A stretch of 64,000 bases of DNA, taken from NCBI GenBank assembly GCA_019694555.1, contig JAIBBS010000009.1:1-64000 (forward strand), given 5' to 3'. The DNA is from Nannocystaceae bacterium. Lineage in GTDB: Bacteria > Myxococcota_A > Polyangia > Nannocystales > Nannocystaceae. Both the position numbers and the translations under genes were made by a program. Of this stretch, positions 1-64,000 are shown piece after piece (position 1 is the first letter of the stretch; every line of letters starts with the position of its first letter). A model generated the notes under the pieces. That model ran no database searches and was not told the origin of the DNA. It saw only the letters and a list, made by a program, of their open reading frames with translations.

Positions 1-776
1 GGGCACAGCCCGGGCTCGTCGCACGCGCCGTTTTGCGTGTAGATGCAGTCCCCGCAATCGTAGAAGTCGCTGCCGTTGGGACACCGTCCGCCCGACGCCT
101 GCTCCTCGCACACGCCGTCTTGGGGTGTGGCGCAACAGTCGAGCGGATCGCTGCCCTCGGGGCAGCCGCCCTGCCCCTGCGGCTCGTTGCACACGCCGTT
201 GCCCTGCCAGGGACAGTTGCCGCAATCGAAGTCGTCGGAGCCCTCGGGGCAACCGCGGCCCACTTCACACACGCCGTTGGAGAAGTAGCAACAGTCGTAG
301 GCATCGGTGCCCGCGGCGCAGCGCCCGGTGCCGCTGGGTTCGTCGCAGATGCCGTCGCCGGCGGTGGGGCACATGCGCTGCGGTGCGCGGCAGGCCTCGC
401 CGTCGCAATCGAGTCCGACCGCGCACAGGCCCGAGGGCGTGCACGCACAGTCGAGCGTGCCGATCGGACACTCGCGACACACGCCGTCGTCGCACACACC
501 GCCGTCGACGCAGCTGCCGGCGTCGCAGGGGCAGCCCCACGAGCCCGCGGGACAGACCGGCGCGCCGGTCGAGCCGTCGTCGCCGCTGCTGCTGTCGTGG
601 CTCGCGGTGCTGCCGGTGCTCGACGAGGTGCCGGTGCCACTGCTGCTGCTCGAGCTCGCGTCGCCCTCGGCGGTCGACGGGCCACCGCCGCAGCCGATCG
701 GCCCGCACAGCGCGAGCCAGGTCGCGGCCGCGCGAACCATGCTCCGCCGGATGCTCGGTCGCGCAGCAGACGTCAT
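1..776 (-). CDS. Cys-rich repeat lipoprotein (3' end beyond window)
   Basis: I do not recognise a function. The frame stays open to the left edge, so the C-terminus is missing. The N-terminus has Arg residues, a hydrophobic run (AAATWLALCGPIG) and a Cys, which looks like a lipoprotein signal although the lipobox PIGC is imperfect. A Ser/Thr/Gly tether follows. Next come two modules of the form CPxGxxxCxC..GxC..G..C and then at least four repeats of about 35 residues carrying CxxGSDxxDC (CPEGSDDFDC, CPEGSDPLDC, CPNGSDFYDC, CAAGTDAYDC). These are probably disulfide-bonded, surface-exposed modules; the Asp-rich CxxGSDxxDC might bind a metal. The in-frame ATG at 776 is chosen because it supplies the positively charged n-region; the ATG at 738-740 is an alternative. 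It diverges from the MYXO-CTERM gene at 835. Confidence 0.75.
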   Translation of the reverse strand, partial: MTSAARPSIRRSMVRAAATWLALCGPIGCGGGPSTAEGDASSSSSSGTGTSSSTGSTASHDSSSGDDGSTGAPVCPAGSWGCPCDAGSCVDGGVCDDGVCRECPIGTLDCACTPSGLCAVGLDCDGEACRAPQRMCPTAGDGICDEPSGTGRCAAGTDAYDCCYFSNGVCEVGRGCPEGSDDFDCGNCPWQGNGVCNEPQGQGGCPEGSDPLDCCATPQDGVCEEQASGGRCPNGSDFYDCGDCIYTQNGACDEPGLC

Positions 777-834
777 TCGGTTGGACAATGATGATCAAAG
801 CTGCCACGGTAGTCCAGCGCGACGCACCCCACCG

Positions 835-2127
835 ATGGCATCGCCACGCGGGCATTTCGATCACCGTGCACTCGTCGCCGCGATGGTGCTCGTCGCGGCG
901 TCGGCGAGCCGTGACGCGCAGGCGCAGGCGGACGCGCTCGCGGGCCGCGTGGTCGAGGATCCGTCGCGCCCGCCGCGGGTCACCGGCGCCACGGCCGAGG
1001 GCGGCACCGCGGCCGACCGCCGGGTGCTGTTCCTCGCCTTCGACGGCGTCGACGTGCAGTGGTGCGGCGAGACCGAAGACGACCCGCACGACAACTGCTC
1101 GTCGCTGTTCCAGGGCGCCGTGCTGCCGTACAAGGGCGGCGCGGCCGAGCGCGCGGCGGTGGTGCAGACGGTGGTCGCGGACCTGGCGGACTTCGACGTC
1201 ATCGTCACCACCGAGCGCCCACCGCAGGACGTCGACTACGACATGGAGGCGATCGGCCAGTGGTCACCGCCGGCCGGCGGCTTCCTCGGCATCGCGCCCA
1301 AGATCGACTGCTTCGACGTCGACGGCGGTGATCTCTCCTTCACGCTCGACCCCGAGGACATGCTGCCCAGCGACACCGCCAAGGTCGTGCTGCAGGAGCT
1401 GGCCCACACCTGGGGGCTCGAGCACGTCGACTCCACCGGCGACCTGCTGTTTCCCACCGTCGGCAACGCGCCCGATCCCCACTTCGAGGATCAGTGCAGC
1501 CCGATCGTGTACACGCCGAATCTGTGCCCGCGGCAGCACGCGGAGTTCTGCCCCGAGGGCGAGCAGAACAGCTACCAGGAGATGTTGATGCTGTTCGGTC
1601 CGCGGCAGCCCGACGAGGTCGCACCGGTCGTCAGCATCGTGAGCCCGTCGGACGGCGCGCACGTGCCCAACAGCTTCTCGCTGGTGCTCGAGCTGCACGA
1701 CGACATCGCGCCGCAGGTCTTCGCGACCAACATCACCTTCGTCGACGGCTTCGAGAGCGCGGTCGATCTCGCGGGCCCGGGCGTGTTCCCGGTCGCGCTC
1801 AACGACGTGCCCGACGGCGTGTGGACCATCGACGTGGCCACGCGCGACGTCGCCGGCAACGAGGGCAGCGCGAGCATCACCATCACCGTCGGCGCGGGCG
1901 AGCCCGCGGCCGCGGACGAGTCGGGCTCGGGCACCACCAACACCCCGGCCACGACGACCGGCGACGCCGACGGCAGCGGCGATGCCGACAGCAGCGACGG
2001 TGGCGGCGCGCTCGACGACGACGGCGGTTGTGCGTGCGGCGTCGGCCTCAGCCCCGCGGGCTGGCATTGGCTGATGCTGCTGGCGCCGCTGCGGCGACGG
2101 GCATCCCGTCGCTCTCGACGTAGCTGA
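835..2127 (+). CDS. MYXO-CTERM metalloprotease-like secreted protein
   Basis: 430 aa. Residues 1 to about 32 form a signal peptide ending near AQAQA. The middle contains QELAHTWGLEH (residues 187-197), which matches the zinc-metalloprotease pattern HExxHxxGxxH except that the first His is Gln187. After about residue 260 a domain opens with the APVVSIVSPSDG pattern common at the start of Ig-like/cadherin-like repeats. A Ser/Thr/Asp/Gly linker leads to a C-terminal Cys-containing motif (CACGVG), one hydrophobic segment (WHWLMLLAPL) and an Arg-rich tail. That is the MYXO-CTERM sorting signal, so surface anchoring after processing is expected. Whether it is a working protease is doubtful given Gln187. 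The ATG at 835 is the only one that leads directly into a signal peptide. Its 3' end overlaps the convergent aminotransferase gene by 80 bp. Confidence 0.85.
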   Translation: MASPRGHFDHRALVAAMVLVAASASRDAQAQADALAGRVVEDPSRPPRVTGATAEGGTAADRRVLFLAFDGVDVQWCGETEDDPHDNCSSLFQGAVLPYKGGAAERAAVVQTVVADLADFDVIVTTERPPQDVDYDMEAIGQWSPPAGGFLGIAPKIDCFDVDGGDLSFTLDPEDMLPSDTAKVVLQELAHTWGLEHVDSTGDLLFPTVGNAPDPHFEDQCSPIVYTPNLCPRQHAEFCPEGEQNSYQEMLMLFGPRQPDEVAPVVSIVSPSDGAHVPNSFSLVLELHDDIAPQVFATNITFVDGFESAVDLAGPGVFPVALNDVPDGVWTIDVATRDVAGNEGSASITITVGAGEPAAADESGSGTTNTPATTTGDADGSGDADSSDGGGALDDDGGCACGVGLSPAGWHWLMLLAPLRRRASRRSRRS

Positions 2128-3805
2128 ACCACACCAGCGCGTCGATCTCGGGATCGCCGGTCGGCGGGTTCCACCGCGGGGGGTTCGCGGCCCAGCGCGC
2201 GCGCAGGGTCGTGGCCGCGGCCTCGGCCTCCTCGAAGTAGCGGCGGCGTTCGACCAGCAGCTGGTGCTCGGACATCGGCGCCTCGTGATCGCCGGCGGCG
2301 AAGCTCTGCGCGGCCTCCTCCAGCGCGGCGACGGTGAGCTCGATCGGCTCGACGTCGGGCGTGGGCCGGTCGATGTGGCGCCACACGCCGTCGCGCCAGT
2401 CGAGCCGATACAGCGGCACGAACGCCTCGCCGTGATCGGCGACGAACTCGATCGCGCGCAGCAGGAACTCGAAGTCGTCCTCGGTGGCGTAAAACGGCAG
2501 CGTCAGGCGCACCCAGCCCGGCTTGATGCCCTCGAGCCCGCGGCGGATCATCGCGCGGTAGCGTTCCGACACCGTGCGATCGATCCCGAGCAGGCGGTGG
2601 CCGTAGGGCCCCGCGCACGAGCAGCCGGCGCGGTTCTGGATGCCGAAGAGGTGATCGAGCAGCGCCGAGACCAGATCGTGGTGCAGCCGTTCGATGTTGA
2701 ACGACAGGATCGACAGGCGCGGCACCGTCAGCGGGCCCAGCAGCTCGATCTTCGGGTGCCGCTTCAGCCGCGCCAGCGCCCGCGCGGCGAGCTCGGTCTC
2801 GTGCGCGATGATGCGTTCGGCACCGATCATCTGCTTGACCAGGAACGCGGTGCCGGCCCGCACGTCGCCGAGGATCGACGGCGTGCCGCCCTCCTCGCGC
2901 TCGCCCAGGCGCTCGGTGTAGTCGACCGCGTCGCGGCCCGGACCCGAGACGTAGTGCACCGTGCCGCCGCCGGGCCGCTCGGGCACGCGCGTGCGGAACA
3001 ACGCGCGGTTGGCCACCAACACGCCCGAGGCCTGGGGGCCGCCGATGAACTTGTGCATCGAAAGATAGATCGCGTCGATGCGGTGGCGGGGGTCCGGCGG
3101 ATGCATGTCGATCGGCACGTAGGGACCGGCCGCGGCGTAGTCGAAGCACGCGAACGCGCCGTGGCGGTGCAGGATCTCGGCGATGACCGGCACGTTGGTC
3201 AGCACGCCGGTGACGTTCGACGCGGCCGAGAACGAGCCCAGCTTGAGCGGGCGATCGGGATAGCGCGACAGCTTGCGCTCGAGGTCCACCAGATCCACGC
3301 GGCCGCTGTCGTCGAGATCGACCTCGACGACCTCCGCGACCGATTCCAGCCACGGCAGCTCGTTGCTGTGGTGCTCGTAGGGTCCGATGAACACCACCGG
3401 GCGGCGATCGGGCGGGATGTGCTGCGACAGCCCGAACTCGCGCTCGAGCGGCTCGGAGATCCGCAGCCCCAACAGGCCCACGAGCTTGTTGACCGCCGCG
3501 GTCGCGCCGGCGCCGACGAACAGCACCTCGTCCTGCGGGCCGCCCCCGACCGCGCGGTGGATGAGGCAGCGCGACTTCTCGCGCAGCTGCGTCATCACGC
3601 GACCGGTCGACGACACCGCGGTGTGCGAGTTGGCGTAAAACGGCCGCACCCGCCGGATCCAGCCCTCGACGAAGTGGAGGTAGCGGCCGGTCGCGGTCAG
3701 ATCCGCGTAGCAGACCAGCCGGCGCCCGAACGGCGTGTCGACGCACGCCCGCCGCCCGACCTCGTTGTTGCGGATGAAGGCGGCGACCTCCTCGAAGCTC
3801 TTCAC
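2048..3805 (-). CDS. Class V aminotransferase / cysteine desulfurase-like PLP enzyme
   Basis: 585 aa. Fold-type I PLP enzyme of the SufS/IscS (class V) group. Visible features are GAGATAAVNK (PLP phosphate region, about 98-107), YEHHSN (143-148), Asp222 in CFDYAAAGP (expected to contact the pyridine nitrogen) and Lys252 in SMHKFIGGPQASG (expected Schiff-base lysine). NRAGCSCAGPYG has Cys395/Cys397 where SufS enzymes carry the persulfide cysteine region. About 150 extra C-terminal residues make it longer than SufS (about 410 aa). The GTG start is fixed by a 4-base GTGA overlap with the stop of the upstream lipoprotein gene. It is the last gene of an operon with a rhodanese-MoeB fusion, which suggests sulfur mobilisation (inference). 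Kynureninase-like or isopenicillin-epimerase-like activity cannot be excluded. Confidence 0.85.
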   Translation of the reverse strand: MKSFEEVAAFIRNNEVGRRACVDTPFGRRLVCYADLTATGRYLHFVEGWIRRVRPFYANSHTAVSSTGRVMTQLREKSRCLIHRAVGGGPQDEVLFVGAGATAAVNKLVGLLGLRISEPLEREFGLSQHIPPDRRPVVFIGPYEHHSNELPWLESVAEVVEVDLDDSGRVDLVDLERKLSRYPDRPLKLGSFSAASNVTGVLTNVPVIAEILHRHGAFACFDYAAAGPYVPIDMHPPDPRHRIDAIYLSMHKFIGGPQASGVLVANRALFRTRVPERPGGGTVHYVSGPGRDAVDYTERLGEREEGGTPSILGDVRAGTAFLVKQMIGAERIIAHETELAARALARLKRHPKIELLGPLTVPRLSILSFNIERLHHDLVSALLDHLFGIQNRAGCSCAGPYGHRLLGIDRTVSERYRAMIRRGLEGIKPGWVRLTLPFYATEDDFEFLLRAIEFVADHGEAFVPLYRLDWRDGVWRHIDRPTPDVEPIELTVAALEEAAQSFAAGDHEAPMSEHQLLVERRRYFEEAEAAATTLRARWAANPPRWNPPTGDPEIDALVWFSYVESDGMPVAAAAPAASANASPRG

Positions 3806-4428
3806 CTCGGCACTGTAGCAGCGGCGCCCAGCGGCCGACCCTGATCGCGCGAACGCAGCCCAGCGCAGGCCTGGACGCGGCTGTCGCGGCACAGGCTCGC
3901 GACCGCCTCGGCGTCGCCGCGCGTGCGGTAGTGCTCGATCAACGTCGCGAGCGCCGCCTGGGCCAGGGCCGGATCGATCGCGAGGTAGAAGTCGACCGCG
4001 CGCTCGGGTCGACCGGCCTGAGCGTACGCGAGCGTGCTGTCGCGCAGCGCCTCGCGGTGCAGCCGCGTCATCGCCTCGGGCTGGCCCGTCGCCGCGGTCT
4101 CGCGCACCGCGTGCACGAATGCATCGAGCGCCTCGATCGCACGGCCGTCGGTGAGCTCGCACCAGCCCAGGCGATAGCGCGCGTAGGCCCGCGCGTGGGG
4201 CTCGTCGCTGGCGGCCGCGCGCGCGAACGCGGCGCGTGCGGCCGCCACGTCACCGCGCGCGAAGGCCTCGTCGCCCTGCTGCGACCAGTGCTCGGCGTCG
4301 CTGCGCGCCGGCTCGGCCACGGCCGCCGCGATCACGGGCGCCGGTGGTGCGGCTGCGGGTGTCGGCGCCGCCGCCGGCGCGGGATCCGAGGCCGCACATG
4401 CGGCGAGCAACAGCGGCAGGGTTCGCAC
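3802..4428 (-). CDS. TPR-like lipoprotein
   Basis: 208 aa. The start GTG at 4428 gives a compact lipoprotein signal, RTLPLLLAAC, with a good lipobox (LAAC, Cys11). An Ala/Pro tether follows, then helical repeats from about residue 50 (HWSQQGDEAFARGDVAAARA, YRLGWCELTDGRAIEALDAF, STLAYAQAGRPERAVDFY) that resemble tetratricopeptide repeats. It is probably a periplasmic scaffold anchored in a membrane. It sits between a rhodanese-MoeB gene (44 bp upstream) and a PLP-enzyme gene (4-bp overlap). Both neighbours look cytoplasmic, so the lipoprotein is an odd member of the operon. No specific function is recognised. Confidence 0.78.
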   Translation of the reverse strand: MRTLPLLLAACAASDPAPAAAPTPAAAPPAPVIAAAVAEPARSDAEHWSQQGDEAFARGDVAAARAAFARAAASDEPHARAYARYRLGWCELTDGRAIEALDAFVHAVRETAATGQPEAMTRLHREALRDSTLAYAQAGRPERAVDFYLAIDPALAQAALATLIEHYRTRGDAEAVASLCRDSRVQACAGLRSRDQGRPLGAAATVPR

Positions 4429-4472
4429 GCGCGGCCGGACAACCGCGCGCGTGCGGAGTTCCGCCGCCGCGA

Positions 4473-5633
4473 TCAGATCGAGCAGAACGCTTCGTAGTCG
4501 ATGAGCTCGATCTCCGACGGGTGCTTGCTGCACACGCGGCAGCCGGGATCCTTGCGCAGCTTGAGCGTGCGGAACTTGGTCCCGAGCGCGTCGAACACCA
4601 GCAGCCGCCCCGACAGCGTCTCGCCCACGCCGAGGATCACCTTGACCGCCTCGTTGGCCTGCATGGTGCCGACGAGTCCCGGCAGCACGCCGAGCACACC
4701 CGCCTCCTGGCACGACGGCGCCATGCCCGGCGGCGGCGGGTCGGGGTACAGGCAGCGGTAGCACGGGCCCGAGTCGGGCAAGAACGTGGTGATCTGGCCC
4801 TCGAAGCGGAAGATCGAGGCGTGGATGACGGGCTTGCGCAGCTTGAGCGCCGCGTCGTTGAGCAGGTAGCGCGTGGGGAAGTTGTCGGCGCCGTCGATCA
4901 CGAGATCGTAGCCGGCGAGGATCTCCATCACGTTCTCGCTCGACAGCCGCGTGCGGTGGGCGTGCACCTGCACGTCGGGGTTGAGCAGCTGCAGGGTCTT
5001 GCGCGCGCTCTCGACCTTGGGCATGCCCAGCCGCTCGATGTTGTGCAGCACCTGCCGCTGCAGGTTGCTCTCGTCGACCACGTCGTCGTCGACGATGCCG
5101 ATGGTGCCGACGCCGGCGGCCGCGAGGTACAGGCTCGACGGTGAACCCAGACCGCCGGCGCCGAGGAACAACACCTTGGCGTCGAGCAGCTTGGCCTGAC
5201 CGGCCTCGCCGACCTCGGGCAACATGATGTGTCGGCTGTAGCGCTTGACCTGCTCGGGGCTGAGCGCGCGCGGACGATCGAACGCGTAGCCGGCGTTTTT
5301 CCACGCGCGGAAGCCTCCGGCCATCGACGAGACGCGCTGGTATCCCAGCTCGTGCAGCGCCGCGGCGGCGAGCGCCGAGCGGGTGCCGCCGGCGCAGTAG
5401 AGGATCACCTCGCGCTCGCGCTCCGGCACCGCCTCCTCGATCTTGAGCTCGAGGAAGCCGCGCGGGATCCACTGCGCACGCGGGATGTAGCCCTGCTCGT
5501 ACTCGTCGCGCTCGCGCACGTCGACGAGCACCGGGCCGCCGGGCGCGTCGAGCACCCGCGCCTTGGTCTCCTCCACCGAGATCTCGCGGATGCGGCTCTT
5601 CACGGTCGCGAGGAGGTCTTGGAAGCTGGGCAT
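4473..5633 (-). CDS. moeB: Rhodanese-MoeB/ThiF (E1-like) fusion, sulfur-carrier adenylyltransferase
   Basis: 386 aa. Residues 1-115 are a rhodanese domain with the active-site loop YCAGGTRS (Cys80). Residues about 125-386 are a ThiF/MoeB E1-like domain with the nucleotide-binding loop GAGGLGS (from about 158), RxxxxxQV (LQRQVL) and DGADNFPTRY. Four zinc ligands are visible: Cys291/Cys294 (CYRC) and Cys365/Cys368 (CRVC). The family activates the C-terminal Gly-Gly of a small sulfur carrier (MoaD or ThiS-like) by adenylation; the rhodanese domain can supply persulfide sulfur. In MOCS3/MoeZ the rhodanese is C-terminal, whereas here it is N-terminal. A GGAG-like ribosome site lies about 10 bases before the ATG. 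First gene of a three-gene leftward operon. No MoaD/ThiS partner is nearby. Confidence 0.9.
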   Translation of the reverse strand: MPSFQDLLATVKSRIREISVEETKARVLDAPGGPVLVDVRERDEYEQGYIPRAQWIPRGFLELKIEEAVPEREREVILYCAGGTRSALAAAALHELGYQRVSSMAGGFRAWKNAGYAFDRPRALSPEQVKRYSRHIMLPEVGEAGQAKLLDAKVLFLGAGGLGSPSSLYLAAAGVGTIGIVDDDVVDESNLQRQVLHNIERLGMPKVESARKTLQLLNPDVQVHAHRTRLSSENVMEILAGYDLVIDGADNFPTRYLLNDAALKLRKPVIHASIFRFEGQITTFLPDSGPCYRCLYPDPPPPGMAPSCQEAGVLGVLPGLVGTMQANEAVKVILGVGETLSGRLLVFDALGTKFRTLKLRKDPGCRVCSKHPSEIELIDYEAFCSI

Positions 5634-5667
5634 GGTCTTGATTCTCCGACGAAGGACCGAGTTTCTG

Positions 5668-5693
5668 ACGGGGCGGTCCCGGGGGCGCCCCGT
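5668..5693. promoter_or_regulatory. Inverted repeat in moeB-like leader
   Basis: Eight-base perfect arms ACGGGGCG and CGCCCCGT separated by 10 bases, lying 35-60 bases upstream of the moeB-like start. It could be an RNA hairpin in that leader or a protein site. High GC makes chance hairpins common, so confidence is modest. Confidence 0.35.
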
Positions 5694-5706
5694 GCCTAAG
5701 GCTGCG

Positions 5707-5722
5707 GGTCCAACCTTGGACC
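5707..5722. promoter_or_regulatory. Perfect palindrome, candidate operator
   Basis: GGTCCAACCTTGGACC: seven-base arms around a two-base centre, lying between two divergent operons. Its dyad symmetry and relatively AT-containing core differ from the surrounding GC-rich sequence, as expected for a dimeric repressor or activator site. The cognate regulator is unknown. Confidence 0.4.
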
Positions 5723-5937
5723 AGGTCTGGCCGTCGGTCAAACCGTGGAGCTTTTCACGGACGAAGAGGAGAGAATCACCGCGCGGTGCCGGGCGGGCGC
5801 ACGGGGCGCTCGTCGCGACCGCGACGCGCGGCCGCGTGCTGCCGTGGCAACGGGGCGTCCGCGCGCGCGGCACCCGGGCCCCGCCGCGCATCCGCGGTAT
5901 ATCAGGGGCGCGCGGCGACGCCTCCGCGCGACGCTCC

Positions 5938-6951
<1,014 letters not shown>

Positions 6952-6954
6952 GCC

Positions 6955-7926
6955 GTGGCCGCGGCGGGCTCCACCATCGGTGAGCTGGTCCCCGCGGACC
7001 TCGACGCGCTGCTGCGCACGCATCCGCTGGTGCTGCGACGGCCGGTGCTGGGTCGCCGGCACGGGCGCCACCCGTCGGCGCGCGCGGGCGTCGGGCTCGA
7101 CTTCCGCGACCACCGCCCGTACACCCCCGGCGACGATCCACGCCAGCTCGACTGGCGTGCGGTCGCGCGCCGCGATCGTCTGGTGCTGCGCCAGACCGAG
7201 GCCGAGGACGAGCTCACGCTCGTGCTCGCGCTCGATGCCGGCGCGAACATGGACTACGGCGAGGGCAGCAGCCACAAGTACCGCGCCGCGCGAGCGCTGC
7301 TCGCTGCGCTGGCGTGGGCCGCGATCCGCCAGGGCGATCGCGTGGGCCTGGCGATCGCAGGCGATGGCGGCCTCGACGTCTCGCTGCTGCGGCCCGGCGC
7401 GGGGCCCGATCGCCTCGATGCGATCGCGCGCGTGCTCGGTCGCACCGCACCCCGCGGGCGCGCGCCGCTGCAGCGGCTGCCCGACGCGATCGCACCGCGG
7501 CTGCCACCGCGATCGCTGGTGGTGCTCGCGACCGACTGGCTCGATCTCGCCGACGATCACGCCGACGCCGAGGCCAACGACCAGGCGCTGCTGCAGGGCC
7601 TCGCGCAGCTGCGCGCGCGTCGGCACGACGTCGTGGTCCTGCAGGTGCTGCACCGCGACGAGCGCGAGTTCCCGTGGCACGACCAAGGTGTGCTGCGCTT
7701 CGTCGACCCCCGGCAGCTGCGCAGCGATGTCGAGGGCGCGGCCACGGCGATGCGCACGGCCTACCTCGCGCGGCTGGGCGAGCACCTGGGCGCGGTCGCG
7801 CGCGGGTGCGAGCACCACGGCGTGCTGCACCAACCCGTGCACAGCGAGGCCGCGCTCGCGCCCGCGTTCGTGTCGTTGCTCGCGCGACTGGGCGGCCAGG
7901 CGGCACCGCTGGAGGCGCGCCCATGA
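6955..7926 (+). CDS. DUF58 domain protein
   Basis: 323 aa. Contains the DUF58 signature RPYTPGDDPRQLDWRAVAR (54-72) followed by a vWA-like alpha/beta region (LTLVLALDAGANM, where the MIDAS motif is not canonical). DUF58 proteins accompany MoxR ATPases and vWA membrane proteins and are thought to be MoxR substrates or adaptors in envelope or redox stress functions. GTG start 3 bases after the moxR stop; its stop overlaps the next gene by ATGA. No membrane segment is visible, so it is probably cytoplasmic. Confidence 0.88.
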   Translation: MAAAGSTIGELVPADLDALLRTHPLVLRRPVLGRRHGRHPSARAGVGLDFRDHRPYTPGDDPRQLDWRAVARRDRLVLRQTEAEDELTLVLALDAGANMDYGEGSSHKYRAARALLAALAWAAIRQGDRVGLAIAGDGGLDVSLLRPGAGPDRLDAIARVLGRTAPRGRAPLQRLPDAIAPRLPPRSLVVLATDWLDLADDHADAEANDQALLQGLAQLRARRHDVVVLQVLHRDEREFPWHDQGVLRFVDPRQLRSDVEGAATAMRTAYLARLGEHLGAVARGCEHHGVLHQPVHSEAALAPAFVSLLARLGGQAAPLEARP

Positions 7927-9998
7927 GCTTCCTGGCGCCGGCGCTGCTGCTGGGGCTGCTGGGGCTGGCGATCCCGATCGCCGCGCACCTGCTCGGCCGC
8001 CAACCGCCGCGCACGATCCCGTTCGCGGCGCTGCGATTCCTGCGTGCCGACGAGCCCGCGGTCACGCGCCGACGCGTGCTCGAGGATCGACCGCTGCTGG
8101 TCATCCGACTGCTGCTGCTCGCGATCGCGGTCGTGATCCTCGCGCGACCGGCCGCGCTCGACCCCGCGGGCGTCGCGATCGTGACCGTGCCGCATGACGC
8201 GATCGTGCTGGTCGACGGCTCGGGCGGCATGGGCCTGCGCGTCGGCGATCGCACGCTGATGCAGCGCGCGGTCGAGCGTGCGCAGGAGCTTCTGGCCTCG
8301 ATGCCGCCGCAGACCCGCGTGGGTCTGCTGACCAGCGATCCCGACGGCCCCGTGCTCGAGCCCACCGCGGATCTCGATCGCGTGCGCGACGCCCTGCAGC
8401 AGTGGGCCGACGGTGGCGCGCCGCGGCTGGGCGCGTGGACCATGGCCGACGCACTGCCGGCCGCGGTCCGGCTGCTGCGCGACGCGGAGGCCGATCGCCG
8501 CCGGGTGGTCTACGCGCTGGGTGACGCGACCGCGGGTGGGCTCGCGAGCCTGCCGCGGACCACCGACGACGGCGTCTCGGTGATCGCGATCCCGGCGGTG
8601 CCACCGCAAGAGAGCCCGCCGGCGCACCTGGGCATCCACGAGCTGAGCTGGTCGCCCGCACCCGAGATCGATCCGCGGGCGGTGCGGATCCAGATGATCG
8701 TGCGGCGCCGCGGCGGCGACGCGCGCTGGACCGTGCCGGTCACGCTCGCGATCGACGGCATCGAGACCGCGCGCGGCACCGTCGAGCTCGACCCCGACAG
8801 CGAGGCTCCGTTCGAGTTCACCCACGTGCTGTTGGGCGAGGCGCCGTCGGCGGCCGCGACCGTAGCGCTCGATCTGCCCGCCGATCCGTTGCCGCTCGAC
8901 GACGCGCGGCACACCTGGCTCACCGCCGACGACGCGATCGAGATCACGGTCGTCAACGGCGATCCCAGCGAGCTGCGCGCCCACGACGAGGTGTTCTTCC
9001 TCGCGACCGCCGTCGGCGCGGCCGACCGCGAACAGCGGCTGCGGCTGTCCTCGCTGGCACCGGATCAACTCGAGGATCGCGTGCGCGAGCAGGGCGAGCG
9101 CGCGCTCGCCGACATCGACGTGCTCGTGCTCGCGAACGTGCGCGCGCCGGGCGAGGACGTGGCGCCGGCGATCGTCGCGGCGGTCGAGCGCGGCATGGGT
9201 CTGGTCGTCACCGTCGGCGATCGCGTCGACCCCGACGCCTACAACGCGCGGCTCGCAAAGGTGCTGCCGCTGCGCCTGCGCGAGACCGTGGTGCTGGGCA
9301 CCGCACCCGGTCGCACCGAGGCGCGCGTCGAGGGCTTCGCGCCGCCCGATCTCGGCCACCCGATGTTCCGCGGCCTCGGTGGTGAGCTGGGGCTCTCGGG
9401 CGCGCGCGTCCGCAAGGTCATCCTGTGCGACCCCGATCCCACGCGCGGCGCCGCGATCGCGCTGGGCTACACCAACGGTGCGCCGGCGCTGGTGACCCGC
9501 AGCAGTGGCGCGGGCCGAGTCGCGCTGCTCACGACGACCATCGATCGCGACTGGGCCGATCTCCCGCTGCGCGCGGGCTTCGTGCCGCTGGCCAGCGCGA
9601 TGCTGAGCTACGTCGGCGACGCCTCGGGCGGCGCGCTCGCGTCGCGGATCTTCGTCGGCGAGCCGCGCACCATCCGGGCCAAGGGCGCGCTCGTGGTCCT
9701 CACGCCCGACGGCCGCGAGGTCCCGGCCGCGACCGATGCGGAGGGCCACGCGGTGTTCCGCGAGACCTTCACGCCGGGCCACTACCGCACCCGCGACGAC
9801 GCGACGACCTCGACGTTCGTGGTTGCGGTGGATCCCCGCGAGAGCGACACCCACTGGCTCGAGCTCGCAGCCGACGACACCACCGACACCGGCCGCGCCG
9901 CGATCGCCCTGCCGCGCTGGCGTCAGCTCGTGATCGTGCTCGCGCTGCTGCTCGCGATCGAATCGATCGCGCGACGTCGTCGCGGCGCGCGACCCTGA
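7923..9998 (+). CDS. BatA-like vWA membrane protein
   Basis: 691 aa. The N-terminus is the BatA N-terminal domain: a membrane segment (about 3-23), HLLGRQPPRTIPFAALRFL, then a second membrane segment (about 57-75). A vWA domain follows, whose MIDAS motif reads DGSGG (98-102) instead of DxSxS, so the last Ser is Gly102. The remainder holds glutamine-amidotransferase-like beta/alpha repeats (VTVVNGDPSE-like and GMGLVVTVGDRVD) and a C-terminal membrane helix (QLVIVLALLLAIESIA) with an Arg tail. Translation is coupled to the DUF58 gene (ATGA). Part of a MoxR-DUF58-Bat module, probably acting at the inner membrane on envelope proteins. The incomplete MIDAS may weaken metal binding. Confidence 0.85.
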   Translation: MSFLAPALLLGLLGLAIPIAAHLLGRQPPRTIPFAALRFLRADEPAVTRRRVLEDRPLLVIRLLLLAIAVVILARPAALDPAGVAIVTVPHDAIVLVDGSGGMGLRVGDRTLMQRAVERAQELLASMPPQTRVGLLTSDPDGPVLEPTADLDRVRDALQQWADGGAPRLGAWTMADALPAAVRLLRDAEADRRRVVYALGDATAGGLASLPRTTDDGVSVIAIPAVPPQESPPAHLGIHELSWSPAPEIDPRAVRIQMIVRRRGGDARWTVPVTLAIDGIETARGTVELDPDSEAPFEFTHVLLGEAPSAAATVALDLPADPLPLDDARHTWLTADDAIEITVVNGDPSELRAHDEVFFLATAVGAADREQRLRLSSLAPDQLEDRVREQGERALADIDVLVLANVRAPGEDVAPAIVAAVERGMGLVVTVGDRVDPDAYNARLAKVLPLRLRETVVLGTAPGRTEARVEGFAPPDLGHPMFRGLGGELGLSGARVRKVILCDPDPTRGAAIALGYTNGAPALVTRSSGAGRVALLTTTIDRDWADLPLRAGFVPLASAMLSYVGDASGGALASRIFVGEPRTIRAKGALVVLTPDGREVPAATDAEGHAVFRETFTPGHYRTRDDATTSTFVVAVDPRESDTHWLELAADDTTDTGRAAIALPRWRQLVIVLALLLAIESIARRRRGARP

Positions 9999-10034
9999 GG
10001 GGTCACCCGCGTGGCCACGACGCCGCAGCGGCGA

Positions 10035-10571
10035 TCAGGCGCTGGTGCTGGTGTCCGGGTCGGGCGCGCCGGTGGACGTCGACGTGTCCGCGCCACCGGT
10101 GCTGCCGCCACCGCCGGAGCTGCTGCCCGCGGTGCCCTCGCTGCCCGTGGTCAGGCCCGACGCGTCGACGCAGGTCTGCGACAGGCACACCAGGCCGACA
10201 TCGCAGCCGCCGCCATCGGTGCACGGGCAGCTCTCCGTGCCGACCGGGCACTGCGGCCCGGGGTCGACGCAGAAGTCCGACAGACACACGAGGCCCGGAT
10301 CGCATGCACCCATCGGCGTGCACACGCAGGTCTCGGTGCCGACCGGGCACGAGTCGCTGATACAGATGTTGAGGTTGGTGTTGCAGAGGAAGCCGGGGTT
10401 GCACGAGCCACCGCTCGTACACGCGCAGCCCTCATGCCCCACGGGACAGTCACCATCGGTGCCGACGTCGCTGTCGCTGTAGCGCTCGCCGTCGGTCGTG
10501 ATGAAGCAACCGGAAAGGCCCAACGCCATGGTGGCGCAGCCCAGCACGAACGCAAAACGAGAAGCAGGCAC
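10035..10571 (-). CDS. Lipoprotein with three Cys-rich repeats
   Basis: 178 aa. GTG start; hydrophobic signal and lipobox LSGC (Cys22). Residues about 41-140 are three tandem modules of about 33 residues, each CPVGxExCxC..xGxCxxGxxCxxxxC with six Cys, probably knotted by disulfides. A Ser/Gly/Thr-rich tail ends the protein. The same module occurs twice in the lipoprotein at the left edge of the window. No function is known; a surface stalk or binding role is plausible. A sigma70-like promoter (10581-10609) ends about 10 bases before the start, implying a very short leader. It converges with the BatA-like gene. Confidence 0.82.
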   Translation of the reverse strand: MPASRFAFVLGCATMALGLSGCFITTDGERYSDSDVGTDGDCPVGHEGCACTSGGSCNPGFLCNTNLNICISDSCPVGTETCVCTPMGACDPGLVCLSDFCVDPGPQCPVGTESCPCTDGGGCDVGLVCLSQTCVDASGLTTGSEGTAGSSSGGGGSTGGADTSTSTGAPDPDTSTSA

Positions 10572-11051
10572 GATGCGATGAGAATAGAGCGGAGTCGGCC
10601 ACGGCACAAGTCGGTTGGGATCAAATTGTCCGCTGCGGCCGCGCTGGAGTTGATCTACTGCACTGTTGGCGGCATCGCTGGCGCGCCGTGGCACGGGTGT
10701 GGGCTCGCCGGCGCGCCGCCCCCCGGGCGAGCTGTCGCACCGGCAGTGCGGTCACGCGCGCTGGCGTGTTGCGGCCGCTGGCGTACGCGACGCCGGTATG
10801 ACGCCGACGACAGGGTGCGCCACCGCGGACGACGGTGCTGCGCGCCGCGACCGCGGCACCAGCGTTGGGCCGCACCACGATCGCGTGCGCGTCGGCTTCA
10901 CGTGCGCGGCCCCTTCAGGTGCGCGTCGGCCTCAGGAGCGCGCCGGCTTCCCATGCGCGCCCGCTTCCCATGCGCGTCCGCTTCCCATGCGCGTCCGCTT
11001 CCCATGCGCGTCCGCTTCCCATGCGCGTCCGCTTCCCGTGCCGCGTCCGCT
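10572..11051. other. 480-bp intergenic region
   Basis: No believable gene. The left end holds the promoter of the Cys-rich lipoprotein, the middle (about 10620-10890) is GC-rich with no recognised signal, and the right end is the 17-bp tandem array that runs into folA. Confidence 0.6.
10581..10609 (-). promoter_or_regulatory. Predicted sigma70-like promoter of Cys-rich lipoprotein
   Basis: On the minus strand TTGTGC (10604-10609) and TATTCT (10581-10586) are separated by 17 bases. Initiation would fall near 10574, only a few bases before the GTG at 10571. Confidence 0.45.
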
Positions 11052-11066
11052 TCAGGTGCGCGTCCG
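10896..11066. repeat. 17-bp tandem repeat (minisatellite), about 10 units
   Basis: Units start at 10896, 10913, 10930, 10947, 10964, 10981, 10998, 11015, 11032 (18 bp) and 11050. Four consecutive units (10964-11031) are identical, CTTCCCATGCGCGTCCG; the outer ones diverge. The last unit contains the folA stop codon and its final codons, so the array looks like an amplification of the folA 3' end. The period is not a multiple of three, so it is not coding. Confidence 0.92.
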
Positions 11067-11543
11067 CTCCAAACGCACGATCTCGTAGGCAGGCGGGCCG
11101 GCGTCGTGCGCGATCCGTTCTGCGAGGGTCCAGCCGGACGCGTCGAGCACGGGGAACCGCGCGTCGCCCTCGGGCGCGAGGTCGACGCGTGTCAGATAGA
11201 TACGATCTGCGATGGGTAGGGTGTCGCGGTACAGCGCCTCGCCACCGATGACGTACAGCTCGCGTTCGCCCGCCGCGCGTGCGAACGCGATCGCCTCCGC
11301 GACCGAGGCGAAGGCGTTGCAGCCCGCGCCGACGAGCGCGGCGGGGTCGCGCGTGACCACGAGGTTGACCCGACCGACCAGCGGCCGCCCGAGCGAGGCC
11401 CAGGTCTTGCGACCCATGAGCACATGGTGGCCCATGGTCTGCGCCCGGAAGAACCGCATGTCACCGGGCAGCCGCCACGGCAGTCCGCCGTCGACGCCGA
11501 TCACACCGTTGCGCGCGACCGCGGCGATCAGCGCGATCTCCAT
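11052..11543 (-). CDS. folA: Dihydrofolate reductase
   Basis: 163 aa, normal length for the enzyme that reduces dihydrofolate to tetrahydrofolate with NADPH. Conserved blocks: IAAVARNGVIGVDGGLPWRL, LPGDMRFFR with the active-site Asp, VLMGRKTWASLGRPLVGR (NADPH binding) and YVIGGEALYRDTLP. The ATG lies 5 bases after the thyA stop, so the two are cotranscribed. ThyA consumes methylene-tetrahydrofolate and yields dihydrofolate, which FolA recycles. The stop codon lies inside the last unit of a 17-bp tandem array. Confidence 0.95.
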   Translation of the reverse strand: MEIALIAAVARNGVIGVDGGLPWRLPGDMRFFRAQTMGHHVLMGRKTWASLGRPLVGRVNLVVTRDPAALVGAGCNAFASVAEAIAFARAAGERELYVIGGEALYRDTLPIADRIYLTRVDLAPEGDARFPVLDASGWTLAERIAHDAGPPAYEIVRLERTRT

Positions 11544-11548
11544 CGGGC

Positions 11549-12343
<795 letters not shown>

Positions 12344-12374
12344 CGGCCGGAGCCTACCAGGGCGCGACGGCGCG

Positions 12375-13436
12375 TCAGGCCTCGCCGCGCAGCAACCGCT
12401 CCGCCAGCGCCTGGTGCTCGGGATACGGCGGGCCCTGCGGCTCGCTCGCCGGCGCGACGCCCGGGAACGCGCGCTTGAACGCGACCACGCGCCCGAGCGC
12501 GCGCTCGAGCGTCGCATCGGGCTGCCGCTCGAGCCGCGCCAGCACCTCGGTGACGAAGTCGAAGCGACGGCACACCAGCAACACGTCGACGTCGGCGCCC
12601 AGCGCTGCATCGACCATCTCGCGCGGCTGCCAGTGATCGGCGACGGCCTTCATCTCGAGATCGTCGGAGCAGAGCAGCTTGTCGTAGCCGAGTCGCTCGC
12701 GCAGCAGCGCGATGACGTCGGGCGCGAAGCTGGCCGGCCGGGTCTTGTCGATGGCCTCGAAGACCACGTGGGCGGTCATGATCGACGCGACCCCGGCCGC
12801 GATCGCGGCCTGGAACGGCGGCAGCTCGACCTCGAACAGGCGATCGAGATCGTGCGCGAGCTTGGGCAGCGCGAGGTGACTGTCGAGCGTGGTGTCGCCG
12901 TGGCCGGGGAAGTGCTTGGCGCAGCACGCCACGCCCTGGGCCTGCATCGCCTCGACGAACGCCGCGGCGTGCCGGGCGACCACCGCCGGATCGCGCGCGA
13001 AGCTGCGGTCGCCGATGATGGGGTTGGCGGGGTTGCTGTCGACGTCGACCACGGGTGCGAAGTCGAGGCCGATGCCGAGCTCGCGCAGCTCCAGCGACAG
13101 CGCGCGCGCGAGTGCGGCGGTCGAGCTCAGCTGTGCACGCTCGCCGACGCGCCGCATCGGCGGCCACTCGGTCCACGGCGCGCGCAGCCGCTGCACGCGA
13201 CCACCTTCTTGATCGATCGCGATCGTCAACGGCGCGTCCGCGGGTGCCGCGTCGCGCAGGCTCGTCACCAGCCGTCGCAGCTGCTCGGCGTCCTGGATGT
13301 TGCGGCTGAAGAGGATCACGCCGCCCACGCGCCCCTGCGCGATGAGCTCGCGCAGCGGCGGCGGGCACTGCGTCCCCTCGAATCCGACGAACAGCGCCTG
13401 CCCGGGCTGCCACGCCGCGTTCGCTGCTTGGGCCAT
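12375..13436 (-). CDS. nagZ: Beta-N-acetylhexosaminidase NagZ (GH3)
   Basis: 353 aa. Glycoside hydrolase family 3; removes N-acetylglucosamine from anhydro-muropeptides during peptidoglycan recycling in the cytoplasm. Conserved motifs: [11 protein letters not shown], the catalytic loop [14 protein letters not shown] with the acid/base His, and the nucleophile Asp in SDDLEMKAV. The ATG at 13434-13436 is chosen; an in-frame start 36 bases further upstream is possible. First gene of the leftward nagZ-thyA-folA cluster, which joins wall recycling to nucleotide synthesis without an obvious functional link. Confidence 0.92.
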
Positions 13437-13588
13437 GCCCGAGGCTATCGCCGTCGTCGCGGCCGCTGACAAGCTGCCCGCACGAGCGGCCCGAGGGTGG
13501 CCGCGGCGCGGGCCCAGCGTCGCGGTGGCGCGGGCCCCAGACCGCGCTGCACGCCTCCAGACGCCTGCGGGCGCGGACCCCAGCGAGG

Positions 13589-13617
13589 TTGACCCGCAAG
13601 AATCCCGCGGTTACCGT
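13589..13617 (+). promoter_or_regulatory. Predicted sigma70-like promoter of barrel protein
   Basis: TTGACC (13589-13594), a 17-base spacer and TACCGT (13612-13617). The start codon at 13630 lies 12 bases after the -10 element. Confidence 0.5.
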
Positions 13618-13629
13618 GCGGCGCCCTCG

Positions 13630-15726
13630 ATGACCGTTCCTTCGACCCGGCGTGGCCGCGGACTCCGACTCGGCCTCGCCGCCTGCTTTGCGGGCGTGCT
13701 CGCGTTGGGGGCCGCGGAGGCTGCGGCCCAGCCCGGCCTCGGTGGCGGCGGCATGGGTGGCTTCGGCGGCGGTGGCATGGGCCCCGGTCCGATGGGCCCC
13801 GGCGGTGGCGGTCCCGGACAGCGCAAGGAAAAGAAGGAAGGCCCCGGCGAGGCCGCGCCCAAGGACAAGGAAGCGCTGCGCCCGATCGAGCCGGTGCCGG
13901 CGCAGCCGCAGCGATTCCGTCGCATCCAGCTGTTCGATCTCGGCGGCTACATGCGCGCGCGCGCCGACTACTTCCACCGGCCGTACCTCGGCCTCGCCGA
14001 GGTCGCGCCGGATCCCTCGCGACCGTCGAAGTTCTTCCGACCGCCCGCGGAATCGCAGGAGGTCGGTGAGGACGGCACCATCACGCTCAACCAGTCGGAT
14101 TGCTACAACCGACTGACGGCCAACGGCGTCTCCGACATCCGTGCGAGCAATCGCTGTCGCCGCCGCGCGGGCTTCTCGTCCGCGAACATGCGCCTGCGGC
14201 TCGAGCCCACGCTGCACATCACCGACACGGTGGCCGTGCACGCGCAGATCGACGTGCTCGACAACGTCGTGCTCGGCAGCACGCCCGACTCGTACGCGTT
14301 CGACAACCCGTTCGCGCCCATCGACCTGTACACGCGCACCCAGGTCGCGCCCTCGGCCGGCATCAACTCGTTCCAGGACAGCATCGTGGCCAAGCGCGCG
14401 TGGGGCCACGTCCGCTTCGGTTGGGGCCTGGACCTCCGCTTCGGCCGCATGCCCTGGCACTGGGGCATGGGCGTGGTCGCCAACCACGGCAACGGCTACG
14501 TGCGCGGCGACCAGGCCGACATCATCCGCCAGGTCGATCAGGACTACGGCGACTCGGTCGACTCGCTGCGCGGCGCGTTCACCTTCGGCAAGGACCGCCG
14601 CCGCGCGCACACCGTGGCGCTGTCGTGGGACTGGGCCTCGAGCGGCCCGACCGCGGCGCAGCTGCTGGGACCCAAGTGGGCCTCGGGCGGCTACGTCGGC
14701 CAGGACTTCTCGGCCGAGCGCTTCGACAACGTCAACCAGTGGTCGGTGTCGATCGAGCGTCGCGACGACCCCGACATGCTGCGGCGCAAGATCTCGCTGG
14801 GCACGCCGGTGGTGAACTACGGCGTGATCGGCTGGTTGCGACGCCAGGATCTCGACAACGAGCTGGGCTCGCCCGGACTCGGCGACGGGCTCGGCACCAA
14901 CGCGTCGTACTACGACACCGCCTACCCCAACGATCTCGAGCCCGGCGGCGCGACGCTGGGCAACGGCGATCTCGACGGCTCGGGCCGCAACGGCTGGACC
15001 AACTACGCCGGCACGCTGATCCACCGCCGCGCCATCCTCTTCACGCCGGACCTGTGGCTGCGGGTCAACTGGCGCACGCTGCGGATCGAGTTCGAGGCCT
15101 CGGGCAGCATCGGTCGCTACTACATCCGCGACCTCGCGGCCGAGGTCGAGGACTCGGAGTACTTCCGCACGCTGCAGCGCAGCGCGCTGCGCCGCCAGCT
15201 GCAGGCGACCTTCGGCTACGCGCTCGAGTTCAAGTACGGCTTCTTCCGCGACCGCTTCCACATCGGCTTCGATCACGGCTTCGCCACCGGCGATCGCTCG
15301 CCGCCGGTCGACTACAACCCGCAGAGCCCGCTGTTGCTCGGCAACAACGGCACGGTCGGCAACTTCCGCTTCAACCCGGCCTACAACATCGACCTGCTGA
15401 TGTTCCGCGAGATCCTCGGCACGGTCTCCAACGCGGCGTACTTCAAGCCCTGGGCCGCGTTCTACTTCTTCAACCACTTCTCTGCGCGCGTCGACGTCGA
15501 GTACGCGATGGCGATGCGCAAGCAGGGCACGCTGGGCAACCGCTTCAGCTACGGCGTCGAGATCGACGCGGCCATGCGCTACCACGACGCGCGCGAGCCG
15601 GTGTTCGTGCAGTTCCAGTACGGCGTGCTGTTCCCGCTGGGCGCGTTCAACCGCATCGGGCCGCAGGGCGCCGAGGACGCCCGCGCGATGCAGACGCTGC
15701 AGGCGCAGGTCGGCATCCGCTTCTGA
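13630..15726 (+). CDS. Outer-membrane beta-barrel protein (possibly TIGR04551 family)
   Basis: 698 aa. Signal peptide 1 to about 35 (LRLGLAACFAGVLALGAAEAAAQ), then a Gly/Met/Pro low-complexity stretch and a Lys/Glu/Pro segment. From about residue 100 the protein has alternating aromatic/polar strands (DLGGYMRARADYF, FSSANMRLRLEPTLHI, HVRFGWGLDLRFGRMPWHWG) and ends with Phe (QVGIRF), typical of outer-membrane beta-barrels recognised by the Bam machinery. It resembles the delta-proteobacterial family TIGR04551, from memory only. Substrate unknown; a large porin or protein-export barrel is plausible. The lytic transglycosylase gene starts 13 bases downstream and may be cotranscribed. Confidence 0.78.
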   Translation: MTVPSTRRGRGLRLGLAACFAGVLALGAAEAAAQPGLGGGGMGGFGGGGMGPGPMGPGGGGPGQRKEKKEGPGEAAPKDKEALRPIEPVPAQPQRFRRIQLFDLGGYMRARADYFHRPYLGLAEVAPDPSRPSKFFRPPAESQEVGEDGTITLNQSDCYNRLTANGVSDIRASNRCRRRAGFSSANMRLRLEPTLHITDTVAVHAQIDVLDNVVLGSTPDSYAFDNPFAPIDLYTRTQVAPSAGINSFQDSIVAKRAWGHVRFGWGLDLRFGRMPWHWGMGVVANHGNGYVRGDQADIIRQVDQDYGDSVDSLRGAFTFGKDRRRAHTVALSWDWASSGPTAAQLLGPKWASGGYVGQDFSAERFDNVNQWSVSIERRDDPDMLRRKISLGTPVVNYGVIGWLRRQDLDNELGSPGLGDGLGTNASYYDTAYPNDLEPGGATLGNGDLDGSGRNGWTNYAGTLIHRRAILFTPDLWLRVNWRTLRIEFEASGSIGRYYIRDLAAEVEDSEYFRTLQRSALRRQLQATFGYALEFKYGFFRDRFHIGFDHGFATGDRSPPVDYNPQSPLLLGNNGTVGNFRFNPAYNIDLLMFREILGTVSNAAYFKPWAAFYFFNHFSARVDVEYAMAMRKQGTLGNRFSYGVEIDAAMRYHDAREPVFVQFQYGVLFPLGAFNRIGPQGAEDARAMQTLQAQVGIRF

Positions 15727-15739
15727 GCCGGAGCGCCGG

Positions 15740-16396
15740 ATGCAGCACCCGCGAGCCCGCGTCGCCGTCGTCGCGCTCGCGCTGGCCGGCTGCCGCGTCG
15801 CCGCGGGCCCGGCATCGACCACCGCGCCGCCGACCGGGCCGGCGCCGAGCGATGGCGTGACGCCGGCGGATCCGGGCACCGCCCATCCCCGCGTCGCGGG
15901 TGGTGTCGACGATGCGCCCGCGTTCGAGCCGCCGTGGCAGGACGAGGACCTGCCGCGCATCGTCGCGCTGCAGCCGCAGGTGATCGAGGCGGCGCAGCGA
16001 CACGGCGTGGATCCGTACCTGGTCGACGCGATCATCTGGCACGAGAGCCGCTTCCACGCCAAGGCCCAGGGGCCCGGCGGCGCCGCGGGCTTGATGCAGC
16101 TGATGCCGTCGACGTCGAAGTCGCTGGCCAAGCGCCTGGGTCGTGCGCACCGGCCCTACGACGTGGGCTTCAACCTCGACGCCGGTGCGTACCTGCTCTC
16201 GCGGCTGCTGACGATCTTCGACGGCGACGTCACGCTCGCGCTGGCCGGCTACGCGCTGGGCCACGTGGCGGTGCAGCGGCGCGTGGCCGCCGGCGAGCCG
16301 TTGCCCGAACGCACGCAGCGCTTCATCGACAAGGTCACGCGCTGGCGCGACGCATTCGCGCAGCTGCCCGACGAGTCCGCCGCGCCGCGCCCGTGA
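15740..16396 (+). CDS. Lytic transglycosylase lipoprotein (SLT domain)
   Basis: 218 aa. Lipoprotein signal with lipobox LAGC (Cys18), Pro/Thr/Ala tether, then an SLT/lysozyme-like domain from about residue 70. The catalytic Glu is Glu102 in WHESRF; GAAGLMQLMPST and the YLLSRLL...ALAGYALG helices match the family. Cleaves the MurNAc-GlcNAc bond of peptidoglycan to form anhydro ends, probably at the inner face of the outer membrane. Follows a beta-barrel gene by 13 bases; local wall opening for assembly of that barrel is a possible link (inference). Confidence 0.9.
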   Translation: MQHPRARVAVVALALAGCRVAAGPASTTAPPTGPAPSDGVTPADPGTAHPRVAGGVDDAPAFEPPWQDEDLPRIVALQPQVIEAAQRHGVDPYLVDAIIWHESRFHAKAQGPGGAAGLMQLMPSTSKSLAKRLGRAHRPYDVGFNLDAGAYLLSRLLTIFDGDVTLALAGYALGHVAVQRRVAAGEPLPERTQRFIDKVTRWRDAFAQLPDESAAPRP

Positions 16397-16491
16397 GCGC
16401 GGCCGCGCGCGGGCACCTGACCCGCAAGGACAGCTGACCCTTGCGGCCAGCTGTCGCGCGCGCCCCGGCGTTGCTAGCCTGCGACCCAGCC

Positions 16492-17844
16492 ATGGCGAAG
16501 TCGAACCCTCGATGGGTGTGCAACGAGTGCGGTGCGAGCTCGAGCGGGTGGTTCGGCAAGTGCCCGTCGTGCGGCGCGTGGAACTCGATCGAGCAGCAGG
16601 ACGAGACCCCGGTCGATCGCGTGGTGCTCTCGACCGCCGGCACCGCGCCGGTGCCGGCCGACCGCACGGACATGGTCGTGCACCGGCTCGCCAGCGGCGT
16701 GGGCGAGGTCGATCGCGTGCTCGGCGGTGGGCTCGTGCGCGGCAGCGTCGCGCTGTTCTCGGGCGCGCCGGGCATCGGCAAGTCGACGCTGCTGCTGCAG
16801 GTCGGTGCGGGCCTGGCCCGCGGCGGCAAGGCGGTGCTGTACGCCAGCGGCGAGGAATCGACCGCGCAGGTGGCCGGCCGCGCGCAGCGGCTGGGCGCCG
16901 CGCATCCGCGACTCCTGCTGATGGCCGAGACGCGCATGGAGGCCGTGCTCGACGCCGCACGCGAGCTCGCGCTCGCCGGTGAGCTCGAGGCGGTCGTGAT
17001 CGACTCGGTGCAGACGGTGTACAGCGCCGCGGCCGAGGGCCTGCCGGGCAACGTGGCGCAGATCCGGACCTGCGCCGCGCAGCTGGTCAGCTTCGCGAAG
17101 CTGCACGAGGTGCCGGTGGTGCTCGTGGGTCACGTGACCAAGGACGGTCAGCTCGCGGGGCCGCGCGTGCTCGAGCACCTCGTCGACGTGGTGCTGTCGT
17201 TCGACGGCGACGACGAGCGCGCGCTGCGACTGCTGCGGGCGAGCAAGAACCGCTTCGGCAGCACCACCGAGCTGGGCGTGTTCGAGATGACCGCCGAGGG
17301 CCTGCGCGAGATCGACAACCCCTCGGAGGCCTTCCTCGCGCAGCGACCCCAGCGCGTCGCGGGCTCGTGCATCACCGCGACGCTCGAGGGTTCGCGCCCG
17401 CTGCTGCTCGAGGTGCAGGCGCTGCTGGCCCCGGCGCACGGGGGCGCGCGGCGCAACTGCGTCGGCGTCGATCCGCCGCGGCTGGCGATGCTGCTCGCGG
17501 TGCTCGAGCGTCACGCCGAGCTGCCGGTGCTCGACCAGGACGTGTTCGTCAACGTCGCCGGCGGCATGCGCCTGCACGAGCCCGCGGCCGATCTCGCCAT
17601 CGCGCTCGCGGTCGCATCGAGCCACCTGCGTCGCCCGCTCGCGAGCGATCTCGTGGTGCTCGGCGAGGTCGGGCTCACCGGCGAGATCCGTCACGTGCAG
17701 CGGGTCGAGCCGCGCCTGGCCGAGGCGCGGCGGCTGGGCTTTCGCACCGTGCTGACCACGCCACCGCGCGAGCGTCGAGCGCTGCCGCTCGAGCTCGTCG
17801 CGGTCGCGAACATCCGCGACGCCATCGACGCGGTGCTCGCGTGA
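16492..17844 (+). CDS. radA: DNA repair protein RadA
   Basis: 450 aa. N-terminal zinc finger Cys10, Cys13, Cys24, Cys27 (CNEC, CPSC), RecA-like ATPase with Walker [10 protein letters not shown] (91-99), the RadA-specific KNRFG motif (252-256) and a C-terminal Lon-protease-like domain ([32 protein letters not shown]). RadA promotes branch migration of recombination intermediates together with RecA. A TAGCCT element (16475-16480) lies 11 bases before the ATG. It converges with recA: only 3 bases separate the two stop codons. Confidence 0.97.
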
Positions 17845-17847
17845 GCG

Positions 17848-19065
<1,218 letters not shown>

Positions 19066-19108
19066 GACGGGCTCCTGGACCAGTGGGCGGACGAATGGGC
19101 GTTGAGGT

Positions 19109-20437
19109 TCACTCGAGCGGCGACGGTGCCAGCCACTGCAACGTCGCAACCCCGCGCTCGACCAGGCGATCCCACAACAGCTTGTGGGCCCAGGACGCCG
19201 CGGCGCGCTGCAGCGTGCCACGATCACCGCGCAGCTGCAGTCGGAGATGACGGGTGCCGTCGCGGTCCGCGACGGCGACATGGACGGTTCCGACGGGCTT
19301 TTCCGCGGTGCCGCCGTCCGGACCGGCGATGCCGGTGATGGCGACCGCGAGATCGCTCCGGAGCGATCTCAGCGCGCCCTCGGCCATGGCGCGCGCGACC
19401 GGCTCGGACACCGCGCCGTGCTGCTCGAGCAGCGCTGCGTCGACGCCGAGCTGCTCGCGCTTGATGCGGTTGTCGTAGGCCACGATCGCGCCGTCGAGGC
19501 AGGCGGACGCACCGGGCACCGACGCGAGGCCGGCGGCCGCGGCACCGCCGGTGCACGACTCGGCGCAGCACAGCCGCAGGCCCGCGCGCGTGGCCGCGGC
19601 GACGATGCGCGTGGGCAGATCGGCCTCGCCCATGCCGTAGAGCGCGGGCGCCAGCGCCTGCTGCATCGCCGCGTCGAAGCCGGAGAGCTCGTCCTCGCCC
19701 GCGCCTTCGCCGTCGCGCGCGGTGCCCTCGAGCACCACGATCACCTCCGGCATCGCGGCACGGTAGTGCACGAACAGCTGCCGCAACGCGGCGCTGCGTT
19801 CACGCGCGGCGTCGACGATCGGCTCCACCTTCTCTGCGATCGCGGACTCGCCCAGGCCCAGCAGGCGATAGACCCGGCGCGCGACCGGACGCAGCGCCAG
19901 GCGCTCGCGCAGGCGCGGCTCGACCTGTTCGCGCTGCATCCGCTGCAGCTCCCGCGGCACGCCCGGCATCACGAACACCGCACAGCCGCCGAGCTCGAGC
20001 CAGAAGCCCTCGGCGCTGCCGATGGGATTGTCGAGCCACTGCGCACGCTCGGGTCGCTCGGCCTGCTTGAGGTTGGCCGGCGGCATCACGCGCGCGAAGC
20101 GACGGAACTTCTCTTCCAGACGCGCGACCGCATCTGCATCCCGCACCAGGGGGCAACCGGCCGCGAGCGCGACCGCGGCGGTGGTGAGATCGTCGGTGGT
20201 GGGTCCGAGCCCGCCGCTGACCAGCAGCACGTCGCAGCGCGAGGCCGCGGCGCGCACCGCCGCGACGATCTCGTCCTCGCGATCGCGCACGACCTCGACA
20301 TGCGTGAGCACGACCCCGAGCGCCCGCGCACGCTGACCGAGGAACGCCGCGTTGGTGTTCACGGTGTCGCCACAGAGGAGCTCGTCACCGATGCTGAGGA
20401 CTTCGGCGATCGGTGCGGAGCCGTGCGGGCGGGTCAT
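19109..20437 (-). CDS. cinA: CinA family protein (competence-damage inducible; NMN deamidase domain)
   Basis: 442 aa. N-terminal MoCF-like domain ([36 protein letters not shown]) linked to [10 protein letters not shown] and a C-terminal PncC/CinA domain ([40 protein letters not shown]). The family includes ADP-ribose pyrophosphatase and NMN deamidase activities that recycle pyridine nucleotides. The ATG at 20435-20437 is chosen because the upstream in-frame sequence is Arg-rich and poor. Upstream of recA in the same direction; an SOS-type promoter could not be recognised. Confidence 0.93.
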
Positions 20438-20666
20438 GGGGCGTTGCCGTAGCAGGTGCGCCCCGCCCAAGGCCAGGTGCCTCGTCGCGGCAACGCCGTG
20501 CAACGCTGGTTCTGCCCTGCCACTGCGCAAATGTCAAGTGACGTCGATTCGGGCCTCTGCGGGCAGCTGCAGCACCCCTGCGGCCACTTCGAGGGAGCAT
20601 CGCCCCTGCCGCGCGGGCGGGTCACCGCGGGCGGCGTGGGGGAGATCGCGGGGGGCTCGACTCGGC

Positions 20667-20696
20667 TTGGAGCGCGCCCGCGCACTCGGCTACGAT
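20667..20696 (+). promoter_or_regulatory. Predicted promoter of PP2C phosphatase
   Basis: TTGGAG (20667-20672), an 18-base spacer and TACGAT (20691-20696); the GTG start at 20706 is 9 bases downstream, implying a near-leaderless mRNA. Confidence 0.4.
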
Positions 20697-20705
20697 GCGA
20701 TCAAG

Positions 20706-21467
20706 GTGCGGATCCGGTACGCGGCCAAGACCGACGTCGGCATGAAGAGGACTCACAACGAGGACTACTTCGCGCTGATCGAGGACGAGCAGCTGTTCAT
20801 GGTCGCCGACGGCATGGGCGGTCACGCATCGGGCGAGGTCGCGAGCAAGCTCGCCGCCGAGGTGATCGGCGAGTTCTATCGCCACAGCAAGGATCAAGAC
20901 GCGACGTGGCCGTATCGCTACGACTCGAGTTTGTCCTATGCGGAGAACCGCATGGTCGCGTCGATCCGCCTCGCGAACCAACGCATCCACGAGAGCGCCG
21001 GCAAGAACCCGCACCTGCGCGGGATGGGCACGACCATCGTCGCGTTCATCGTCAAAGGTGATCAGGCCTTCGTCGCGCACGTCGGCGACTCGCGTTGCTA
21101 CCGCCTGCGCAACGGATCGATCCACCAGCTGACGCGCGACCACTCGCTGCTCGAGGACTACAAGGAAGCGCGCCCGGACATGACCGAGGAAGAGGCGCGC
21201 AACTTCCCGCACAAGAACGTCATCACGCGCGCGCTGGGCATGCGCGACAACGTCGTGGTCGACATCTCGCGGGTCGAGCTGCAAGACGGCGACCGCTTCG
21301 TGCTGTGCTCCGACGGGCTGTCGGGCATGTTGACCGACGCCGAGATCCACACCATCACCGGCCGCCACGAGGATCTCGAGAAGGCGGTGTCGGAGCTCAT
21401 CGACCGCGCGAACGCGGCCGGCGGCACCGACAACATCACGGCGATGGTCGTCGAGTGCTGCTTCTGA
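20706..21467 (+). CDS. PP2C-family Ser/Thr protein phosphatase
   Basis: 253 aa. Complete PP2C metal-dependent phosphatase without membrane segments: RTHNEDYF (15-22), [12 protein letters not shown] (33-44, metal-binding Asp35/Gly36), [50 protein letters not shown] and [11 protein letters not shown]. Counterpart of bacterial Ser/Thr kinases such as the two encoded at 27513-28742 and 34399-36333 (link inferred). The GTG at 20706 is chosen because it gives the usual short N-terminus and lies just after a -10-like element. Confidence 0.92.
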
Positions 21468-21636
21468 GTCGCGCGCGGGGACGCGCCGGCGTGCGTTGCC
21501 CCGCGTGGGCTGGCGCGAGTGGAACCGAGCGTGGGCCGCGTTCGCCCGCCGCGCCGCCCTCGTGACGCAGCCGTCACCGCGGCCCGGTCGGATTTCGGTT
21601 CTCGCGGTCACGCGACCTGCTAGCGTGGGCGAACCC

Positions 21637-21999
21637 GTGCCGCCCGAGGCCCAGTCCGATCGCCGCACCGCGTCGCGCTACGCGGTCGAGCTCGACGTCG
21701 ACTGCAACGTCGAGGGCACGTACCTCTTCGCGTCGATCACGGACATCTCGTCGTGCGGCATCTTCGTGCGCACGGCGGAGCCGCTGCCGCAGGGCACTCA
21801 GTTGCAGCTGCGCTTCGGTACGACGCCGGGCGACGCCCGCGGTCGCATCGAGCTGCGCGGCGAAGTGGTGTGGACCACACTGGAGCCCGGTCGCTCGGGC
21901 ATGGGCGTGCGCTTCCTACACGCGTCGCCGGTCGATCAGCGCCGCCTGCTGGAGCTCGTGCGGGCCATCGCGTACGTCGACGAGACCGCGGGCAACTGA
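21637..21999 (+). CDS. PilZ domain protein (TIGR02266-like)
   Basis: 120 aa. Single PilZ domain: DRRTASRYAVELDV carries the Arg-rich N-motif (RxxxR), followed by ITDISSCGIFVRT (D/NxSxxG) and a beta-barrel ending GMGVRFLHASPVDQRRLLELV. PilZ domains bind cyclic di-GMP; the C-terminal helix pattern resembles the short myxobacterial PilZ subfamily. The GTG at 21637 is preferred because a TAGCGT -10-like element (21621-21626) overlaps the alternative GTG at 21625. Stands alone between a phosphatase and a transglutaminase-like gene. Confidence 0.82.
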   Translation: MPPEAQSDRRTASRYAVELDVDCNVEGTYLFASITDISSCGIFVRTAEPLPQGTQLQLRFGTTPGDARGRIELRGEVVWTTLEPGRSGMGVRFLHASPVDQRRLLELVRAIAYVDETAGN

Positions 22000-22066
22000 T
22001 CGCGGTGACCGCGGGCGTCGGCGGCAATCCGCGCCCATACTCGGCGGTACTGCCGGCTCCGTGATC

Positions 22067-23596
22067 ATGTCCGCGCGCACCCCCGTCCCGCCCGTCGCCC
22101 TCGCGCTCGCCCTCGCCTCGTCGCTGTGGGCCTGTCGTCCCGTCGCGCCCGAGGCCGACGGCACACCGCCGCAGACCCACGACGGTGTCACGGCGGCGGC
22201 GGCGGCGAACGAGCAGCCGCAGACGGCACGCGCGCGCACGCTGCAGACGCGCGTGCTCGGTCGCACGGTCGGCACGATGGCGGTCGAACGCACGCCGCTG
22301 CCCGACGGGGGCGAACGCTGGGACACGCGCACGGAGCTGCTGCTCGCGCTCGACGACGCCGGCGACGACCCCAAGCGCATCGAGAGCCGCGAGAGCGTGG
22401 AGTACGGCCCGGGCTTCGCGTTCCGTCGCAGCGAGGAGATCAGCGTGGAGGCCGGCGTCGAAGAGCGCAGCGAGACCACGCTGGCGGGCGAACAGCTGAC
22501 GGTGCGCGTGCGCGGCCCGGCGCACGATCGCACGCACCACTTCACCACGCCGGCGGACTTCCGCAGCGAGCTGTCGGTCTTCGACGAGCTCGTGCGCGAG
22601 GCCGAGGGCGGGGCCAAGCCGCCGCTGACGCGCAGCTACAGCAGCTTCGACGACGACAACCTCCGCTTCGAGCGCGACACGCTGACGTTGCTCGGCGCGA
22701 CCACCATCGCCGACGGCGAGCAGCAGATCGCCGGCTGGCGCATCGAGGCGCGCGACGGCGACGGCGACCGCGTGCTCGCGGTGCTCGATCGTCAGGGCAT
22801 GCCGCTGTCGCTCGAGGTCGGCGTGTTCACGGCCAGCCTGCCGGGCAACGCCAAGGACGAGCCGCAGGGGCGGCTGAGCTCGTACCTGACGATCGACGGC
22901 AACGTGCCGCGACGGGCCGAGAGCTTCGCGATCGAGCTGCGGGTCGAAGGCGACGACGACACCGCGCCGCTGGTGGAGTCGGGGCCGTACCAGGACGTGA
23001 CGCGGATCGACGGCGGCTGGGCGCTGACGCTGCACGCCCGCAACGGCGCGGGTCTGCGCGCGCGTGCGCTGCCGCTGCGCGACGTGCCCGCGGACGTGCG
23101 GCGCTTCCTCGAACCCACCACCACCAGCCAGTCCGACGATCCCGCGATCGTCGAGCAGGCGCGCGCGCTGGTCGACGGCCAGACCGACGCCCGCACCGCC
23201 GCGGTCGCGATCGTGCAGTGGGTCCACGAGACCCTCGGCAAGCGCGACGGCACGCGCGGCGCGGCCACGGCCGCCGAGGTGCTCAGCGCCGGCTACGGCG
23301 ACTGCACCGAGCACGCCGCACTCGCGGTGGCGCTGCTGCGCGCCGCGGGCCTGCCCGCGCGCAACGCCAGCGGCATGGTGCTGATCCCGGGCTTCTTCTC
23401 CGCCGACGCCGGCTACCACGCGTGGGTCGAGGTGTGGCTGGGCGACTGGGTCGTGCTCGACCCGGCGCTGGGCGTCACCGACGTCGCCGCGCACTACGTG
23501 CTGCTGGGCTACGACGAGCCCGGGCTCGACGGCGGCGGTGGCCGGCTCGCGCGCATGCTCGGGCGCACCACGGTGCACGTGCCGCCGGCGCGCTGA
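22067..23596 (+). CDS. Transglutaminase-like lipoprotein
   Basis: 509 aa. Lipoprotein signal ending LWAC (Cys23), Ala-rich tether, a beta-rich middle (about 50-320) and a C-terminal transglutaminase-like domain with the papain-type triad Cys413 (YGDCTEHA), His451 (GYHAWVEV) and Asp465 (VVLDPALG). Such domains act as proteases, amidases or crosslinkers; the substrate is unknown. The ATG at 22067 is preferred over an in-frame GTG two codons earlier. The amidohydrolase gene starts 41 bases downstream. Confidence 0.87.
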   Translation: MSARTPVPPVALALALASSLWACRPVAPEADGTPPQTHDGVTAAAAANEQPQTARARTLQTRVLGRTVGTMAVERTPLPDGGERWDTRTELLLALDDAGDDPKRIESRESVEYGPGFAFRRSEEISVEAGVEERSETTLAGEQLTVRVRGPAHDRTHHFTTPADFRSELSVFDELVREAEGGAKPPLTRSYSSFDDDNLRFERDTLTLLGATTIADGEQQIAGWRIEARDGDGDRVLAVLDRQGMPLSLEVGVFTASLPGNAKDEPQGRLSSYLTIDGNVPRRAESFAIELRVEGDDDTAPLVESGPYQDVTRIDGGWALTLHARNGAGLRARALPLRDVPADVRRFLEPTTTSQSDDPAIVEQARALVDGQTDARTAAVAIVQWVHETLGKRDGTRGAATAAEVLSAGYGDCTEHAALAVALLRAAGLPARNASGMVLIPGFFSADAGYHAWVEVWLGDWVVLDPALGVTDVAAHYVLLGYDEPGLDGGGGRLARMLGRTTVHVPPAR

Positions 23597-23637
23597 ATTG
23601 CCGGCATCCGCGCGCCGAGCACGGTAGCGTCGCGGCC

Positions 23638-25305
23638 GTGAACGGACGACGCTCGTTCCTCCACGGTGCCGCGGCGATCGGCCTGCTGTCGGGCTGCCGC
23701 CGCAGCGCGCCGACGGTGCCGCCGCGCAGCGGCCCCGCGACGGTGGTCGTGCGCGGCGGTTCGATCCGCACCGGCGTCGCGGCCGAGCAGGTCGAGGCGC
23801 TGGCGATCCGCGACGGCGTGGTGATGGCGGTGGGCTCGCAGGCCGACGCCGCGGCGTGGATCGGTCGCGACACCACGGTGGTCGATCTCGCCGGCGGCAG
23901 CGCGTGCCCGGGTCTGTGCGACGCCCACGCGCACCTGGTCGGGCTCGGGCGCTCGCTCGCGGTCGTCGATCTCCGCGATGCACGGTCGCACGACGAGGTG
24001 GTCGCGCGCCTGCGCGAGCATGCGCCGGCGTCGGGATGGATCGTCGGGCGTGGCTGGGATCAGAACCTGTGGCCCGGCGGCGCGATGCCGGACCACCGGC
24101 CGCTGACGGCGGCGTTTCCCGATCGTCCGGTGTGGCTGCGCCGCGTCGACGGCCACGCCGGCTGGGGCAACCTCGCGCTGCTGCGCGAGGCCGGCATCAC
24201 GCGCGCGAGCAGCTCGCCCGCCGGCGGCGAGATCCTGCGCGACGGCGCCGGCGAGCCCACCGGCGTGCTGGTCGACGCCGCGATGGCGTTGGTCGCGGTG
24301 CCGGCCCCCGCCGCGGCGACGCGGCGAACGCAGCTGCTCGCGGCGCAGCAGCACGCGCTGCAGCGCGGCCTCACCGGCGTGCACGAGATGGGCATCGACG
24401 AGGCCGACGACGCGCTGTACCGCACGCTCGCCGACGAAGGCCTGCTCGCGCTGCGCGTGCACGCGTACGCGAGCGAAGCGTGGCTGACCGGATCGCTCGC
24501 GCAGCGACGACCGGACGCCGTCACCCCGAGCACGCGCTATGCCCTGCGGGGCGTGAAGCTCTACGCCGACGGTGCGCTGGGCAGCCGCGGCGCCGCGCTG
24601 TTGGCCGACTACGACGACCGTGCCGGACACCGCGGGCTCATGCAGCACACGCCCGCCGAGCTCGAGGCGCTGGTCGCCCGCGCCACCGAAGGCGGCTGGC
24701 AGCCGGCGACCCACGCGATCGGCGACGCGGCCAACCGCGCGGTGCTCGACGCCTACGAGCGCGTCATGACGGCGGCGCAACGTCGCGCGTTGCGTCCGCG
24801 GATCGAACACTGCCAGGTGCTCGCACCCGGCGACGTGCCGCGCTTTGCGGCGCTGGGCGTCATCGCGAGCATGCAGCCGACGCACGCGACCAGCGACATG
24901 GCGTGGGTGCCCGATCGCATCGGCGCGCGCTCGCAGGGCGCCTACGTGTGGCGCAGCCTGCTGCTGCAGGGCGCGAGCGTGTGCCTGGGCAGCGACTTCC
25001 CGGTCGAACGCGTCGAGCCCACGCTCGGGCTCTACGCCGCGATCACGCGCCAGGATCTGCAGGGCAATCCGCCGCAGGGCTGGATGCCGGAGCAGCGGCT
25101 CTCGCTCGACGAAGCCGTGTTCGGCTTCACCCAGGGCGCCGCGTTCGCGGCCGGCCGCGAGGGCCACCTGGGCACGCTGGCACCGGGCATGCGCGCCGAC
25201 GTCACCTGCTTCGCGGCGCCGCTCGACGAAGCCCATCCGCACACGATCGCGGCGCTGCCGGTGCTCGCGACCATCGTCGACGGCACCGTGGCCTGGCGCG
25301 CGTGA
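23638..25305 (+). CDS. YtcJ-like amidohydrolase, Tat lipoprotein
   Basis: 555 aa. N-terminus NGRRSFLHGAAAIGLLSGC has a twin-arginine motif and a lipobox (Cys20), so Tat export and lipidation are expected. The body is an amidohydrolase-3 (YtcJ) TIM barrel: metal ligands His97/His99 (CDAHAHLVGLG), GVKLYADGALGSRGA with the probable bridging Lys, THAIGDAANRAVLDAY, RIEHCQ and LGSDFPVE with a metal-binding Asp. Probably hydrolyses an amide, imine or related C-N bond outside the cytoplasm; substrate unknown. TAGCGT (23625-23630) lies 7 bases before the GTG. Confidence 0.87.
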   Translation: MNGRRSFLHGAAAIGLLSGCRRSAPTVPPRSGPATVVVRGGSIRTGVAAEQVEALAIRDGVVMAVGSQADAAAWIGRDTTVVDLAGGSACPGLCDAHAHLVGLGRSLAVVDLRDARSHDEVVARLREHAPASGWIVGRGWDQNLWPGGAMPDHRPLTAAFPDRPVWLRRVDGHAGWGNLALLREAGITRASSSPAGGEILRDGAGEPTGVLVDAAMALVAVPAPAAATRRTQLLAAQQHALQRGLTGVHEMGIDEADDALYRTLADEGLLALRVHAYASEAWLTGSLAQRRPDAVTPSTRYALRGVKLYADGALGSRGAALLADYDDRAGHRGLMQHTPAELEALVARATEGGWQPATHAIGDAANRAVLDAYERVMTAAQRRALRPRIEHCQVLAPGDVPRFAALGVIASMQPTHATSDMAWVPDRIGARSQGAYVWRSLLLQGASVCLGSDFPVERVEPTLGLYAAITRQDLQGNPPQGWMPEQRLSLDEAVFGFTQGAAFAAGREGHLGTLAPGMRADVTCFAAPLDEAHPHTIAALPVLATIVDGTVAWRA

Positions 25306-25332
25306 TCGCGGCCAGGCCCGTGCACACGCGGA

Positions 25333-25494
25333 TCACCAGGGCGACGAGCTACCGAACGGGTTCTCCGGATCGGGGAAGGTCGGCCCAGGGAATGGGAAGG
25401 GGAACGGGATGCAGCCGCCGTCGTCCGGGCGCAGGCCGCCCTCGGTCCGCTCGAGCTCGTCCTCATCGATGGTGTGCAGCGCTTCGTGGCTCAT
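25333..25494 (-). CDS. Small Gly-Gly-leader-like peptide
   Basis: 53 aa from the ATG at 25494; an in-frame GTG at 25566 would give 77 aa and overlaps the upstream stop by GTGA. The first 20 residues end in DEDELERTEGG, which looks like the acidic ELxxxxGG leader of peptides processed by double-glycine peptidase transporters. The remaining 33 residues are unusual: one Cys, four Asp, many Pro and Phe (CIPFPFPFPGPTFPDP) and a C-terminal SSSPW. A GAGG stretch stands just before the ATG. Coupled to the LysM/M74 endopeptidase gene. No C39 peptidase, transporter or modifying enzyme is in the window, so the RiPP-like reading is inference. Confidence 0.55.
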   Translation of the reverse strand: MSHEALHTIDEDELERTEGGLRPDDGGCIPFPFPFPGPTFPDPENPFGSSSPW

Positions 25495-25562
25495 GACCTC
25501 GACGTGCCGCACGGCGGCCCCGGGTTCCACGACGCCCGCGGCGGGCGGCGGGACCGCTGCGG

Positions 25563-27062
25563 TCACGGCCGGAAGCGGACGTGGAAGTGGTTCGCGTGGC
25601 CGCGCCAGTGGCGGATGATGCCGTGGCTGCGCCCGCGACCGCGGGGGTACTGGAACAGCTCGTCGAGCGTGTCCTCGTCGACGCCCTTGTCCAGCGCGTA
25701 CTCGTAGAGCAGCTTCTGGATGCGGTAGTCCATGAAGATGTACGTGACGTCGTCGGTGTCGATGAAGGCCTTGATCAGGTTCCAGGTGCGCGCGACGTCG
25801 AGGTTGCGCGAGGTCGCGTGGCGGAACTTGGTCTCGTTCGCGTCGGGGCCGGTCAGCACGTAGCCGATGTCGACGTCGCGGCCGAACTGATGCGAAAGAT
25901 GCGGCGGGAACTTGCCGCCGCCGCGCTTGCTGATGTCACCGATGTGGATCTTGGGCCCGCCGGAGCTGCGGCGCTTGTAGTCCGCGACCGCGCCCTGGAT
26001 CGCGGCGATGGTCTTGCGGGTGCCCCACGCACCGGCCTCCCACTTGATGACGTAGTGCTTGCTCGGCGGCAGCTGCATGCCGTCGGGCAGGCGCCCGGTG
26101 TCGACGTCGCGGCCGCCGAAGCCGCGGACGATCGCACCGTCGACCCACACCACCAGCCGCTGGCCGTCGCGCAGGTGGTTGGGATCCTCGAGCTTGCCCT
26201 GCTGGAAGCGCTCGAGCTCCTTGGGGCTCAGGCCGTACTTCTCCGCGATGCCGCCGAGGTTCTCGCCCGATGCGACGGTATGGGTCGAGCGATGGCGCTC
26301 GCGCGGCGGGATCTCCGGGCACACGCGGATCTTCTTGCCGACGCTGAGCAGGTTGGGGTTCGCGCGCAGGCTCGCGTTGAGCCGCAGCAGGTCGCCCTTG
26401 CGCACGCCGTAGCGGCCCGCGATCTGCCCCAGGTGCTCGCCCGGGACCACCTCGTGCACGAAGAGCGGCGTCTCCATGCCGCACTCCTTCGCCTTGGTGA
26501 TCTTGCCCGCGGGCTTGTCGTCCTGCGGCTCGACGCAGACGCGCACGACCTGGCCCACGCGCAGCTTGTCGGGCGCGGCCGCGACCGCGGCGTTGCGCGC
26601 CTTGATGTCGCGCTCGCTGCTGCCGTACTGCTCGGCGATGGCCGCGAGCGTGTCGCCGGTTTCGACCTCGTGGCCCACGAGCTTGCCCCGCAGACCGCAC
26701 TTGCGCGCGGGCGGCTCGTCGTCCTTGGGCTTGGCGGCCTTCGACTTCGCGTCGTCGTCGTCGTCGTCGTCCTTGGTCTTCGCCTTGGACTTGGCGTCGT
26801 CGTCGTCGTCGTCGCGGTCGGCGTCCGCGTCGCAGACCTTCAGCACCTGGCCCAGCCGCAGCTTGTCGGGGTTCTCGCGCAGGGCCGGGTTGAGCTCGAG
26901 CAACCCGCGTTGGCTCAAGCCGTACTTCACCGCGATCGCGCTGGTCGTGTCACCGGCGGCGACCTCGTGACGACAGCGCTCGGGCGCGGCTGCCCGTGCG
27001 AGCGAGGGCGCGAGCGCGAACGCCACAACCGCGGCGCCCAGGAGGACTCGTGGCCATGCCAT
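25563..27062 (-). CDS. LysM-repeat peptidoglycan endopeptidase (M74/MepA-like)
   Basis: 499 aa. Signal peptide ([20 protein letters not shown]), then four LysM modules (about 30-75, 125-175, 195-240, 255-300) that bind peptidoglycan, each starting HEVxxGxx or HTVASGEN. An Asp/Lys-rich linker lies between LysM1 and LysM2. The C-terminal third is a penicillin-insensitive murein endopeptidase domain: [27 protein letters not shown] with zinc-ligand candidates, [15 protein letters not shown] and a terminal [10 protein letters not shown] (His cluster). It would cut D-Ala-meso-DAP crosslinks in the periplasm. The ATG at 27060-27062 starts the signal peptide; its stop overlaps a GTG that could begin the small peptide gene. 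Confidence 0.9.
26751..26813. repeat. Two GTC trinucleotide runs (Asp tracts)
   Basis: Seven GTC units at 26751-26771 and six at 26796-26813, read on the minus strand as GAC, encode poly-Asp blocks in the linker between LysM1 and LysM2. Such runs are prone to length change between strains. Confidence 0.85.
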
Positions 27063-27143
27063 GCGCGCCAAGGATTTGCACAGGCCCGACGGTACGCGCA
27101 ACCCGGTGCGGCTGGAGCAACCTCCACGCGCGCGCGCGTGGGC

Positions 27144-27431
27144 TCACGTGCGTCGCAGCAGCAGCAACAGGTCGCGCTTGACCCGGAAGCCGTCGTCGAC
27201 GTCGTTGAACAGCGCGATCTGCAGCGCGAGCGGGCCCACGAGCTCGGCCAGCGCGGTGGCGTCGAGCGCCTCGGGATCGATGCGGGTGCGCTCGCACGCG
27301 GCGCGCAGCGTCGGCCACGGGAATGCCGTGTACCGCTCGAGCGTCGCGAGCACCTGCGCCGCGAGCGGCGGGAGTCGAGGTGGTCGGAGCGAGCGCTCGG
27401 CGGACACGGCGAGACGGACGCCACCGGGCAT
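27144..27431 (-). CDS. Hypothetical protein
   Basis: 95 aa; function not recognised. The sequence looks like a soluble helical domain ([40 protein letters not shown]) and ends [14 protein letters not shown]. No signal peptide. ATG start. It lies between the kinase gene (27513) and the LysM endopeptidase gene, in the same direction as both. Support comes from its plausible composition and the lack of a competing frame. Confidence 0.55.
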
Positions 27432-27512
27432 CGGCCACCGGCGCGCGGACTTGAGCCGCGCAGGCCCGCGCCACCGCGCGCGCGGTGGCCTCTCCGATTC
27501 CTCTCCTCGGGC

Positions 27513-28742
27513 TCAGTCCCACATGATGCGCGCGGTGAAGGCGATCGCCGCGAGCATCGAGTTGATCGAGGGGTGGCGCTCGTCGGGGTCCAGCGCCAGC
27601 CCGCGCAGCACGATCGCGCGCACCCAGCCCGGCACGCGCGAGCGCGCCGGCCACGGCCGCATGATCCCGTGCGTCACGTTGTGGGCGATCTCCTTCGCGG
27701 TGCCGCCCTCGAACGGGCGCTCGCCCGCGAGGCCCTCGTACAGCGCGACGCAGAACGCGAACTGATCCGTGCGCGCGTCGGCACCGGCACCGGTGAACAG
27801 CTCCGGGGCCATGTACGCCGGCGTGCCCACGCACAGCGTGGTCACGGTCGGATCGCGCGGCTCGGCCGTCAGCGCCCGCTGATCGAGCGAGCCGTCGAGC
27901 AGCGACACCGATGCGCTGATCGAGGTCGACGAGGTCACGTCGACGCGTCCACTCGACAGTGCATCGCGCGAGCGCGACAGCTCCCACGTCCCGGTGGCGC
28001 CGGCATCGAACACACCGGTCGAGCTGGCATCGAACACGCCGGAGGCCGACGCGTTGCGGACGCCCGACATCGAAGGATCCGACAGCACGTCCGCGAGCCG
28101 ACCGTCGCCGATCGTGACCGAGGCATCGTCGGCGTCGTGGCGACCCGGCACGGTCTCGGTGGGACCGGGCGCCCACGGCACCACGCCCGCCGCGCCGCCG
28201 GGAATCTCGCCGAAGTGCGCGAGCCCGAAGTCGACCACGCGCGGGCGGTGATCGGCACCGACGAGCACGTTGGCGGGCTTGAAGTCGCGGTGCAGCAGGC
28301 CCACGCCGTGGGCCGCCGCCAGGCCGCGACCGGCCTGGAAGAACATGTTGAGCACCTCGCGCCACGTCCGTGGCGTGTCGGTCATCCACTTCGCGAGCGA
28401 GGGCCCCTGGACCAGCTCCATCGCGACGTAGACCTGACCCTGGTGCCGCCCGACGTCGTAGATGGTCACGACGTTGGGGTGCGCGAGCCGGGCCGCGGTC
28501 TGGGCCTCGCGGCGCAGCAGCTCGCTGGCGGCCTCGAACTGCTCCGGCTGGAGACGGTCGCGACGCAGCAGCTTGACCGCGACCTCGCGCTGCAGGTCGG
28601 GGTCCCACGCGGCGTAGACGATGCCCATCCCGCCGACGCCGAGCGGCGCGCGCACCTGGAAGCGCCCGATCGTCTGCTGCGGCGGCGCGCCGCCGGGCGG
28701 GGGCGGCGGATTGCCGCCGGGGGACGGTTCGCTCGGGCTCAC
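27513..28742 (-). CDS. Ser/Thr protein kinase with long activation-segment insert
   Basis: 409 aa, cytoplasmic (no membrane helix). Pro-rich N-terminus, then a Hanks-type kinase: glycine loop GVGGMGIVY (35-43), Lys57, [10 protein letters not shown] (151-160), DFG (171-173), GTPAYMAPE (306-314). The DFG-to-APE distance is about 135 residues instead of the usual 25-35; the insert is Ser/Thr/Asp/Gly-rich with the imperfect repeat [14 protein letters not shown]. All catalytic residues are present, so activity is expected. The insert could be a phosphorylation-rich regulatory loop. GTG start; divergent from selB with 44 bases between them. Confidence 0.9.
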
Positions 28743-28786
28743 GGGCGGCGGTCATCGTACCACCAAGCGGCGTATCCTCGCGACCG

Positions 28787-30793
28787 GTGAGCAGAGGCCC
28801 CCAGGCGCTCGTGGTCGGCACCGCCGGCCACATCGACCACGGCAAGACCACGCTGGTGCGCGCGCTGACCGGCATCGACACCGATCGCCTGCCGGAGGAG
28901 AAGCGCCGCGGCATCACCATCGAGCTGGGCTTCGCGCCCTGGCGCATCGCGCCCGAGCTCGAGGCCAGCATCGTCGACGTGCCCGGCCACGAGGGCTTCG
29001 TGCGGACCATGGTCGCGGGCGCCGGCGGCATCGACCTGGTGCTCTTGGTGGTGTCGGCCGAGGACGGCGTGATGCCGCAGACGCGCGAGCACATCAACGT
29101 GTGTCGCCTGCTCGGCGTCGGCGCGGGCGTGGTCGCGCTGACCAAGATCGATCGACTCGAGGGCGACGCCGACGCGATCGAGCTCGCGATCGACGACGTC
29201 CGCTCGGCGCTGATCGGCACGCCGTTCGCCGAGGCCCCGGTGGTGCCGTGCAGCGCGGTCACCGGCGACGGCATCGAGACCCTGCGCGAGACCGTGCGCG
29301 CGATCGCAGCCAAGCTGCCGCGACGCGACGGCCACGGCCCACCGATCCTGCCGGTCGATCGCGTGTTCACGATCAAGGGCCACGGCACGGTCGTGACCGG
29401 CACGCTGCTGTCGGGCTCGGTCGACGTGCGCAACGACGAGGAGCTGGTGGTCGTCACGCACGGCCCCGGGCGCGAGCCCTTCGGCGTGCGCGCCCGCGCG
29501 GCGCAGGTGCGCGCGCAGGGCCGCGACCGCGTGCAGGCCGGCAACCGGCTCGCGCTCAACCTCGCGGGCATCGAGCGCGACGCGGTCGAGCGCGGCGACG
29601 TGCTCACGCGCGGCCACGAGGTCTCGCGGCAATCGTTCGTGCACGCGCGCGTGCAACACCTGCCCGGGCACAGCCCTGCGTGGCGTGCCGGCACCACGCT
29701 GCAGGTGTGCGCGGGCACGGCCCACGGCATCGGCGTGATCGATCCGCTGTGGCTGGTGCCCGAGCCGGAGCAACGCAGCGACGGCGACGCCGACGAGGTC
29801 GCGCCCGGCCGCACCGCGATCGTGCGCGTGCGGCTCGAGGCACCGCTGCCGGTGTGGCGCGGGCAACACGTGGTGCTGCGCGCGTTCGCGGAGCCCAGCG
29901 ACGACTACAGCGGTCGCACGGTCGGTGGCGGCATCGTGATCGATCCCGAGCCCGGCAGCGGTCGAGGCATGCGCAAGCGCTGGATCGCGCTGGCGCGCGT
30001 GCTCGCCGAGGGTGACACCTCCGCACGCGTGCAGGCGCTGCTCGAGGATGCGGGTCCGCGCGGGCTCGCGGTCGACGAGCTCGGACGGCGCGCGGGCCTG
30101 CACGATCCCGCGGCCGAGCTCGCGCGACGCACGGCCGGCAAGCAAGCCGACGTGGTCGAGCTGCCCGGCGGCCGCTTCGTGCACGAGCGTTGGGTGCGGC
30201 CGTTGGTCGAGCTCGCGACCGCGACGGTCGATCGCTTCCACGCCAACAACCCGCTGCAGCCGGGCATGCCGCGCGCGGCGCTCGAGGGCGCGCTGGGCGG
30301 GCGCAACGCCGCCGACGTCGCGACCGCGGCGGTGCAGCGGGCCATCGCGCGCGGTGGCCTGCGCGTGGTCGACGCCCAGGGCACCGTCGCGCGGCCCGGC
30401 AAGGGCCTGCACGGCGGCGGCGAGCTGCCGGGGCACATGAAGACGATCCTCGAGCTGTACGCCAAGGCCGGCATCACGCCGCCGACGCTGCGCGAGGTCG
30501 GCGATGCCTGCGCGCTGTCGGCCCGCGACGTGCTCGAGATGGTCACCGCGCTGCAGCGCATGGGCAAGCTCGTGCGCATCACCGCGGATCTGTCGTTCGA
30601 TCGCGAGACCCACGACGCGCTGCTCGAGCAGATCCGCACCCACCTGCGCAGCGAGGGCACCATCGACGTGCAGGCCCTCAAGCAGATGACCGGGCTGACG
30701 CGCAAGTTCGCGGTGCCGCTGCTCGAGCACCTCGATCAGATCCAGCTCACGCTGCGCCAAGGCGACACGCGCGTGCCCGGCCCCAAGCTGTGA
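28787..30793 (+). CDS. selB: Selenocysteine-specific elongation factor SelB
   Basis: 668 aa. Carries selenocysteinyl-tRNA to UGA codons next to a SECIS hairpin. GTPase motifs: [12 protein letters not shown] (11-22), [23 protein letters not shown] and [10 protein letters not shown]-Tu-like barrel domains follow ([21 protein letters not shown]), then the C-terminal winged helices that bind SECIS RNA (about 430-668; [39 protein letters not shown]). GTG start 8 bases after a TATCCT element. selA, selC and any selenoprotein gene are not in this window. Confidence 0.95.
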
Positions 30794-30942
30794 CCACCGT
30801 GCGTGTTCCGGCGTGCGAGCGCCGGGCGCCGCGTGCGGCCCAGGGCGCGCCGCGAAAGCGCGACGGTGTCGGGCCCGGACATGCGGCGATTTTGCGCAGA
30901 CGTGCGCCGGCACGCGCGCGGCCCTGTGCCATACTGGCGGCG

Positions 30943-31452
30943 ATGTTGCGTCCCCTCGCGTCGCCGGCAGCGTTGCTCACGGCCACCCTGGTCGCGTCCG
31001 CCGGCTGCCCCGCGACCGACGACGGCGAGAACGCCGACTCGAGCAGCAGCAGCGGCAGCGGCGGGGGCGGCGGCTTCAGCTGCGCGGACGAGACCCGCGA
31101 CGACGACTATGCGCTGGGCCTGTCGCGCACCGGCGAGCACGTGACGGTGTCGTTCGTCGACGCGATGCCGGCCCCGCCGGCCCGCGGCGACAACACCTGG
31201 GTGCTCGCGATCAGCGATCCCACCACCGGCATGCCCATCGACGACGCGATGCTGTCGGTCGAGCCGTACATGCCCGACCACATGCACGGCACCTCGATCG
31301 CCTGCAACGTCACCGACGGCCCGCAGCCCGGCCAGGTCGAGCTCGCGCCGGTCAACCTGTTCATGCCCGGACTGTGGGAGGTGCGGCTGCACTTCACGCT
31401 GCCCGAGGCGGTGGAGGAGACCGTCGTGTTCAAGTTCTGCGTCGACCCCTGA
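30943..31452 (+). CDS. YtkA/FixH-like lipoprotein
   Basis: 169 aa. Lipobox SAGC (Cys22), Ser/Gly tether, then an immunoglobulin-like domain with the motif MPDHMHGT and a closing WEVRLHF, as in YtkA/FixH-like proteins that are often encoded with copper-handling or cytochrome oxidase genes. Met/His in MPDHMHG could bind copper (inference). It is 11 bases upstream of regB-like and probably forms an operon with the redox two-component pair. A CATACT element lies 7 bases before the ATG. Confidence 0.75.
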   Translation: MLRPLASPAALLTATLVASAGCPATDDGENADSSSSSGSGGGGGFSCADETRDDDYALGLSRTGEHVTVSFVDAMPAPPARGDNTWVLAISDPTTGMPIDDAMLSVEPYMPDHMHGTSIACNVTDGPQPGQVELAPVNLFMPGLWEVRLHFTLPEAVEETVVFKFCVDP

Positions 31453-31463
31453 GTCCGGCGTCC

Positions 31464-32819
31464 ATGCGCGATCGCCTCGAATCCCGCGCGACGCTGCCGT
31501 GGTTGGTGCAGCTGCGCTGGCTCGCGATCGCGGGCCAGATCGCGGCGCTGGTGCTGTACCACCGCGAACTCGCGCTGCCGATGCCGTGGCGCACGGTCGC
31601 GCCGCTGCTCGCGGCCGCCGCAGCCAGCAACCTCGCGCTGATGCTGTGGCTGCGGCGGCACCCCACGCCGGCACAGCCCGACCGCCTGATGGGTGCGGCG
31701 CTCACCATCGACACGCTGTTCCTGACCGCGCTGCTGGCCGCGTCGGGCGGCACCGCCAACCCGTTCACGATCTTCTACCTCGCGCACATCGTGCTCGCGG
31801 CGGTCGTGCTCGAGACGCGATCGACGGTGTGGATCACGCTGCTGTCGGCGCTGTGCTTCGGCGCGTTGTTCCTGCTGCCCGACGACGAGCACCACGCCGA
31901 CCACGCGCACATGCACCACGGCGCGGCCGAGACCGACCCCATGCTCGGCGCGCACCTGCGCGGCATGTGGATCGCGTTCGCGATCACCGCCGCGGTCATC
32001 GCGTTCTTCGTGCGCAAGATCTCCCTCACCATCGCGGCGCAGCGCGAGCAGATCGCCGCCTTGCGCGAGCGCGAGGTCTCGCGCGCGCGGCTGGCCTCGT
32101 TGGCCGCGCTCTCGGCCGGCGCCGCGCACGAGCTGGGCACGCCGCTGGGCACCGTCGCGGTCGCGGCCCGCGAGATCGAGCTGACGCTCACCCGTGCCGG
32201 CCGCTGCCCCGAGGCGCTCGCGGACGCGCGGCTCATCGCGGCGGAGATCGAGCGCTGCCGCTCGATCCTCGGCGGCATGGCGGCGCAGCTGCACGATCAG
32301 GAGCTCGAGGTCCGGCGCGTCTCGGGCACGGCGCTGCTGGCTGCGGTGCGCGACCGTTTCGGGCCCGGCCACGCCGACCGCATCGTCACGCGCGTGAGCC
32401 CGCCGCAGCTGTGGCTCGAGTGCCCGGTCGACGCGACCGCGCGCGCGTTGGCCTCGCTGGTGAAAAATGGCTTCGACGCCAGCGCGACCGCGCAACCCGT
32501 CGCGCTCGAGCTGATCGCCGACGCCGACGGCCCGCACGTGATCGTGCGCGACCACGGCACCGGCATGCCGCCCGAGATCGCCGCGCGCGCGGGTGAGCCG
32601 TTCTTCACCACCAAGCAACCCGGCGAGGGCATGGGCCTGGGGCTGTTCATCGCGCGCAGCTACTTCGAGGCGCAAGGCGGCGAGCTGTCGCTGCGTGCGG
32701 CCCAAGGCGGTGGCACCGCGGCGATCGTACGGTTGCCCGCGCGCGTGGTCGTGCCCGCCCCCGACGCGATCGGCCCGGCCGCGCCGGAGCTGTCGACCGC
32801 CACGCAGGAGCCCGCGTGA
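31464..32819 (+). CDS. regB: RegB/PrrB-type redox sensor histidine kinase
   Basis: 451 aa. Six predicted membrane segments (about 15-180), then dimerisation and ATPase domains. RegB hallmarks: the quinone-binding heptapeptide GGTANPF (95-101), the H-box AHELGTPLGTV (His222) and the redox Cys265 in IERCRSIL. Catalytic boxes: LVKNGFDASA (N), RDHGTGMPPE (G1), FFTTKQPGEGMGLGLFIARS (F/G2). Senses the quinone pool and thiol redox state and phosphorylates RegA. The loop after membrane segment 4 is His-rich (residues 143-152), which is not a standard RegB feature I know. Start codons overlap downstream (GTGA) with regA. Confidence 0.9.
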   Translation: MRDRLESRATLPWLVQLRWLAIAGQIAALVLYHRELALPMPWRTVAPLLAAAAASNLALMLWLRRHPTPAQPDRLMGAALTIDTLFLTALLAASGGTANPFTIFYLAHIVLAAVVLETRSTVWITLLSALCFGALFLLPDDEHHADHAHMHHGAAETDPMLGAHLRGMWIAFAITAAVIAFFVRKISLTIAAQREQIAALREREVSRARLASLAALSAGAAHELGTPLGTVAVAAREIELTLTRAGRCPEALADARLIAAEIERCRSILGGMAAQLHDQELEVRRVSGTALLAAVRDRFGPGHADRIVTRVSPPQLWLECPVDATARALASLVKNGFDASATAQPVALELIADADGPHVIVRDHGTGMPPEIAARAGEPFFTTKQPGEGMGLGLFIARSYFEAQGGELSLRAAQGGGTAAIVRLPARVVVPAPDAIGPAAPELSTATQEPA

Positions 32820-33358
32820 CCGCGCCGACGCCGATCCTCCTGGTCGACGACGACGAGCGCTTCCGCGAACGGCTCGCCCGCGCGCTCGAGCAGCGCGGCC
32901 ACGCCGTCGCGACCGCGGCCGGGCGCGACGAGGCGCTGGCGATCGCACGCGCGCAGCCGATCGAGCGCGCGATCGTCGATCTGCGCATGCCCGGCGCCCA
33001 CGGCCTGCGCGTGCTCAAGGACCTGCTCGAGCTGCATCCCGACGCCGCGGTGGTGATCCTCACCGGCTACTTCTCGATCGCGACCACCGTGGATGCGATC
33101 CGTGGCGGCGCGCGCGACTACCTGGTCAAGCCCTGCGACGCCGATCGCATCCTCGCCGCGTTCGAGCGCGAACCCGGCGAGAACGGCGACGCCGACGCGC
33201 TGCCGCTCGAGACCCCCTCGCTGGCGCGGGTCGAGTGGGAGCACATCGAGCGGGTGCTGCGGGAGTGCGACGGCAACGTGTCCAAGGCCGCGCGGGTGCT
33301 CGGCATCCATCGTCGCACGCTGCAGTACAAGCTCTCGAAGTACCCACAATCCCGCTGA
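32816..33358 (+). CDS. regA: RegA/PrrA/ActR-type response regulator
   Basis: 180 aa. Receiver domain with phospho-acceptor Asp55 (VDLRMPG) and Lys105 (YLVKPC), then a Fis-type HTH (LRECDGNVSKAARVLGIHRR) ending RRTLQYKLSKYP, the conserved RegA DNA-binding tail. Controls respiration and redox genes in proteobacteria. GTG start overlaps the regB stop by 4 bases, so the pair is translationally coupled. Both the phospho-acceptor and the helix-turn-helix look intact. Confidence 0.93.
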   Translation: MTAPTPILLVDDDERFRERLARALEQRGHAVATAAGRDEALAIARAQPIERAIVDLRMPGAHGLRVLKDLLELHPDAAVVILTGYFSIATTVDAIRGGARDYLVKPCDADRILAAFEREPGENGDADALPLETPSLARVEWEHIERVLRECDGNVSKAARVLGIHRRTLQYKLSKYPQSR

Positions 33359-33391
33359 GGCGCGCGCCCGGCCGCGACCGCGGCGTCGCCC

Positions 33392-33421
33392 TTGCGCGCC
33401 GGCGCTGCCGCGCCCTACCCT
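33392..33421 (+). promoter_or_regulatory. Weak predicted promoter of DUF4215 lipoprotein
   Basis: TTGCGC (33392-33397), 18-base spacer, TACCCT (33416-33421), ending 7 bases before the GTG at 33429. Confidence 0.3.
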
Positions 33422-33428
33422 GGGACTC

Positions 33429-34367
33429 GTGCGTGCATTCGTCGGTTGGGGGACCGCGGTGGTGCTGGCGTCCGGGTGCGCCGGCTCGTCGATCGACGAT
33501 GGCAGCGCCTCCATCACCGGTGGCCTGGTCTCGACCACCGCCGGCAGCGCGAGCACGCAGGGCGCCACCGACTCGGTCGGCAGCGCCAGCGCCAGCGCCA
33601 GCGACAGCGGTGGCAGCGGCAGCAGCAGCGGCGATGCCAGCGTCAGCGCCTCGGCGAGCGAGGCCGGCTCCGAGGCCAGCGACGGCTCCGAGGCCAGCGG
33701 CGCGTCGCTGTCGGCGGGCTCGGGTTCGGAGGGCGGCGGCGCCAGCTCGAGCGACGGTGGCCCCGACCCGGTGTGCGGCGACGGCAACGTCGATCCCGGC
33801 GAGGCCTGCGACGACGGCAACGGCATCGAGACCGATGCGTGCCTGCCCGGCTGCGTGGCCGCGAGCTGCGGCGACGGCATCGTCCACGAGGGCGCCGAGG
33901 TCTGCGACGACGGCGTCAACGACGGCAGCTACGGTGGCTGCAACGCCGGCTGCGGCAGCTTGGCACCGTATTGCGGCGACGCGTCGGTGCAGGCGCAAGA
34001 GCAGTGCGATCCCGGCGTGGCGCTGCCGTACCAGAACTTCGACTGCGGCCCCGCCTGCGTCTACGACTTCTCCGGCATCACGCAGCTGTACTGCAACGGC
34101 AGCTGCAGCTGGGCCGGCGCCGACAGCTGCGATCAGGGCGACGCGGACATCTTCTGCAAGCTCGTCACCGGCGATTCGACCAGCACCGCCAACAGCTACT
34201 CGGTCGTGACCGCGCTCGACGCCCCCGGCTTCTCGTGCCCTGGCTACGGCAACGACCTGGGCACGATGCCGGGCTTCGGCGTCAACGTCGACGTGTGGTA
34301 CCAGGACACCAGCATCCTCGCGAACCACGGCGCCGGTCAGGTCGTGACCGCGGCGAACTGCACCTGA
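33429..34367 (+). CDS. Lipoprotein with Myxococcales-type disulfide repeats (DUF4215)
   Basis: 312 aa. Lipobox ASGC (Cys17 region), then about 90 residues of Ser/Ala/Gly/Asp tether. Next come disulfide repeats of the DUF4215/TIGR02232 type (CGDGNVDPGEACDDGN, CGDGIVHEGAEVCDDG, CGDASVQAQEQCDPG). The C-terminal part (about 210-312) has further Cys pairs (CNGSC, CDQGDADIFC) and is not recognised. Expected on the cell surface. GTG start supported by a -10-like TACCCT 7 bases upstream. Confidence 0.85.
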   Translation: MRAFVGWGTAVVLASGCAGSSIDDGSASITGGLVSTTAGSASTQGATDSVGSASASASDSGGSGSSSGDASVSASASEAGSEASDGSEASGASLSAGSGSEGGGASSSDGGPDPVCGDGNVDPGEACDDGNGIETDACLPGCVAASCGDGIVHEGAEVCDDGVNDGSYGGCNAGCGSLAPYCGDASVQAQEQCDPGVALPYQNFDCGPACVYDFSGITQLYCNGSCSWAGADSCDQGDADIFCKLVTGDSTSTANSYSVVTALDAPGFSCPGYGNDLGTMPGFGVNVDVWYQDTSILANHGAGQVVTAANCT

Positions 34368-34398
34368 GTCGGCGTCGCGGTGGCGCGACCGCGACGGC

Positions 34399-36333
34399 TC
34401 ACCGCGGCTGCGTCCGCGCGGCCGAGTCGGCCGGCGGCGACGCGACGCCGGCGCGTGGCTGCGCCGCACCGCCGCGCTCGAGCGCGCGGACGGTGCCGGT
34501 GACGCCCTCGGTCGGCACGATCTGTTCGAGCTGCCACGCCTGCACCGCCAGCTGCCGCCGCACGGTGTTGAGCATGCTGCGGGCGTGGGCGATCGCGGCG
34601 CCCGCCATGGCGACCACGCCGACGTTGGCGAGCACCAGCGCGATCTCGGTCACGGTCGGCGAGAACGTGGCCATGCGCGCGTGGATCGTGATCGCGTCGG
34701 CGGTGATGCTGTAGGTCGGCGACAGCAGCTCGAGCCGCTCGAGCAACCACGGCACGAACACGCTCGCGCAGCCCATCACGATCAGCAGGTGGACGAAGCG
34801 GAACTCGCTGAAGGCGAACATCGCCGTGGTCGCGACCACCAGGCCCGGCACCAGCATGAACGGCCCGAACAGGCGCGTGGCGGCGCCGAGCACGACCGCC
34901 TGCAGCAGCGCGATGAACAGCACGTCGGCGCTGCCGGGACGGCCACGGATCGCCCGCACCACCGACAGCGCGACGATCACCAACATCAACCCGATGATGA
35001 TGCCGTAGCTGACCCACTCGAGCATGCCCATGGCCAGCGGCAGCACCAGGAACGCGAACCATCCCAGGGCCGCGACCGCGCCGACCTTGGCCTGGCGGCG
35101 GCTCTCCTGCAGCTCGTCCTCGCGCAGCCGCGCCTCGACCTCCTCGGGCACGCGTCGCGGCGGACGCCGCAGCAGGTTGGCCAGCGCGACGAAGGCCTCG
35201 CGGTTGTCGGGATCGAGCGCGAGCGCGCGACCGGCCTCGCGCACCGCCTGCGCGCGGGCGTCGTTGTCGTCGTCGCTGCGCAGCTCGAGCTGGGCCGCGC
35301 GCGCAGCGTGCTCGCGCGCGAGCGCACGGCGGGCCTGTTGATCGCGATCGCCGTCGAGGTAGCGCTCGACCGCGTCGCGCAGCGCCCCGACATCGGCGAA
35401 GCGCGCGGACGGATCGCTCGCGGTGGCGCGCACGCACACCGCCTCGAGCTCGGGCGGCACCTCGCGATCGGGCGCGCGCAGGCTCGCGCGGGCGTCGGCG
35501 CCCTCGAGCGTCGACGCGATCATCTCGCTGGTCGGTCGCCGCGGGTGCAACGCCTGCCACGTGAGCAGCTCGTAGAGGATCGCACCGAGCGCGTAGACGT
35601 CGGCGCGGCGATCGACGGTGGCGCCGCCGCCCTCGAGCTGCTCGGGCGGCATGTAGCCCAGCGTGCCCAGCACCGCGCCCGCGGCGGTCTCGCCCTCGGC
35701 GGCCCGCGTCGGGCCGGGCTCGAGCTCGGTCGCGCTGCCGTCGAGTTCCTTGGCCACGCCCCAGTCGAGCACGTAGACCTCGCCGTAGGCACCGAGCATG
35801 ACGTTCGCGGGCTTCAGATCGCGATGGATCACGCCGTGGTCGTGGGCGTACGCGACCGCCTGGCACACCTGCACGAAGTCGGAGAGCAGCCGTCGCCGAC
35901 CGAACTCGCGCTGCGTGGCCTCGTCGCCGGCGACGAGCTTGGTGATGACGTCGGCCAGCGTCGTGCCGACGATGCGCTTCATCGTGAAGTAGGGCAGCCC
36001 GTGGGCCTGGCCCATGTCGTAGACCGGCACCACCGCGGGGTGCTCGAGTCGGCCCTGCATCCGGGCCTCGCGCACGAATCGACGCGCGCCGCCCGAGTCC
36101 TCGCGCAGGGTCTTGAGCGCGATGGTGCGGCCCATCGCGGCGTCGATGCACAGACGCACCTCGCCCATGCCGCCCTTGCCCAGCAGGTGCTCGACGCGAT
36201 AGCGCTCGGCGAAGCGATCGTCGCCGCCTTCGGGCGCGGGCGCAGCCGTCGACGCGGTCGGCCCGCGCATGGTGTCCGCGCCCGCGGTCTGGTCGCCCGA
36301 GCCCGGCTCGGCGGGGTCGCGCAGCTGGCTCAC
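34399..36333 (-). CDS. Membrane-anchored Ser/Thr protein kinase
   Basis: 644 aa. Hanks-type kinase in the N-terminal half: GKGGMGEV (52-59), Lys74, [10 protein letters not shown] (170-179), DWG in place of DFG (190-192), [10 protein letters not shown] (activation-segment end, PPE for APE). A helical TPR-like linker follows (about 330-390). The C-terminal half has about six membrane segments (roughly 417-436, 442-461, 471-487, 490-508, 513-531, 562-583), probably a sensor region in the inner membrane. The GTG at 36333 is chosen; an ATG at 36270 is possible. It follows the zinc-finger lipoprotein gene by 52 bases in the same direction. Confidence 0.9.
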
Positions 36334-36385
36334 CGCGGCGATGGTACGCGATCCGTCGCGGCGTCCGTGCGGTCGCGGCGGGCGG

Positions 36386-37108
36386 TCACTTCGGTGCCTT
36401 CGCGTCCTTCTTCGCGTCGCCGCGCGGCGCACCGCAAGCCGTGCACGCGGTCTCGGTGTGCGGGTTCTCGGCGCCGCAGTACTCGCACTTCCACGGCGCG
36501 ACCTTGGCCTCGGCATCGGCCTTGGCCTTGGCCTCGTCGCCCGCCTTCTTGTCAGCGGCGGCCTTCTTGTCCTTGTCGGCGGAGAGCACCTTGTCGATCG
36601 CGCTGCTGGCCGCGTCGAGATCCGCCTTCACCTTCGACACCACCGCCGCGGCGCCGGCCTCGTCCTTGGCCCCGGCCGCGAGCGTGCTCTCGGCGCGGTC
36701 GAGCGCCTTGCCGGCGTCCTCCGCGGCGACCTTGGCCCCGAGCCGACTCGACTCGTCGCCGGCGTTCGCGGCGGCCGAGACCCGCTTCTCGCGCAGCGCC
36801 TTCATGGTGTCCGCGAGCCCGGTCAGCTCACCGACGAAGTCCTTGCGCAGCTCGCCGTTGGCCTCGGCCATCTTGGCGATCTTCTGCTCCTCGCCGAGGC
36901 TCGACGCCGCGTCGTAGATGCCCTGCGCGCGCGCGAGGCGGGCCTCGAGCGCCGGCTTGAAGCCGGGATACTGCGCCATCAAGCCCTTGACCTCGGTGAC
37001 GCCGGCCTCCCAGCGCTGGCTCTCGCCCTCGACGGTCTTCTTGCAGCTCGACACCAGCAACAGCAGGCTCGCGAGCACGGTCATCACGGTGCGCAGGACG
37101 TTGGGCAT
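36386..37108 (-). CDS. Lipoprotein with coiled coil and C-terminal zinc finger
   Basis: 240 aa. Lipobox VSSC (Cys22) followed by Lys-Lys. Residues about 30-195 are Ala/Lys/Glu-rich helices, probably coiled coil. The C-terminus has a RanBP2/zinc-ribbon-like motif PWKCEYCGAENPHTETACTAC with Cys208, Cys211, Cys222 and Cys225, then a Lys/Ala tail. A zinc ribbon on an exported lipoprotein is unusual because exported Cys are usually oxidised. Same strand as, and just upstream of, the membrane kinase; a role in sensing is possible but unproven. Alternatively the N-terminus is a plain membrane anchor with the body in the cytoplasm. Confidence 0.75.
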   Translation of the reverse strand: MPNVLRTVMTVLASLLLLVSSCKKTVEGESQRWEAGVTEVKGLMAQYPGFKPALEARLARAQGIYDAASSLGEEQKIAKMAEANGELRKDFVGELTGLADTMKALREKRVSAAANAGDESSRLGAKVAAEDAGKALDRAESTLAAGAKDEAGAAAVVSKVKADLDAASSAIDKVLSADKDKKAAADKKAGDEAKAKADAEAKVAPWKCEYCGAENPHTETACTACGAPRGDAKKDAKAPK

Positions 37109-37165
37109 CGCCCAAGATCTAACGCATCGTGGTCCGCTCCGCGAGGGCCCGCGCCGCGGCGAGCG

Positions 37166-37921
37166 TCACTCGCCGCCGGCGACCTCGTAGGCCCACGCGC
37201 GGCGGTGGGCCTCGACCAGCTCGGGATTCGCGAACAGGCGGATCAGCAGGGCCCCGGCCGCGAAGCCGCCGATGTGCGCCCAGTAGGCCACGCCGGCCGC
37301 GTCGCTGCTCCACTGCGGCAGCGCGCCCAGGACCTGCAAGAGGATCCAGTAGCCGAGCATGAAGTACGCCGGCACCGTCACGGTGAAGACGAACACCACC
37401 AGCACCACGAGCATGTGCACGCGCACCCGCGGGTACAGCACGATGTACGCCCCCATCACGCCGCCGATCGCACCCGAGGCGCCGACCATGGGCACGAGGC
37501 TGTGGCCGTTCGCGAGCACCTGCGCGGCACAGGCCGCGAGCCCGCACAGCAGGTAGAAGCCGACGAAGCGCACGCGCCCCATCGAGTCCTCGACGTTGTT
37601 GCCGAACAGCCACAGAAACCACATGTTGCCCAGCAGGTGCATCCATCCGCCGTGCATGAACATCGAGCTGGGGACGGTGAGCCAGTCCGCGTGCGGACCG
37701 ACGATGCACGTGACCTGCGGCGCGAGCTCGACCGCGACCTCGTGGCGCAGCGCGCCGGTGAGGTTGGCCGGGATCGCACCGTGCTCGCAGATCGAGGCCG
37801 TCAGCGCCGGCTCGGTGCCCGCGCCCTGCAGCAGCACCCAGATCAGCACGTTGACGGCGATGAGCGCGATCGTGACGACCGGAGTCCGCAGCGTGGGGTT
37901 GTCGTCGCGGTAGGGGAACAC
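37166..37921 (-). CDS. Rhomboid family intramembrane serine protease
   Basis: 251 aa. Starts MFPYRDDNPT (GTG codon), typical of this subfamily. Catalytic dyad Ser149 (GASGA) and His216 (AHIGGF), with the conserved HGGWMHLLGNMWFLWLFG (His90, His95, Asn99) in the second membrane helix. Six to seven membrane segments with a periplasmic loop (about 38-80) containing two Cys. Cleaves membrane-protein helices; possible substrates in myxobacteria include sorting-tagged or signalling proteins (inference). Follows marR by 50 bases. Confidence 0.9.
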   Translation of the reverse strand: MFPYRDDNPTLRTPVVTIALIAVNVLIWVLLQGAGTEPALTASICEHGAIPANLTGALRHEVAVELAPQVTCIVGPHADWLTVPSSMFMHGGWMHLLGNMWFLWLFGNNVEDSMGRVRFVGFYLLCGLAACAAQVLANGHSLVPMVGASGAIGGVMGAYIVLYPRVRVHMLVVLVVFVFTVTVPAYFMLGYWILLQVLGALPQWSSDAAGVAYWAHIGGFAAGALLIRLFANPELVEAHRRAWAYEVAGGE

Positions 37922-37971
37922 GACGTCGCCATCGTAGCGCGCATGCCCGCGGCCGCACGCGCGCAAGTGCT

Positions 37972-38607
37972 TCAGCGTCGCGTGCCGCCGCGGCGGGCCG
38001 CGGCCGCGCCGGCTCGCCCACCGCGCGCGCCGGCGTCGCGTTCGTGACGGACCTCGCCCCCGGGGGTGCCCCGTGGGGCTGCCGCGGCGCCGCGTGGCGA
38101 CGAACCGCTGCGCGGCGCGGTCGCAGCCGTGCCGCCGCGCAGCCGCACCGACTCCTGCAGCAGCAGCGTGCTGCTGTCGCGGGCGAAACCCTCGACCGCC
38201 GCGCGTCCCGGCGCATCGATGCCACGCAGGATCGCGGCCATGCCCAGGCCCAGTCCGTCGAAGCACGCGTCGAACTCGTCGCGACGATCGGGCAATGATC
38301 GCACGATCACCCGGCGTCGATCCTCGGGATCGGTGTCGCGCGCCGCCACGCGCGCGCGCTCGAGTCGATCGATGACCCCGGTGATGGCCCCGCTCGAGAG
38401 CCCGGTCAGCTCCGCGAGCCGCCCCGCCGTCATGGGCCCCAGCAGATCCAGCAGGTTCGAGCACTGCAGCTCGGTCGCGGTGATGCCGAGGCGATCGGCG
38501 ACCGCCTGGTGGAACAGCACCGTGTAGCCCGACATGCGCCGCAGCTCGTGCACGAGTCGCTCGGCGTGGGCGGGCGGGCGCGGGGGCCGTCGCGGTTCGC
38601 TTGACAT
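37972..38607 (-). CDS. MarR family transcriptional regulator
   Basis: 211 aa. Winged-helix MarR core (residues about 15-150): LGITATELQCSNLLDLLG, MTAGRLAELTGLSSGAITGVIDRLE (recognition helix) and RDTDPEDRRRVIVRSLP (wing, Arg-rich). The last 50 residues are Arg/Gly/Ala-rich low complexity. It diverges from the 53-aa membrane-protein gene and the MacAB-like exporter operon; MarR proteins commonly repress such efflux genes. Its ATG overlaps the -35 hexamer of the divergent promoter, so bound protein could control both directions. Confidence 0.88.
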   Translation of the reverse strand: MSSEPRRPPRPPAHAERLVHELRRMSGYTVLFHQAVADRLGITATELQCSNLLDLLGPMTAGRLAELTGLSSGAITGVIDRLERARVAARDTDPEDRRRVIVRSLPDRRDEFDACFDGLGLGMAAILRGIDAPGRAAVEGFARDSSTLLLQESVRLRGGTAATAPRSGSSPRGAAAAPRGTPGGEVRHERDAGARGGRAGAAAARRGGTRR

Positions 38608-38628
38608 ATTTCGCGTCCCAAGTATCTT
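38601..38628 (+). promoter_or_regulatory. Strong sigma70-like promoter overlapping marR start
   Basis: TTGACA (38601-38606), 16-base spacer, TATCTT (38623-38628), in an AT-richer island; initiation is predicted near 38635. AAGTATCTT (38620-38628) has short dyad symmetry around the -10 and is a candidate MarR contact. Reads towards the small membrane protein and the exporter operon. Confidence 0.6.
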
Positions 38629-38638
38629 AGCCGCCGAG

Positions 38639-38800
38639 ATGATTGTCCAGCCCGAGCCCCTCGCGCCGGACGCCGCGCCCCGCGGCCGCGGCCGGCGCCT
38701 GCTCGCGCGCCTGCTGTGGGGCCTGGCGCGTGCGGGCGAGCTGATCGTGCTCGCGGCGCTCGGAATCCCACCGCCGATCCGCTGGTTCGGGCGCGGCTGA
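38639..38800 (+). CDS. Small hydrophobic protein
   Basis: 53 aa. Basic centre (PRGRGRRLLARLLWG) followed by one hydrophobic helix (ARAGELIVLAALGIPPPI) and an Arg/Gly end. The ATG lies about 4 bases after the predicted transcription start of a strong promoter, so a leaderless mRNA is expected. No family recognised. It precedes the exporter operon by 135 bases, and might be an accessory peptide of the pump or merely a leader gene. Confidence 0.5.
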   Translation: MIVQPEPLAPDAAPRGRGRRLLARLLWGLARAGELIVLAALGIPPPIRWFGRG

Positions 38801-38935
38801 CGGCATTCCCGGGCCCGCGGGACCGCGTCCGTGGCTGCGTCCGCAGCGACGGGCACCCCCGTCGGTGTCGGATCGAGTAACCTCCCGCCCCTTCGCTTCG
38901 ACCTGCATCGCCCTTCCACCGGCTCGACGTCCGCG

Positions 38936-40162
38936 ATGTCCGATCAGCTGTCCAACGACCTCGCCGCCTTGCGGATCCAACGCGACATCCCGGGTCCGCG
39001 CTCGCCCTGGTTGCGCCGCATCGCGGTGCTCGGAGCCCTGGGCGCCGTGGGTTGGGGCGCATGGACGTACGGCAAGCCGATGATCGAGGCCAAGGTCTTC
39101 AAGCCCGAGGTCGAGATCACGCAGATCATCGCGATCTCACCGGCACAGGCCCAGGCCAAGCTCATCTCGACCGGCTACGTCGTGCCGCAGCGCGTGACCA
39201 AGGTCGGCGCCAAGACCCCCGGTCGCATCAAGGCCATCCACGTCAAGGAAGGCGACACCATCGCCGAGGGCTTCGTGATCGCGGAGCTCGAGGGCGCCGA
39301 TCTGCGCGCGCAGCTGCAGAGCGCCAAGGCGCGGGTGCTCACCGCGCGCGCGCAGGTGCAGACCGCCAAGGCCGAGCTCGCGGACGCGACGCAGAAGGCC
39401 AAGCGCGAGCGTCGGCTCGCGCAGCAGGGTGTCGGCGCGGCCGCGACCGCGGAGGACCTCGAGTTCCGCGTGGCCGCGGTGCAGAAGCAGGTCGGCGCGG
39501 CCGAGGCCGCCGTGCGTGCGGCCGAGGCCGAGGTCGAGAACTTCGAGGTGCAGATCGGCTATCTGACGATCGTCGCGCCGATGGGCGGGACCGTCGTCAG
39601 CAAGCCCGCGCAGGCCGGCGAGCTGGTCGGCATGCAGGCGCTGCCGCTGGTGGAGCTGGCGGACTTCGGCTCGCTCATGGTCGAGACCGACGTGCCCGAG
39701 GCGCGGCTGCACCTGCTCGAGATCGATGGCCCCGCGGAGATCGTGCTCGACGCCTACCCCACGAGCCCGTACGCCGGACGCGTCCGCCAGGTCAGCCCCA
39801 AGGTCAACCGCGCCAAGGCCACCGTCACGGTCAAGGTCGCGTTCGAGGGCGATGCCAGCAAGGTGCTGCCGGAGATGGCCGCGCGCGTCAGCTTCCTCTC
39901 CGAGGAGCTCGACCCCGCGGTCAAGCAGGAGCCCTCGCGTGTGATCGTGCCCGCGAACGCGATCGCGGAGCGCGGCGGCGACAAGGTCGTGTTCGTGCTC
40001 GAAGACGGCGGCGTGAAGATGCGCAAGGTGACGCTGGGCGAGCCCTACGGCAACGGCTTCGAGCTGGTCGACGGACCCCCCGTGGGTTCGACGCTGGTGC
40101 GCGAGCCGGCCAGCGCGCTCGAGGACGGCCAGAAGGTGAAGCAGAAAGGCGAGGCGACATGA
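38936..40162 (+). CDS. HlyD/MacA-like membrane fusion protein
   Basis: 408 aa. N-terminal membrane anchor (RIAVLGALGAVGWGAWTYG, about 27-45), then lipoyl/barrel-sandwich halves (VGAKTPGRIKAIHVKEGDTI and LTIVAPMGGTVVSKPAQAGE) around a long Ala/Glu/Lys-rich alpha-hairpin (about 120-205), followed by beta-barrel domains. Periplasmic adaptor of an ABC-type tripartite efflux or lipoprotein-handling system. Its stop overlaps the ATPase start (ATGA). First large gene of the exporter operon. Confidence 0.9.
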   Translation: MSDQLSNDLAALRIQRDIPGPRSPWLRRIAVLGALGAVGWGAWTYGKPMIEAKVFKPEVEITQIIAISPAQAQAKLISTGYVVPQRVTKVGAKTPGRIKAIHVKEGDTIAEGFVIAELEGADLRAQLQSAKARVLTARAQVQTAKAELADATQKAKRERRLAQQGVGAAATAEDLEFRVAAVQKQVGAAEAAVRAAEAEVENFEVQIGYLTIVAPMGGTVVSKPAQAGELVGMQALPLVELADFGSLMVETDVPEARLHLLEIDGPAEIVLDAYPTSPYAGRVRQVSPKVNRAKATVTVKVAFEGDASKVLPEMAARVSFLSEELDPAVKQEPSRVIVPANAIAERGGDKVVFVLEDGGVKMRKVTLGEPYGNGFELVDGPPVGSTLVREPASALEDGQKVKQKGEAT

Positions 40163-40917
40163 GCGAGGCGAGCAGCCAGGAATCGGACGAGACCGGCGGG
40201 GCCAAGGCGGAGTCCAAGCCCAAGCCGCCCGCGGTCGCGAAGCAGGCCAAGGCCATCATCGAGTGCAAGGGCATCACGCGCTCGTTCTGGCGCGGCAAGG
40301 AGCGGCTCGACGTGCTCGACGGTCTCGACCTCGAGATCCCCGAGGGCTCGTTCGAGGCGCTGATGGGCCCGTCGGGCTCGGGCAAGACCACCCTGCTCAA
40401 CCTCATCGCCGGCCTCGATCGCCCCACCGCGGGCAAGCTCGTGGTCGCCGGCACCGAGGTCAGCGCGATGGGCGACGCCGCGCTGGCGCACTGGCGCTCG
40501 CAGACCATCGGCTTCGTGTTCCAGCACTTCAACCTCATCCCCGTGCTCACGGCGCTGGAGAACGTCGAGCTGCCGCTGCTGCTCACCAAGCTGCCGTCGT
40601 CGGAGCGCAAGAAGCGGGCGCAGATCGCCTTGCGCGTGGTCGGGCTCGAGGACCGCATGCACCACCGGCCGCAGCAGCTCTCCGGTGGTCAGGAGCAGCG
40701 CGTCGGCATCGCCCGCGCCATCGTCCACGATCCCAAGATCATCGTGGCCGACGAGCCCACCGGCGAGCTCGACCGCAAGTCCGCCGGTGAGGTGCTCAAC
40801 CTGCTGGAGAAGCTCAACCGTGAATTCGACAAGACCATCCTGATGGTCACGCACGATCCGGTCGCGGCCGAGCGCGCGTCGGTGCTGCGCCGGCTCGACA
40901 AGGGCAAGCTGCTATGA
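40159..40917 (+). CDS. MacB/LolD-type ABC transporter ATPase
   Basis: 252 aa. Lys/Glu-rich N-terminus of about 35 residues, then an ABC domain: Walker A GPSGSGKTT, Q-loop FVFQHFNLIPVLTALENVELPL, signature LSGGQEQRV, Walker B IIVADEPTGELD, H-loop MVTHDP. This subgroup (MacB, LolD, FtsE) powers mechanotransmission rather than substrate translocation through a channel. Coupled to both neighbours by 4-base overlaps. Energises the two permeases that follow. Confidence 0.95.
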   Translation: MSEASSQESDETGGAKAESKPKPPAVAKQAKAIIECKGITRSFWRGKERLDVLDGLDLEIPEGSFEALMGPSGSGKTTLLNLIAGLDRPTAGKLVVAGTEVSAMGDAALAHWRSQTIGFVFQHFNLIPVLTALENVELPLLLTKLPSSERKKRAQIALRVVGLEDRMHHRPQQLSGGQEQRVGIARAIVHDPKIIVADEPTGELDRKSAGEVLNLLEKLNREFDKTILMVTHDPVAAERASVLRRLDKGKLL

Positions 40918-42092
40918 CGCTGGGCAGTCTCACGGTCAAGAACATCGGCCACAACTGGCTGCGCACGATGCTGACCATCGTGGGCACCGGCATCGCGATC
41001 CTGTCGTTCGTGATGATCCGGACCACGCTGGCAGCGTGGGAACAGGGCGTCGAGAACGCCGCGCAGGACCGCCTGTCGACCATCCATCGCGTCACGTTCG
41101 TGATGCCGATGCCCAAGCGCTACTTCGACGAGTTCAACGGTCAGCGCGGCCGCATCCCCGGGGTCAAGGCTGCGACCTACATCAATTGGTTCGGCGCCAA
41201 GCACCCCACGCGCGAGAGCGAGTTCTTCGCCAACCTCGCGGTCGACTCGGCGACCTTCTTCGACGTCTACAACGAGATGTCGGTGCCGGCCGACCGGCTC
41301 GAAGCCTGGCGCGCCAACCCCCAGGGCGCCATCATCGGCGAGGCGCTGGCCAAGCAGTTCGGCTGGAAGGTCGGCGACGAGGTCACGCTGGTCGGGACCA
41401 TCTATCCCGGGGACTGGAAGTTCAAGATCGAGGGCATCTACGTCGCGACCAAGAAATCGGTCGACCGCGCGCAGTTCATCCTGCACTGGAAGTACGTCAA
41501 CGAGACCCTGCCCGAGGGCCGCAAGGACCAGATCGGTTGGATCGCGTCGACCATCGAGTCGGCCAGCCAGGCCGCGACGGTGTCGCAGGCCATCGACGCG
41601 AAGTTCGAGGATCAGGAGATCCAGACCCGCACCATGAGCGAGCGGGCGCTGAACATGGAGTTCCTCGGCGGCGCCTCGGCGATCCTGCGCGCGCTCGACG
41701 TGGTCTCCTTGGTGATCCTCGGCATCATGATGCTGATCCTCGGCAACACCATCGCGATGGGCGTGCGCGAGCGGACCCACGAGTACGGCGTGCTGCTGGC
41801 GCTGGGCTTCCGGCCCAAGCACATCGCCACCTTCGTGCTCGGCGAGGGCATCACCATCGGTCTGCTCGGCGGCGGCGTGGGCCTGCTGATGGCCTACCCG
41901 CTCATCGAGCAGGGCATGGGTCGCTGGCTCGAGGAGAACATGGGCGCGTACTTCCCGTACTTCTCGATCCCCACCTCGGTGGCCCTGGTCGCGATGGGAC
42001 TGGCGGCGGCGCTGGCCGCCCTCGCCGCGGTGATCCCGGCGTACAACGCCTCGAAGCTGGACGTCATCGACGCGCTGCGGCGCCTGGGCTGA
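40914..42092 (+). CDS. FtsX/MacB-like ABC permease (first)
   Basis: 392 aa. Four membrane segments in the MacB layout: one near the N-terminus (NWLRTMLTIVGTGIAILSFVM, about 14-34), a long periplasmic domain (about 45-255) and three at the C-terminus (LVILGIMMLILGNTIAMGVRE, ITIGLLGGGVGLLMAYPLI, VALVAMGLAAALAALAAVIP), ending NASKLDVIDALRRL. ATG overlaps the ATPase stop. Probably pairs with the second permease as a heterodimer. Confidence 0.92.
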   Translation: MTLGSLTVKNIGHNWLRTMLTIVGTGIAILSFVMIRTTLAAWEQGVENAAQDRLSTIHRVTFVMPMPKRYFDEFNGQRGRIPGVKAATYINWFGAKHPTRESEFFANLAVDSATFFDVYNEMSVPADRLEAWRANPQGAIIGEALAKQFGWKVGDEVTLVGTIYPGDWKFKIEGIYVATKKSVDRAQFILHWKYVNETLPEGRKDQIGWIASTIESASQAATVSQAIDAKFEDQEIQTRTMSERALNMEFLGGASAILRALDVVSLVILGIMMLILGNTIAMGVRERTHEYGVLLALGFRPKHIATFVLGEGITIGLLGGGVGLLMAYPLIEQGMGRWLEENMGAYFPYFSIPTSVALVAMGLAAALAALAAVIPAYNASKLDVIDALRRLG

Positions 42093-42104
42093 GGAGACAT
42101 CGCC

Positions 42105-43274
42105 ATGGTTCCGTTCCGCTACAACGTCCGCAACCTGTTCGTCCGCCGTACCACCACCATCGCGGCGGCGCTCGGCGTCGGGTTGGTGGTGTTCGTGCTC
42201 GCCGCGGCGCTGATGCTGTCGGAGGGCCTGCAGCGCACGCTCGACATGTCCGGCCGCGCGGACACGGCGATCGTGCTGCGCAAGGGCTCGGACTCCGAGA
42301 TGCCCAGCTCGATCGAGGACGCCACCGTCGCGCTGATCAAGGGCGCGCCCGGGGTCAAGAAGGACGCCTCGGGCAAGCCCGAGGTCATCGCGGAGAGCGT
42401 GGTCGTGCTGTTCCAGGACCTGCTCAACGGCGCGGGCAAGAGCAACGCGACCCTGCGCGGCGTGCCGCTCGACGACATCGTCGCGTTCCGCCCCGAGGTG
42501 AAGCTCGTCGAGGGCAAGATGGCCGCCGCCGGCAGCGACGAGGTCATCGTCGGCGCCAAGCTGGTCGACCGCTTCGCCAACATGACGCTGGGCTCGACCC
42601 TCGAGCTGCGCAAGAACCGGGCGGTCAAGGTCGTCGGCATCTTCGAGGCCGGCGGCAGCTCGTTCGAGTCCGAGGTCTGGGGCGACCTCGACTACGTGCG
42701 GCAATCGTTCGGCCGCGAGGGCGTGGTCTCGTCGGTGCGCGCGCGGCTCGACAACGCCGCGGTGTTCGACGGGTTCTCCACCGCGATCGAGTCGGACAAG
42801 CGCCTGGGCCTGGCGAGCCTGCGCGAGCCCGAGTACTACCGGAAGCAGTCGGAGAACACCTCGATCTTCATCATGGCGATGGGCACGATCATCGCGGTGT
42901 TCTTCTCGATCGGCGCGATGATCGGCGGCATGATCACGATGTACGGCTCGGTCGCGCACCGCAAGCGTGAGATCGGCGTGCTGCGGGCGCTGGGGTTCTC
43001 GCGCCTGGCGATCATGGCGTCGTTCCTGTTCGAGTCGGTGTTGCTGGCGCTGCTGGGCGGCGCCATCGGGACCGCGGCCTCGCTCGCGATGGGCCTGGTG
43101 CGCTTCTCGATGCTCAACTTCACGACCTTCTCGGAGATCGTGTTCCAGTTCCATCCGACCCCGGAGATCCTCGTGCGCTCGCTGATCTTCGGCGGCGTCA
43201 TGGGCGTCCTGGGCGGTTTCCTGCCGGCCATCCGCGCCGCACGGACCGCGCCGATCGAAGCGATGAAGGGTTGA
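42105..43274 (+). CDS. FtsX/MacB-like ABC permease (second)
   Basis: 389 aa. Same layout as its neighbour: N-terminal membrane helix (TTIAAALGVGLVVFVLAAALML), periplasmic domain and three C-terminal helices with the coupling motif HRKREIGVLRALGFSRL, ending RAARTAPIEAMKG. Together with the first permease, ATPase and adaptor it forms a MacAB-like system without an outer-membrane channel gene nearby. Starts 12 bases after the first permease. Confidence 0.92.
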   Translation: MVPFRYNVRNLFVRRTTTIAAALGVGLVVFVLAAALMLSEGLQRTLDMSGRADTAIVLRKGSDSEMPSSIEDATVALIKGAPGVKKDASGKPEVIAESVVVLFQDLLNGAGKSNATLRGVPLDDIVAFRPEVKLVEGKMAAAGSDEVIVGAKLVDRFANMTLGSTLELRKNRAVKVVGIFEAGGSSFESEVWGDLDYVRQSFGREGVVSSVRARLDNAAVFDGFSTAIESDKRLGLASLREPEYYRKQSENTSIFIMAMGTIIAVFFSIGAMIGGMITMYGSVAHRKREIGVLRALGFSRLAIMASFLFESVLLALLGGAIGTAASLAMGLVRFSMLNFTTFSEIVFQFHPTPEILVRSLIFGGVMGVLGGFLPAIRAARTAPIEAMKG

Positions 43275-43278
43275 ACCC

Positions 43279-44058
43279 GTGCGCACACTCTTGCCATTGT
43301 TCTTGCTCGTGGGCTGTCACCCTCACGCATCCGTCTCGCACCCGCCCGCGGCGTCGCACGAGCACGGCCACGGCCACGGCGAGCACGGCCACCGCGAGCA
43401 CGGCCACGGCGAGCATGCGGAGCACGGCCACGGCCACCGCGCGCACGAGATGCCGCACCGCTTCGAGGACGCCGAGGCGTGGGCGAAGCGCTTCGACGAT
43501 CCGAGCCGCGACGCGTGGCAGAAGCCCGACGCCGTGATCGCGAACCTGGCACTGCCCCCGGGCGCGACCGTGGCCGACGTCGGCGCCGGCACCGGCTACT
43601 TCGCGGTGCGGCTGGCGCGGGCGGTGCCGCAGGGCAAGGTGTTCGCGTCCGACATCGAACCCGACATGGTCCGCTACCTCGGCGAGCGCGCCGGGCGGGA
43701 GTCGCTGACGAACCTCGTCGCGGTGCAGGGCCAGCCCGAAGGACCGGCGCTGCCGCAGGCGGTCGACGTCGTGCTCATGGTCGACGTGCTGCACCACATC
43801 GGCCACGGCGACGAGGCCGAGGCCACGCGCGTGCGCTACTTCGAGACGCTGGCGGCCTCGCTCGCGCGCGGCGGCCGGGTCGTGATCGTCGACTTCAAGC
43901 CCGACGCGCCCGAGGACGGCCCCGGCCCGCCCAAGCGCCACCGCCTCGCCGCGGCCGCGGTGGTCGAGCTGCTCGGCCGCGCCGGCTACGAGCTCCGCGC
44001 GCAGGACGACACCACGCTGGCGTACCAGTACGTGTTGCAGTTCGTGCGGCGACCCTAG
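43279..44058 (+). CDS. Lipoprotein SAM-dependent methyltransferase-like protein
   Basis: 259 aa. GTG start 4 bases after the permease stop. Signal MRTLLPLFLLVGC gives lipidated Cys13; residues 27-60 are extremely His-rich (14 His in about 34). The rest is a class I Rossmann methyltransferase: VADVGAGTGYF (98-108, SAM-binding), SDIEPDMV, VVLMVDVLHHIGHGDEAEA, ARGGRVVIVDFKP. How SAM would reach an exported enzyme is unclear. The His-rich linker may bind Zn, Ni or Cu. Stop codon shares a CTAG with the convergent kinase gene. Confidence 0.82.
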   Translation: MRTLLPLFLLVGCHPHASVSHPPAASHEHGHGHGEHGHREHGHGEHAEHGHGHRAHEMPHRFEDAEAWAKRFDDPSRDAWQKPDAVIANLALPPGATVADVGAGTGYFAVRLARAVPQGKVFASDIEPDMVRYLGERAGRESLTNLVAVQGQPEGPALPQAVDVVLMVDVLHHIGHGDEAEATRVRYFETLAASLARGGRVVIVDFKPDAPEDGPGPPKRHRLAAAAVVELLGRAGYELRAQDDTTLAYQYVLQFVRRP

Positions 44059-45776
44059 CCGTTGGCGCCGGGTGTCATCGCCGGCGGCTCGCCGAGCGCT
44101 CGCTGCAGCATCGCGATCGCATCGTCGAACGCCTGGCCCAGCGCCACCAGCTCCGCGGCGCTGGGCAGCCCACCGCCGCGCGCACGCGCCTCGAGCTGCG
44201 CGAGCATCGACGACAGCGCCGCGGCGCCCAGCTGCCCCGCGCTGGACTTGAGCGGGTGTGCGGCGTCGAACACCGCGGCGGGCGACGCGGTCGTGCACGC
44301 GTGCTCCAGCGCACCGAGACCCTGCTCGGCAACGACGGCGAACTTGCCGATCATGCGCGCCAGCGCGGCGTCGTCGACGAACTCGCGCAGCTCCGCCAAC
44401 ACCGCGGCGTCGAGCGCCGAGGCCAGCCGCGGCCGGCACCATCGCGTCAGCGCGCTGGCCAGCGACACGCGCGTGAACGGCTTGGCCACGAAGTCGTCCA
44501 TGCCGGCCTCGCGGCAGCGCTCGCGGTCTGCGTGCAGCACCGAGGCGGTCAGCGCGACGATCGGCGTGCCGCGGTTGCGCGAGCGCGGCGGCGACGGCCA
44601 CGGTCCCTCGGGCACGAGGTTGCGCCGCGCGAACGCAGCCACCGCGAGCCCGTCGTAGCCGGGCATGTGCAGATCGACGAACGCGAGGTCGAAGGGCTCT
44701 GCGGCGAGGGCGTGGATGGCCTCGAGCCCGTCGGCGGCCAACGTGACGCTGGCGCCCGCGCGCACGAGGATGCTCGCGACCACGTCGCGATTGACCGGGT
44801 TGTCCTCGGCCACCAGGATGCGGCAGCCGGCGACGTCGGGCAGCGCGCGCGGCTCGACCCGCAGCTCGGCCGGTGGCGAGGGGGCCAGCTCCGTGCGCAG
44901 GCGCGCGTGCGGCAGCCGCAGCGTGAACACCGAGCCGCCGCCCTCGCGCGGCGCGGCGGTCAGCGTGCCGGCCATGGCGCGCATCAGCTCGCGCGAGATC
45001 GCCAGGCCCAGGCCGCTGCCGCCGTAGCGCCGCGTGGTCGAGCCGTCGGCCTGGCGGAAGGCCTCGAAGATGAGCTCGGCCTGATCGGCGCGCACGCCGA
45101 TGCCGGTGTCGGCCACGGTGACGAGCAGCTCGGCTGCGTTCGCATCACCGACGATCTCCGCGCGCACGTGGATGTGGCCCTCGGAGGTGAACTTGAGCGC
45201 GTTGCCCAGCAGGTTGACCAGCACCTGCCGCAGCCGGAACGCGTCCCCGTGCACCAGCGACGGCGGCGGCGGCTCGCACACCACCGTGAGTCCCTTGCGG
45301 GCCGCACGGTCGGTGATCATGTCGACCGCCTCGCGCAGCGGCGCCGCGGGATCGAAGTCACCGAGCTCGAGCTGCAGCCGACCGGCCTCGATGCGCGAGA
45401 AGTCGAGCACGTCGTCGATCAGCTGCGCCAGCGCCCCCGCGGCGGTCGCGAGGTTGCCCAGCATCGCCGCCTGACGCGGATCGAGCGAGGTGCCGTGCAG
45501 CAGCTCGGTGATGCCGATGATGCCGGTCAGCGGCGTGCGGATCTCGTGGCTCATGTTGGCGAGGAACTCGGACTTGGCGAGGCTCGCGGCCTGGGCGACC
45601 TGCTCGGAGTCCCGCAGGCGCCGCTCGGTCTCCTGCATCTGTCCGATCACCTGGCGGTACAGCGCGTTGTCGCAGTCGCGCTGTTCCTCGAGCCGGGCGC
45701 GGTTCTGCTCCGAACGCCGCAGCTGTGCCTCGAGGATGCGGACCCGTCGCGCCAGCTCGGACGGGTCTGTGGTCAT
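44055..45776 (-). CDS. Cytoplasmic hybrid histidine kinase (HisKA-HATPase-REC-HPT)
   Basis: 573 aa, no membrane segment and no recognised sensor domain. N-terminal coiled coil (1-65), HisKA with His77 (SHEIRTPL), HATPase boxes [25 protein letters not shown] (about 185-260), receiver with Asp368 (FVDLHMPG) and Lys432 (VAKPF), and a C-terminal HPT with His507 ([12 protein letters not shown]). This is the full phosphorelay layout of BarA-type kinases. Its ATG overlaps the stop of the FIST gene, so the FIST protein probably supplies the input. The output regulator is not adjacent. Confidence 0.92.
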
Positions 45777-46906
45777 GGCGCACCGAAGAGCACCGCGACG
45801 AAGGTCTCGTTGTGGAAGTCGACCGCGGCCTCACCCTGCAGCGGCGCGATCTCGCCGTAGCTGTAGAATCCGAACGCCGGCACGTCGCCGAAGCTGCGCC
45901 GCACGTGCTCGACCTCCTCGCGCGCGCGCGTGCCCAGCAGCTGCCGCCGTGCGGCGCAGGAGATCAGCATCGCGCCCACCGGCGCGCTGCCGCGGTACTC
46001 GCTCAGCGCCTGCGCGGTCGAGCGACTGCAGGCGCCCAGGACCTCGTCGCGCGAGGCGGTGGTGATCTGCACCGCGGCGCCCTCGGGCACGGCGCCCGCG
46101 AACACGATCGAACCCGGCGCGTCGGCGGTGCCCAGCGGCGCACGCAGGCACCACGCGTCGCCCTCGCCCACCGCCAGCGGATGATCGGGGCTGAGCTCGA
46201 CGCCGGGGCCGAGGTGCTTGCGGTAGAAGTCGGTCGCGGGCGCGCCGTCGATCTCGTACACGCGGTTGCCCTGCGCGCGCGTGACCACGCCGCGGCCCCC
46301 CAGCGGCGCCCAGCCCGAGCGCACGCCGATGCCGAGGCGCAAGCCGCCGTGGAACAGCACGAACACCGCAGCATCGCCGAGCACGCGCGTACCGACGAAC
46401 TGCTTGGTCGCGGTCATGCGCCGCTGATCGCCCGCGGTGCCACCGAACATCGGCAGCTGTGGCGGCAGCTGACGGCTGGCGGCCTCGATCAGCGAGACCG
46501 CGTCGACCGTCAACCCGTCCGACAGCACCATGCACGCGACCGGCGTCTGTGCGCTGCGGCCCGCGAACGCCCGCACCACCGACGCTTCGGTCCCCTGCGA
46601 CAGCGACTCGGCCACCAGCACCTGCACCTGCACGTCGTCGCCGCAGAACAGCGCGACCACGATCGAGTCCTCGGCGAAGCCCGCGGCGCTGCTCAGCTCG
46701 CCGTCGGTGCTGCAGCCGACGATCTGCACCTCGCCCAGGCCCTCGCGCAGCCCCGCGAGCAGCGCGGCGTGATCGTGCTCGATCGCGGCCAACACCACCG
46801 CCAACACCGGTCGCTGGCCGGCGGCCTGGGCACGCAGCGACTCGACCAGCTCGGCGGTCGCGACGTCGGTGGCGGGGTCGATGCTGTGGGCGACGTGCAG
46901 CCTCAT
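45773..46906 (-). CDS. FIST domain sensor protein
   Basis: 377 aa, soluble. FIST N-domain (about 1-200; [45 protein letters not shown]) and FIST C-domain (about 210-370; [54 protein letters not shown]). FIST proteins are proposed to bind small ligands such as amino acids and are often fused to kinases, receivers or cyclases. Here the sensor and kinase are separate genes coupled by ATGA overlap. Confidence 0.9.
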
Positions 46907-46923
46907 GCGCCGCGGGTCATCGG

Positions 46924-46957
46924 CGCGCCGCGGGTCCGGCTTGAGACCCGCGCCGCG
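46924..46957 (-). terminator. Possible terminator hairpin after beta-propeller lipoprotein
   Basis: Eight perfect pairs (46929-46936 with 45-52), one mismatch and four more pairs, with an 8-base loop. It lies just downstream of the stop at 46991 and before the FIST gene. No U-run follows, so termination is uncertain. Confidence 0.3.
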
Positions 46958-46990
46958 GCCCGTGCGGCGCGAGCGCGGCAGCGCCAGGCC

Positions 46991-48337
46991 TCAACCCGCG
47001 GGCGGATTGCACGCGACCGAGTTGATCGCGCCGCCGGTCATGTCCGAGTACGTGTACGCGCCCTGCAAGCCACCGATCATCTCGTAGGTCAGCGCGCTGG
47101 TGTCGAGCTTGTAGGCGCGATCCTGCGAGTCGGGCACGGCCCAGACGTAGCCATCGAGGTCGACGCTGATGCCCTTGCACTGCGAGGCCTCGCCCGCAAA
47201 CATCACGGTCGGGCCCAGCGCCATCGTCTCGACGTCGATGGCCTGCACGCCGCCGACGATGCCGACCCACATCAAGCCGTTGGGATCCTCGGCCAGACCG
47301 ACGCCGTAGTTGTTGATCGAGCCCATGATGGTGGTCCAGGTCGAGGTCGCCGGATCCCACTTGCCGGGCACGCCGGTCGCGCCCCAGATCATGCCGTTGT
47401 GATCGACGGTGATGCCGTAGCCGTAGAACGGCGGCGCCTCGTCGTGGCTGAGATCGTCGAAGTCGACCCGGATCGCGCCGGGGCTGTTCTCGAACAGCCG
47501 CGTGAGCCACAGATCGTTGTTCGAGTCGACCGCGCCGCCGTACCAGCCGAAGGTCGTGCACGGATACGGCAGCTCGATCGAGTCCTCGATCACGCCGGTC
47601 TCGCCGTCGAGCCGGTGGACCCACACCGAGTCGCCGCTGCACATGCCGCTGTCGGGCGTGCCGCCGCGGCCCTCGCCGGTCCACAGCTTCTGGTCCTTCC
47701 ACTCGCAGCTCGACTCGTCGAGCGTGCCGGTGGTCCACGCCACCGGCCGCTGGCTGGTCGCCTCCGGGAACGGCGTGTACCAGGCCACGCAGTCGTCGGT
47801 GCCCCACGGCTTGATGTCCGCCGCGCCGCCGGAGGTGTTGGGCCCGGCGCAGTCCTCGGGTCGCGCGTAGATCTTCACGATGCCGCCGAAGCGATTCGCG
47901 ACCGCGACCGCGCGACCGTCGACCGTGACCGAGGTGCGCGAGGGGTTGCCCGGCGTGTCGCGCGTCATGTAGCGCCCCTCTTCGACCAGGGTGCGCGTGT
48001 TGATCTTGCTGACCGTGCTCTGGGTGCTGTTGGCGATCCAGATGTAGCTGAAGTCCGCCGGGCCGCAGCAGTCGAGCGCACCGGTGGTGCCGGTCTCGGC
48101 CGCACCGACGTCGTAGATCGGCCCGCCGTCGCTGCTGGCAGCGGTGGTGTCGGCGACGGTCGTGCCGGTCGCGGACACGGTGCCCGCGGTCGCGGACGCA
48201 GCCGTGGTGCTGCTGCCCGAGCCCTCTGCGGTGGCCGAGCTGCTCGCGCCGCCCTCCGCCGAACCGTCCTGTTGTGCGGTGCCGTCGTCACCGCAGGCGG
48301 TGGCGAGGCCGATCCAGATCACGAGGCGCTTGCGCAT
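46991..48337 (-). CDS. Beta-propeller (SMP-30/Vgb-like) lipoprotein
   Basis: 448 aa. Lipobox ATAC (Cys14), then a Ser/Thr/Ala-rich tether of about 70 residues. From about residue 95 it carries blade-like repeats (FSYIWIANSTQSTVSKINTR, AVAVANRFGGIVKIYA, GGAVDSNNDLWLTRLF, GITVDHNGMIWGATG, VGLAEDPNGLMWVGI, GISVDLDGYVWAVP) of the NHL/SMP-30/virginiamycin-B-lyase-like propeller class. Ligand unknown; catalytic residues of Vgb were not identified. AGGA lies 8 bases before the ATG. Confidence 0.82.
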   Translation of the reverse strand: MRKRLVIWIGLATACGDDGTAQQDGSAEGGASSSATAEGSGSSTTAASATAGTVSATGTTVADTTAASSDGGPIYDVGAAETGTTGALDCCGPADFSYIWIANSTQSTVSKINTRTLVEEGRYMTRDTPGNPSRTSVTVDGRAVAVANRFGGIVKIYARPEDCAGPNTSGGAADIKPWGTDDCVAWYTPFPEATSQRPVAWTTGTLDESSCEWKDQKLWTGEGRGGTPDSGMCSGDSVWVHRLDGETGVIEDSIELPYPCTTFGWYGGAVDSNNDLWLTRLFENSPGAIRVDFDDLSHDEAPPFYGYGITVDHNGMIWGATGVPGKWDPATSTWTTIMGSINNYGVGLAEDPNGLMWVGIVGGVQAIDVETMALGPTVMFAGEASQCKGISVDLDGYVWAVPDSQDRAYKLDTSALTYEMIGGLQGAYTYSDMTGGAINSVACNPPAG

Positions 48338-48369
48338 GGTGGTCCTTTCGCCGAACACGGCGCGACGAT

Positions 48370-48385
48370 CCGCGAGAGATCGCGG
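48370..48385. promoter_or_regulatory. Short inverted repeat in divergent region
   Basis: CCGCGA and TCGCGG arms around GAGA, 33-48 bases upstream of the beta-propeller gene start. Weak evidence for an operator or RNA hairpin; GC-rich dyads arise often by chance here. Confidence 0.2.
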
Positions 48386-48523
48386 TCGCGGTGAAGTGCC
48401 GCGAGCACGGCGGCGCTGTTCGTCCGCGTTGCGACAGTGTGCCCATGCCCAGTCGCGACCGCCAAGGGGTGGTTCACAGACGATTCATGGGCTCGGCGCG
48501 CACCGAAGTGGCATGCTGCGGCC

Positions 48524-51500
48524 GTGCACGCGCGTACCCTGGGTCGCACCGTCCTCGGCTCCTTGCTCACTCTGGGCGTGTGCGCTGTCGCATGCGGCGA
48601 GAAGACCCCACCGCCCGCCGAGGCCTCGCCCCCGGCGAGCACGCCCGCCGGCCCCGACAAGCGTGCACCCGAGCCCGGCTCGAGCCCGCAAACACCCACG
48701 CCGGCGCCGCCCGAGACCCTGCCGAGCCTGCGCACCGGTGAGCGCGTGCCCGAGGCCCAGCCGGCGGTCGTCGGCACCGCCGCGCGCGAGTTCACCGACG
48801 GCAGCGGCGCGCACTACCTCGAGATCACCTTCGACGGCCTGGTCTCCGAGTGGATGCCGTCGCACGCCGCGTTGGGCTCGGACGAGCGCGCGTGGACGAG
48901 CACGATCGTCGAGGGCACGGCCACGCGCGTGCTGGTGCGCACCAGCGCCGCCAGCCTCGACGCCGCGACCGTGACGGGCACGCTGTGGTCGCGCGCCGAC
49001 GATCGCTTCGAGTTCGCGGCCTTCGACGCCGAGCCGCGCTGGGGCGCGCGCAGCTTCACCGTCAGCGGCACGCCCAAGCGCGACGCCGACCTGCCGCGGG
49101 CGTTCGCGACCGCGGTCGCCAGCGAGCTGCGGGGTCGCGACGCGGTCGCCCGCTTCGCCACGCCGTTCCACTCGTTCGCCTCGGCCCGCATCTACGCCGC
49201 GCTGCTGGGCGAGAAGGCCGCCGTCGCGGCGCTGGCGGCCGCCTCGGACGTGCGCCGTCCCAGCAACGATTTCGCCGAGCTGATGTACACGACCACCGCC
49301 GCGACCTCGCTGCAGGAGGCGCTGCAGTACGACAAGGGCCTGCGCACCAGCGACGCCGCGGGCAAGCGCGACATCCCCATCGCGGACGTCGCCGCGCCCG
49401 CGCTCGCGGATCATCCGTTCGCGGCGATGCGTGCGGGCCTGCCCGCGACCGCAGCCGCCACGCCCGAGCCGCTCGCCGCGGCCGCGCCAGCGGAGTACTG
49501 GTACGTGCGCTTCGACGACATCCGCGACATGCTGCGCGTGCTCGACGAGGCCGACGCGTGGTTGACCCCGGTCGCGCATGCGTTCGAGGAGCGCCCGCTC
49601 GTGCGCGACCTGGCGCAGCGCTACCAACGGCAGCTGGGCCTGGGCCGCAGCGGCATGGCGCGCGCGCTGGGCCACACCGTCATCTCGCGCGTCGCGATCG
49701 TCGGCAGCGATCCCTACCTGCGCGAGGGCAGCGACGTCACCTTCGTGTTCGAGGTCGCGTCGCAGACCGCGTTCGAGACCGAGCTGTCGCGTCACCTCGC
49801 GGACTGGTCGGCCAAGGTCCCCGGCGTGACCAAGTCGGAGCTGCAGCACGAGGGCCACACCATCACGGTGCAGCAGGACGAGGCCGGACTGGTGCGCCAG
49901 CACCGGGCCCAGGTCGGCAACCTCGCGATCGTGTCCAACAGCGCCGCGGCGTGCCGGCGCGTGCTCGATGCGATCGACGGCCGCAAGCCGCGGCTGTCGG
50001 ACGAGCCCGACCTGCAGTACATGCTCGCGCGCGACGCCGGCGAGCACGACGCGTTCGCGTTCCTGGGCGATCGCTTCGTCGCCGCGGTCGTGGGCCCGGC
50101 GCAGAAGGTCCAGCAGGCCCGGCGCATGCAGGCGCTGGCCGAGCTGTCGGTGCCGGGGCACGCGGCGCTGTTGTACGGCTGGCTGCGCGGCGAGGCCCCG
50201 GCCGACACCGCCGCGATGATCGGCGCCGGCGTGCTCGCCGACGACGAGCTGCGCCACGCCGACGGCAACGCGATCGCGTTCACGCCCGGCAGCGCGGCGC
50301 GCTCGATCTACGGCACGCCCGAGTCGCTCACGCCGCTCGCCGACCTCCCGCCGGTGACGCAGGTGAGCGCGGCCGAGCGCGATGCCTACCAGGTGTTCGC
50401 ACGCGGCTACCAGGACTACTGGCGGCAGTTCATCGATCCCATCGCGGTGCGGCTCGATCTCGACGACGACCGCGCGCGCTTCGACGTGCGCGTGCTGCCG
50501 CTCATCGAAGGCACCAACTACCGCGACGTCGAACAGATCGTCGGCAAGCAGCGCATCGAGGTGCCCGCGGTCGACGGTGGCGTGCAAGCGGTGTGGGCCG
50601 TCGGCCGTGACACCGAGCTGCGCCGCGACCTCGACCGGCTCGCGGGCTCGGTTACCGGCAAGTCCGACCTCGGGCTGGGCTGGCTCGGCGACTGGGTCGC
50701 CGTGGGCACGCTCGACCGCGCGCCGCTGCTCGAGCTGCTCGCGAGCTCGGACACGCGCGTGCAGCTGCCGCCGCCGAAGCTCGAGCGCGACCTGCAGCAG
50801 CGCGCGTTCATGCAGCTGGTCGGCAAGCTGCCGCTGTTCGTGGCCGCCGACGTACAGAACCCCGCCTCGCTGGTCGCGACGCTCGCGGCCGTGCGCGCGT
50901 TGCTCAACGAGGTCGCGCCGGGCACGGTCACGTGGGACAACGTCGCGACCTACCACGACGTGCCGATCGTGCGCGTGGGCGTGTCGTCCAAGGCGCCCGA
51001 CCGCGACATGGCCCAGCTCGCCGAGGCGGTCGCGATCTACTATGCGCAACCCGGCGGCAGCATCGTGATGGCGCTGCAGCAGTCCACCGTCGAGGCGCTG
51101 ATCGATCGCTACACCGTGGACACCGGACGACCGCGCGGGCTCGCGGCCGACGGCACGCAGTTCGCGATCGAGGCGCGGCTCGAGCCGCAACGCGCGCTGT
51201 GGCACGGCCTGGCCTGGCTGATCCAGGGCCAGGCCATGCGCGGGCAGCCCTCGGCGCGCGGCTTCGCAGAGGCGATCCTCCGCGGCGATCCGGCGACGAA
51301 GGATCCGGCGCGCTTCGAGGCGCTCTCGCACGCCTACTTCGGCGGCGTGCCGGTCACGCCCGAGGGCCGCAGCGACTTCAGCCTCGGGCCCGACGGCGTG
51401 CGCGATCCCATCCACGGCTCGACCGTGCAGCCGATCTTCGCCGCGCTGCCGATGGGCAGCGAGACGCCCCTGGCGAAGCTGCTCGATCGCCTCGCCGGGG

Positions 51501-51607
51501 TCCGCGCCACGGTCAGCTTCGACGACGAGCCCGCGCGCATCGAGCCGCCCGCGCGCAGCCTCCACACCACCGTCGAGCTCCACCTGGGCGCCGCCGCCGC
51601 GGACTGA
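48524..51607 (+). CDS. 1027-aa lipoprotein of unknown function
   Basis: GTG start; signal with Cys24 (AVAC) as the probable lipidation site, then a Pro/Ala/Ser tether to about residue 60. The body is a mixed alpha/beta protein with no motif I recognise; segments such as EYWYVRFDDIRDMLRVLDEADAWL and WAVGRDTELRRDLDRLAGS suggest repeated DUF3352-like modules. Few Cys, so stability does not rest on disulfides. Probably periplasmic or surface-bound. CATGCT lies 6 bases before the start. It diverges from the beta-propeller gene. Confidence 0.72.
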   Translation: MHARTLGRTVLGSLLTLGVCAVACGEKTPPPAEASPPASTPAGPDKRAPEPGSSPQTPTPAPPETLPSLRTGERVPEAQPAVVGTAAREFTDGSGAHYLEITFDGLVSEWMPSHAALGSDERAWTSTIVEGTATRVLVRTSAASLDAATVTGTLWSRADDRFEFAAFDAEPRWGARSFTVSGTPKRDADLPRAFATAVASELRGRDAVARFATPFHSFASARIYAALLGEKAAVAALAAASDVRRPSNDFAELMYTTTAATSLQEALQYDKGLRTSDAAGKRDIPIADVAAPALADHPFAAMRAGLPATAAATPEPLAAAAPAEYWYVRFDDIRDMLRVLDEADAWLTPVAHAFEERPLVRDLAQRYQRQLGLGRSGMARALGHTVISRVAIVGSDPYLREGSDVTFVFEVASQTAFETELSRHLADWSAKVPGVTKSELQHEGHTITVQQDEAGLVRQHRAQVGNLAIVSNSAAACRRVLDAIDGRKPRLSDEPDLQYMLARDAGEHDAFAFLGDRFVAAVVGPAQKVQQARRMQALAELSVPGHAALLYGWLRGEAPADTAAMIGAGVLADDELRHADGNAIAFTPGSAARSIYGTPESLTPLADLPPVTQVSAAERDAYQVFARGYQDYWRQFIDPIAVRLDLDDDRARFDVRVLPLIEGTNYRDVEQIVGKQRIEVPAVDGGVQAVWAVGRDTELRRDLDRLAGSVTGKSDLGLGWLGDWVAVGTLDRAPLLELLASSDTRVQLPPPKLERDLQQRAFMQLVGKLPLFVAADVQNPASLVATLAAVRALLNEVAPGTVTWDNVATYHDVPIVRVGVSSKAPDRDMAQLAEAVAIYYAQPGGSIVMALQQSTVEALIDRYTVDTGRPRGLAADGTQFAIEARLEPQRALWHGLAWLIQGQAMRGQPSARGFAEAILRGDPATKDPARFEALSHAYFGGVPVTPEGRSDFSLGPDGVRDPIHGSTVQPIFAALPMGSETPLAKLLDRLAGVRATVSFDDEPARIEPPARSLHTTVELHLGAAAAD

Positions 51608-51743
51608 CGGGGCCGGCCGAGGCCGCCACTGGGCCCTGCCGCCGCGTCAGACTCGGCGCGGACGCACGCGCACCCGATGCGCGGACGCAAGCGACGTCGC
51701 ACCGCGTGCGCACTCGATTCCGCTCGGACACCGCCGCGGCGGC

Positions 51744-51890
51744 TCAGAGACCGCGCGGGTCGCCCTGCTCGCGGTAGTGCTTGGAACGCCGCACGATGGC
51801 GAAGAACAGCGAGCCGAGGGCGGTCCACAGCAACGCCATCACGAAGATGCCGCCGATCTCGACGAAGCGGAGCGCGAGCAGAGTGGTCAT
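51744..51890 (-). CDS. Small single-pass membrane protein
   Basis: 48 aa. Starts MTTLLALRFVEIGGIFVMALLWTA, one membrane helix, then a basic cytoplasmic tail (RRSKHYREQGDPRGL). GGGG precedes the ATG by a few bases. Divergent from the HTTM gene. Similar tiny proteins often tune larger membrane proteins, but no family was recognised. Confidence 0.55.
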   Translation of the reverse strand: MTTLLALRFVEIGGIFVMALLWTALGSLFFAIVRRSKHYREQGDPRGL

Positions 51891-52025
51891 GACCCCACTC
51901 GAAGAGCAAGGCTCGTGCCGGCCGCGCGCGTGCGAGTGACCACGCGCTGCGAGCGTCCGCGGTAGCACCGCCGCCGTGCAGGTTCTGCGCTGGCCCGCAA
52001 GTGTCGCGTCGGGAAGTTTGGATCC

Positions 52026-54557
52026 GTGGTCTTGCCATCGCTCGCGATCGCGCTCGCCGAAGAGAAGGTCCCCAACGAAGCGGCGCTACCGCTCGGTCCT
52101 GCGATGGGCTGGTGGCTGTTGCTGGGCGCCGTCTGTGCCGTGGTGTTCTTCATCGCGCAGGCCGATCGCTGGAAGCGATGGTGGCTCGCGAAGGAGGACC
52201 CGCGCTCGATGGCGCTGTTTCGCATCGTGTTCGGGTTCTTCACGATCTGCAACATCAACGGGCTGTGGGAGTACTTCACGTTCCTCTTCACGGACGAGGG
52301 CATCTTCACCGCCGACGTCGCGCGCCAGGTCTTCGCTGCCAAGCAGTTCGAAGGCTTCGGCGACGGCATGAGCGCGGACGAGCCGTGGGGCTTCTTCGAC
52401 CTCGCCGCCATCTGGCAGTTCTTGTCGGGCCCGAAGTACTCGCTGCTCTACTTCTGGGACACGCCGACGGCGTTCTGGATCCACCTGTGGGCGTTCGAGC
52501 TGATCGCGTTCAGCTTCATGATCGGCTTTCGCACGCGCACGACCGGCGTGCTCACGTTCCTGCTGATGAACAGCATCATGCAGCGCAACCACCTGTTCTG
52601 GGAGGGAACGGAGCTGGTCTATCGCTGCTTCCTCGCGTACCTGATCCTCGCGCGCTCGGGCCAGGCCTACAGCGTCGACAACTGGCTGCGCTGCCGCAAG
52701 CTCCGCAAGCAGGGCCTGCTGTCGCAGCGCGGCGGTCCCGGTGACGGTGCCGGCGTCGCGCCCAGCGACGAGCATCCGCGCGGGCTGCAGGCGGTCTACC
52801 GCCTGATCCCGGCGTGGCCGCGGCGGCTGGTCATCCTGCAGCTCGCGACCATCTACACGTACACCGGCATCGTCAAGAACGGCGGTGTGTGGGCCAAGGG
52901 CGACGCGTTCTACTACGCGCTCAACATGGACCACTTCTATCGCTTCTACCCCCAGCCGATGTCGTCGCTGCTGGGCACCAACGTCATGCGCATGATGACG
53001 TGGGTCACGCACTGGTGGGAGGTGCTGTTCCCGTTGGTGGTGGTCGGCCTCGTCGCGCGCTGGGCCATCGCCGAGCGCCTGCCCAAGCTCACGGGCTGGC
53101 GGCTGTGGGCCGTGCGGCTGGCGTGGGTCGGCATCGCGTTGAGCTCGCTGATGGCCTGCGTGGTCTCGTGGGAGGTGCACTTCGTGCCCTTCTCGGTGCA
53201 GTGGTTCATCGGCGGCTGGATCGGCTTCGTCGCGCTGCTGGGGTGGTTCTGGTGGCGCCTGGGCAACAAGCCCTTCCGCGTCGGCTCGATGTTCGGCCGC
53301 AAGCTCGCGCGCACCTACGTGCTCGACACCCGCTGGTTCGCGACCTGGTTCCTGGGCCGCCGCGTGTGGCTGTTCCTCGCGATCGTGTTCCAGACCCACG
53401 TGTTCTTCATGATGAACGTGGGCCACTTCCAGACCGGCATGCTCTCGGCCTGCATCCCGTACCTGACCGGCCTCGAGGTCGCGCTGGTGCTGCGTGGGCT
53501 CGGCCGTCGCCTGCACAAGCTCGGCGTGCCGATGCCCGCCGACGTGGTCGCCGGCGCGGCGCCGCTGCCGGCCGAGGACGATCGCCTGCCGCACCTCGCC
53601 CGCGACACCGCGACGTTGCCCGCCGGCACCATGTTCGCGGCGCTGGGGCTGGTGCTGTTGGGCATCATCCTGCGCGTGACCACCGAGTTCGGTGGTTGGT
53701 GGTGGACGTGGATCATCGCCGCGGCCCTCGTGATCGCCGTGGCCGTGCGCGAGGGTCGTCGCGCGCAGGCCAGCGGCGAGCGCACCGGCAGCGATGCGCC
53801 GCCGTGGTGCTACGGCCCGCTCGGGCGCGTGCTCGTGGGCGGCCTGCTGGTGTGGCACGTGGTCGGCGTGGCGGTGTGGCTGCTGCCCGAGAAGGACTGC
53901 CTGAAGTCCTTCCGCGAGCCCGCACGCACCGTGTGGGCCAAGTGGCTGACGGTCACGCAGACCGATCAGTCGTGGGGCATGTTCGCGCCCAACCCCCCGC
54001 GCAGCAACGTCTTCCTCAAGGTGCTCGTCACCGACAAGGACGGCGAGGTCTACGACATGCGCAGCGACGTGTACGCGTCGGAGCGCAAGCCGATCCCGTG
54101 GATCTTCAACGATCGCATGCGCAAGATGAACCGCCGCATCATCGGCGGCGAGTCGGGCCCGACCGAGTGGTACCGCAAGTGGTACGCGCGCTACCACTGC
54201 CGCGAGTGGGCGCTCGAGCACGACGGCGTGCCGCCGCTGAAGGTCGAGCTCGTGCGCATGACCTACAAGATCCCGTCGCCCGAGCAGGTGCAGAAGCACG
54301 GCTGGTACTCGCCCGAGGACCTGCTCGAACGCGAGGGCACCGAGACCATCGAGTACACCGAGCGTTGCGCCGGCGCGGTGATGGGCCAGCTGTCCAACAC
54401 CATGCGCGAGCGCCACGGCCTCGCGCCGCTGCCCGAGAACACGCCGTACAAGCCGTGGATCAAGCACAAGCGCAAGGCCTGGGAGAAAAAGCACCCGCCG
54501 GCGGACGGACCCGGCGACGATATGCACGGCACCCAAGACGATCGAGGCATGCAATGA
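52026..54557 (+). CDS. HTTM domain membrane protein
   Basis: 843 aa. Multi-spanning protein with HTTM (horizontally transferred transmembrane) features: MALFRIVFGFFTICNINGLWEY, WDTPTAFWIHLWAFELIAFSF, TELVYRCFLAYLILARSG and the soluble-side motif WGMFAPNPPRSNVFLKVLV. About twelve membrane segments occupy residues 25-640; the last 200 residues are soluble and rich in charged and aromatic residues. HTTM proteins are related to vitamin-K-dependent gamma-carboxylase; key carboxylase residues were not verified. GTG start chosen; its stop overlaps the CBS gene by ATGA. Confidence 0.83.
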   Translation: MVLPSLAIALAEEKVPNEAALPLGPAMGWWLLLGAVCAVVFFIAQADRWKRWWLAKEDPRSMALFRIVFGFFTICNINGLWEYFTFLFTDEGIFTADVARQVFAAKQFEGFGDGMSADEPWGFFDLAAIWQFLSGPKYSLLYFWDTPTAFWIHLWAFELIAFSFMIGFRTRTTGVLTFLLMNSIMQRNHLFWEGTELVYRCFLAYLILARSGQAYSVDNWLRCRKLRKQGLLSQRGGPGDGAGVAPSDEHPRGLQAVYRLIPAWPRRLVILQLATIYTYTGIVKNGGVWAKGDAFYYALNMDHFYRFYPQPMSSLLGTNVMRMMTWVTHWWEVLFPLVVVGLVARWAIAERLPKLTGWRLWAVRLAWVGIALSSLMACVVSWEVHFVPFSVQWFIGGWIGFVALLGWFWWRLGNKPFRVGSMFGRKLARTYVLDTRWFATWFLGRRVWLFLAIVFQTHVFFMMNVGHFQTGMLSACIPYLTGLEVALVLRGLGRRLHKLGVPMPADVVAGAAPLPAEDDRLPHLARDTATLPAGTMFAALGLVLLGIILRVTTEFGGWWWTWIIAAALVIAVAVREGRRAQASGERTGSDAPPWCYGPLGRVLVGGLLVWHVVGVAVWLLPEKDCLKSFREPARTVWAKWLTVTQTDQSWGMFAPNPPRSNVFLKVLVTDKDGEVYDMRSDVYASERKPIPWIFNDRMRKMNRRIIGGESGPTEWYRKWYARYHCREWALEHDGVPPLKVELVRMTYKIPSPEQVQKHGWYSPEDLLEREGTETIEYTERCAGAVMGQLSNTMRERHGLAPLPENTPYKPWIKHKRKAWEKKHPPADGPGDDMHGTQDDRGMQ

Positions 54558-54958
54558 CGAGCCCCCGACTGATCCGCGAGTTCATGACCCCGGCGCCGGT
54601 CTGCATCGCGCCCGATCTCCCGCTGTCCGAGGCGCGCGCGCGGATGTTCGCGCTCGAGGCCCGTCACCTGCCGGTGGTCGAGGACGGCGAGCTGGTCGGC
54701 ATCCTCAGCGAGCGCGACGTCGCGCTGGTCGACGCGGTGCTCGGACGACCGGACACGCTCGCGGTGCGCCAGGCGATGACGCCCATGCCGTTCACGTGCG
54801 GCCCCGACGCGCACCTGCACGCGGTCGCGGCCGAGATGGCGCAGCACAAGTACGGCGCCGCGGTCATCGTCGACCCGTCGCACCCGGGCCACGTCGTCGG
54901 CGTGTTCACCACGACCGACGCGCTGCGGGCCCTGGCCGCGCTGGGCGGGCACGCCTGA
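54554..54958 (+). CDS. CBS domain-pair protein
   Basis: 134 aa. Two CBS domains (about 8-60 and 72-125): REFMTPAPVCIAPDLPLSEA, ARHLPVVEDGELVGILSERD, VRQAMTPMPFTCGPDA, KYGAAVIVD...VVGVFTTTDALRAL. CBS pairs bind adenine nucleotides and report energy state. Coupled by a 4-base overlap to the HTTM gene, so it may regulate that membrane protein (inference). Confidence 0.9.
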   Translation: MTSPRLIREFMTPAPVCIAPDLPLSEARARMFALEARHLPVVEDGELVGILSERDVALVDAVLGRPDTLAVRQAMTPMPFTCGPDAHLHAVAAEMAQHKYGAAVIVDPSHPGHVVGVFTTTDALRALAALGGHA

Positions 54959-54973
54959 TCGCGCGCGCCCGCG

Positions 54974-56038
54974 CTAGCCGGTCACGATCGGCTCACCGGT
55001 GTCGACGACCTCGAACGCCGCACCGGTGATGTTGTCGATGTCGTGCAGCGCCTCGTCGTTCCACATGGGATTGGGCGCGCCCGAGACGTACCAGTTGCTG
55101 CCGTTGTCGGCGACGAACATGCCGTAGGTCTTGAGCGCGGTGCAGATGACCTGCACCTCCTGCGAGTAGCTCGAGCAGTCGTAGTCGGCCTTCATGCGCA
55201 GCCGCAGGCCCATCGGCGGCAGGTTCTCGTCGGTGAGCTCCGAGGCGTAGTGGGTCGCGGGGTGGATGTACGCGCGGCGGCTGTTCTCGACGGTGAAGCG
55301 CAGCGCGTGATGGATCGCGCCCTGTTCGACGACCTCTTCGTAGCGCACCAGGCCGGGGAAGATCGGCAGGCCCGCGGCGTCGGCCGAGGTCCAGCCCTCG
55401 GGGCGCAGCGCGTTGCTGCGCAGATCGAAGATCGCGCCCGAGCCGGCCTGCCACGACGCACCGCCGTCGTCGGTGTACGCGGCGAACAGCTCGTACAGCA
55501 TGCAGTTGTCGCGATCGAGCGCGAGGATGTGGCGGTCGCCGTCCGCGTCGGGCCCGCCCTCGATGGGAGCATCGGGCGGGATCGGGTACGGGCCCGGATC
55601 GCTGTCGGGGTACTCGAAGCTCACCGGCACGCGCGGTTGATCGCCGGGCACCTCGACCCACGGGATCCCGATCGGCGCGCCTTCCCACTCGGTGCCGAAG
55701 TCCGCGTGCATGCCGGTGTCGACGCCGATCGACGCGATGATCGCGTCGGAGTTCGCCATCACCGGCAGACCCGAGATGTCCGTGTTCCACGGGTTGTCGG
55801 CGGGGAAGATGGTGCAGTCGCCCGCCACGCCGGTGTCCTCGCCGCTCGAGCCGCCCATGGTGGTGCTCGCGGTGCTGCCGGCGGTGCTGCCGGCGGTGCT
55901 GCCGGCGGTGCTGCCGGCCGAGCTCGCGCTGCCTGCCGAGGTCATGCTGCCGCCCCCGCTGCTGTCCCCGTCCGCGTCGCCGCTCGGATCGCTGCAACCC
56001 CACGCCAGCAGTACTGCGATGCACCCGGTCTTGCGCAT
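54974..56038 (-). CDS. Secreted lipoprotein of a conserved uncharacterised family
   Basis: 354 aa. Lipobox AWGC (Cys15), Ser/Gly/Thr tether including four AGST repeats, then a conserved domain from about residue 75: FPADNPWNTDISGLPV, DPGPYPIPPDAPIEGG, DRHILALDRDNCMLYELF, IFDLRSNALRPEGWTSADAA, LPIFPGLVRYEEV, ALKTYGMFVADNGSNWYVSG. I recall homologues in many bacteria and fungi without known activity; the fold looks like a secreted enzyme. Invariant-looking Asp, His and Trp residues would be candidates for a catalytic site. Confidence 0.8.
   Translation of the reverse strand: MRKTGCIAVLLAWGCSDPSGDADGDSSGGGSMTSAGSASSAGSTAGSTAGSTAGSTASTTMGGSSGEDTGVAGDCTIFPADNPWNTDISGLPVMANSDAIIASIGVDTGMHADFGTEWEGAPIGIPWVEVPGDQPRVPVSFEYPDSDPGPYPIPPDAPIEGGPDADGDRHILALDRDNCMLYELFAAYTDDGGASWQAGSGAIFDLRSNALRPEGWTSADAAGLPIFPGLVRYEEVVEQGAIHHALRFTVENSRRAYIHPATHYASELTDENLPPMGLRLRMKADYDCSSYSQEVQVICTALKTYGMFVADNGSNWYVSGAPNPMWNDEALHDIDNITGAAFEVVDTGEPIVTG
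55871..55918. repeat. Four 12-bp tandem repeats (AGST tether)
   Basis: Four identical GGTGCTGCCGGC units; on the minus strand they encode (AGST)4 in the lipoprotein tether. In-frame, so copy-number change would only alter tether length. Confidence 0.85.
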
Positions 56039-56188
56039 GCTCGACGTCTCCAGCCTCGAAGGTACCCGCTCTTTCGCCCGGCGTACGCAATTCCGCGGAG
56101 GCGATCGCGATCGTCCTCACCGGTGGCGGCGCGGGCGAAGTGCCGCGACGGGAACCCCGATCACGGCTCGGGCAACCCCAGCGGCGCG

Positions 56189-57313
56189 ATGCACCTACAC
56201 CGCACCCACCTGGTGGCCTGCCTGCTCGCGAGCGCGTGCGCGGACGTCCGCTCGCCCGACGTCGAGCCGACCGCCGGCGCCGAGACGACCGCGGCCAGCA
56301 CCGGCGACGACGCGCACGCGGAGGCCGACTCGGCCTCGGTGCTCGACGTGGGCGTGAGCACGACCGGCGACATCGACCCCGACAGCCAGTCGGGCTGCGA
56401 CAAGGTCGACTTCCTGTTCGTGGTCGACAACTCGGGCTCGATGGCCGACGAGCAGCAGGCGCTGATCGACAGCTTCGGTCCCTTCGTCGCCGCGATCGAG
56501 CAGGAGGTCGGCGCGTCGCACGACTTCCACGTGATGGTGGTGGATGTCGACGCATGGGTCTTCGGCGAGTGCCCAGACGCCTGCGATCGCGCGCAGACCT
56601 GCGACGCCGCCAGCAACTGCGGCATCACCGACGAGTGCCTGTTTCCGTGCGCGCTGCGAGACGTGTGCAACGAAGGTGGCTTCACGTGCCACCAGACCCA
56701 GCCCGAGTCCTGCGAAGACGTGATGGGCGCGGGCGTGCACCACCCGCGCGGCGTGGGTGCGTCGAACGTCGACTGCGCCTTCGCCAACGGCGGGGGCTAC
56801 ATGGACGCGAACGAGCCCGATCTCGCGGCCGCGTTCGCGTGCGCCGCACGCGTGGGCACCGGTTCATCGGCCGACACCGAGCAACCGATGGACGCGATGG
56901 TCGACGCGCTGGGCTACTCGGCCGAGGCCGCGAGCTGCAACGCGGGCTTCCTGCGCGACGACGCGATCCTGGTCGTCACGTTCATCACCGACGAGAACGA
57001 CGAACCCGACGACTCGACCGGCTCGCCCCAGGGCTGGTTCCAGGCGGTCAAGGACGCCAAGCACGGCGACGACTCCGCGGTGGTCGTGCTTGGCCTCATC
57101 GGCGACAACGACCAGCCCGACGGCATCTGCTCGCCGCTGTCGATCGACTTCGCCACCGGCGCCGAGCCAGCGCCGCGGCTGCGCGAGTTCGTGGGCATGT
57201 GGGGCGAGCGTGGCCACGTCGGCTCGGTCTGCGCGCCCGACTACGGGCCGTTCTTCACCGACGCGGTGGCCTCGATCGCACAGGCGTGCGACGCGTTCGT
57301 GCCGCCGGCCTGA
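56189..57313 (+). CDS. vWA domain lipoprotein
   Basis: 374 aa. Lipobox ASAC (Cys17), Thr/Asp/Ala tether, then a vWA-like domain with a good MIDAS motif VVDNSGSM (Asp80, Ser82, Ser84) and FITDENDEPD later. A Cys-rich middle (about 128-172, nine or more Cys) suggests disulfides. Binding to metals and protein partners outside the cell is the usual vWA role; the exact function is unknown. It ends directly against the convergent stop of the TPR membrane gene (57313/57314). Confidence 0.82.
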   Translation: MHLHRTHLVACLLASACADVRSPDVEPTAGAETTAASTGDDAHAEADSASVLDVGVSTTGDIDPDSQSGCDKVDFLFVVDNSGSMADEQQALIDSFGPFVAAIEQEVGASHDFHVMVVDVDAWVFGECPDACDRAQTCDAASNCGITDECLFPCALRDVCNEGGFTCHQTQPESCEDVMGAGVHHPRGVGASNVDCAFANGGGYMDANEPDLAAAFACAARVGTGSSADTEQPMDAMVDALGYSAEAASCNAGFLRDDAILVVTFITDENDEPDDSTGSPQGWFQAVKDAKHGDDSAVVVLGLIGDNDQPDGICSPLSIDFATGAEPAPRLREFVGMWGERGHVGSVCAPDYGPFFTDAVASIAQACDAFVPPA

Positions 57314-58777
57314 TCACTTGCCCGCGTCGACGTTGCGGCGCTGCAGCGCGACCGCCTCCGCGTCCTCGACCAGCTCGGCCTCGCGCAGCAACCAGCGGAA
57401 CATCTGGTGCGCATGCACGCGGTTCTTGCGGTCGTTCCACAACCACACCGCGAGCGCACAGACGGCTGGGTGCACCGCCTGGAACGCGAGCCGGTGCAGG
57501 CCCATGCCGGTCATCGCGATGGCGTGGTCGTAGGCCCCGCGCAGCGTCAGGTACTCGCGCCACTCCTCGTGCACCGGCAGGGCCCGACGCGCGCGCACGC
57601 GCGTGTGCAGCGCGTCGGCATGCAGCTCGAGCTCGTCGAGCAGTCGCTGCCGCACGCGCCGACGCAGGCGTCCGAAGCTGTCGGGCTTGCTGGCCGGATC
57701 CTCGCCGATGGGCAGGCCGCGGGCATGGACCAGCGCCAGCAGATCGGCGTCGACGGTCTCGCGCAGGCGCAACCACGGATCGAGCTTGGCACCCAGCGCC
57801 GCGCGACGGGCCGCGACGGCGGCCGCGGTCGCACGGTCCTCGAACGCGAGATCCCAGGCCTTGCACAGCGCTTCGATCGCGGCGACATCCGCCGCGCGTC
57901 CGCGCGCGTCGCCGCCGAGCAGCGCGGCGTGGTGCCGCAGCGCCGCCGGCAACGGCGGCGCGGTCGCGGCCGCCGGCGGCGCGGGCGGTGGGGCGACGAC
58001 GTCCGCTGCGACCTCGTGCACGCACGCGCGCTCGACCGCGGCCGCGAACGCAGCGCGCCTCGGCACGCGCCGCAGCAGCGCACGCAGCTGCGACGGCTCG
58101 GGCACCGGTGCGCGACCGAGCATGCGCCGCGCGATCGCAGCGAGCAGTGTCGTGGTCGCGTCGGCGTCACGGTCGTCGCCCAGCGCCGCCACGCGGGCCC
58201 ACGCATCGCGCGAGGCGGCCTCGGCCGCACACCACTGCACCGCGAGCCGCCGCGCCTGCGCCGGCGCCACGCGGCCCTCGAACTCGACCAGGCGGTCGAT
58301 GCCGCGGCGCGCCGCGACGACGTCGCCCTGCGCCTGCGCGAGCAGACCCGTCGCGAGCAGGTTGGCCGCGCCCGCGGCGTCGTCGCCCAGGCGTCGCTCG
58401 ACGAACGCGACGTCGCGCGGCTGCCCGCCGCCGCGCAGGCACGCCCACGCCGCGGCGACCAGCGCACCGCCGCGGTTGTCGTCGAACCACACCCAGGTGC
58501 TGCCGCGGACCACGAACCACGCCGTGCGCACCATGCCGCGCGGCACCAGCACCGCGGTGGTGAAGCGCCAGGGGAACAGCGCGATCAGCAGTGGCGGCAA
58601 CGCGGCGAACGCCACCGGCCGGCCGGCGAGCACGCCGCGCAGCACCACCACCGCGACCACCAGCAACACGCACCACTGCAGCAACCCGAAGAAGCCCGGC
58701 CGCGACTCTTCCTTGTTCGCGCGACCGAACAGGCGCGCGACGCCCAGCGCGATCGCGAGGCCGACGACGGCGCTCAC
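57314..58777 (-). CDS. Membrane TPR-like protein in Hsp70 operon
   Basis: 487 aa. Two or three membrane segments at the N-terminus (VVGLAIALGVARLFG; LLQWCVLLVVAVVVLRGVL; FAALPPLLIALFPW), then a long helical cytoplasmic region with Ala/Arg-rich repeats. No catalytic motif recognised. Third gene of the Hsp70-like operon; GTG start overlaps the J-like gene stop (GTGA). It may anchor the chaperone pair to the membrane (inference). Confidence 0.72.
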   Translation of the reverse strand: MSAVVGLAIALGVARLFGRANKEESRPGFFGLLQWCVLLVVAVVVLRGVLAGRPVAFAALPPLLIALFPWRFTTAVLVPRGMVRTAWFVVRGSTWVWFDDNRGGALVAAAWACLRGGGQPRDVAFVERRLGDDAAGAANLLATGLLAQAQGDVVAARRGIDRLVEFEGRVAPAQARRLAVQWCAAEAASRDAWARVAALGDDRDADATTTLLAAIARRMLGRAPVPEPSQLRALLRRVPRRAAFAAAVERACVHEVAADVVAPPPAPPAAATAPPLPAALRHHAALLGGDARGRAADVAAIEALCKAWDLAFEDRATAAAVAARRAALGAKLDPWLRLRETVDADLLALVHARGLPIGEDPASKPDSFGRLRRRVRQRLLDELELHADALHTRVRARRALPVHEEWREYLTLRGAYDHAIAMTGMGLHRLAFQAVHPAVCALAVWLWNDRKNRVHAHQMFRWLLREAELVEDAEAVALQRRNVDAGK

Positions 58778-59132
58778 GCGCCGCGCCTCCAGCCCGCGGC
58801 GGTGAGCGCATCGAGTCCCAGCGCCGCGTCCGCGTCGGGCGGCGAGCCGTCGTCGTCCGGCGCGGGCGCGGGCCCGTCCTCGGGCGCGAGCCACCACAGC
58901 TCGTGCAACGCACGCTTGTCGGGCTCGCGCAGCTCGGCCATGGCCTCGCGCACCAGCTCGGGCGTGCGCGCGCGCGGGCCCAGCGGCGTCGCGTACAGCC
59001 GCGCGGCCGCGAGGTCGAGCTCCAGCATCGCGAGCCACTTCTGCCCCGCGCGCTCGATCTCGGCGCGCGTGGCCGAGATCGGCAGCTCGAGCACGTACAA
59101 CGGGTTGCGTGCCCAACGCTCGGCCGCGTCGC

Positions 59133-59136
<4 letters not shown>
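58774..59136 (-). CDS. Degenerate J-domain-like protein
   Basis: 120 aa. NPLYVLELPISATRAEIERAGQKW resembles helix I-II of J domains, but no HPD tripeptide is present, so it may not stimulate Hsp70 ATPase in the usual way. The rest is helical and acidic. Coupled by ATGA to the Hsp70-like gene upstream and by GTGA to the membrane protein downstream. Confidence 0.7.
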
Positions 59137-61595
<2,459 letters not shown>

Positions 61596-61625
61596 GGCCC
61601 CCAGCATACGCTACGCTCGTGGGCG

Positions 61626-62885
61626 GTGATCCTCGGTCGGCAGCGTCGATCGTCGCGCGCGGCGCGATGGCTGCTCGCGCTGTCGGCCTGCGGCGGCGAC
61701 GTGTCGGACGGCGCGCAGAGCAGCTCCGCCAGCGGCGCGAGCTCGACCGGCGCGGGCACCAGCGGCACGATCGCCGGCACCGCGACGACGACCGCCGCGG
61801 AGTCGACCACGAGCCGGACCGACGTGGCCAGCGCGAGCGCCGGCAGCAGCGGTGCCGACGGCAGCAGCAGCACCGGCGAGCCGCCGGCGGACGAGGGCCT
61901 GCAGGTGCGCTTCCTCGGCGTCGGCGGTTTCTCGCTGCGCTACCGCGACGCGCAGGTGTTGTCGCCGCCGATGTACAGCAACCCCGACGTGCTCTCGGTC
62001 GAGTTCGGTGACATCGCGGCCGACCCCGCGCGCGTGGCCGCGTTCCTCGAGCCCGGCTCGCTCAGCGACACCAGCGCGATCCTCGTGGGCCACGCGCACT
62101 ACGATCACCTGCTCGACGTGCCGCTGCTGTGGGAGGCGACCGCCGCGGCGACGATCTACGGCAACACCAGCGTCCGCAACCTGATGCTCGCCGCCGGCGT
62201 GCCCGAACGGGCCCTCGTCGCGGTCGACGATCCCGCCGTCGCGCTCGCGGACATGCGCATGTGCCCCGACGACATGTGCACCGGCCTGGCCGCCGGCACC
62301 GAGGGCGCGTGGATCGAGCTGCCCGGTGCACGCGCGCGGGCACTGTGCTCGGAGCACCCCGATCAGATCTTCGGCATCGTGCACTTCGCCCCCGGCTGCG
62401 TCGACACCGTGCCGATGCCGCTGCCGACCGCCGCCGACCAGTGGCGCGAGGGCGCGACCATGGCGTTTCTGGTCGACTTCTTCGAGCCGGGCACGCGCAC
62501 GATCGCGTTTCGCGTCTACGTCCAGGACGCGCCGACCAACGCGCCGTTGGGCTTCCCGCACGACAGCCTGCTGGACGAGCACGCCATCGATCTCGCGGTG
62601 CTCAACGTCGGCAGCTGGGAGAACGTCAGCGATCACCCCGGTGCGTTCATCGCCGCCTTCGCGCCGCGCTACGTGCTGGGAGGGCACTGGGAGGACTTCT
62701 TCCGCCCGCAGGACCAACCGCTGCAACCGATCCCGCTGCAGGCCCCGCCCGAGGACTTCGACGCCGCAGCGCTCGCAGCCCTGGGCGACGAGCCGCAGCC
62801 GCCGGTGTGGGTCGACGGCGCGTCGGTGCAGGCGCGCTACTTCCGACCGGTGCCGGGCACGGACTTCGTGTTCCCGCCGCCGTAG
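61626..62885 (+). CDS. Metallo-beta-lactamase-fold lipoprotein
   Basis: 419 aa. GTG start; lipobox LSAC (Cys22), Ser/Thr/Gly tether to about residue 88, then an MBL-fold domain: VRFLGVGGFSLRYRDAQVLS and the metal motif GHAHYDHL (His156, His158, Asp160, His161; HxHxDH). A C-terminal His in VLGGHWEDF completes a plausible two-metal site. Probably a secreted hydrolase (esterase or phosphodiesterase-like); substrate unknown. Its start region overlaps the divergent hsp70-like promoter. Confidence 0.85.
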   Translation: MILGRQRRSSRAARWLLALSACGGDVSDGAQSSSASGASSTGAGTSGTIAGTATTTAAESTTSRTDVASASAGSSGADGSSSTGEPPADEGLQVRFLGVGGFSLRYRDAQVLSPPMYSNPDVLSVEFGDIAADPARVAAFLEPGSLSDTSAILVGHAHYDHLLDVPLLWEATAAATIYGNTSVRNLMLAAGVPERALVAVDDPAVALADMRMCPDDMCTGLAAGTEGAWIELPGARARALCSEHPDQIFGIVHFAPGCVDTVPMPLPTAADQWREGATMAFLVDFFEPGTRTIAFRVYVQDAPTNAPLGFPHDSLLDEHAIDLAVLNVGSWENVSDHPGAFIAAFAPRYVLGGHWEDFFRPQDQPLQPIPLQAPPEDFDAAALAALGDEPQPPVWVDGASVQARYFRPVPGTDFVFPPP

Positions 62886-62892
62886 GCCGGGG

Positions 62893-64000
62893 CTAGTGAC
62901 TGTGCAGCGCCGCGGCGCAGCCGGGATCGATCGCCAGGCACGCCTCGCGCTGCTGCTGCGCCTGGGCCAGCCGGCCCGCGGCGGTGAAGACCTGCTCGGC
63001 CACGCGGTGCAGCGCCGCGGTGCGGTAGCGCGTGCCGAGCACGCGCTCGATCACCGCGAGCGCATCGGCCGGCCGTGCGACCGCGAGCAGCGCCCGCGCC
63101 AGCAGCAGCTGCGCGTCGCCGCCGGGTCGCAGGGCGACGTTGGCCTGCGCGAGCTCGAGTGCGCGCGCGGGCTCACCGTGCTGCAGCTCGTGTTCGATCG
63201 CGTGGCCCATCGCGGCCTCCGGGAAGGATCCGGCCAGCGCGGCCCAGCCACGCGATGCCTGCTCGGCGAACACCACCGCGCGGGCCTCGTCACCGGCGTG
63301 ACGGTGCGCGGTCGCGAGCGCGTCTGCGTGTTGCGGCAGGCCGTGCTCGGCGACCAGTGCCTCGAGCAGCGCGATGGCACGGCCGTGCTGCCCCAGCCGA
63401 TCGTGGACCTCGGCGAGGTGCTCCTGCACCAGCCACCAACCCGACAGCGCGGCGTCGGCCTGCTGCAGCAGCTCGAGCGCCTGCAGCAGCTGGCCCTGCT
63501 CGAGCGCGAGCAGACCACGCTGCAATCCGATCCACGCGCGACGACGGGCGTCGCGCGGCGGCGTCTGCTGCAGCGCCGACTGCAGCAGCGCGTCGGCTCG
63601 ATCGCGGGCGCCGAGCTTCGCGTGCAGCAGCGCCAGGTCGACGGTCGCGGCCTGCGGCGCGGCCTCGGCGGCCTGCTCGAGCAGCGCCAGCGCCTCGTCG
63701 TAGTGCCCGCGCTGCGTGGCGATCTGCGCGCGCAGCACCTGCCCGGCGATCTGATCGTCGCGCCGACGCAGCGGCCGGCGGTCCATGCGATCGAGCAGCG
63801 CCTGCGCGCGTTCGAGACGATGGATCGACAGCTCGAAGCGCGCCGCCACCAGCAGCGGGCCGCTGCCCTCGGGCGCGATCGCGAAGGCCTCGTCGAGCCG
63901 CTGCTGCAGCCGCGTGTAGTCGTCGGCATCGTGGGTGAGCCCGGCGCGCTCGAGCATCGACGTGCCCAGGTGCATGCGCACGAGCCAGTCGTCGGGCCGC
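62893..64000 (-). CDS. TPR-repeat protein (5' end beyond window)
   Basis: At least 369 residues visible; the frame is open to the right edge, so the N-terminus is missing and no start is assigned. Repeating helical units of about 34 residues (ARFELSIHRLERAQALLDRM, QIATQRGHYDEALALLEQAA, LLHAKLGARDRADALLQSAL, LAEVHDRLGQHGRAIALLEA) are classic tetratricopeptide repeats. It could be the C-terminal part of a kinase or other regulator, as is common in myxobacteria. Its stop lies 7 bases from the convergent MBL gene stop. Confidence 0.8.
   Translation of the reverse strand, partial: RPDDWLVRMHLGTSMLERAGLTHDADDYTRLQQRLDEAFAIAPEGSGPLLVAARFELSIHRLERAQALLDRMDRRPLRRRDDQIAGQVLRAQIATQRGHYDEALALLEQAAEAAPQAATVDLALLHAKLGARDRADALLQSALQQTPPRDARRRAWIGLQRGLLALEQGQLLQALELLQQADAALSGWWLVQEHLAEVHDRLGQHGRAIALLEALVAEHGLPQHADALATAHRHAGDEARAVVFAEQASRGWAALAGSFPEAAMGHAIEHELQHGEPARALELAQANVALRPGGDAQLLLARALLAVARPADALAVIERVLGTRYRTAALHRVAEQVFTAAGRLAQAQQQREACLAIDPGCAAALHSH

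Follow-up and report, generated by a model that had tools for sequence, protein, structure and literature searches.

The 53-aa open reading frame on the minus strand of the window (the whole 64,000-nucleotide stretch of DNA analysed) very likely encodes a small peptide bearing the kind of tag by which bacterial exporters recognise, cut and export their peptides, and it is probably a true orphan precursor with a double-glycine leader, exported in trans by a C39 exporter (PCAT). This reading draws on the leader motif, the codon signal, a paralogous leader whose core differs, and PCATs in which Cys, His and Asp are intact, all of which are features of the sequence. In the mechanism that we infer for expression, cleavage, export and choice of exporter, one of three PCATs encoded elsewhere in the genome would bind the leader with its C39 peptidase domain and cleave behind Gly-Gly, and a type I system, formed by the exporter and an HlyD adaptor, would release the acidic, Pro/Phe-rich core of 33 aa, probably unmodified. 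The released core would act extracellularly on other cells, as a putative competition peptide or signal.

Translation of the minus strand gave 53 codons, comprising the leader MSHEALHTIDEDELERTEGG followed by the core LRPDDGGCIPFPFPFPGPTFPDPENPFGSSSPW (Table 1). Together with Pfam annotation of the upstream gene, this bore out the description given in a sequence-only reading of the locus, namely an acidic leader (20 aa) ending in ELERTEGG and a Pro/Phe-rich core of 33 residues (10 Pro, 5 Phe, a single Cys, Trp at the C-terminus) behind a LysM/M74 gene. The core is acidic (charge about −3.2, GRAVY −0.57), would have a calculated average mass of 3576 Da if unmodified, and had no match in Pfam, PHROGs, plasmids or phylum-wide, and none above the cut-off in NCBIfam; Rfam gave nothing for the 53-aa peptide.

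Table 1. Coordinates of the peptide gene, its parts and its flanking genes in the window.
Feature	Position	Strand	Remarks and basis
Precursor gene, 53 aa, double-glycine leader	25333..25494	minus	ATG at 25494, stop TGA 25335-25333; translation, codon score, shuffle control
Leader, 20 aa	25435..25494	minus	I(−12), E(−8), L(−7), T(−4), G(−2), G(−1); sequence, consensus, paralogous leader on G000:C321
Core, 33 aa	25336..25434	minus	pI 4.05, charge about −3; sequence and composition
Possible in-frame N-terminal extension from GTG	25495..25566	minus	rated less likely than the ATG start
LysM x4 / Peptidase_M74 murein endopeptidase gene	25563..27101	minus	upstream, co-directional; stop 25565-25563; Pfam
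Amidohydrolase (Amidohydro_3)	23638..25305	plus	convergent, 27 bp between its end and the peptide stop; Pfam

The leader had also been taken to be of the type cut by C39 peptidase exporters, and this was upheld, both by agreement with the consensus and by the presence of such exporters and of other such peptides in the genome. The PCAT leader consensus is L(−12)xxxE(−8)L(−7)xxxxGG (PMC6959990, PMC6363468), and the window leader has a hydrophobic residue at −12 (Ile), an acidic residue at −8 (Glu), Leu at −7, and GG at −2/−1. In solved structures, leaders dock via residues −12, −7 and −4, the last of which is thought to set specificity (PMC6959990); a V-4T leader was fully processed by the C39 protease LahT150, so that Thr at −4 is tolerated (PMC6363468). 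A GTG in the same frame at 25566 overlaps the endopeptidase stop codon (GTGA) and would give a 44-aa leader, with +8.9 bits of codon score from the extension. The ATG start was preferred because the paralogous leader on contig C321 is likewise exactly 20 aa from its ATG. The ribosome-binding site is weak (GAGG just 2 bases upstream of the ATG, no Shine-Dalgarno sequence at a good distance), and no sigma-70-like promoter was found by a scan that is uninformative for such a genome.

High-GC genomes contain many long open frames, and such a frame, arisen by chance in the gap that follows the endopeptidase gene, might spell a double-glycine leader with nothing secreted. Dinucleotide shuffles of the 257-bp gap gave an ATG-started ORF with a double-glycine leader in 3/60,000 cases with a strict motif, and in 18/60,000 with a loose one, corresponding to roughly 0.4 to 3 chance cases per 8.8-Mb genome with its thousands of gaps, whose number is an estimate. 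Since about one chance case is expected per genome, the leader motif alone is not decisive. This expectation, the abundance of long open frames, the weak ribosome-binding site, and the lack of orthologues among the relatives, phylum, class and plasmids searched are consistent with a chance frame, but we consider that explanation unlikely: codon usage strongly favours the peptide frame (+31 bits, with the other five frames between −11 and −75, using a codon model trained on the neighbouring genes), a paralogous leader of equal length with 9/20 residues in common is encoded in the same genome, and that genome also holds exporters and further double-glycine peptides.

The paralogue on contig C321 was recovered by whole-genome search (MNTKTMQQIDDADLERTVGG, followed after the cleavage site by LTFSDDGSGYVYADNGDVWYQTDSNVFVNNNTGETICGGLSCFA, the core beginning LTFSDDGSGYV). 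Both leaders are 20 aa long and closely similar (9 invariant positions of 20-21 aligned) and both have the uncommon Thr at −4; the cores are unrelated. Their similarity (BLOSUM 35) compares with a mean of 11 for randomised double-glycine leaders, P 0.007, which is a rough value from a null of twelve leaders only. A conserved leader with differing cores among paralogues is therefore represented by one close pair only, the window peptide and C321; in a set of 318 genomes from the class, this leader pair occurred in this genome alone. The idea that homologues would keep the GG held within the genome, where the paralogue has the same leader type and GG; beyond it, searches gave no orthologue of the peptide in 59 relatives, 379 genomes of the phylum, or plasmids.

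Two further double-glycine peptides, on C366 (MIDTNDIQLLSDAELEACNGG, then FWDGIAGAIAVAYFAYDVV..., with a second small ORF alongside) and on C3 (MTRTPTDPRCQPQPLDEVELAEVFGG, then YTATDDLWKWRRDAGGGDDSTAQW), were found by a DNA-pattern scan of the genome followed by an ORF filter. The scan gave 79 sites versus 27 in a reversed control, most of them inside larger genes, and sites were kept only if an ATG lay close by, the tail was short and the codon score was positive; the inventory is a lower bound. As a separate observation, tandem small peptides were seen in two genomes of the genus, on C366 (L152; 6225-6377 and 6390-6593) and on G001:C414 (L190; 1918-2109 and 2126-2299), with one member of each pair ending in CEC(T/S)SQ (CECTSQ in C366, CECSSQ in G001:C414); these pairs look like a conserved two-peptide bacteriocin-like system. 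Both G001:C414 peptides have double-glycine leaders and lie beside an ABC exporter that is interrupted by the contig end.

Three strong C39 domains are encoded in the genome, each within a full ABC exporter, on C197 (with HlyD), C73 and C98 (with HlyD). Sequence similarity relates all three exporters to PCAT1, ComA and LahT, which are of solved structure, and the catalytic Cys, His and Asp were invariant in an alignment of the three with three exporters of relatives. A proposed genome-wide check was thereby successful for similar leaders and for C39 exporters and came back empty for LanC-like modifying enzymes. The window's contig (C268) has no C39 domain, leaving the peptide and its putative exporter unlinked. 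Genetic linkage of precursor and exporter is usual for PCAT substrates, and is not strictly defining. In cyanobacteria, dispersed double-glycine precursors may lie far from exporter and modification genes (PMC3140520), and the window precursor resembles these in its distance from an exporter; however, many cyanobacterial precursors carry NHLP or N11P leaders or adjoin modifying enzymes, whereas the window leader is short and has nothing modifying nearby.

At the pocket position that senses leader residue −4, equivalent to PCAT1 G135 (LahT I137) and mapped by counting along the alignment, C98 has Arg, C73 has Val and C197 has Gly, and we hypothesize that the pocket Arg of C98 pairs with Thr(−4) of the leaders. 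A broader reading is speculative and unlikely: one exporter would serve, in trans, a dispersed set of orphan precursors of the double-glycine type whose leaders are alike and whose cores are unrelated, the C98 pocket Arg would pair with Thr(−4), and the core would represent a new type of cargo exported by a myxobacterium-like organism. If the window peptide is real, its acidic, Pro/Phe-rich core widens the known range of double-glycine cargo, leader residue −4 versus the exporter pocket residue becomes a directly testable pairing, and precursors in this bacterial family can be scattered far from exporters and would therefore be missed by cluster-based mining. Around the exporters themselves, the C98 locus (L059; 3580-9043) encodes HlyD and the C39 exporter, then an Amidase_2 (peptidoglycan amidase) protein, and no precursor was found near this exporter. 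On C197 (L057; 8841-9020), a 59-aa peptide MSKKKQNPFSLDEVLANLHSQAEAEWEAVDDAGNVIGGAAVAPSQASCHQATSSSGGWS precedes the C39 exporter and HlyD, and these are followed by a 409-aa protein that belongs to no known family, an arrangement that is possibly a RiPP-type cluster.

The peptide gene was singled out for its apparent coupling to a wall endopeptidase, and this link, the source of its special look, does not hold. Its neighbours by Pfam are the M74 endopeptidase, a kinase, the amidohydrolase and a transglutaminase-like gene. The endopeptidase ORF (512 aa, four LysM domains, Peptidase_M74 E 2e-10) has strong orthologues throughout the family, and a block of kinase, small protein and endopeptidase is common to three genomes (G001, G002, G012) and partly present in G003. 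In the three same-genus genomes (G001, G002, G003; 3/3), other sequence and no such peptide follows the M74 orthologue, and a contig search returned one endopeptidase orthologue, apparently on the same contig as G001:C648, also without the peptide. The peptide lies in a slot of variable content, because in G002 two other small genes separate the M74 gene from the same transglutaminase-like gene (72% identity to that of the window); peptide and amidohydrolase together fill the slot that differs there. A functional tie to the endopeptidase, for example as a regulator of wall activity or a co-expressed autolysis peptide, has some appeal, as the two genes are co-directional, the endopeptidase stop is 68 bp from the peptide ATG, the GTGA overlap offers an option for coupled translation, and Neisseria has bacteriocin-like Nap peptides that promote autolysis (PMC11798529). 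Such a tie is nevertheless highly improbable, given that none of the three same-genus genomes has the peptide after the conserved block, that other genes occupy the slot in G002, and that the other double-glycine peptides of the genome have different neighbours. The coupling was accordingly rejected, the enzyme being kept where the peptide is absent, and endopeptidase and peptide are probably not functionally coupled. For the orphan precursor, its place behind the endopeptidase would be lineage-specific, and would probably have no functional meaning beyond possible co-transcription.

A second proposal, that the peptide is a RiPP precursor whose core is modified before leader removal, would call for an enzyme encoded elsewhere, with no modifying enzyme found adjacent to the gene and none of the LanC-like cyclase class found in the genome-wide search. 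The core does hold one Cys and some Ser/Thr, and graspetide-like precursors (TTLALGEE repeats) of the same family also use double-glycine leaders near PCATs (G002:C164, G017:C137). Even so, we regard modification as very unlikely, since the neighbours include no modifying enzyme, the genome has no LanC-like cyclase, and the core has only one Cys and is missing the graspetide repeat pattern. A lanthipeptide in particular was rejected, as no LanC-like protein was found in the genome. Graspetide precursors of the plesiocin type, which in the same bacterial family occur near PCATs, have a GG leader in common with the window peptide; the window peptide differs from them in that it lacks TTxxxxEE repeats and has no ATP-grasp gene alongside.

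The preferred reading, an orphan double-glycine precursor, does not make the peptide a new class of secreted peptide, as had been suggested, the double-glycine-leader kind being already well known. It is like other PCAT substrates (class II bacteriocins and microcins, ComC-type signals, CtA) in its leader consensus, its short core and the presence of PCATs in the genome, and unlike typical ones in having no adjacent exporter or immunity gene, an acidic, Pro/Phe-rich core, and no known orthologue. The acidic core also departs from the cationic, amphiphilic core of class II bacteriocins. Compared with the lactobin A/cerein 7B family (class IIb two-peptide bacteriocins, TIGR03949), the window peptide shows a weak match in the leader part (11.1 bits, below the curated cut-off of 21.5 bits), and its core is not cationic; the C366 peptide is nearer to this model (17.8 bits).

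Several matches from the homologue searches were set aside. Phylum-wide core matches in G051 and G368 (E 0.007) were weak and partial, the G051 match having an internal stop, and neither was counted as homologous. Leader-profile matches in G003:C54, G002:C191, G017:C41 and G012:C31 are not peptides but lie within a large conserved protein. Matches in G056 and G588 are not small leader ORFs.

Double-glycine peptides lie near exporters in several relatives (G001:C414, G002:C164, G010:C45, G017:C137 and G017:C43), and because relatives encode such peptides around C39 exporters, the leader-exporter system is at home in the family. On these features, the source organism is putatively a Nannocystaceae-like myxobacterium. 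Plesiocin-like graspetide precursors with GG leaders and TTLALGEE/TTLAIGEE repeats were seen around C39 exporters in G002 (L202; 4381-4605) and G017 (L218; 9321-9557). Around C39 domains in two genera, G010 (L208; 5386-5538) and G017 (L220; 5299-5496) encode peptides with a GG leader and a 17-aa core that is almost the same in both, TTSCSCGGxDDCDQQQ; the conservation of this core suggests a defined product. G018, of the same family, has ten C39 domains and at least four double-glycine peptides on separate contigs. Double-glycine peptides of this genome (G018:C1262, L191, 4244-4399; G018:C729, L196, 1704-1886) have EF-hand-like loops in their cores (DPNGDGVIDDAELE, DLDGDGVTTDEELD), suggesting calcium-binding exported peptides.
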